A stretch of DNA of 25,909 nucleotides. Source: a virus. Made by a program: the position numbers and the translations under genes. Positions 1 to 25,909 of this stretch are shown one piece after another. The stretch lies in IMG/VR virus record IMGVR_UViG_3300047548_000214, positions 1 to 25,909 of that record. One strand, written 5' to 3'. The stretch's first letter is position 1, and every line of letters begins with the position of its first letter. The notes beneath the pieces were generated by a model. It saw only the letters and a program-made list of their open reading frames with translations. It was not told where the DNA came from and searched no databases.

Positions 1-2246
1 CCCTTTAATTGCATTTGCATATCGAACTCAGTCTGCATTAGCTGTTGCTTGAGAACGGCTTCGTTTTTCATCTTTTCAATCTCGAACGCAACCTCAGCTT
101 GTTTTATTTGCATCTTAGCTTGAGTCTCTGCTTGAATTTTAGCCATAGCTGTTTCAGCTGCCATTTGCTGTGACTGAAGGTTTTGCTGAGCAACCATAGC
201 CTGCTGCTGCATCTGAAGTCGCTCCTCTCTATCCTGCTTCTTAACTCGTTTAACCTTAAGAAGTTGATTAGCCAATTTAATGTTCTTAATCTCACGGATA
301 TCAATCGCATCTTCAAGGTTAATATCGCCTTTAGATAACGCGATTTGAATGTTCTGCTCGAGTTGTGCCTTTTCTTCTTCATCCGGTGAAATTTCAATAA
401 AGATTCCAAAATCATACACGTATAAATCCTTAATCTCATTTAAGATAGATACGTTGTACTTTCCAATTCTATTTGCAAAGTCATCCTTGAAGTCAGCGTA
501 TTGCAAAATGTCAGCTACTCTATATGTTAATGCCTCTGCCAATGAGCGGAACATAAATAAACTAGCCTCTAAGATGTGACGTGTTGCTGTATTTGAGTTA
601 AGTGCTGCAAGCTTCTGTACGCCAACCAATGCTCTTGGGTCAGGCATAGAGCCATCACGTGCTTCGTTAAGTCCTGTGACAGAACGCAGCATATCCATGT
701 AGTGATTGTAGTTTGCAATTAGGGTTTGTAGTTTTGACGCACCTGAACTTCCTGCAATAGCTTGAATAGGAACTCGGCCGTTGTTGAACTCACCGTCTTG
801 AGTGTAGCTACGTCCGATTACACTACCCGTTTGGAAGTATAGTCGGAGTGCATCCTCGGGATTGTAAGCAGCCCCCGTACCTAAATCAACTTCATTTAGG
901 CCATCAGCATCAATGAATACACCATCAGGAACTGTACGTGCAATAACCTGCTGCATCTTTAAGTGAGTAATTTGAATCAAGTCAGCGAATGGAATCATTC
1001 GACGAACCAAAGACTCAATTACACCTTTATACATACGAGGTGCAACAGCAACGTAGTTTGGTATAGCGTGTTGAGATGATGACTTAGGACGAACCATGTT
1101 CTCAGACATCTCCCACTTAAGTAAAATGTTTGTACCCATGACCATTACGCCTTCGTACCAAACATCAATTATTTTTTCAATCTTCTCAAACTTGCCCTCC
1201 TCCATCATATCAGTAGGTGGGTTAAACGTGTCGTCTTTTGCAATTACACGAACACCACCGTTATCTAAGAATTTCTTCTTGTAAACAACTTTCTTGGTGG
1301 TCTTGTAGTTAAAGTATAGTAATGTGCAAGTGTCACGATAAAAGATATCATTTTGGTAGTACTGAGCCACGTTATAGTAATCGTACCAACTTTGACTGTA
1401 CTTTGATATCTCATCAAGGTCTTCTCGGGTAAGCGTTTGGTCAATCTTCAAGAGCTCCGTAATAGGAACTGTCTTAATCTCACCCCAATAAAAACAATCT
1501 TTAAAGTAAGGGTCCTCAGTATAGCTATAGACCACGTTAGCCGGGTCTACATAGGAAACCTGTACACCTGAACCGGGAAGGAACTCGTGTTTTGCAACAG
1601 AGATACCTAATACAGTAAGGTCGTAGTCAAGTCTTTTTCGTAGGTCTAAATATTTATTCTCCTCTAAAATAGTATTGATAGCTTCTTCCTCTGCAATCTC
1701 GATAGCAGGTTTATAGTTAAGCTGCATATACAATGATAGTTCCTCATCTGTTTCAGGAAGTTCCTCGGGGTCCATAACAAATGGGTCGAATCCCGACTTT
1801 TCTTTTATCATCATTAATGGTGCTTTTGCAACCATTTGCCCCTCAAGTACATCTTGAAACTTACTTCTCTTTGATTGAGACATTGCATCCTGTGCGTAAG
1901 CCTTAACCTTAAACATACGGTCAGACATACCGTTAACGACGATGTCAACAAATTTAGGAAGGATTGGAACGGGAGTCCAATCTAGATTTAAGTATGATAG
2001 GTCTCCATCAACTGCAAGTTCATTTTTATATTTAGCAACAGATTGCTCGCCACGGGCGTACAACCTTAAACGATGGAAATCTCTCCATTGGCTATAATAT
2101 CTACATTGATTACCGTCCTTACGAAACCACTCGTATTGGATAGCTTGCCCTATTTGGATGCCAAATTCTGCAGTATTCTTTTCTGCGTCAGAAACAAATT
2201 GACTCGGAAATGCAGTTGAGGGTACGTTTACTTTTACTTCTTTCAT
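1..2246 (-). CDS. Phage portal protein, C-terminus cut by window edge
   Basis: An uninterrupted frame of 748 codons starts at ATG 2246 and is still open at base 1, so the C-terminus is missing. The start overlaps the TerL stop by 4 bases (ATGA), the usual terL-portal order. The protein begins MKEVKVNVPSTAFPSQ, has a long mixed alpha/beta body, and from about residue 640 turns into a glutamine- and methionine-rich coiled coil (for example MQQQAMVAQQNLQSQQMAAE). Long portals with such a tail are typical of crAss-like and related Bacteroidota phages. In the virion the portal forms the dodecameric ring at the head vertex through which TerL pumps DNA. The call rests on length, position behind terL and overall character; no single catalytic motif exists for portals. 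Confidence 0.85.
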   Translation of the reverse strand, partial: MKEVKVNVPSTAFPSQFVSDAEKNTAEFGIQIGQAIQYEWFRKDGNQCRYYSQWRDFHRLRLYARGEQSVAKYKNELAVDGDLSYLNLDWTPVPILPKFVDIVVNGMSDRMFKVKAYAQDAMSQSKRSKFQDVLEGQMVAKAPLMMIKEKSGFDPFVMDPEELPETDEELSLYMQLNYKPAIEIAEEEAINTILEENKYLDLRKRLDYDLTVLGISVAKHEFLPGSGVQVSYVDPANVVYSYTEDPYFKDCFYWGEIKTVPITELLKIDQTLTREDLDEISKYSQSWYDYYNVAQYYQNDIFYRDTCTLLYFNYKTTKKVVYKKKFLDNGGVRVIAKDDTFNPPTDMMEEGKFEKIEKIIDVWYEGVMVMGTNILLKWEMSENMVRPKSSSQHAIPNYVAVAPRMYKGVIESLVRRMIPFADLIQITHLKMQQVIARTVPDGVFIDADGLNEVDLGTGAAYNPEDALRLYFQTGSVIGRSYTQDGEFNNGRVPIQAIAGSSGASKLQTLIANYNHYMDMLRSVTGLNEARDGSMPDPRALVGVQKLAALNSNTATRHILEASLFMFRSLAEALTYRVADILQYADFKDDFANRIGKYNVSILNEIKDLYVYDFGIFIEISPDEEEKAQLEQNIQIALSKGDINLEDAIDIREIKNIKLANQLLKVKRVKKQDREERLQMQQQAMVAQQNLQSQQMAAETAMAKIQAETQAKMQIKQAEVAFEIEKMKNEAVLKQQLMQTEFDMQMQLK

Positions 2247-4483
2247 TTAATAAGTTGACTTATATTCCCATCATTACTATATCTTGCAAATTTAAGAGAT
2301 ATTTTTGATTCTTTTTTCTCCGGTATGTATAAGTGCTTCTGATTGGCCATAATAGCCAATCCCGAGCTAATAGAGGCATCAAATTTAGTCCTATCGCTAA
2401 TATCGAATCTAGCCCAATCGCTGAGCGTTCTAGTGAACGGCATTGAGCCCATCTCATCAGGCTGTCTGTATATACCTGCTGAATCTAAACCAACGTACTT
2501 TTCTATATAGCTCTCTATGGCTGATGCGTGAGATTGCTTAACATCCTCAGAGGAGTTTGGTATACCACCTAACTCGCGCTCTGTTGGCGTTAGCTTAGAG
2601 TAGTGCTTGTCAGGTCTGTTGATTGAGTACGGCCTATAACCCCTGTTTTTAAAGTGGTAGAGCAAACGAGGTTTGTTGTTCTCAATAAGAATTGGCATAC
2701 CATAAAATACGCAGGCCATCAGAACCTCTTCAAAAAATATCTCTGCTGTTTGTGGTCTAGCAATGTACTCCAAAAAGAACTCATTTGTAGGACCCTCATC
2801 CATGTGAAACTTAGTCATCCCATGAAGTGAGCCGTTTGAGCCCCTGCCTCCAACAACTGCCGATATGTCATATGGGTCACATCCAAATACCCCCATGTGC
2901 TCATTGGCAGGGTATCTAAGTCCGTTCTTCTCTATTATCCTATTCTGCAAGTGAGCAGGAGGAACCCACGACACCAAGAACCTACCATTTTTGTCAGGTG
3001 AGAATACAACCTTGCTATCCTTAATACCATCTCTCCAATGAAATGAGCCACGTGTTAAGTAGTGCTCTGATATTAGCGCATCGTTGTAGTCAATCTGCTG
3101 ATATATCTTAGTAAGGTTGAACAATGAGGATTTACTCTCATCCCTAAATGCGTGCGACTCAGTACGAGGGAACTGACGATAGAACTCATTGAGCGCATCA
3201 GCGTCACCCTTAAGTGAATCAACCTCTGCTTCCCAATAGTCAATAGCTCCGTTTGTAATCCAATTGCCATCTACACCTCTGATTTTATCAAATGGCTTTC
3301 TAAATACAGGCATACCATGTATGTCTATAAATCCCTCCATGTTCCACTCCATTGGAATAAACAACGCATAAAGACCTGACTTAGTCTGTCCGTTGGCATT
3401 TCTTGTTACAACCCTAGAGTCCTCATAAAGTTTTTTATAGTTCTCACCACCCTTGCTTAGCGCATTGGACGTAGAACCCATCATGCACTTACCAATAATC
3501 TTAGAGCCCAAACGCAAACACGTCTTGGTTACTCGCCAATTGTTTAGGATGTTGTTTGGCTTCGTCCACTTGGCAGATTCGTCATGAGCCAAGAACTTTA
3601 ACTTCTCACCATCGTAAGAGTTCTCCTCGGTATTTTTCCAGTCAATTGTCGTGTCTAGACCCGTAATCTCGTTGTCATCCACGTCATGCATATTCTTCTT
3701 TGTAATCTTAGCTGCAGGAACGCGATACGCAAGCTCAGTCTTCGGCTTGTCCATACCATCCATGACAGGCTTGAAAAAGAAAGGAAGGTTACTGTTGATT
3801 GGCACAACCTTATCGGTGAACATCTTCTTGGCATCCGCTCCCGTTTTTGAGAGCATACCAACACGAGAATCCTTAGCTAGAGTTGCGATATTGACACACT
3901 CAGATGATGACATAAATGAGAATCCCGAGCGACGTATCTTTAGGTATATCATACCAAAGCTGCGCGGGTCAGCCATGCAGGCCTCCCAAAATATAAAGAA
4001 TATGCGGTTTGCTTCACGGTAGTCAGGGTATCCGATATCAATCTTAGACCACTGTAGGTACATATAATGTGACCCCGTTATATAGGTAGGCTTGCCATTG
4101 TTCATGAACCAACACCCCTGTTCACGGTAGTCAAATTCCTGCTCAATGTAATCCACCCACCTATTCTTGAACTCTGCGGGCATATCATTCCATTGGAATA
4201 TGGATTGAATGCGAGTGAGTTCCTTTGGCATATCCATTCTCTCCCAATACTGCTCAGATGATTTAGAGTGTCTTTGAAGACACTTTTGAGGAACCTCAGG
4301 AAGAGCAACTCTTAGACCTTGTATGTCTACTATCTCTCCAATACGACCCGTCTTTGATATAACGACCACGTCGTAGTCTTCGTTATAACCATACGTCCAA
4401 GACCTGTCGTTATTCTTTCGAGTGAACGCAGTCTTTGGTATAGCCTTCTCTACGACCTTATATAAACTACTTCCCTCCTGCAC
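2243..4483 (-). CDS. terL: Terminase large subunit (TerL)
   Basis: This 746-residue protein is the packaging motor: an ATPase that drives DNA into the prohead and a nuclease that cuts concatemers. A divergent Walker A region is at 183-193 (IRRSGFSFMSS, without a classical GKT). Walker B is at 295-302 (LKFLAHDE, D301/E302). A coupling-like motif is at 331-341 (GKCMMGSTSNA). The RNase H-like nuclease domain follows, with candidate metal ligands D536 (FGCDPYD), E601 (ILIENN) and D702. The segment WFMNNGKPTYITGSHYMYLQ at 125-144 is of a type I associate with Bacteroidota phage terminases. The start is GTG at 4483, because no ATG occurs before residue 83 and the N-terminal 80 residues look coded. 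It overlaps the upstream gene by 17 bases and the portal by 4. Confidence 0.93.
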   Translation of the reverse strand: MQEGSSLYKVVEKAIPKTAFTRKNNDRSWTYGYNEDYDVVVISKTGRIGEIVDIQGLRVALPEVPQKCLQRHSKSSEQYWERMDMPKELTRIQSIFQWNDMPAEFKNRWVDYIEQEFDYREQGCWFMNNGKPTYITGSHYMYLQWSKIDIGYPDYREANRIFFIFWEACMADPRSFGMIYLKIRRSGFSFMSSSECVNIATLAKDSRVGMLSKTGADAKKMFTDKVVPINSNLPFFFKPVMDGMDKPKTELAYRVPAAKITKKNMHDVDDNEITGLDTTIDWKNTEENSYDGEKLKFLAHDESAKWTKPNNILNNWRVTKTCLRLGSKIIGKCMMGSTSNALSKGGENYKKLYEDSRVVTRNANGQTKSGLYALFIPMEWNMEGFIDIHGMPVFRKPFDKIRGVDGNWITNGAIDYWEAEVDSLKGDADALNEFYRQFPRTESHAFRDESKSSLFNLTKIYQQIDYNDALISEHYLTRGSFHWRDGIKDSKVVFSPDKNGRFLVSWVPPAHLQNRIIEKNGLRYPANEHMGVFGCDPYDISAVVGGRGSNGSLHGMTKFHMDEGPTNEFFLEYIARPQTAEIFFEEVLMACVFYGMPILIENNKPRLLYHFKNRGYRPYSINRPDKHYSKLTPTERELGGIPNSSEDVKQSHASAIESYIEKYVGLDSAGIYRQPDEMGSMPFTRTLSDWARFDISDRTKFDASISSGLAIMANQKHLYIPEKKESKISLKFARYSNDGNISQLIK

Positions 4484-4757
4484 GACGTTCAGCGAATCCT
4501 TGTTTAGTATCTACCTTGCTAGGGCCTTTATCTAGTATCTCCAAGTTCTCTCGCTCTAGCTCAATTCGATTTAGAATCTCAAATGCATCGAATATAGCGA
4601 GCTTCTTGGTGGCTGCTGCATTTTTTAATCTATCTGCTGAAAGCTCATCCTCGGGGTCAGGCTTAATGATTTGCTCTTTAGCTACCTTTATCAACTGCTC
4701 AACGGCCTGTTCTCCTGCCGAGATGATTCTAAGCTTTATTTCTTTTACCTTGCTCAT
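4467..4757 (-). CDS. Small helical protein next to terL, candidate small terminase subunit
   Basis: The product has 96 residues, is charged and looks almost wholly alpha-helical (KVKEIKLRIISAGEQAVEQL, then FDAFEILNRIELERENLE), ending in a basic, flexible GFAERRAGGK tail. It overlaps the 187-residue gene upstream by 4 bases and terL downstream by 17 bases. The position immediately before terL in the packaging operon is where TerS is commonly found, and TerS proteins are small and helical. No clear helix-turn-helix can be read by eye, so the TerS role is inference from context. It could equally be an unrelated small scaffold or head protein. Confidence 0.75.
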   Translation of the reverse strand: MSKVKEIKLRIISAGEQAVEQLIKVAKEQIIKPDPEDELSADRLKNAAATKKLAIFDAFEILNRIELERENLEILDKGPSKVDTKQGFAERRAGGK

Positions 4758-5317
4758 AACAGAATTTTTATGTTTTGCTCAAGCATACGATACATCTTCT
4801 TATCGTTGATAGTGAACTCATACTCAGAGTCAGGTTCAAAGGAAATTAAATCACCCGAATTAATACCTTGAGATTTCAAGTACTCACTAGGGTAACGCAT
4901 TGTACCCATAAGTGGTTCCTCGCTGAATGGTTTGTAAATAAAAGAATCAACGGTGTCAACCGGCTCAACAAAGCAGAAGCGTCCATTGGCAGTCCAATCA
5001 CCATCCTTTTTGTACATATAGAATTGGTCAAAATCAACAAAAAACAAGTCGTCTTTAAAAAAGCTCATTCCGCTTTTTCTACGGCCCTGAACGTCATTGT
5101 AGAATTTAAATACGTTATGATGAACGATTAGTGTATCACCCGGCTCAATTGGACCGGTGTATCCTATAGGGGTTTCAATAACCTCAGCGTACCTGTTCGA
5201 GAATTTGAAGTCTTCTTCTGAAGTGCTAACTATTAACTCAACTCCTCCAAAGTCCCCGGTATTGCTGTATCTCTTCCCCTCCATAGGTTTTACTATGAAG
5301 TAGAATGGGGATTTCAT
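4754..5317 (-). CDS. Double GroES-like (co-chaperonin fold) protein
   Basis: This 187-residue protein appears to contain two copies of a GroES-like beta fold. The first half has a VKPMEG start near residue 9, a GGVELIVSTSEEDF stretch where GroES has its mobile loop region, and IEPGDTLIVHHNVFKF near 57-72. The second half has FCFVEPVD, then INSGDLISFEPDSEYEF and KKMYRMLEQNIKILL at the C-terminus, closely mimicking the GroES ending (GD.V.F.....E....G..Y.I..E.DILA). Phage co-chaperonins such as T4 gp31 help GroEL fold capsid protein, and the neighbours here are packaging genes. It could also be a structural protein that borrowed the fold. The fold call is moderately firm; the chaperone role is inferred. 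Confidence 0.6.
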   Translation of the reverse strand: MKSPFYFIVKPMEGKRYSNTGDFGGVELIVSTSEEDFKFSNRYAEVIETPIGYTGPIEPGDTLIVHHNVFKFYNDVQGRRKSGMSFFKDDLFFVDFDQFYMYKKDGDWTANGRFCFVEPVDTVDSFIYKPFSEEPLMGTMRYPSEYLKSQGINSGDLISFEPDSEYEFTINDKKMYRMLEQNIKILL

Positions 5318-5544
5318 TAATAATTTATATTATATTCGATTGCAATTGGCATGGTGTGCGTGAACTCTTTCCACAACACAACCTCCTCTTTTTTATTTAT
5401 GATGTAAATCTTGATTGAAGATTTGTCAATATCGTATCGGATTAGATGAATCGTATTTGACCCACCCAATATCTCTTGACCACAGATGTAGTGCATAGCG
5501 CTACCCTTGTAGTCAGGACCGATAGATATTTTTCTAATGTCCAT
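5317..5544 (-). CDS. Hypothetical small phage protein
   Basis: This 75-residue protein begins MDIRKISIGPDYKGSAMHYI and continues as mixed beta strands with a conserved-looking GQEILGG turn. It is coupled on both sides by single-base stop/start overlaps (TAATG), lying between the C1q-like protein and the double GroES-like protein. I recall similar short proteins with this KISIGPDYK opening in Bacteroidota phage genomes, but no function is known to me. It has no signal peptide, membrane segment or cysteine cluster. Co-expression with packaging genes suggests a head or assembly role, which is inference only. Confidence 0.75.
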   Translation of the reverse strand: MDIRKISIGPDYKGSAMHYICGQEILGGSNTIHLIRYDIDKSSIKIYIINKKEEVVLWKEFTHTMPIAIEYNINY

Positions 5545-6149
5545 TAGCTAAGTTTCCAAATTTGAATTTGAGATGACGGAACGTTTGACCAACCACCTAG
5601 TACTGTGTGCCCATATAGACCACCTTGGTTTACTCCTGATGAGTCACGCATAATTTCAAACCAAAAGATGTCTCCTGCGTTTGCTTGAAATGGAATAGTT
5701 ACCTCGTAAGGAATATCCATGTTTGGAGTGTCAAGGTGAAAGCCTTTAGTAGCGCTAACCTGAATACCATTAAGGCGAGCTCTGAATAACAATACAGATA
5801 CACCGCCTGATGAGCCCTGACGCTCAACAGAACCAAAGCCATTGATAAAATAAAGACCTGACTCGTTGAATGTTACCTTTCCAAATGCATCTAGCTCAAC
5901 AGGTGTAGATGTACTTCCCTGAGCAGCGCCAAATGATACAATAAGTGGTGTATCTAGTGCTGATGGAGCCTGAGTAGCATATGATGTTCCGTTTAAAACT
6001 TGAGCTGCAGTAAGATTAGCATTAGCAAGTGAAACAATACTACTAATAGTATAGTTCTTTGTAGCATCTAGGTTCCCTACCTCAGTACCAATAAGCTTGT
6101 CTGATAATGAAGGAGTTGAATCAACTGCGTATGTACTAATCTTTCCCAT
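5544..6149 (-). CDS. Virion protein with C1q/TNF-like jelly-roll domain
   Basis: The protein has 201 residues. Residues 1-45 (MGKISTYAVDSTPSLSDKLI...) follow the pattern of phage fibre N-termini that begin with a short attachment segment ending in a TISSI-type helix. From about residue 62 to the end the sequence reads as a C1q/TNF-type jelly roll: FNESGLYFINGFGSVERQ, then LLFRARLNG, then VTIPFQANAGDIFWFEIMRD. Such domains trimerise and often bind host surface sugars or decorate virions. Its placement away from the main fibre cluster and inside the packaging operon favours a head decoration or accessory receptor-binding protein. It lies 5 bases from the upstream coiled-coil gene. Confidence 0.75.
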   Translation of the reverse strand: MGKISTYAVDSTPSLSDKLIGTEVGNLDATKNYTISSIVSLANANLTAAQVLNGTSYATQAPSALDTPLIVSFGAAQGSTSTPVELDAFGKVTFNESGLYFINGFGSVERQGSSGGVSVLLFRARLNGIQVSATKGFHLDTPNMDIPYEVTIPFQANAGDIFWFEIMRDSSGVNQGGLYGHTVLGGWSNVPSSQIQIWKLS

Positions 6150-6154
6150 GTCTT

Positions 6155-6394
6155 TTATTTTTCTTTTTTGGTTACCTCACCCGTCTGCATATTAATGACA
6201 GCATCCTGTCCGTAAATAGCAATGAGTGACTTCTCTTGTTCACTAAATTGAGCTCGCAAGAAATCCATTCGTTTAAGAAGCTCATGCTTCTCCAACTCTA
6301 AATCTCCTAAAGCAATCTTTGCCTTGTTAAAGTCCGATTGCATCTTTTGCAACGTCTCTAATTCTTCTGTCTTTAAAAATTTTTCTACTTTCAT
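6155..6394 (-). CDS. Small coiled-coil protein, first gene of the packaging operon
   Basis: This 79-residue protein is dominated by a heptad-patterned helix (residues 5-55, for example FLKTEELETLQKMQSDFNKA). It ends in a short segment, IYGQDAVINMQTGEVTKKEK, which I associate with a small protein family common in Bacteroidota phages. It is the first gene after a TAtcTTTG promoter element at 6413-6420, so the leader would be only about a dozen bases. No catalytic motif is visible. A scaffold, head-completion or regulatory role is possible but unproven. Confidence 0.75.
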   Translation of the reverse strand: MKVEKFLKTEELETLQKMQSDFNKAKIALGDLELEKHELLKRMDFLRAQFSEQEKSLIAIYGQDAVINMQTGEVTKKEK

Positions 6395-6412
6395 TTTATT
6401 AAATTTATATCA

Positions 6413-6420
6413 CAAAGATA
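6413..6420 (-). promoter_or_regulatory. Bacteroidota-type promoter -7 element for the packaging operon
   Basis: Read on the minus strand this is TATCTTTG, matching the Bacteroidota -7 consensus TAnnTTTG. It sits 19-26 bases before the ATG at 6394 in the only gap (33 bases) between the phosphoesterase and packaging genes. No TTG is visible at the -33 position, so strength is uncertain. Confidence 0.6.
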
Positions 6421-6427
6421 ATGAAAA

Positions 6428-7462
6428 TCAGAATATATGGGATAAACGTGCGACTTGCCCATTAATCTTATGATGCAAAAATCCTTCAATCGCCTTGGGG
6501 GCGTGCTGATAGCCTGCACGATGATGCCATGAATCTGTGCCCGATGGAGAGCGCAATGACTCAACGGTTACCCCGATGTAGTCTTTTGAGAACTTATGGT
6601 GAACGTGATGCGTGTACACGTAACGATGCTTGGTCAAGCTCCAATCCATAGGAAACTCCGTAGCCATTAACAACGGGAGGTCTTGGTTCTTAGCCCCATC
6701 TCCGTGCGTAGTACCAACTAAGTTTAGTCCATATCTAAAAGCCTTCCTATGCGAAATTGAGCAGTCAAAAGTAATCTGTTTGCAGTCTTTAAACCACGTT
6801 CTAATAACGTCAGCAAGGAAGAAGCCATGAACATAATCGTGGTTTGAGGGATTAAAAGTAAAATGAACGTCAGCCACAGCAAGCAGCCTTTCAAGAATCT
6901 CAACATATAATTGTTTTGCTATTAAAAAATTCGAGTACCACATCCCATCGGTATCCTGAGGAGTACCTGCTGTAGTGGTTCGTCTCGGTGTATCAATGTG
7001 AAGGATGTCGTTACCACCGATAAAAAGTATCTTGTCGATGTTGAATCCTTTGGATTTATCTAAAATGCCTTGAACTCCCTCTAAGACACGTTGAACAGCT
7101 ATCTGATTGTTGTACGTCTCACCTGTTTCAAAAGCATCGCAGAGCTTTCCTATGTGCACGTCAGCGGGGTCTATGACCAATAGATGAGATTCCTCTAGGC
7201 GCTCTCTCTTTAATATCTCATACTTTGGAGTATGTGCATCAATATCCTTTAAGATAGACTCACGAATCCGCTCGTAATTCTCCTCTTCCTTCGACTTGAA
7301 GTTAGGGTTCTTAAAGAACAGTGATGCCGTCTTGGATTTTATCCAACCGTGCTTTACATCGGCATCATCGAGACCTAATTCGTTTGCCTCATTTTTAATT
7401 GCCCTATACTGAGAAACTATCTCGAACTCCTCACGCGTAATCCTTGGACGGAATTTACTCAT
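6428..7462 (-). CDS. Calcineurin-like metallophosphoesterase
   Basis: The 344-residue protein carries the full motif series of the calcineurin-like phosphoesterase superfamily: D101-x-H103 (DPADVHIGK), G149-G-N-D152 (GGNDIL), N207-H208 (PSNHDY), H253 (GTTHGDG) and a histidine pair at 285-288 (YTHHVHH). These residues hold two metal ions and hydrolyse phosphodiesters or phosphomonoesters. The first 55 or so residues (ITREEFEIVSQYRAIKNEA...) are helical and could be a small DNA-binding helix-turn-helix. It is the last gene of the long late operon, overlapping the candidate u-spanin by 4 bases. Its substrate is unknown: DNA processing, nucleotide scavenging or defence evasion are all possible. 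Confidence 0.9.
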   Translation of the reverse strand: MSKFRPRITREEFEIVSQYRAIKNEANELGLDDADVKHGWIKSKTASLFFKNPNFKSKEEENYERIRESILKDIDAHTPKYEILKRERLEESHLLVIDPADVHIGKLCDAFETGETYNNQIAVQRVLEGVQGILDKSKGFNIDKILFIGGNDILHIDTPRRTTTAGTPQDTDGMWYSNFLIAKQLYVEILERLLAVADVHFTFNPSNHDYVHGFFLADVIRTWFKDCKQITFDCSISHRKAFRYGLNLVGTTHGDGAKNQDLPLLMATEFPMDWSLTKHRYVYTHHVHHKFSKDYIGVTVESLRSPSGTDSWHHRAGYQHAPKAIEGFLHHKINGQVARLSHIF

Positions 7463-7878
7463 ACATTAGCCTTAGTAAACTTAAATAAGTAATGAGTGAC
7501 CATTCCAATTACAAAGCCAATTATTAATAGCCAAAGATTCCCGTTACCTTTCTTTTGTGATTTATGCTTAGCTACCTCAATCTTTTGAATTTGACGGATG
7601 GTGTCGCGCTTTAACTTATACTCAATTCTTGTCTGCCAACGTGTTTTAGGAACATAAGACGTTTTATACTTGATGATGGTGTCCTTTGTGACAAAAAACT
7701 TCTCCCAAACGATTGAGTCGTGAATAATTACAGGTACAGAATCTACTGATGTAATTTTAATTGTATCAGCCACCTCATCGCAACGATAGCCTTTCTTAGT
7801 GGCCTTATTGAGGTGATAGTTTACAGAGCACGATAAAAGCAAGTGCAAAGAAATAATTATGAGCGCAAAATGTTTCAT
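7459..7878 (-). CDS. Lipoprotein with C-terminal membrane segment, candidate unimolecular spanin
   Basis: The 139-residue product starts with a lipoprotein signal peptide whose lipobox LLLSC places the acylated cysteine at C17. A periplasmic stretch with charged, helix-prone sequence follows (TRIEYKLKRDTIRQIQKIEV). It ends with a transmembrane helix at 115-132 (LWLLIIGFVIGMVTHYLF). A lipid anchor in the outer membrane plus a C-terminal inner-membrane helix in one chain is the definition of a u-spanin (as in phage T1 gp11), which fuses the two membranes in the last lysis step. The endolysin and holin candidates are encoded just upstream in the same operon. The topology is visible; the lysis function is inferred. 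Confidence 0.7.
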   Translation of the reverse strand: MKHFALIIISLHLLLSCSVNYHLNKATKKGYRCDEVADTIKITSVDSVPVIIHDSIVWEKFFVTKDTIIKYKTSYVPKTRWQTRIEYKLKRDTIRQIQKIEVAKHKSQKKGNGNLWLLIIGFVIGMVTHYLFKFTKANV

Positions 7879-8159
7879 TACTTGAAAAATGAGCGCTTTT
7901 TATCAGCGCGGTTTTTAGACTGTGACTGCATACGAGTGCGTGTCTTGGACTTATGGGCAACGTCTTTTCCGTCTCCGTTGCCATGAGTCCCCTTCTCTCT
8001 ATTTATTTTTTGTAACTCAGAACGATATTCCTTTCTACTTTCAGTAGAATGGTACTTAGTATCGTAAGCAATCTTTTTCTTACGAGCTTCAGGATTCTCC
8101 TGATAGTACTTAGCGCTATCAGACTTACCCTTTTTAGTTCCGGCTAGTTTGTTTCTCAT
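7878..8159 (-). CDS. Small basic protein of unknown function
   Basis: This 93-residue, strongly basic protein opens MRNKLAGTKKGKSDSAKYY and contains a NPEARKKKIAYDTKYHST stretch and a HGNGDGKDVAHKSK motif. I recall similar Lys/Arg-rich proteins with a GNGDxKDxxH motif from marine and freshwater phages, where they are annotated only as hypothetical or structural. It overlaps the endolysin start by 4 bases and the candidate u-spanin by 1 base. The charge suggests nucleic-acid binding or packaging within the virion; the location suggests merely co-transcription with lysis genes. Confidence 0.75.
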   Translation of the reverse strand: MRNKLAGTKKGKSDSAKYYQENPEARKKKIAYDTKYHSTESRKEYRSELQKINREKGTHGNGDGKDVAHKSKTRTRMQSQSKNRADKKRSFFK

Positions 8160-8617
8160 TTGTAAGGGACATATACTGTCTTACCACCTACTCGCTTAGC
8201 AACTAAGATTTGCTTACGCTGCTTGCCTGTAGACTCATAAGATACGTGTACCCAATCAGGATTGGTGTCAGTTCCAAACTCCCAAATCATTTGGTCAAAG
8301 TTCAAATTGTCTTTGATGAAGTGGAAGATTTGAGCATTGGTGATATCAGTGCCATCCATATCAATATCAATCGCTTCACCCGTGCAATGTTGACTGCTAG
8401 ATGAGCCCCCAACCGCCTTGTTCAACGCTGCGGAGCGGTACCCGGATGAGATATGAATAGGCTTACCGAAGTGTTCACGGATTGGTTGAAAGACATTCTC
8501 AGCCAATTTCTTGAAGTTCTCCAAGTGCTCAGGTGTAGGCATATTTGAAATGCCACGACGTTTTGCAGTTTCACTACGTGTTACTTCTGCTAATGCTAAA
8601 TTTTTACTCAGTTGCAT
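8156..8617 (-). CDS. Peptidase M15-type endolysin (D-Ala-D-Ala carboxypeptidase-like)
   Basis: The 153-residue protein matches the M15A peptidase fold that cuts peptidoglycan cross-links. Visible features are the SSGYRSAALNKAVGGSSSSQ segment (58-77), zinc ligands H77 and D84 (SQHCTGEAIDID), the region FDQMIWE (107-113) with a candidate catalytic E113, and the third ligand H124 (DWVHVSY). The length is that of a single-domain phage endolysin. It has no signal peptide, so export must rely on a holin; a two-TM candidate holin gene lies immediately upstream, overlapping by 14 bases. Virion-associated lysins also use this domain, but the surrounding lysis genes favour an endolysin. Confidence 0.9.
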   Translation of the reverse strand: MQLSKNLALAEVTRSETAKRRGISNMPTPEHLENFKKLAENVFQPIREHFGKPIHISSGYRSAALNKAVGGSSSSQHCTGEAIDIDMDGTDITNAQIFHFIKDNLNFDQMIWEFGTDTNPDWVHVSYESTGKQRKQILVAKRVGGKTVYVPYK

Positions 8618-8858
8618 CTTTATCTTTATTTTTAAGTTTCATAATACGCCCGGCAGTTGTGATGCCAAACGCCCCCAAAGTTAGTAACATAAATCCATCA
8701 AAGATAAATTCTTTGATTACTAGTTCGTTACCAATGATTCCTGTTACTACATCTGTAAGCAACACAAATACCATAGCGAAAAACGAGATGACACCAACAA
8801 AGGCCTGCTCGTTAATTTGATTATCGTCTGAGATTAACTCTCTAAAAAACTTTTTCAT
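8604..8858 (-). CDS. Two-TM membrane protein, candidate holin
   Basis: The 84-residue protein has a charged N-terminus (MKKFFRELISDD), a first membrane helix at about 20-43 (AFVGVISFFAMVFVLLTDVV), a second at 51-70 (FIFDGFMLLTLGAFGITTAG) and a charged tail (KLKNKDKDATE). This size and topology match class II holins. It is encoded directly before the M15 endolysin with a 14-base overlap, the common holin-endolysin arrangement. Other single-TM proteins further upstream compete for the holin role, so which one makes the lethal hole is not decided by sequence. Confidence 0.75.
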   Translation of the reverse strand: MKKFFRELISDDNQINEQAFVGVISFFAMVFVLLTDVVTGIIGNELVIKEFIFDGFMLLTLGAFGITTAGRIMKLKNKDKDATE

Positions 8859-9409
8859 AGTTTAAAAATATTTAGTTTAGGCCTCTTTGGTCTCACTATG
8901 TCAGTGTGCCAACCAAGAGGCGGTTCTTTTTGTTTATCGTCATTAGGGCACTCTTCTGTTCGCTTGTAGAAGGTTATATCACCCGTATAGTCATCCTTCC
9001 TTACAACGTAGTCAGAGAGGTCTACAGCCACTACTTCATTGTTTAAGTAGGAGTAGTATATCCAACTTCCTTCCTTTGCCCTGTCAATCAGCCATCCTCT
9101 GATGGTGTCAAGCTTGTCCTCACGCACAATCTGAGTTTCTAGGATGGTTCTGTACTCAGTGTATTTTGAGGTGTAGAACATCAGCACAGTATCTCTGACT
9201 AATATGATTGAATCCTTTGTCTTTACATCGGATTTGAATTTGGCAATCTTAGCCTTTTGGCTTTCGAATATTGCGTTTATCGTATCAGCCTGTGCCTTGG
9301 TAAGGATGACAACTGAATCGCCATCAATTACTGTCTGAAGTGGGTAGCGTGATTGGCTGAAAGTCAAACTGCTTACCACTAGACTGCCTACGAACAATAT
9401 CCTTTTCAT
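8855..9409 (-). CDS. Exported coiled-coil protein overlapping an i-spanin-like gene
   Basis: The 184-residue product begins with a Sec signal peptide (MKRILFVGSLVVSSLTFSQ) with probable cleavage near residue 19. There is no cysteine there, so it is not a lipoprotein. Residues 35-110 are helix-rich with coiled-coil character (TKAQADTINAIFESQKAKIA), and the C-terminus is Pro/Lys-rich (IVRPKRPKLNIFKL). Its first 86 bases overlap the end of the upstream membrane-anchored coiled-coil gene in another frame, reminiscent of nested Rz/Rz1 spanin pairs. The start is supported by the signal peptide it creates. A periplasmic lysis partner is the best guess. Confidence 0.7.
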   Translation of the reverse strand: MKRILFVGSLVVSSLTFSQSRYPLQTVIDGDSVVILTKAQADTINAIFESQKAKIAKFKSDVKTKDSIILVRDTVLMFYTSKYTEYRTILETQIVREDKLDTIRGWLIDRAKEGSWIYYSYLNNEVVAVDLSDYVVRKDDYTGDITFYKRTEECPNDDKQKEPPLGWHTDIVRPKRPKLNIFKL

Positions 9410-9704
9410 TTTTCAATTCATTTTTGATGTCCTTCACCACAGACTTGGTGCTATCCAAGTCACCTATTACTTCAGACACCATCTGCTCAAGGTTCTCCTT
9501 GTCTTCTATTAACTCCTCTTTCTCTGCCTCTAATTGGTTAACACTATTTGTTAACTTCTTATTTGCTGTAGTGAGCTTTTTATTCTCACCTGTGAGCTGT
9601 ATGTTGTCCTCAACCACTACAACGTGGCCGTGTCCACTTGAGAACACCTGTGCAACCACAAGAGTGATGAATAGTGCGCCAACAATGAGCAGCTTCTTTT
9701 TCAT
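9324..9704 (-). CDS. Membrane-anchored coiled-coil protein, i-spanin (Rz)-like
   Basis: The 126-residue protein has an N-terminal membrane anchor (residues 4-21, LLIVGALFITLVVAQVF), then a long heptad-rich coiled coil at about 33-105 (for example LTGENKKLTTANKKLTNSVN) and a short Pro/Ser tail. That is the layout of inner-membrane spanin subunits such as lambda Rz. It overlaps the next gene by 86 bases and the upstream TM protein by 4. The partner encoded in the overlap lacks a lipobox, so a classical two-component spanin is not fully supported; the candidate u-spanin at 7459-7878 may do the outer-membrane step instead. Confidence 0.7.
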   Translation of the reverse strand: MKKKLLIVGALFITLVVAQVFSSGHGHVVVVEDNIQLTGENKKLTTANKKLTNSVNQLEAEKEELIEDKENLEQMVSEVIGDLDSTKSVVKDIKNELKNEKDIVRRQSSGKQFDFQPITLPTSDSN

Positions 9705-9943
9705 TTCTTGCTCAAGAACATTAGGACTATCTCTTTTAAGCTCTTGGAGCTCTCAGTGGTTTCAGTAAGCTTTTGCTCAAGCTTCTCTCTGTACTCACCC
9801 TCAAGCCCATTGACCTTTTCTTTGAGGTCATCCTCACTCTTCATCAGTCGATTGAGGAACATCCAACAAAGGTATCCTAAGGCTAAGACTGCAAAGCCAA
9901 GGACGCCATATTGTGTGAGTACTTCAAATGGACCGAATGACAT
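9701..9943 (-). CDS. Single-TM plus coiled-coil protein, holin-like (BhlA-type layout)
   Basis: The 80-residue protein has one membrane helix at about 13-33 (GVLGFAVLALGYLCWMFLNR) followed by a charged amphipathic coiled coil (KSEDDLKEKVNGLEGEYREK) to the end. Small N-terminal-TM proteins with such tails include the BhlA/UviB holin-like group. The membrane segment closely resembles that of the 45-residue protein encoded just upstream (LALGY, YG-x-x-G), suggesting a tandem duplication. It starts in a TAATG overlap with that gene. It may be a holin, an antiholin, or a regulator of lysis timing. Confidence 0.7.
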   Translation of the reverse strand: MSFGPFEVLTQYGVLGFAVLALGYLCWMFLNRLMKSEDDLKEKVNGLEGEYREKLEQKLTETTESSKSLKEIVLMFLSKK

Positions 9944-10080
9944 TACTTATTGTTATCTAGGTGTCGTTTGATAAATACCCAAGCCACATAGCCAAGTGCT
10001 AATGCTGCTAATCCAATTGGTCCATACTCAGACAATTGGCTAAATACACCAAAGTCAGGTGCTGTTGATACTGTGTCCAT
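9943..10080 (-). CDS. 45-residue single-TM protein, short paralogue of the next gene
   Basis: ATG at 10080 opens a 45-codon gene ending at TAA 9943-9945, with single-base stop/start overlaps on both sides, which supports translation. The product is MDTVSTAPDF... followed by a membrane helix at about 20-37 (YGPIGLAALALGYVAWVFIK) and a short basic end (RHLDNNK). The membrane segment aligns with that of the downstream 80-residue protein (YGVLGFAVLALGYLCWMFLN), but the coiled-coil tail is absent. A long/short pair sharing a membrane helix recalls holin-antiholin pairs. Function is inferred from this and from the lysis context. Confidence 0.7.
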   Translation of the reverse strand: MDTVSTAPDFGVFSQLSEYGPIGLAALALGYVAWVFIKRHLDNNK

Positions 10081-10346
10081 TATCTATTAATTATTAATTG
10101 CTTGACTGCGTCTGATAGCTCAGCTACGCTTCTAGCTAAGTTTTTGATTTCAAGTTGTGTCTGCTCTTGCATAGCCTGATATTTGAGGCGTGATTCTTGC
10201 TCTACTAGCTCAATCTTTCCTTTGAGCTTGCCTAGTGACTCAGTGTTACTGCGAACATCATTGTGCACTACCTTTAGAAAATACCCAATTATAGCCACTA
10301 CTGAGCCTAAAATCAACATCCATATATCTGCCATCGTCACAGTCAT
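10080..10346 (-). CDS. N-terminal TM, coiled-coil protein of the lysis region
   Basis: The 88-residue product has a membrane helix at about 7-25 (DIWMLILGSVVAIIGYFLKV) and a long helical tail (VRSNTESLGKLKGKIELVEQ, then LEIKNLARSVAELSDAVKQL). The layout is the same as the 80-residue holin-like protein, though sequence similarity is low. It overlaps the preceding tiny basic gene by 4 bases and the following one by 1. Possible roles are holin, inner-membrane spanin or a membrane tether; nothing in the sequence separates these. Confidence 0.7.
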   Translation of the reverse strand: MTVTMADIWMLILGSVVAIIGYFLKVVHNDVRSNTESLGKLKGKIELVEQESRLKYQAMQEQTQLEIKNLARSVAELSDAVKQLIINR

Positions 10347-10480
10347 TTTCCTTGCCCTCTATACTTTTTTGTATAGTTCTTGCTTGTTTTCAACTTACTT
10401 GTCTTGCTCTTTGCGTGCACGCCTTTGCGGCTCTTCTTTGGAGCTTCTACAAATTTACTAATTTCTTTAATCTTTGCCAT
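10343..10480 (-). CDS. 45-residue Lys-rich protein
   Basis: ATG at 10480 opens a 45-codon gene, coupled by a TAATG overlap to the fibre gene before it and by 4 bases to the next gene. The product begins MAKIKEISKFVEAPKKSRKG and ends SKLKTSKNYTKKYRGQGK; nearly a third of residues are lysine or arginine. I recall very similar short proteins (KKxRKGVHxKxKTSxLKxSKNYxKxYRGQG) in many aquatic phage genomes, always without known function. The strong charge suggests nucleic-acid binding, perhaps as a minor virion component. It belongs to the same style as the tiny basic genes at 18593-19671. Confidence 0.75.
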   Translation of the reverse strand: MAKIKEISKFVEAPKKSRKGVHAKSKTSKLKTSKNYTKKYRGQGK

Positions 10481-12174
10481 TATACAATTTTAATCGTTCC
10501 ACCATCATTGTAAAGGTCACCTGCGCTAAGCCCTGTAGGTGATGTAGGTAGTCCCTCAAGTCTCACTCGCCCACTTGTTGAGTGAATAGCGTAGTGTGTT
10601 ACGCCTGTCATTGAGCTAAGTGATGGGTTATAATAGAATCCTCTTACTATTCCTGAATAAGTACCTGTAAAATTATAATTAGGGTTTAATTGGAATAAAT
10701 TTGGCGAAGCTGTCCCTGATGCCCAAGCATAAGCAATTGGTGTAGTTATGGTGTTTATTGTACCACTTGTTATTCCTGAGCCCGCGTTGATAGGCTGAAA
10801 AACTCTGAAATAAGTATTCCCTGCCATGGATAAAGATATAGCGCCTCCACTTCCACCATTATTAAATATAGCGCAGTCAGCTCCACTAAAGCTCAATCCT
10901 GTAAGAGCAGTACCAACATTTAAAACTCCACGTACAATAGCAGTACCATTCACATCAAGTCTAAAGCCTGCGTCTGTGGTGGTGTTGAGTAGTAGGTTGC
11001 CGCTGAATTGAAGTGTCATTTGTTCAACATTGTTGTGAAACCAACGATGTGAATGAGTAGCTCCGTTTAGTGAAGAGTAATAATTAACACCTCCGCCGCT
11101 AGGATTACTTGTTCCAATTCTTAATGTTTGAGCACCGCCATTTACTCTTAAGTCACCAAATGCATTTGCAGTTGTTGAAAGTGTTATGCTTGATGATTGA
11201 GACCTTAAAATAATGTTACTTGTTCCCCCACTTGGAGTAAATCTTATTGTAGCATCATCATTAGCACCCCTAACTTGAAAACATTCAGAATTATTTGTAT
11301 TCTGAACAGTAACATACATATCATCTCTGACAGATAATACATTAACACCTGTGCTTTGTTGAACTAATAATGAATTTGTAGCAGAAGTATTTCCTAAGCC
11401 TCTCACCCTAGAAGTGCCATTGACATCAAAACGAAATCCATTATCTGTGGTGGTACCTATAGCTACGTTTCCACTTGCAAAGATGCTCATTCTATCATTT
11501 GTGCCTAATACACCGCCTGAATAAAATGTTAATCTTTGTCCTGAGCCACCCGAGCCTGTAAAATAATGCATACCACCTTGCCAACCTGCTTGACCATTGT
11601 ATAGGTTTAAGTCAATTGACCCAAGCGCACCATTTCTATATATTTGATGAGATGCTAAAACTCTAGCACTCCCATTTACATCAAACTTAAATCCTGCGTC
11701 AGTTGTTGTGCCTATTGCTACGTTGCCGCTATTGAATATCGTCATCACGTCATTGCCGTTTGTGATGAGTGAAAGCTTTGTTGTATAGAACTCAATGCGG
11801 TTGTTTCCTGTGCTGTACTCACCAATAGCAAAGCCATTTGATAGCCATACATTTGCGGTGTCAACAATAATATTTCCTTCTGCAAATATGTTATTAAGGC
11901 TTGCGTTGCCTAATATATTAAGTGTATTGTTAAGTGAGTCCCATGACAGATTGCCTGACTGCTGTAGGACATTGGCAGCATCTTGGAAAAAGATTCGTCC
12001 TGATGTACCATTTATGACAGGTGTATTGTTGACGCTCAGTTTTGAGGCGTTCATAATTTCCTGTCCTGTTATCTTGCGTGAGCCTGTTCCGCCTACTAAG
12101 GACATTTCAAATAGGTCAGTGGCTGCTAAATCTCTGCCTACTGCCGGTAAATCAACTATCTTAATTCCTGCCAT
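10480..12174 (-). CDS. Tail fibre protein, paralogue 1 of 3
   Basis: The 564-residue fibre opens with an attachment module shared almost identically by two neighbouring genes (MAGIKIVDLPAVGRDLAATD, then SRKITGQEIMNASKL, GRIFFQ, NVLQQS; residues 1-83). The shaft contains repeated beta motifs of the form GNVAIGTTTDAGFKFDVNGS at least three times. It ends in a different tip from its paralogues (LEGLPTSPTGLSAGDLYNDG), an ending I have seen in other phage fibres. Fibres of this kind trimerise and bind the host surface. It is the last of three fibres in the operon, 3 bases after paralogue 2. Confidence 0.85.
   Translation of the reverse strand: MAGIKIVDLPAVGRDLAATDLFEMSLVGGTGSRKITGQEIMNASKLSVNNTPVINGTSGRIFFQDAANVLQQSGNLSWDSLNNTLNILGNASLNNIFAEGNIIVDTANVWLSNGFAIGEYSTGNNRIEFYTTKLSLITNGNDVMTIFNSGNVAIGTTTDAGFKFDVNGSARVLASHQIYRNGALGSIDLNLYNGQAGWQGGMHYFTGSGGSGQRLTFYSGGVLGTNDRMSIFASGNVAIGTTTDNGFRFDVNGTSRVRGLGNTSATNSLLVQQSTGVNVLSVRDDMYVTVQNTNNSECFQVRGANDDATIRFTPSGGTSNIILRSQSSSITLSTTANAFGDLRVNGGAQTLRIGTSNPSGGGVNYYSSLNGATHSHRWFHNNVEQMTLQFSGNLLLNTTTDAGFRLDVNGTAIVRGVLNVGTALTGLSFSGADCAIFNNGGSGGAISLSMAGNTYFRVFQPINAGSGITSGTINTITTPIAYAWASGTASPNLFQLNPNYNFTGTYSGIVRGFYYNPSLSSMTGVTHYAIHSTSGRVRLEGLPTSPTGLSAGDLYNDGGTIKIV
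11926..12174 (-). repeat. Shared fibre adaptor module, copy 1
   Basis: Coding repeat for residues 1-83 of the 564-residue fibre, near-identical in protein sequence to 13660-13905 and 15972-16220. Edges are judged by eye from the protein alignment. Confidence 0.75.
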
Positions 12175-12177
12175 GTC

Positions 12178-13905
12178 TTATACTATAAATGTCCATCCTG
12201 TTGACTTGAAAACCCATAATCCTTCTGTAGCATCAGTACAGTATACAATCAACCCCACAGCCGGGCTTACAATTGCTGTGCGTTGTGCGTTTGTCATTCG
12301 TGGGGGTAGGAAGCCTTTGGTCGTGGATGTTACGTTAAATATTGCGCTTGCCACATCTGTATTTGTATTAATACCAACATTCTGAGAATTACCAAACAAA
12401 ATAAGCCCGTTTGTGTTACTTGCTCTTGTTTTGAAATAAATGTCAGCCCCACCCGTTGATGTATTACTTGCATTAGCTACGAAAGCCAATTTTTGCAATG
12501 CTACTGAACTAAATAAAACAGTGTTTTGCAGGTTTACGTCAATATAATTAGTATCGCAAAAAACGAATTGACCCGTATTTGTACCGCTTTTATTTAATAA
12601 AATACCTGTTAAGGCGTCAGTTGCAGTACTATTGTTTGTTAATGTTAGCCCAAAAGTATAACTTCCATTATTATGAACAATTGAAGTAGCCCCACTCACC
12701 CTCGCACTCCCGTTAACGTCAAGTCTAAAGCCAGCGTCTGTTAGTGTATTTATTAAGACGTTTCCAGTAGAGGCTACTAATCGCATTCGCTCGGTTGATA
12801 AATCAGCGTCAGCATTACCAGAATAAAAACTAATATGCGCATTTGCGCCATTGCTTGTTCTTAAACCAATTCCACCAATACCACCAGATAAATTAGTTTG
12901 TGCAGACCTATAAGTTCCATAGCTAAATGTTGAACCCGTTGCTAAAAATCCACCTTGTCCCGTTCCATCTATATCTCGAAAACTTATGATATTGGCATTT
13001 GTTGGGTTGCTGCTTAATCTAACAATATTATTACCATTTGTAGAAATATGTAATCTCTCTAAAGGAGTAGCCGTACCAATCCCTAACCTTGCATTTGTGT
13101 TGTCCCAAAACAAGTTAGCATTGTTTTGAGTAACTAAACCGCTTGCACCCATAAAAGGTATTGAGCCAGTTGATAAATTGACATTTAGGTTAGTTACCCT
13201 CGCAGTACCATTGACGTCTAACTTGAAGCCTGCATCGGTTGTTGTGTTTATGCCGATGTTGCCGCTTGTATATGCCCACAATTGATTTGAAGCACCTGCT
13301 GACAATAAAATAGGTCTATGCGCTCCCGTGCCACCTTTAAAACTTTCAAAAGTGTATGAAGTACCCGTTGCTCTTACAAGCAATAGTTCGTAGTTAGTTT
13401 GGTTCGCTATAAAGTCAGTACCCCAAATTCCAAATTGGGTTTTTATACCACTGCTATAACCCGTTCCTTTTGGTATGATGTCAAATGATTGACCAACATT
13501 TGTACCCGTTGCAGGATAGAAACTGATGGAAGGTAGGTTGTCCGATGAACCGCTTGTACTTAATTGAGTGCTTCTATTCGTTCCGCTTGTATTTATTAAA
13601 CCTAAATTTCCAACAACATCCAAAGGATTTGCAGGCGAACTCGTCCCAATCCCCAAGCGGTTGTTAGTTGAGTCCCAAAATAAAGACGAACTTTGCTGCA
13701 ACACATTCGCCGTACCTTGGAATAAAAGGCGACCTACCGTTCCACTAACGATAGGAGTAGAGCCAATATTTAACTTTGAGGCGTTCATTATCTCTTGCCC
13801 TGTAATCTTACGACTAGCAGTGCCTCCGATTGACATCTCAAGTAGGTCTGTTGACGCTAAATCCCTACCCAATGCGGGTAGGTCGACAATTTTTATTCCG
13901 GCCAT
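12178..13905 (-). CDS. Tail fibre protein, paralogue 2 of 3
   Basis: The 575-residue fibre carries the shared adaptor with more substitutions than the other two copies (ALGRDLASTDLLEMSIGGTA). Shaft motifs include RLGIGTSSPANPLDVVGN, IGINTTTDAGFKLDVNGTAR and VLINTLTDAGFRLDVNGSAR. The C-terminus is TSTTKGFLPPRMTNAQRTAI followed by a small domain ending STGWTFIV, a tip shared with paralogue 3 and common in Bacteroidota phage and bacterial surface proteins. This copy may be the oldest duplicate or exchanged from another phage. It probably occupies the same baseplate or tail site as its paralogues. Confidence 0.85.
   Translation of the reverse strand: MAGIKIVDLPALGRDLASTDLLEMSIGGTASRKITGQEIMNASKLNIGSTPIVSGTVGRLLFQGTANVLQQSSSLFWDSTNNRLGIGTSSPANPLDVVGNLGLINTSGTNRSTQLSTSGSSDNLPSISFYPATGTNVGQSFDIIPKGTGYSSGIKTQFGIWGTDFIANQTNYELLLVRATGTSYTFESFKGGTGAHRPILLSAGASNQLWAYTSGNIGINTTTDAGFKLDVNGTARVTNLNVNLSTGSIPFMGASGLVTQNNANLFWDNTNARLGIGTATPLERLHISTNGNNIVRLSSNPTNANIISFRDIDGTGQGGFLATGSTFSYGTYRSAQTNLSGGIGGIGLRTSNGANAHISFYSGNADADLSTERMRLVASTGNVLINTLTDAGFRLDVNGSARVSGATSIVHNNGSYTFGLTLTNNSTATDALTGILLNKSGTNTGQFVFCDTNYIDVNLQNTVLFSSVALQKLAFVANASNTSTGGADIYFKTRASNTNGLILFGNSQNVGINTNTDVASAIFNVTSTTKGFLPPRMTNAQRTAIVSPAVGLIVYCTDATEGLWVFKSTGWTFIV
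13660..13905 (-). repeat. Shared fibre adaptor module, copy 2
   Basis: Coding repeat for residues 1-82 of the 575-residue fibre. It is the most diverged of the three copies (for example NIGSTPIVSGTVGRLLFQGT in place of SVNNTPVINGTSGRIFFQ). Confidence 0.75.
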
Positions 13906-13907
13906 AG

Positions 13908-14051
13908 TTATTCTTCTGTTACCTCAGGCTGCTGTTCTTTTGCAATCTCATTCAAGAACTGAACGAGTGGCATTGCATACTTCATAGGCATCTCCTGAAT
14001 GAAAGCTTCTAATTTTGCTAATTGCTCTTGATTTAAAACGATTTGATTCAT
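13908..14051 (-). CDS. 47-residue protein between fibre genes
   Basis: ATG at 14051 opens a 47-codon gene ending at 13908, 2 bases before the next fibre's ATG. The product, MNQIVLNQEQLAKLEAFIQE through PLVQFLNEIAKEQQPEVTEE, is acidic and predicted to form two helices. Tight spacing on the downstream side supports it being real. I do not recognise the family. Its place between fibre genes suggests a fibre chaperone or connector, but this is only positional. Confidence 0.65.
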   Translation of the reverse strand: MNQIVLNQEQLAKLEAFIQEMPMKYAMPLVQFLNEIAKEQQPEVTEE

Positions 14052-14062
14052 GATTATATAGA

Positions 14063-14332
14063 TTAAATGATTACTACTCCAATAGCCTCAGCTACGCACT
14101 CATTGACAAAGTTATTGTCTTGACCCCATGCTGCAAACTGCTCTTCAGTCAAGGTATAGTTACCTTGGCGCAACTGTACACCTTCCTCTGTAAGGAGTTG
14201 GTAGTAAGTCGTGCAGGTAGTTGCAGACGTTTCAAAGTTAAGGACTAATACAGTCAAGCGTGTTGCTGTACCTTCGTTTAATGGGAATACTACCGGCTCG
14301 ATAGCTACTCCTTGTGGTGTTGTGTTTTCCAT
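14063..14332 (-). CDS. 89-residue fibre-associated protein of unknown function
   Basis: The protein has a beta-rich first half (VFPLNEGTATRLTVLVLNFE) and a C-terminal helix with the pattern YTLTEEQFAAWGQDNNFV. A small protein with a similar TxEEYxxWGxDNxYV ending recurs in phages next to fibre or tail genes, in my recollection, without assigned function. Here it sits between fibre paralogues 3 and 2, 16 bases after the former. It may be an accessory tail component or fibre assembly factor. No signal, membrane helix or metal site is visible. Confidence 0.75.
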   Translation of the reverse strand: MENTTPQGVAIEPVVFPLNEGTATRLTVLVLNFETSATTCTTYYQLLTEEGVQLRQGNYTLTEEQFAAWGQDNNFVNECVAEAIGVVII

Positions 14333-14348
14333 TTTTTATTTTTTATGA

Positions 14349-16220
14349 TTAACCAATATATGTCCATCCGGACGATTTATAAATATACTTTCCTTCAGTC
14401 GCGTCAGTCTGATAAATCTCAAGACCGATAGCCGGACTAGAAATTGCGTTACGCTGCGCCTGTGTCATTCTTGGGGGCAGGAATCCTTTGGTTGTGCTTG
14501 TTAACTCAAGGATTGAACTTGCATTTGCTGCGGATTGATTACCGATGCTTAATGCGGTTGCTATATAACTATTATTTCCCGATTGAGCGCCATTCAAGAA
14601 AATATATCCCGTTGCATTTTGATAAAGCGTTAGCGTTCCGTTAGGTCCGTCATTATTTAATTTTGCTCTTAAACTTCCTGCGGCATTTGTTAAAGAAAAA
14701 TTTGAGTATGCGCCTGCTGCATTAAAGTTCCCATTTATATCATACGTTATTGCGTATGTATTTGGAGCTACGAATCTCGCAGTCCCGTTAACGTCAAGTT
14801 TATAGCCTGCGTCTGTGGATGTTCCTATAGATACGTTTCCACTTGAAAATATACGTAGACGCTCATTATATGATGCTCCATCCCAATATTGAAAATAAAA
14901 GTCAGCTGTTGTGGTACTTTTACCAATGTTTACAAGTTGATAAGTTCTATCATTTGTGCCAAATAATGTATTTCCATTTGCCAATCTAACTTGTGTAGTT
15001 CTATTTGTTGCTAATGCGCCATTATTTTGAGCAGTAAATCCTCCGTCATTTCCTGTATTAATGTATAAAGCAGTGGTTAACGCCGATGTTTCAATGTGAA
15101 GTGGTGCAGATGGACTACTCGTACCAATTCCTACATTACCGCCATTAAATATAACGTTTCCTGTAGTCGTCTCAATAGCACGGTGATTAACACCTGTAAT
15201 TGATGTGAGAATTGGATTATAATACAAGCCTCTGACAATGCCTGAGTATGTGCCTGTAGTGTTAATCTGATTTAAAATATTTAATTGATTAAATTCAGCA
15301 TTACCACTAGAAGGTGCAAAATCCATGAATTGATTTGCTGACGCTCCACCAACCATTACCATGTTTAATGTACCTGAAGTTGGTTGATGTCTATGAGCAC
15401 TAATTCTTGCTCCTGAAGAAAGCAAAACAACATTACCTGTAGATGCTCCCGTGACATAAGGGGCAATAGTCATAGGACTATTTGTATTTACCCCTGCATT
15501 TACAGTTGTCAAAAATCCATTTGAAAATGATAAATTAGAACCTCCCGGGTGAGCGGTTATTCTAATTGAACCAAGTCTAAGTGTAGGGCCATTTGCTGTA
15601 TTTGAACCTAAACTAACACTATTTGAGCCTCCCCAAGAGACTGTAAATACATTTTCATTATCAGAACCAATTACTTGAGCAGTGTTTCTAATTATTGCAC
15701 TCCCATTGACATCAAGCTTATAGCCCGCATCGGTTGTTGTGTTGATTAGGACGTTGCCGTTTGAGCTCATCACCATTCTATCCAAACCATTGCTTGTTTG
15801 AAAAGACATTATTCCATTCGTTTTGAAATATAACGAACCTGAAAAACTCGCCATTCCATATGAGCCAAATCCATTCCAAACTTCAGTTGCCATTGTTAAA
15901 GCACCTTGAAATCTTCCTGTTCCATTTACATCTAAAGGAAATGAAGGACTACTCGTATTAATACCTACTCTCCCATTTACTTGGTCAAAAAACAAATTAG
16001 CTGACTGCTGCAACACATTTGTTGAGCCTTGGAAGAATATGCGGCCTGAGGTGCCGTTGATAACAGGGGTGTTGTTAACTGAAAGCTTGGATGCGTTCAT
16101 TATCTCTTGGCCTGTAATCTTGCGACTACCTGTGCCACCTGCTAATGACATCTCGAACAAGTCGGTTGCCGCAAGGTCTCTCCCTACCGCAGGTAGGTCA
16201 ACTATCTTAATTCCCGCCAT
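14349..16220 (-). CDS. Tail fibre protein, paralogue 3 of 3
   Basis: The longest fibre has 623 residues and is the first fibre in transcription order. The adaptor (1-83) is nearly identical to paralogue 1 (AVGRDLAATDLFEMSLAGGT). The shaft holds at least four motifs of the families VLINTTTDAGYKLDVNGSA and NVGIGTSSPSAPLHIE. The tip SSILELTSTTKGFLPPRMTQ to SSGWTYIG resembles that of paralogue 2. It also shares the segment TGTYSGIVRGLYYNPILTSI with paralogue 1, so the three genes look like mosaics built from common parts. A host-recognition role is inferred from fibre architecture. Confidence 0.85.
   Translation of the reverse strand: MAGIKIVDLPAVGRDLAATDLFEMSLAGGTGSRKITGQEIMNASKLSVNNTPVINGTSGRIFFQGSTNVLQQSANLFFDQVNGRVGINTSSPSFPLDVNGTGRFQGALTMATEVWNGFGSYGMASFSGSLYFKTNGIMSFQTSNGLDRMVMSSNGNVLINTTTDAGYKLDVNGSAIIRNTAQVIGSDNENVFTVSWGGSNSVSLGSNTANGPTLRLGSIRITAHPGGSNLSFSNGFLTTVNAGVNTNSPMTIAPYVTGASTGNVVLLSSGARISAHRHQPTSGTLNMVMVGGASANQFMDFAPSSGNAEFNQLNILNQINTTGTYSGIVRGLYYNPILTSITGVNHRAIETTTGNVIFNGGNVGIGTSSPSAPLHIETSALTTALYINTGNDGGFTAQNNGALATNRTTQVRLANGNTLFGTNDRTYQLVNIGKSTTTADFYFQYWDGASYNERLRIFSSGNVSIGTSTDAGYKLDVNGTARFVAPNTYAITYDINGNFNAAGAYSNFSLTNAAGSLRAKLNNDGPNGTLTLYQNATGYIFLNGAQSGNNSYIATALSIGNQSAANASSILELTSTTKGFLPPRMTQAQRNAISSPAIGLEIYQTDATEGKYIYKSSGWTYIG
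15972..16220 (-). repeat. Shared fibre adaptor module, copy 3
   Basis: Coding repeat for residues 1-83 of the 623-residue fibre, almost identical in protein to copy 1 at 11926-12174. Confidence 0.75.
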
Positions 16221-16225
16221 CTCTT

Positions 16226-16369
16226 TTAGTCAATTATGCGTTCATCACCATCATCAGTATATCTGTTGATTTCATCGTCAGTGACGCGCTCGAATGGGTA
16301 TATAGGTGAGATAGGGTTCTCACCTGTAATTCCAATCTCGTTTACAATCTGTATACCGTTAGTAATCAT
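16226..16369 (-). CDS. 47-residue acidic protein before the fibre genes
   Basis: ATG at 16369 opens 47 codons ending 5 bases before the first fibre's start; the upstream structural gene stops 1 base before this ATG. The product begins MITNGIQIVNEIGITGENPI, continues SPIYPFERVTDDEINRY and ends in an acidic tail (TDDGDERIID). The spacing on both sides strongly suggests a translated gene. I do not recognise it. It may be a small tail connector or remnant of a larger structural protein. Confidence 0.65.
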   Translation of the reverse strand: MITNGIQIVNEIGITGENPISPIYPFERVTDDEINRYTDDGDERIID

Positions 16370-16370
16370 C

Positions 16371-16844
16371 TTACCACAATGCGATTAGGTTTGTTGCTGT
16401 TGTACCTGTCTTGAAGACCTTGTCTATTTGAACAGGTAGAAAAGTACCACCTAATATACCATTAAATGTAACATCTTGGCCTCCTGCAGTAATAACACGC
16501 AACGTACCACCTGTACCAACGTACAATACACATGAGTTGCCGTCTACGTTTTGAGAGTAAAGAGTGTATGCCTCTCCAATAACAGTAAAGATGTTTGCAT
16601 TTAAAATGACATTTGTCTGATTTACAACGGTCATAACAGTTGCAGCCTGAAGAGTTACGTTGTTGTAAACAACATCTCCGGGTTTAACACCCTTTGTAAC
16701 AAATAAAGCTGTATTATCTTCAAGTTCACTTGGTAGAGGGATAGTACAAGTACCCGACTCAACAACATTATATGTAGGTATGTTAGCGTTATCAGTTGAG
16801 AGTACACTCAGTGCTGCTGTGGTCTGTAACTTTTGATATGCCAT
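16371..16844 (-). CDS. Structural protein resembling phage spike-base proteins
   Basis: The 157-residue beta-rich protein has a C-terminal half with the pattern LYVGTGGTLRVITAGGQDVT, GGTFLPVQIDKVF and TGTTATNLIALW. This matches a motif I know from phage and gene-transfer-agent spike-base or decoration proteins (YVG-GG...TVTF...G..LPV...V..TGTTAT..I.LW). The N-terminus (MAYQKLQTTAALSVL) is probably an exposed or joining segment. It is the first gene of the long late operon, after a terminator and a TAtcTTTG element. A virion location is likely; the exact site is inferred. Confidence 0.7.
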   Translation of the reverse strand: MAYQKLQTTAALSVLSTDNANIPTYNVVESGTCTIPLPSELEDNTALFVTKGVKPGDVVYNNVTLQAATVMTVVNQTNVILNANIFTVIGEAYTLYSQNVDGNSCVLYVGTGGTLRVITAGGQDVTFNGILGGTFLPVQIDKVFKTGTTATNLIALW

Positions 16845-16864
16845 GTCTTTTAAATTTTATATCA

Positions 16865-16872
16865 CAAAGATA
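16865..16872 (-). promoter_or_regulatory. Bacteroidota-type -7 element of the late structural-lysis operon
   Basis: Minus-strand TATCTTTG lies 21 bases before the ATG at 16844 and directly after the terminator of the upstream gene. A TTG lies 15 bases further upstream, somewhat close for a -33 box. It would drive everything from the spike-base-like gene to the phosphoesterase. Confidence 0.6.
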
Positions 16873-16888
16873 GGCAATATTTTAAAAC

Positions 16889-16912
16889 AAAAAAGCCACC
16901 CTAAGGTGGCTT
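16889..16912 (-). terminator. Rho-independent terminator after the 540-residue virion gene
   Basis: The minus strand reads AAGCCACC, loop TTAG, GGTGGCTT, then a run of T. This is a perfect 8-bp stem with a tetraloop and U-tract, 30 bases after the stop at 16942. Confidence 0.9.
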
Positions 16913-16941
16913 AATTACTTTGTTTTGGAATTACTAAAGTA

Positions 16942-18564
16942 TTATAATTGCTCGTATTCGTAGAATAGTTGGAATTTAGGAGTGTCAATAGCTCCCGGAA
17001 TTGTCGTAGTGAAGTAGTCAGGATTGATTAGCTCAACTACAGGGAATATTAACTTAGTGTACCATGCATCCCAAGGGTTGGCAATCTGAGTGGCTACCTT
17101 AGTAATACCAATCCAATTTGTGATGTTAGGATAGGCGTCTAATGCCAATGTTGCCTCAATGTAGTACGTACCGGGGTCTCCTACGTTTGTAGAACAGTTT
17201 GAACCCGGGAATGACTCAACAAATGTACCCGGAAGAACACCTGAAACCATATTTCCATTTGTAAGGGTTGAAAGAGCTACAGGAGAAAATCCTGATTGAG
17301 GAATTGGGAAGGTAGCACCATTTGTACCCGGATAGATAAAGTTATAACCCGAACTTGTGTTCCAAGCAACTGAGTTCCAAGGAACAAATAATTGAAAGAC
17401 AGGGTTTGCACCTTGAGTGTAAAGAGCGACACCTGCATTAGCGCCAATTTTCACACTGACCTGCTCCTGCATATTGGTATAAATCTTAAACTTCGTAAAT
17501 CTTCTCCAAGTTGTACCTAAAGAAGGTTGAATTGAAATGAAGTCAGGGTTTTGAGCAAGACCACCGTATACATAAGTAGTTTGAGTACTTGCCAAAGTGT
17601 TAACGGGAGTTAATGCCCAACCGCCACCTAAACCTGTAGTGATTGATTTACCGTAAATTCCTACACCTGTATCTGGCGTGTTATTTGCAAGGCAGAAACC
17701 TTTTGTCTGATAAATGTCAGCGTTTCTTTTTTGAACAGTGTAAGTAGCACCAATTAAAGGGTTTACAGTCATGTTGTTTAGCAACGTAACCTGTCCTGCT
17801 GTTGGCGCTGTAAAGTATACATATGGGTTAGTTGTAGTATCAGAGTAAACAGCGATTCCCGTGCTACTAAATATACTAGCTCCATGGGTATTCACAAAGT
17901 TAACAACAGTAGTGTTGAAGTCAGTATTAAATACCATTGGGTAAGTTACTGCGTTCAATACAATGTTAACTGTTCCTGATGGAGGATTCGCACCAAGAAT
18001 AGGCTGTAATCTAACTTGTCCTGATGTACTTGCTATTGAAGATGTACCGAATGTTCCAACAAAAGTTAAGTCTTCATTTGCAAAGTCAATGGCACCTGAT
18101 GTAACCTGTGCAGTTGCAGGAGCTGTAATTGTCCAAGCGCCCGGTGCAGGGTTCTCATAACAGAAGAAAGTGTACGCTTGCCCATTTGATGGAACGCTAA
18201 ATGAACCATTGGTAATGCCGTTAATACTTCCACCCGGTAAACTTGGGAAAACAACGATGTCAATACCTGATGTGTTTACAATTGTAACTTGACGTCCTTG
18301 AATTGGTGGATTCGGCAAATGACAAGCATAGTCATTGACAGTTGGTACAGCGCTAATATGGGTAAGTCCATATGGCAAGTATGCAGTACTATTAATATCC
18401 GTGCCTTGAGTTTGAAATTCAGCAGACGTAGTTACCGATTGAGTCTGAATATCCTCAATAGTATATGGCTGACTCTCTGAGTTAATTAAACTAGAGCGGC
18501 GTTCTGTTGTTGGATAGTTAGCTGCTAAACCAATAAATTGAGTACCTGATGGTATTGATGACAT
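16942..18564 (-). CDS. Large beta-rich virion protein (540 residues)
   Basis: The product is Thr/Asn/Pro/Gly-rich with beta character throughout (for example GRQVTIVNTSGIDIVVFPSL, QVRLQPILGANPPSGTVNIV) and no signal peptide, membrane helix or enzyme motif. It opens MSSIPSGTQFIGLAANYPTT. It has its own promoter element and a strong terminator, indicating expression as a separate unit, as often seen for abundant virion components. Candidates are a tail/fibre or head-fibre protein. I see nothing that marks it as the HK97-fold major capsid protein (no helix-rich N-arm or E-loop pattern), though this cannot be excluded without structure prediction. Confidence 0.75.
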   Translation of the reverse strand: MSSIPSGTQFIGLAANYPTTERRSSLINSESQPYTIEDIQTQSVTTSAEFQTQGTDINSTAYLPYGLTHISAVPTVNDYACHLPNPPIQGRQVTIVNTSGIDIVVFPSLPGGSINGITNGSFSVPSNGQAYTFFCYENPAPGAWTITAPATAQVTSGAIDFANEDLTFVGTFGTSSIASTSGQVRLQPILGANPPSGTVNIVLNAVTYPMVFNTDFNTTVVNFVNTHGASIFSSTGIAVYSDTTTNPYVYFTAPTAGQVTLLNNMTVNPLIGATYTVQKRNADIYQTKGFCLANNTPDTGVGIYGKSITTGLGGGWALTPVNTLASTQTTYVYGGLAQNPDFISIQPSLGTTWRRFTKFKIYTNMQEQVSVKIGANAGVALYTQGANPVFQLFVPWNSVAWNTSSGYNFIYPGTNGATFPIPQSGFSPVALSTLTNGNMVSGVLPGTFVESFPGSNCSTNVGDPGTYYIEATLALDAYPNITNWIGITKVATQIANPWDAWYTKLIFPVVELINPDYFTTTIPGAIDTPKFQLFYEYEQL

Positions 18565-18580
18565 ATCTTATTTTTTTTTA

Positions 18581-18588
18581 CAAATATA
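18581..18588 (-). promoter_or_regulatory. Bacteroidota-type -7 element for the 540-residue virion gene
   Basis: Minus-strand TATATTTG, matching TAnnTTTG, lies 17 bases before the ATG at 18564 and just past the end of the upstream gene. No TTG is seen at -33. Confidence 0.5.
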
Positions 18589-18592
18589 CGGG

Positions 18593-18769
18593 TTATTTTT
18601 TATAAGGAAATGCCTTATTTAGAGCCTGACGTCGCTTCTCACATGGAGTGCACTCAGACGTGCCTTTCTTTACTTGAGCAATCGTGTCAGCTATTTTTTT
18701 TATACCCGTAGCAGTAGTGACCTTGTGAATTGTATCCCCAAGGCCACGACTAGTACTTTTAAGCTTCAT
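18593..18769 (-). CDS. 58-residue Lys-rich protein with CxxC
   Basis: ATG at 18769 sits in a TAATG overlap with the upstream tiny gene, and translation runs 58 codons to 18593. The product, MKLKSTSRGLGDTIHKVTTA then TGIKKIADTIAQ, has a CTPCEKRRQALNKAFPYKK ending. I recall the pattern GLGDTxxxxTxATGIKxxx...CxxCxxRxxxLNxxFPYK in Bacteroidota phage proteins; function unknown. The cysteine pair could bind zinc if the protein dimerises. It is the last gene of the tiny basic-protein operon. Confidence 0.75.
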   Translation of the reverse strand: MKLKSTSRGLGDTIHKVTTATGIKKIADTIAQVKKGTSECTPCEKRRQALNKAFPYKK

Positions 18770-18864
18770 TACTTCTTCTTAGACATTGGTTTCTTAGCAG
18801 TGTACACAGGTGCACTCTTCTTAGTAGTAGCACCCATCTTAGTGCCGCAGCTTGACTTTTTCAT
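18769..18864 (-). CDS. 31-residue Lys-rich peptide
   Basis: ATG at 18864 opens 31 codons ending in a TAATG overlap with the next gene. The peptide MKKSSCGTKMGATTKKSAPV then YTAKKPMSKKK is about one third lysine. The overlap and matching composition with its neighbours argue that it is a real gene despite its size. Nothing else can be said about function beyond a probable affinity for nucleic acid. Confidence 0.6.
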   Translation of the reverse strand: MKKSSCGTKMGATTKKSAPVYTAKKPMSKKK

Positions 18865-18869
18865 GATAT

Positions 18870-19211
18870 TTATTTTTTGACGTTACTTACTCTATTGCCC
18901 ATACCAACTCTTGACTTCTCAGCCTTCTTTGCCGCAAGTTTGGATGGACTCATTTCACTCTTTGTTACGGGTGTCTTTGAAGACACTCTTTTTGATGGTC
19001 GACAGTACTCGTTTTTACCGCCAGCACCACAGGCCTTACCCGTGCGCGTATCAGTCCACTTCTCTTTCTCCCAACGCTTTAAACTAGCACCGCTCTCAGT
19101 CTTACGAACGTTACCCGATGCCTTACGGCACTTAGCAATAGCTTGTGAGGCCCTTGCTGATGGAAATACATCGTATGATGCTTTGACCTTTTTGTAGCAG
19201 GCGTCTTTCAT
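18870..19211 (-). CDS. 113-residue basic phage protein, conserved domain of unknown function
   Basis: The protein has cysteines at 5, 28, 61 and 70, with a central block KRWEKEKWTDTRTGKACG and then EYCRPSKRVSSKTP. This block is a signature I know from a domain of unknown function shared by aquatic phages and some large algal viruses (I believe DUF5872, not verified). The C-terminus is Lys/Ala-rich (SKLAAKKAEKSRVGMGNR). It couples to the upstream gene by a TAATG overlap. The four cysteines could form a zinc site. A DNA-binding virion component is possible. Confidence 0.8.
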   Translation of the reverse strand: MKDACYKKVKASYDVFPSARASQAIAKCRKASGNVRKTESGASLKRWEKEKWTDTRTGKACGAGGKNEYCRPSKRVSSKTPVTKSEMSPSKLAAKKAEKSRVGMGNRVSNVKK

Positions 19212-19501
19212 TAGTACTTACCTTTCTTTGATGATGGTGACGACTTGGTTGAACCGCCCGGCCCGGCCCATAGTTTTTTACAAGCCCAATAGCGCGCGCT
19301 CAATTTGTCATTGGCAGTGTCACATTTGTGACGCGCTTTAAAGCTCTTACGCGCAGCAGCGCTATAATTATGTCCGTAACCCTTTGCGCCGAAGTGAATA
19401 AGCTTCTCAGTGCCTCCTGAGCACGCCTTTACCATCATCTTCTTTCCCGGTCGGTCAGAAGAGCGCGGAACGTTGCACTTCATCTTGCTCTTGTCAGCCA
19501 T
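19211..19501 (-). CDS. 96-residue basic phage protein, conserved domain of unknown function
   Basis: Cysteines at 9, 27, 60 and 74 frame the blocks RPGKKMMVKACSGGTEKLIH, FGAKGYGHNYS, FKARHKCD and ARYWACKKLWAG. I recognise this as a small family seen in aquatic phage genomes (I believe DUF5754, not verified), often beside the DUF5872-like protein as here. The pairing in one operon suggests joint function. The tail is a Ser/Lys-rich linker. Both stop/start overlaps are of the TAATG type. The role is unknown. Confidence 0.8.
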   Translation of the reverse strand: MADKSKMKCNVPRSSDRPGKKMMVKACSGGTEKLIHFGAKGYGHNYSAAARKSFKARHKCDTANDKLSARYWACKKLWAGPGGSTKSSPSSKKGKY

Positions 19502-19671
19502 TACTTTTTAGGTTTGAGTTTAGTCATCTTAAGCTTTGCAGCTATAGACATTCCTGCAAGAGGTGTCTTTGACTTAGCGTCTGCCTTACTAAAAGCAGCC
19601 TTTGCAGACTTAGCTTTCTTAGCTTTAAGAGCCTCAAGAGACTTATTTTGATTGGACATTCCCTTCATCAT
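19501..19671 (-). CDS. 56-residue Lys/Ala-rich protein, first gene of the basic operon
   Basis: Three in-frame ATGs occur at 19671, 19668 and 19659; the first is chosen because the promoter element lies 24 bases upstream of it. The product MMKGMSNQNKSLEALKAKKA then KSAKAAFSKADAKSKT is Lys/Ala-rich, histone-H1-like in composition, ending KLKMTKLKPKK. It ends in a TAATG overlap with the 96-residue gene. Composition suggests nucleic-acid binding; no family is recognised. Confidence 0.65.
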   Translation of the reverse strand: MMKGMSNQNKSLEALKAKKAKSAKAAFSKADAKSKTPLAGMSIAAKLKMTKLKPKK

Positions 19672-19683
19672 ATCTTAAATACT

Positions 19684-19691
19684 TAACTTTG
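19684..19691 (+). promoter_or_regulatory. Candidate -7 element for the plus-strand regulator gene
   Basis: TAACTTTG matches TAnnTTTG and lies 26 bases before the ATG at 19717. No properly spaced TTG is visible, so confidence is modest. Confidence 0.4.
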
Positions 19692-19694
19692 AGA

Positions 19695-19702
19695 CAAATT
19701 TA
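19695..19702 (-). promoter_or_regulatory. Candidate -7 element for the tiny basic-protein operon
   Basis: Minus-strand TAAATTTG lies 24 bases before the ATG at 19671. It is only 3 bases from the plus-strand element at 19684-19691, so the two promoters are divergent and closely packed, a good place for one regulator to control both. Confidence 0.5.
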
Positions 19703-19716
19703 CAAAATTTAATCAA

Positions 19717-20145
19717 ATGAAAAATTATATGAGGTATTGGCGTTTAATACGCTACTACTATCTGCAAAAGTACAATATCACCGAGTCAGAGCTAGATTTA
19801 TTGCTCTACGTCTACTCAGAAAAGTACTTTACAATGACAGACTGCCAAGTTTTTATGCAGACATTCTCTTGGAGTAGAACGCGCTTCTCAATCCTCAAGA
19901 GTAAAGGCTTTATAGACATACACAGTCATGCACACGCCAATAGCGCCTCTATTTGGAAGATTACCTTTAAAGGAAAAAAGCTTGTCGCATCTTTGTACGA
20001 CAAGCTAGAGGGTGGTAAGATATCTGAAAACTATCAGTTCAATCGTCTATTTTTAAAGGAGGCAGGCTACGCCCACAAGACCTACAAGAATGCCATCAGA
20101 CAGATGAACGAAGAGATTAGAACGGGTAAGTTTAAGGATGATTAA
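19717..20145 (+). CDS. Winged-helix-like candidate transcription regulator (only plus-strand gene)
   Basis: The 142-residue protein opens MKNYMRYWRLIRYYYLQKYN, then has a helix-turn-helix-like region at about 21-65 (ITESELDLLLYVYSEKYFTM, FSWSRTRFSILKSKGFI) and a wing-like beta pair (ASIWKITFKGKKLVASLYDK). This resembles MarR-type winged helices. I recall similar proteins with an MRYWRxIRY opening in Bacteroidota phages. It is the only coding gene on the plus strand, divergent from the basic-protein operon and overlapping the groES stop tail-to-tail by 4 bases. Control of the flanking operons is inferred from position and fold. Confidence 0.8.
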   Translation: MKNYMRYWRLIRYYYLQKYNITESELDLLLYVYSEKYFTMTDCQVFMQTFSWSRTRFSILKSKGFIDIHSHAHANSASIWKITFKGKKLVASLYDKLEGGKISENYQFNRLFLKEAGYAHKTYKNAIRQMNEEIRTGKFKDD

Positions 20146-20402
20146 AGTACAATGACAACGTCTCGCTCTGCAATAATGGTGACGTCCTCGTCATTTATCA
20201 TCATCGTGTAACTGTTTGCCTTGTCGTAGTAGATTTCATCACCCGCTTGAATGGTGCTCACGTCAGTACCCGGCATCACAACGACACCTCTTTTGTACCT
20301 AAAGCCCTTAACGTCGTCAGCCGAGAGAATGAAGCCCGCATCTGAGCGGACTTCTTCCTCGATATTTTTAATTACGATGTTTTTACCGATTACCTTTTTC
20401 AT
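20142..20402 (-). CDS. groES: Phage GroES co-chaperonin
   Basis: The 86-residue protein is the length of a compact GroES. It has the opening strand KNIVIKNIEEEVRSDAGFIL where the mobile loop would lie, VVVMPGTDVSTIQAGDEIYY in the middle and the ending EDVTIIAERDVVIVL, matching the GroES pattern of xVGDxVxY...I...DIxAV. It would cap the GroEL ring during folding. It follows groEL in a TAATG overlap, the reverse of the bacterial groES-groEL order. The loop sequence differs from bacterial GroES, so it probably pairs with the phage GroEL encoded beside it. Confidence 0.88.
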   Translation of the reverse strand: MKKVIGKNIVIKNIEEEVRSDAGFILSADDVKGFRYKRGVVVMPGTDVSTIQAGDEIYYDKANSYTMMINDEDVTIIAERDVVIVL

Positions 20403-22012
20403 TATTTAACCTCGAACGAGCGAGCCTCCGTAATAATAGCGTTAGTACTTAGGATTGTCACAGCTACACTCACCGCGTTTTGCAAAGCTGAGCGAGTTAC
20501 CTTTAGCGGGTCGATGACACCAAGTTTGATTAGGTCACCCTGTTCTCCTGTCTTGATGTTTACACCCTTACCCTCATTTTTAAGGACAGGGTAGTCAGAC
20601 AAAGCAAGTCCTGCGTTGGTGTATATCTGCTCGAGCGGCGCCCAAAGTGCCTCTTGAATGATGCGAGCGGCAACAGAGGCCTCAATACTCTCCCCAACCA
20701 ACGGAAGGTTCTCCAACACATTGATATCGTAAAGAGCTTTTCCACCTCCCGGCAAGATTCCCTCCTCCAAAGCAGAGCGAACAGCGCAAACAGCGTCGTC
20801 AATACGGTCGTAGAGCTCCTTTTGCTCTAGGTCTGTGTTACCACCAACGTGGATGACACCAATTCCACCTGAGAGCGACGCAATTCGCTCCAAGATGAAG
20901 TCCTTGTCGTTCTTCTTCTGCGCTTGGTCGTGTGCCTTCCACAGCTGCTCTATGCGCTCGGTTACTGCAACACTTGTCTCATCCTCCGCATCCTTAACAA
21001 TGATGGTCTCGTCTTTTTTAACGATAACCTTTGATGCGTGACCTAGGTCAGAGAACTGAATGAGGCTTAGGTCGTCACCCGTCTTCTCAGAGTAGTAGGT
21101 TGCACCTACACTCAGTGCAATGTCTTGCATGAGCTCGTGCTGTTTGTAGCCAAAGCTAGGTGGTTGAATGGCACATACGTTTAAGGCACCCTTGGCTACG
21201 TTAGCAGACAGCGTGTTAATGAACTGATTTGTGCACGGGGCAATGATTAATAGCTTCTTTTGGGTGTTTGCAATTGGTGCTAATACCTCTTTGATTTGAA
21301 GGATGTTCGATATCTCCGCATCACACACCAAGATGTATATGTCGTCAGCCACGTACTCATCACGCTCGTGGTTGTTGATAAAGTATGGGCTTAGGTACCC
21401 GCGCTGTACGCGAAGTCCGTCGGTAGCCGTAGAGTATGTCTCTGAGGTTTGGGAGTGCTCAACGGTAACGATACCATTTTTACCCACCGCGTTGTACGTC
21501 TCAGCGATTACCTTACCTGTAGATTGGTCGTTGTTGGCAGAGATGGTAGCCACGTCCTCTAACATAGCAGGTGTTACCTTCTTTGCTTTCTTTTTTAGTA
21601 GCTCAACAACTTGGTTTGAGATGTCTGTCATGTTGCGAAGCACCTCGATGTTGTTGTGCTCAGGCTTAATATGCTTTAGACCTGCCTCGATTAAGGCCTC
21701 AGTAAGCACGATGGCGGTAGTTGTTCCGTCACCTGCGCTTGTAGCGGTGCGCTCAGCAGCCTCCTTCATGATTTTTACTGCTAAATTCTCAACCGGGTCA
21801 AACAAGTCAACTGCTTTGGCCACAGTGACACCATCTTTGGTGACCGTAATGCCGTGCGTGTGAAATGGTGACTCGATTAGTACTGTCTTTCCTCGTGGGC
21901 CGAGGGTACTTTTGACGGCCTTGGCCATCTTGTTGACTCCTGAGATGAGCTTTTTACGGCCGTCTTCCTCAAAGAGTAGTTCTTTTGGTGTAAATGATTG
22001 GTTATGTGTCAT
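20402..22012 (-). CDS. groEL: Phage GroEL chaperonin
   Basis: The 536-residue protein is a full-length group I chaperonin subunit that forms ATP-driven folding rings. Visible hallmarks are STLGPRGKTVLIE (36-47), KDGVTVAKAVDLFDPVENLA (59-78), the nucleotide motif GDGTTT at 94-99 with D95, the apical domain, ERIASLSGGIGVIHVGG (375-391), D406 in the equivalent of the E. coli D398 position (RIDDAVCAVR), and EEGILPGGGKALY. The usual GGM-repeat C-terminal tail is absent; it ends RSFEVK. It has its own promoter element after a terminator, and is co-transcribed with groES. It is expected to help fold phage proteins, and is diverged from typical host GroEL. Confidence 0.95.
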   Translation of the reverse strand: MTHNQSFTPKELLFEEDGRKKLISGVNKMAKAVKSTLGPRGKTVLIESPFHTHGITVTKDGVTVAKAVDLFDPVENLAVKIMKEAAERTATSAGDGTTTAIVLTEALIEAGLKHIKPEHNNIEVLRNMTDISNQVVELLKKKAKKVTPAMLEDVATISANNDQSTGKVIAETYNAVGKNGIVTVEHSQTSETYSTATDGLRVQRGYLSPYFINNHERDEYVADDIYILVCDAEISNILQIKEVLAPIANTQKKLLIIAPCTNQFINTLSANVAKGALNVCAIQPPSFGYKQHELMQDIALSVGATYYSEKTGDDLSLIQFSDLGHASKVIVKKDETIIVKDAEDETSVAVTERIEQLWKAHDQAQKKNDKDFILERIASLSGGIGVIHVGGNTDLEQKELYDRIDDAVCAVRSALEEGILPGGGKALYDINVLENLPLVGESIEASVAARIIQEALWAPLEQIYTNAGLALSDYPVLKNEGKGVNIKTGEQGDLIKLGVIDPLKVTRSALQNAVSVAVTILSTNAIITEARSFEVK

Positions 22013-22032
22013 AGATTAAATTTTATTGGTCA

Positions 22033-22040
22033 CAAAGATA
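22033..22040 (-). promoter_or_regulatory. Bacteroidota-type -7 element for groEL-groES
   Basis: Minus-strand TATCTTTG lies 21 bases before the groEL ATG and 15 bases after the terminator of the upstream gene. A TTG lies only 13 bases upstream, too close for a standard -33 box. Confidence 0.55.
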
Positions 22041-22054
22041 TAAATAATCGTGAC

Positions 22055-22083
22055 AAAAAAAAGCCATCCCCGAAAGAATGGCT
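22055..22083 (-). terminator. Rho-independent terminator between the 98-residue gene and groEL
   Basis: Minus strand AGCCAT, loop TCTTTCGGGG, ATGGCT, followed by eight T. The stem is 6 bp with extra closing pairs, starting 21 bases after the stop at 22104. Confidence 0.88.
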
Positions 22084-22103
22084 CTAATTTTAGCTAAGTA
22101 CAA

Positions 22104-22400
22104 TTACGCAACAGTAACAGCACTGATAGCACGAGGTACTTGTGCAACATATACCACATTGGTCCATGATGTAGCCAAAGCATTTGCCAAAGCATCTTGG
22201 ATAGCAGTACGCATATCAAAAGCAACTTGAGCAGCGTGTGTCAAAGTGACCGCACGACCCGTAACATAAGTGATAACAGTTGTAGTTGCAGTAGCTGTGT
22301 TGTTGGTAGCACCTGTACCTGCAGATACCATTGCAACATCTGTTGCTCTAATCAACTGATTAGGTTGTCCCGTTACAGGGATAGATAAAAACTTTTCCAT
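22104..22400 (-). CDS. 98-residue probable virion or high-expression protein
   Basis: The protein begins MEKFLSIPVTGQPNQLIRAT, has an Ala/Thr-rich core (TTTVITYVTGRAVTLTHAAQ) and ends in an amphipathic helix and strand (LATSWTNVVYVAQVPRAISA). I recall small proteins with the MxKFISIPVTxxxxQLVxxxxV opening from many aquatic phages, where the function is unassigned. It stands alone between a TTG-N21-TAAATTTG promoter and a strong terminator, so it is made as its own short mRNA, typical of an abundant product. A head-decoration or other structural role is a reasonable guess. Confidence 0.75.
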   Translation of the reverse strand: MEKFLSIPVTGQPNQLIRATDVAMVSAGTGATNNTATATTTVITYVTGRAVTLTHAAQVAFDMRTAIQDALANALATSWTNVVYVAQVPRAISAVTVA

Positions 22401-22431
22401 CTTTAAAAAATTAATGGGTTAAACAATGACA

Positions 22432-22463
22432 CAAATTTAATCAATTATTGTGACAAATAACAA
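22432..22463 (-). promoter_or_regulatory. Bacteroidota-type promoter with -33 and -7 boxes
   Basis: Minus-strand TTG (22463-22461), 21-base spacer, TAAATTTG (22439-22432), then the ATG at 22400. The spacing fits the TTG-N17-23-TAnnTTTG rule of Flavobacteriia. Confidence 0.7.
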
Positions 22464-22486
22464 AAGGGGAGCTAAACAACTCCCCT
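22462..22486 (-). terminator. Rho-independent terminator of the accessory operon
   Basis: Minus-strand AGGGGAG, loop TTGTTTAG, CTCCCCT, then a short TTTTG. The 7-bp GC-rich stem is perfect but the U-tract is short, so read-through into the 98-residue gene is possible. Confidence 0.75.
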
Positions 22487-22522
22487 CTTGCCAATAACAC
22501 TATGATTATAACAGAACTGATG

Positions 22523-22553
22523 CAAATATAAACAAATTTGTTTACCCTTCCAA
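22523..22553 (-). promoter_or_regulatory. Promoter-like sequence at the 3' end of the 77-residue gene
   Basis: Minus-strand TTG (22553-22551), 20-base spacer, TATATTTG (22530-22523). It matches the consensus well but lies over the stop of the 77-residue gene and only about 35 bases before the terminator stem, so its product would be about 50 nt unless read-through occurs. Confidence 0.4.
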
Positions 22554-22775
22554 ATTTAATCCATCATCATTAATTAATTGTCTAAGTTTTGTTCGACAGT
22601 ACTCGGCCATTTCAATCTCTGCATCAGTAGCCTCTCGGTTACCAATGTATCCGTGCTTTACTATACCGCGTAGGTATTGGTCTAAGTCCCAAACAATAAG
22701 CCTCCATTTGAGACCGTTCAGTGCATCTTGCAGCTCATCTTGTTCATCGTGCTCGAAGTGTAGTGTTGCTTTCAT
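22542..22775 (-). CDS. 77-residue phage protein of unknown function
   Basis: The protein begins MKATLHFEHDEQDELQDALN and contains the helical block GLKWRLIVWDLDQYLRGIVK followed by an acidic helix (ATDAEIEMAEYCRTKLRQLI). The pattern WxxVxWDLDQxLR...KY...E.....R..L is one I know from many phages, including Bacteroidota and Firmicutes phages, without known function. It overlaps the upstream zinc-ribbon gene by 32 bases and is the last gene before the terminator. Intracellular and non-membrane. Confidence 0.78.
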   Translation of the reverse strand: MKATLHFEHDEQDELQDALNGLKWRLIVWDLDQYLRGIVKHGYIGNREATDAEIEMAEYCRTKLRQLINDDGLNLEG

Positions 22776-23013
22776 TTTTCCAAAATTTAAGTGCTTGATT
22801 CTTGTTTTTAAAATAGTGTATTACAAACTTTCTTGTTTCAAAGTCATATCTGACTGCTCGTAGTTCACGCAACAATCTTGCTCGTGTACACTGCTTACAG
22901 CTTGCGACCTTTCCTTTGTAGTGTGGCAGTTGATATTCTCTTCTGTTGTCTTGGAATCTATCAATTCGTTTGTATTTTTTACAGGTAAAGCATTTAAGTC
23001 TTTCATCGTTCAT
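22744..23013 (-). CDS. 89-residue zinc-ribbon protein
   Basis: Two CxxC knuckles at C8/C11 (LKCFTCKK) and C39/C42 (ASCKQC) would bind one zinc. A basic C-terminal half follows (ARLLRELRAVRYDFETRKFV) with aromatic residues. This resembles small phage proteins with a treble-clef or ribbon that bind nucleic acid. It overlaps its neighbours by 11 and 32 bases. The function is unknown; a transcription or DNA-metabolism accessory role is likely given the neighbouring ribbon proteins. Confidence 0.78.
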   Translation of the reverse strand: MNDERLKCFTCKKYKRIDRFQDNRREYQLPHYKGKVASCKQCTRARLLRELRAVRYDFETRKFVIHYFKNKNQALKFWKNESNTTLRAR

Positions 23014-23161
23014 AATTTTCTAATACTTCAAAGTTAGACATATGTCCACAGTTAGCACACTCTAGTTTATCAGATGACTCATGGTGTACTGACAATGACT
23101 CATGACCACATAGGTCGCATTTAATAAGGGCGCTTACCCATCCTGTTTCTTGTTCTTCCAT
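23003..23161 (-). CDS. 52-residue zinc-ribbon protein
   Basis: ATG at 23161 opens 52 codons ending inside the start of the next gene (11-base overlap). The product begins MEEQETGWVSALIKCDLCGH and ends LECANCGHMSNFEVLENYER. The two CxxCGH knuckles (C15/C18 and C35/C38) are a textbook single zinc ribbon. The coding density, perfect ribbon and overlap support it as real. It may bind DNA, RNA or another protein; no more can be said. Confidence 0.75.
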   Translation of the reverse strand: MEEQETGWVSALIKCDLCGHESLSVHHESSDKLECANCGHMSNFEVLENYER

Positions 23162-23187
23162 TATAACTGTTCTTCTCTAAAAGTGTA

Positions 23188-23234
23188 ATATATTAATCAT
23201 TTAGTCGGTTTTTTACCGATTATGGCTAATATAT
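23188..23234. repeat. Interrupted inverted repeat at an operon junction
   Basis: Outer arms ATATATTA (23188-23195) and TAATATAT (23227-23234) enclose inner arms TCGGT (23205-23209) and ACCGA (23215-23219). It covers the stop of the 118-residue gene and the gap before the 52-residue gene. It could be a weak terminator, RNA processing site or protein-binding palindrome. Confidence 0.55.
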
Positions 23235-23582
23235 TGTGCATTTCTCACATCTTAAATCCTTAGTAAAGCCCTTTGATATGATTACGCTACACCCATGGCA
23301 TAGCGTAGCGCCTGCACCACCGTTGAATTTCCAAAGTGGACGTCCATACTTTCTCAAAAGCCTAAAGGTTGTCTTGATGTCGTGCCAATTGAGTTGCACC
23401 TCGTCTTGAAGGTACAAAGGATACCAAGCTATGCAGTAACCGTGGTTGGCGTTTACCCAATCCTCACGCTTAACGCGGTTGCCGTTAACAGACTTAAGGT
23501 ATATCCAAGGGACGTTACCCTCTAGCTCAAGCTCGTAGCCAATCTTACTAAGCCTTTCTCTAAACTTTACTACTTCGTTCAT
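23226..23582 (-). CDS. 118-residue protein with C-terminal zinc ribbon
   Basis: Residues 1-85 form a mixed fold (FRERLSKIGYELELEGNVPW, SVNGNRVKREDWVNANHGYC) of a type often seen in Bacteroidota phages. The end is a zinc ribbon with C95/C98 and C112/C115 (LCHGCSV, RCEKC). It overlaps the upstream gene by 23 bases. A palindrome lies on its stop codon. I do not know its function; the ribbon points to nucleic-acid or protein binding. Confidence 0.78.
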   Translation of the reverse strand: MNEVVKFRERLSKIGYELELEGNVPWIYLKSVNGNRVKREDWVNANHGYCIAWYPLYLQDEVQLNWHDIKTTFRLLRKYGRPLWKFNGGAGATLCHGCSVIISKGFTKDLRCEKCTIY

Positions 23583-23961
23583 TCTCTCTGTATTTAATCT
23601 CCATTCTAATCAAATCAAGGTGCCAATCTGCGCCACCATACTCAAATACTGCCTCCAAGTAATCGTCATCCATCTTTGATAATGGTATCCAAGTGAGTGG
23701 TTGCTTACCGTCCTTGCCTCGGCTACCTCTTGTGGCGTAGTCTCGGTAGTAGTGCCAAGTCTTGTCATTAACTTGGTCAACGTAGTAATGGTGTAACCAT
23801 ATATTGTCAAGGTCCTTTGCTCCGTATCTCTCGTAGCTAAGACCACCATCCACCATCGCCTCGTTAGGACAAGAACAAGTCTTGTAGTCATGCACAGTGT
23901 AGCTAACTAATTTCTCTTTGCACTTAACACAAGTAACTGCGTTGTAAAATAGTTGTCTCAT
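23560..23961 (-). CDS. 133-residue protein with N-terminal cysteine cluster
   Basis: The N-terminus has C11-x-x-C14 and C29-x-C31 (TCVKCKEKLVSYTVHDYKTC) followed by VDGGLSYERYG, a signature I know from small phage proteins (CxxCxxxxxSxxxHDxxxCxC...DGGxxYxR). The second half (PLTWIPLSKMDDDYLEAVFE) is helical with a conserved-looking PLxxMxDxHLxAxxxY pattern seen in other phage proteins. It overlaps genes on both sides by 4 and 23 bases. It may be a fusion of two common phage modules. The role is unknown. Confidence 0.78.
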   Translation of the reverse strand: MRQLFYNAVTCVKCKEKLVSYTVHDYKTCSCPNEAMVDGGLSYERYGAKDLDNIWLHHYYVDQVNDKTWHYYRDYATRGSRGKDGKQPLTWIPLSKMDDDYLEAVFEYGGADWHLDLIRMEIKYRENERSSKV

Positions 23962-24284
23962 AGCTTTTTTAATTCTTGTTTTAATCTTTTAATGAATGAT
24001 TCCTCACCATCGTCACCACAAAGTAACCAATCAGCTCGGTGCATATATACCTGCGCTTTTGAGATGATGTCAATGGCTTTCTTAAACTCCTCAATCACAT
24101 CCTCAGGATACTCATAGTGAAATCTATCCTCAGGATATCTCTCATACCAATCAGGTTGATACCAACCCTCATTCTTCATCTCTTCTTTGGTCTTTGGCTT
24201 ACCATTCTTTTCGATAAGACCTTTCAAGTCATCTATTACATCAGTGAGTCTATACTGACAATAGTTCCATCTTCCTCCGCTCAT
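23958..24284 (-). CDS. 108-residue phage protein (MSGGxxxY family)
   Basis: The product opens MSGGRWNYCQYRLTDVIDDL and ends with the block ISKAQVYMHRADWLLCGDDG then EESFIKRLKQEL. The combination MSGGxFxYxQY... with DWLxSGDDGEESFxxRLxxxL marks a family found in many unrelated phages with no known function, as far as I recall. It is the next gene after a gap carrying a candidate plus-strand small RNA, and overlaps the downstream gene by 4 bases. Cytosolic and acidic. Confidence 0.82.
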   Translation of the reverse strand: MSGGRWNYCQYRLTDVIDDLKGLIEKNGKPKTKEEMKNEGWYQPDWYERYPEDRFHYEYPEDVIEEFKKAIDIISKAQVYMHRADWLLCGDDGEESFIKRLKQELKKL

Positions 24285-24311
24285 AGTTATTTAATTTAAT
24301 ATCTTTGTATC

Positions 24312-24378
24312 TACCCCACTTACAGAGAAGTTTGTAAGTCCCCCTCTATTCTCCGGTGTAGAGGGTTTTTTATTTTTT
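24312..24378 (+). ncRNA. Candidate two-hairpin small RNA with terminator
   Basis: On the plus strand, opposite to all nearby genes, a -7-like TATCTTTG (24300-24307) is followed by hairpin A (ACTTAC 24318-24323, GTAAGT 24334-24339), hairpin B (CCCTCTA 24342-24348, TAGAGGG 24359-24365) and a T-rich run. The loops contain GAGAA and TTCTC, which are exactly complementary and could form a kissing interaction. The 85-base gap between two minus genes contains no coding frame of note. A properly spaced -33 TTG is absent. It could alternatively be just a plus-strand terminator insulating the minus operon. Confidence 0.5.
24342..24378 (+). terminator. Plus-strand Rho-independent terminator
   Basis: CCCTCTA, 10-base loop, TAGAGGG, then TTTTTTATTTTTT. 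On the minus strand the stem lacks a following U-tract, so it works only for plus-strand transcription. Confidence 0.75.
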
Positions 24379-24573
24379 AAAGGTTTCGTTGTAGTATTGT
24401 TCGCCAGTTTCGGGTAATCCTTCTCCATGTGGGCAACTCCATCCTTCAAAATACGCCTTACTTATCTGCTCCTTCTCCATTTCTTTGGCTTGTTCAAATT
24501 CAGAATATAAATCTATCGACAGGCCATGCTTATTTCTTAGCTCATCAATCAACCACTCTACTGCTGTTCTCAT
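24370..24573 (-). CDS. 67-residue phage protein of unknown function
   Basis: The protein MRTAVEWLIDELRNKHGLSI ... FEQAKEMEKEQISKAYFEGW ... EQYYNETF belongs to a small helical family that I see often in Bacteroidota phages (TAVEWLxxxL...IxQAKxMEKxQIxxAYxxG...YYNxTF). No function is known to me. It is the first gene downstream of the tRNA-like element, about 107 bases away, and its stop codon overlaps the U-tract of the plus-strand terminator. Confidence 0.82.
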   Translation of the reverse strand: MRTAVEWLIDELRNKHGLSIDLYSEFEQAKEMEKEQISKAYFEGWSCPHGEGLPETGEQYYNETFKK

Positions 24574-24679
24574 TGTATTACATTTTAGTTTAACTTATGT
24601 GGCAATTTCTACCACTTATCTTAACTTGTCTTGTAAGGTACAAACACCCATAGTTTTGACCCTTATATTACCACTTAGG

Positions 24680-24810
24680 CACGGAGGCAGGATTTGAACC
24701 TGCATGGAGCTTATCCCTCGTATCTACTTCTGCTCAATAGGACCTACGGCCGATAACCTATGACTTTTGCATTTTCAAGTACTAGCGTCTACCAATTCCG
24801 CCACTCCGTG
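24680..24810 (-). tRNA. Expanded tRNA-like element (Leu-type D arm, 131 nt)
   Basis: On the minus strand, acceptor arms CACGGAG and CTCCGTG pair perfectly over 7 bp. The D arm TGGCGGAATTGGTAGACGC is that of a bacterial leucine tRNA. The T arm GCAGG-TTCAAAT-CCTGC is canonical. Between D and T arms there are about 81 nt instead of about 33. The only local hairpin in the anticodon position is ACTT/AAGT with a 10-nt loop (GAAAATGCAA), so no anticodon can be assigned. The discriminator would be C and no CCA is encoded. It is either a tRNA-derived structural RNA, a degenerate phage tRNA, or a tRNA carrying an unusual insertion. Confidence 0.6.
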
Positions 24811-24812
24811 AT

Positions 24813-24897
24813 GCCTTTATCTCGGAAAGGCTAACCTATCTCCCTACGATGAGAACCGCAGCCAATGCACGGCAGGTTACGTTCCACTCGTCAGTGG
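24813..24897 (-). other. Structured non-coding leader before the tRNA-like element
   Basis: The minus strand folds by eye into CCACT-GACG-AGTGG (24884-24897), a stem TAACCT/AGGTTA (24874-24879 with 24832-24837) closing two small hairpins, and GCCTTT-CCGAGAT-AAAGGC (24813-24831) directly before the tRNA-like acceptor. No frame of note occurs here. It may be part of one longer RNA with 24680-24810, or a processing leader. Confidence 0.45.
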
Positions 24898-24903
24898 CAT
24901 ATT

Positions 24904-25179
24904 TCACTCCTCCTCACTAGGCTCTGCGTCCACCCAATGCATGAATGCGGTGCTGACATTTTGTACTTGGTCGTAAAAGTGCAACGAACCCTCCACGTCT
25001 TTGACCATAGAGAATAAATTATTTAAGTGACGCGTCGTGTGCTCAATGAAGTCATTGCCCGACTTTTTGACCATCCTGTTGTAAACCCTTGGGGATTGCT
25101 CTCTGATGTCCTCCATGTAGTCCATCAATACCGGCAGAACGCCTAAGAGAGCCTGTAGCTTTTTCTCGTTCTCAATCAT
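24904..25179 (-). CDS. 91-residue helical protein, first gene after the repeat region
   Basis: The protein begins MIENEKKLQALLGVLPVLMD and is predicted helical throughout, with a basic middle (SPRVYNRMVKKSGNDFIEHT) and an acidic end (WVDAEPSEEE). It is preceded by a strong-looking TTG-N20-TAAATTTG promoter and followed by the structured RNA region. Being the first gene beside the TGTCGA repeats it could be an early or regulatory protein, but no helix-turn-helix is evident. I do not recognise the family. Confidence 0.7.
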   Translation of the reverse strand: MIENEKKLQALLGVLPVLMDYMEDIREQSPRVYNRMVKKSGNDFIEHTTRHLNNLFSMVKDVEGSLHFYDQVQNVSTAFMHWVDAEPSEEE

Positions 25180-25200
25180 AGTATCTGTTTGTTATGGGAC

Positions 25201-25231
25201 AAATTTAAAAAGAAAAAATCAACTGCGCAAG
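25201..25231 (-). promoter_or_regulatory. Bacteroidota-type promoter with both boxes
   Basis: Minus-strand TTG (25231-25229), 20-base spacer, TAAATTTG (25208-25201), 22 bases before the ATG at 25179. One TGTCGA repeat begins 6 bases upstream of the -33 box. Confidence 0.75.
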
Positions 25232-25236
25232 CTCCT

Positions 25237-25434
25237 GTCGAATTTTTATCAAATGTCGTTTTAAGGTTTCTCTATATATATATAGGAAATATATTATTAT
25301 TATATTTTTTTTCCCACTAGAAAGTAAAGTAAAAATCGACAGAATCGACAGAAGTATTGATAATCAATAAGTTAAGTATAAAAAATCGTCGTAAAATCGA
25401 CATGATTTATATAGTAAAATGTCGATAATCGACA
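25237..25434. repeat. TGTCGA/TCGACA repeat cluster, candidate origin or operator
   Basis: In this AT-rich gap the motif TGTCGA or its complement occurs at 25237-25242, 25336-25341, 25345-25350 and 25397-25402, with a near copy at 25255-25260. There is also a perfect 7-1-7 palindrome TGTCGATAATCGACA at 25420-25434. A second 7-1-7 palindrome of the same architecture, TATTGATAATCAATA, is at 25355-25369. A TATATA tract (25272-25283) and a long A/T run (25287-25312) lie between. Clustered repeats plus an AT-rich unwinding stretch fit a replication origin with iterons; proximity to a promoter also fits a repressor operator. Confidence 0.7.
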
Positions 25435-25476
25435 GGAATGGCCTTTTTTCAGAAATTATTTTAAAATCATAAACAT

Positions 25477-25505
25477 AAAAAAAGGGGCTTTTTAGAAAAC
25501 CCCTT
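25477..25505 (-). terminator. Rho-independent terminator of the rightmost gene
   Basis: Minus-strand AAGGGG, A/T loop, CCCCTT followed by a T run, 18 bases after the stop at 25523. Confidence 0.85.
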
Positions 25506-25522
25506 CCACAGAAACTAAAAAC

Positions 25523-25720
25523 TTAGTCCTCCAAACCAAGCATTCTCTCGCGCATTGAAGCACGTACATCTGCCTCAACCATCATCTCAATCTTCTGCTC
25601 ACGCTTGCGATTCTTTTTGGCTTCACACAATAACTGAATGCCCGTCATTCCATCAGGACGATTGTTAATCAAACGACCGTTGCGAATCTCTAGTCCGCTC
25701 TTAATACTCATATTTTTCAT
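25523..25720 (-). CDS. 65-residue charged protein, monocistronic
   Basis: The frame is open further upstream (to 25783), but the TAtcTTTG promoter element lies inside that extension, so ATG 25720 is chosen; ATG 25711 is an alternative. The product, MKNMSIKSGLEIRNGRLINN then a helical basic-acidic stretch (LLCEAKKNRKREQKIEMMVE), ends ERMLGLED. It has its own promoter and terminator, so it is regulated apart from the main operon. No family recognised. Confidence 0.65.
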   Translation of the reverse strand: MKNMSIKSGLEIRNGRLINNRPDGMTGIQLLCEAKKNRKREQKIEMMVEADVRASMRERMLGLED

Positions 25721-25736
25721 AATAGATAGTTTTATG

Positions 25737-25744
25737 CAAAGATA
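25737..25744 (-). promoter_or_regulatory. Bacteroidota-type -7 element for the 65-residue gene
   Basis: Minus-strand TATCTTTG, 16 bases before the ATG at 25720. No TTG at the -33 distance. Confidence 0.55.
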
Positions 25745-25783
25745 CAAAATGGTATCAGATATGCGGAGTGGTTGGATACCCAC

Positions 25784-25909
25784 CCCATTTTACGATGCGA
25801 CCCCCCAATGCGAAACCGACCAAAAGCTTGCTAGGGGGGTGCTGAATGCGTCGACGCGGCCCAACTTTTTGGCGTTTTCCTAGGGCCTAGCGCGCACACT
25901 AGTGTAGAC
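25784..25909. other. Gene-free, GC-rich, palindrome-rich right end
   Basis: No convincing gene is seen. Base composition shifts from AT-rich to GC-rich. It holds an inverted repeat ACCCCCC (25800-25806)/GGGGGGT (25834-25840), AAGCTT (25824), a 10-bp palindrome GCGTCGACGC (25848-25857), CTAGGgCCTAG (25880-25890) and ACACTAGTGT (25896-25905). It could be a genome-end or intergenic protein-binding region. Confidence 0.5.

Follow-up and report, generated by a model that had tools for sequence, protein, structure and literature searches.

What do the short repeats packed into a non-coding gap of a viral contig do? The gap lies in IMG/VR record IMGVR_UViG_3300047548_000214, a 25.9-kb contig that we analysed over its full 25,909 nt and refer to as the window. 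A preliminary description of this locus had noted repeated TGTCGA motifs and two 7-1-7 palindromes at 25237-25434, and had proposed either iterons of a replication origin or a multi-site operator at an early promoter. The motifs and palindromes are indeed there. The non-coding gap at 25180-25522 (343 nt) holds six exact TGTCGA sites, at 25236-25241 (+), 25336-25341 (-), 25345-25350 (-), 25397-25402 (-), 25420-25425 (+) and 25429-25434 (-), and two perfect 7-1-7 palindromes, TGTCGAT-A-ATCGACA (25420-25434) and TATTGAT-A-ATCAATA (25355-25369). The previously given start of the cluster was off by one base, the first site beginning at 25236. Dinucleotide shuffles of the 343-nt gap contained a mean of 0.10 TGTCGA sites, with none of 5,000 reaching six, and words with at least three G/C were never repeated more than four times in 2,000 shuffles. 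Six of the window's 11 TGTCGA sites fall within 1.3% of its length. Because the motif is not over-represented across the window as a whole (11 observed, 8.3 expected), the excess is local.

The cluster forms part of an ordered module, which we call module A. Upstream of it lies a small gene (25523-25720, -) that starts with MKNM at 25720 and encodes 62 aa counted from an inner ATG at 25711. This gene is closed by an intrinsic terminator at 25480-25507 (-) with a 12-pair stem and a U tail (-14.2 kcal/mol, z -2.6). Next come the two-repeat palindrome TGTCGATAATCGACA at 25420-25434, which the three closest relatives have in the same position, and a single minus-strand repeat at 25397-25402 (TCGACA on the plus strand). 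The core at 25355-25374 consists of the palindrome TATTGATAATCAATA (25355-25369) overlapping AATCAATAAGTTA (25362-25374), which matches the IHF consensus WATCAANNNNTTR. It is followed by the tandem repeat pair TGTCGATTCTGTCGA (25336-25350, -; period 9 nt) and by an AT-rich stretch with TATATATATATA (25262-25315), a candidate DNA-unwinding element. Beyond lie a degenerate repeat, TGTCGT (25253-25258, +), inverted relative to the minus-strand pair, and an inverted TGTCGA (25236-25241, +) 5 nt upstream of the -33 box of a promoter. We called this promoter at 25200-25230 (-), as TTG (25230-25228), N20 and TAAATTTG (25207-25200), using the Bacteroidetes-type consensus. The first gene after the module (24904-25179, -) encodes 91 aa and has no assigned function; the GroEL gene (20402-22012, -) lies further along the downstream operon and in many relatives is the first gene after module A.

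Nearly all genes of the window lie on the minus strand and read leftward, in a series that starts at 25179 and extends to terminase and portal. The terminase has relatives in phages of Flavobacterium and Cellulophaga and in the uncultured complete circular genome MW202828 (81%), and the family that carries the module comprises ~60-70-kb phages of Bacteroidetes-type hosts. The window contains module A only and has neither a DnaA-type nor a primase gene; what we say of those genes and of a second module rests on relatives, mostly metagenomic contigs, the closest of which share 90-99% identity in neighbouring proteins. Several other features of the window deserve record. Its only clear plus-strand gene (19717-20145, +) encodes a 142-aa phrog_17028 protein with no assigned function, and the gene at the corresponding place in MW202828 is annotated 'repressor protein'. 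At 24679-24810 (-), a 132-nt Rfam tRNA match (31.7 bits), without an ARAGORN call, has Leu-like ends separated by a long additional internal segment and is 94% identical, insert included, in a close relative; an intron, an odd variable arm or a decayed gene are candidate explanations. Three long ORFs at 10480-16220 (-; 564, 575 and 623 aa) have near-identical starts (MAGIKIVDLPA.GRDLA.TDL.EMS) and share repeated TDAGF.LDVNGTA stretches, apparently forming a paralogous tail-fibre-like gene family.

To read the module in other genomes, we gathered relatives via neighbouring proteins, located the syntenic site with relatives of the small gene product and read the sequence past the small gene, obtaining 39 nonredundant diverged loci. 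The non-coding module stays the same in loci whose next gene differs. Along late transcription, the terminator is followed by at least one TGTCGAT repeat, the core TAACTwATTGATtATyAAT (whose complement fits the IHF consensus), a repeat pair, mostly of 9-nt period, and, after ~20 nt, an AT-rich run ending TATATATAGGGA, with an inverted repeat beyond it in many members. TGTCGA or its complement TCGACA occurs in 31 of the 39 loci, at 87 sites (shuffles, 4.1 loci and 4.5 sites). The IHF-like core occurs in 32 (shuffles, 2.3), in one orientation; its strand is constant and it is always flanked by repeats. In some genomes, though not in all, few places are richer in AT than the AT-rich run. A palindrome scan of viral contigs placed two close relatives at the syntenic site among the matches listed; most contigs were not known relatives. 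Together, the shuffles and this conservation rule out chance as the source of the cluster. The module thus contains several short direct repeats, non-coding, conserved and far above chance, as an iteron origin does, and the AT-rich region and putative architectural-protein site beside them fit the same pattern.

A second cluster of the same repeat lies ~10 kb from module A in complete and near-complete relatives. This module B sits between a gene whose product, as read from sequence, has an SSB-like acidic tail and the start of a primase-helicase gene with BT4734-like_N and PriCT domains and a GGTGKG P-loop. It shares the part order and genome orientation of module A, but its downstream gene points the opposite way. 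The two modules can be aligned across core, repeat pair and AT-rich run. In nine genomes, TGTCGA density in the modules is 15-134 times that of the rest of the genome; in the closest complete relative (G001, 66,338 nt), the two modules make up 0.8% of the genome and hold 11 of its 21 sites, so the motif is far from equally frequent elsewhere. We then measured distances in 25 further genomes, treating contigs as circles, and found two same-strand tandem pairs of like type in 15, a median of 10.0 kb apart (range 8.9-14.3 kb); a reversed-pattern control gave 15 hits in all versus 52. One genome, G007, has a repeat cluster at A and none upstream of its primase, a case that we counted against the origin reading.

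In some lineages the repeat has drifted to TGTTAAT or TGTGACA. G094 carries a TGTTAAT-type repeat, TGTTAATAATGTTAA, in both modules, and G010 carries TGTTGA in both; in module A of L228, TGTGACAAC repeats surround an unchanged core. The same change in two places 10 kb apart implies one common trans-acting reader, a factor that, judging from these sequences, would recognize both modules.

We consider it probable that the TGTCGA cluster represents one copy, module A, of a duplicated (A + B) phage replication origin worked by a DnaA-domain-IV protein, the primase-helicase or both. oriC and iteron origins are known to combine a repeat array, an IHF site and an AT-rich run (PMC4980987), a likeness that we counted towards the origin reading. 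The half of the preliminary description that proposed origin iterons is well supported, and neither of the outcomes it had named as refuting, equal motif frequency elsewhere in the genome or lack of repeat conservation in relatives, was observed. Sequence comparison shows a conserved module, two matching same-strand copies per genome, repeat covariation, an IHF-type site with an adjoining AT-rich stretch, nearby replication genes, DnaA-domain-IV proteins and a separate host-type promoter. GC skew, which had been proposed as a check, is consistent with an origin, its detrended minimum lying 0.7-1.9 kb from module A in eight of nine genomes, but this signal is confounded by the coding strand switching there too. 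In the predicted mechanism, a phage initiator would bind the TGTCGAT repeats flanking the IHF-like site, where a host IHF/HU-type protein would bend the DNA; the AT-rich stretch next to the core would open, the BT4734-like primase-helicase that the phage encodes right beside module B would be loaded, and DNA replication would start at the modules. We assume a host bending protein because a search for phage-encoded IHF/HU gave no match above cut-off.

The best candidate initiator is a DnaA domain-IV-only protein of the relatives, the alternative being a primase-helicase acting like phage P4 alpha. Such DnaA-type proteins (PF08299; some single matches below the family cut-off) are encoded by 13 of 17 records in one set and by all 25 further relatives in another, which places this DNA-binding domain in relatives, not within the 25.9-kb window. 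Relatives have one to three of them, usually a short form (~100 aa) and a long one (~180 aa) that bears a helical tail. When the closest relative's long form was modelled with AlphaFold (mean pLDDT 86), the model's best matches were the DnaA domain IV-DNA complexes 3pvp and 1j1v. The D-H signature of DnaA is mostly kept, and the residue equal to E. coli T435 varies. No domain-IV match was obtained in elemoA (Elemovirus) or G009, and the repeat cluster was not found in elemoA, in the part of elemoE read or in G009, though G009 has a BT4734-like primase; the joint absence of protein and repeats in elemoA and G009 was counted for the origin reading. A close-relative search of bacterial genomes returned no DnaA-type protein; for the primase, bacterial genomes gave two contigs in MAGs, probably phage. 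Keyword searches of the open-access literature found nothing on phage DnaA domain-IV proteins or on such an origin pair.

Phages outside the family offer a different view of the binder. In the unrelated Muminviruses, a repeat array accompanies a VirE-type primase, not the DnaA-type protein. Flavobacterium Muminvirus snusmum6-1 (NC_048841, position 18791) has such an array beside its primase and also encodes a DnaA domain-IV protein; unlike the family studied here, it has the repeat AGGTAACC at one site. Its relative tooticki keeps the DnaA-type protein and has no such array. Since the array tracks the primase, the binder we propose may be wrong, and by analogy the comparison favours the primase as repeat binder. 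Either the DnaA domain-IV protein or the primase-helicase may thus bind the repeats. The snusmum6-1 array itself (L385, NC_048841.1, 18791), eight AGGTAACC repeats directly past the VirE-type primase, is a likely origin of another phage genus. For the family at hand we also put forward, tentatively and as less likely than not, a fuller scheme: two same-strand oriC-like origins ~10 kb apart, whose diverged boxes are marked by stand-alone DnaA domain-IV proteins, usually two per genome, with the primase-helicase replacing the helicase-loading part of DnaA and boxes and reader co-evolving by lineage.

The best-surviving alternative is that the modules are operators of one phage regulator, which would switch or autoregulate the GroEL/virion operon from module A and the primase operon from module B, with no replication start. 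We regard this as rather unlikely, although each module fronts an operon, one at the boundary between early and late genes and the other ahead of the primase, and two copies in such places are also what a shared regulator would give. The B repeats reach to 3 nt from the primase ATG, one window repeat is similarly close (5 nt) to the -33 box, and helix-turn-helix proteins of the domain-IV type could be repressors. Against this, the repeat-IHF-AT-rich polarity is equal in A and B though their genes point opposite ways, which is not expected of a plain promoter, and an ordinary operator needs neither a conserved IHF-type core nor an AT-rich run. The position of the host-type promoter bears on the same point. 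TAnnTTTG occurs downstream of module A in 35 of the 39 loci (shuffles, 14.4), and 16 loci have both boxes of the motif (shuffles, 2.4); this promoter lies outside the module, downstream of the repeat block and at least 100 nt from most repeats, and is mostly absent from module B. A polarity independent of gene direction, with the promoter outside A, therefore disfavours a plain operator and favours a duplicated origin. The early-promoter part of the preliminary description fares less well for related reasons: the promoter is downstream of the repeats, the genes that follow it in the window include the late-type GroEL, terminase and portal, and in relatives the early genes diverge beyond the small gene. 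The origin and operator readings are not mutually exclusive, since many initiators are also repressors of their own genes. We rejected TATATATAGGGA as a T7-like promoter, because in B the element points against the primase gene; a search for a single-subunit RNA polymerase, run without a working control, found none.

We also asked how closely the repeats resemble DnaA boxes. The gap contains no exact TTATCCACA, one site at one mismatch and two at two mismatches, and hence no cluster of such boxes as in oriC. The TGTCGA-type repeat resembles a DnaA box at two mismatches, as do 1.7% of shuffled 13-mers, and at one mismatch in TTATCGACA; the likeness is modest. As exact boxes are absent, we do not class the module as a DnaA-box origin, though it would be oriC-like in its working. 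For comparison with a host oriC, we inspected 30 Bacteroidia dnaA loci and found no DnaA-box cluster beside dnaA. A decoy that titrates host DnaA and so stops host replication would explain why sites resembling DnaA boxes surround the IHF-like core; in E. coli datA, an IHF site is likewise flanked by boxes (PMC5835720). We judge this role very improbable, since the changes to TGTTAAT or TGTGACA lead away from any DnaA box and, where both modules were read, occur jointly in the two.

Least credible of all is a packaging or recombination site (cos or pac with IHF, or attP). Lambda cosB and attP likewise combine repeats with an IHF site, and the ends of several contigs lie a few hundred bases before the small gene, on its upstream side. 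However, one packaging site would not be expected in two copies 10 kb apart, several relatives give circular assemblies (end overlaps of 54-127 nt), and lineage-specific upstream repeats near the contig ends are a simpler cause of assembly breaks. We rejected attP because a search confined to tyrosine integrases gave no PF00589 match in eight relatives, with all 14 controls positive. The region where many contigs end, the window included, is non-coding (25740-25909, upstream of the small gene); its counterparts are L223 5300-5990, MW202828 42978-43050 and G003 60479, and in several relatives it carries the lineage-specific short repeats ACGCGAC, ACACTAA, CGGGATC or AGGCAGG.

If the modules are origins, their nearest likenesses are E. 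coli oriC and iteron plasmids with an IHF site (pSC101, R6K and P1), which share initiator repeats, an IHF-type site among them and an adjacent AT-rich run (PMC4980987). The module would probably function as an iteron origin does, or as an oriC in miniature. It differs from both in being phage-borne, in two same-strand copies 10 kb apart, and from oriC in having the repeat TGTCGAT, not TTATCCACA, and DnaA-type proteins without the AAA+ part. Satellite phage P4 has two separated sites with the same short repeats, ori and crr, and the alpha primase-helicase. The family studied here likewise has two same-repeat sites in one genome and a phage primase-helicase gene. Unlike P4, both of its copies carry an AT-rich run and an IHF-like core, and its primase has a BT4734-like/PriCT architecture; we draw the P4 pairing as an analogy and do not claim membership of that class.

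To our knowledge, the replication origins of abundant environmental Bacteroidetes phages are largely unmapped. The duplicated module is a recognizable landmark in dozens of their genomes and suggests a target site for orphan 'DnaA helix-turn-helix' genes. Its natural repeat covariation provides data on how DNA is read by DnaA domain IV or by a primase-helicase. If the origin reading is true, copy-number peaks 10 kb apart would be predicted in these phages.
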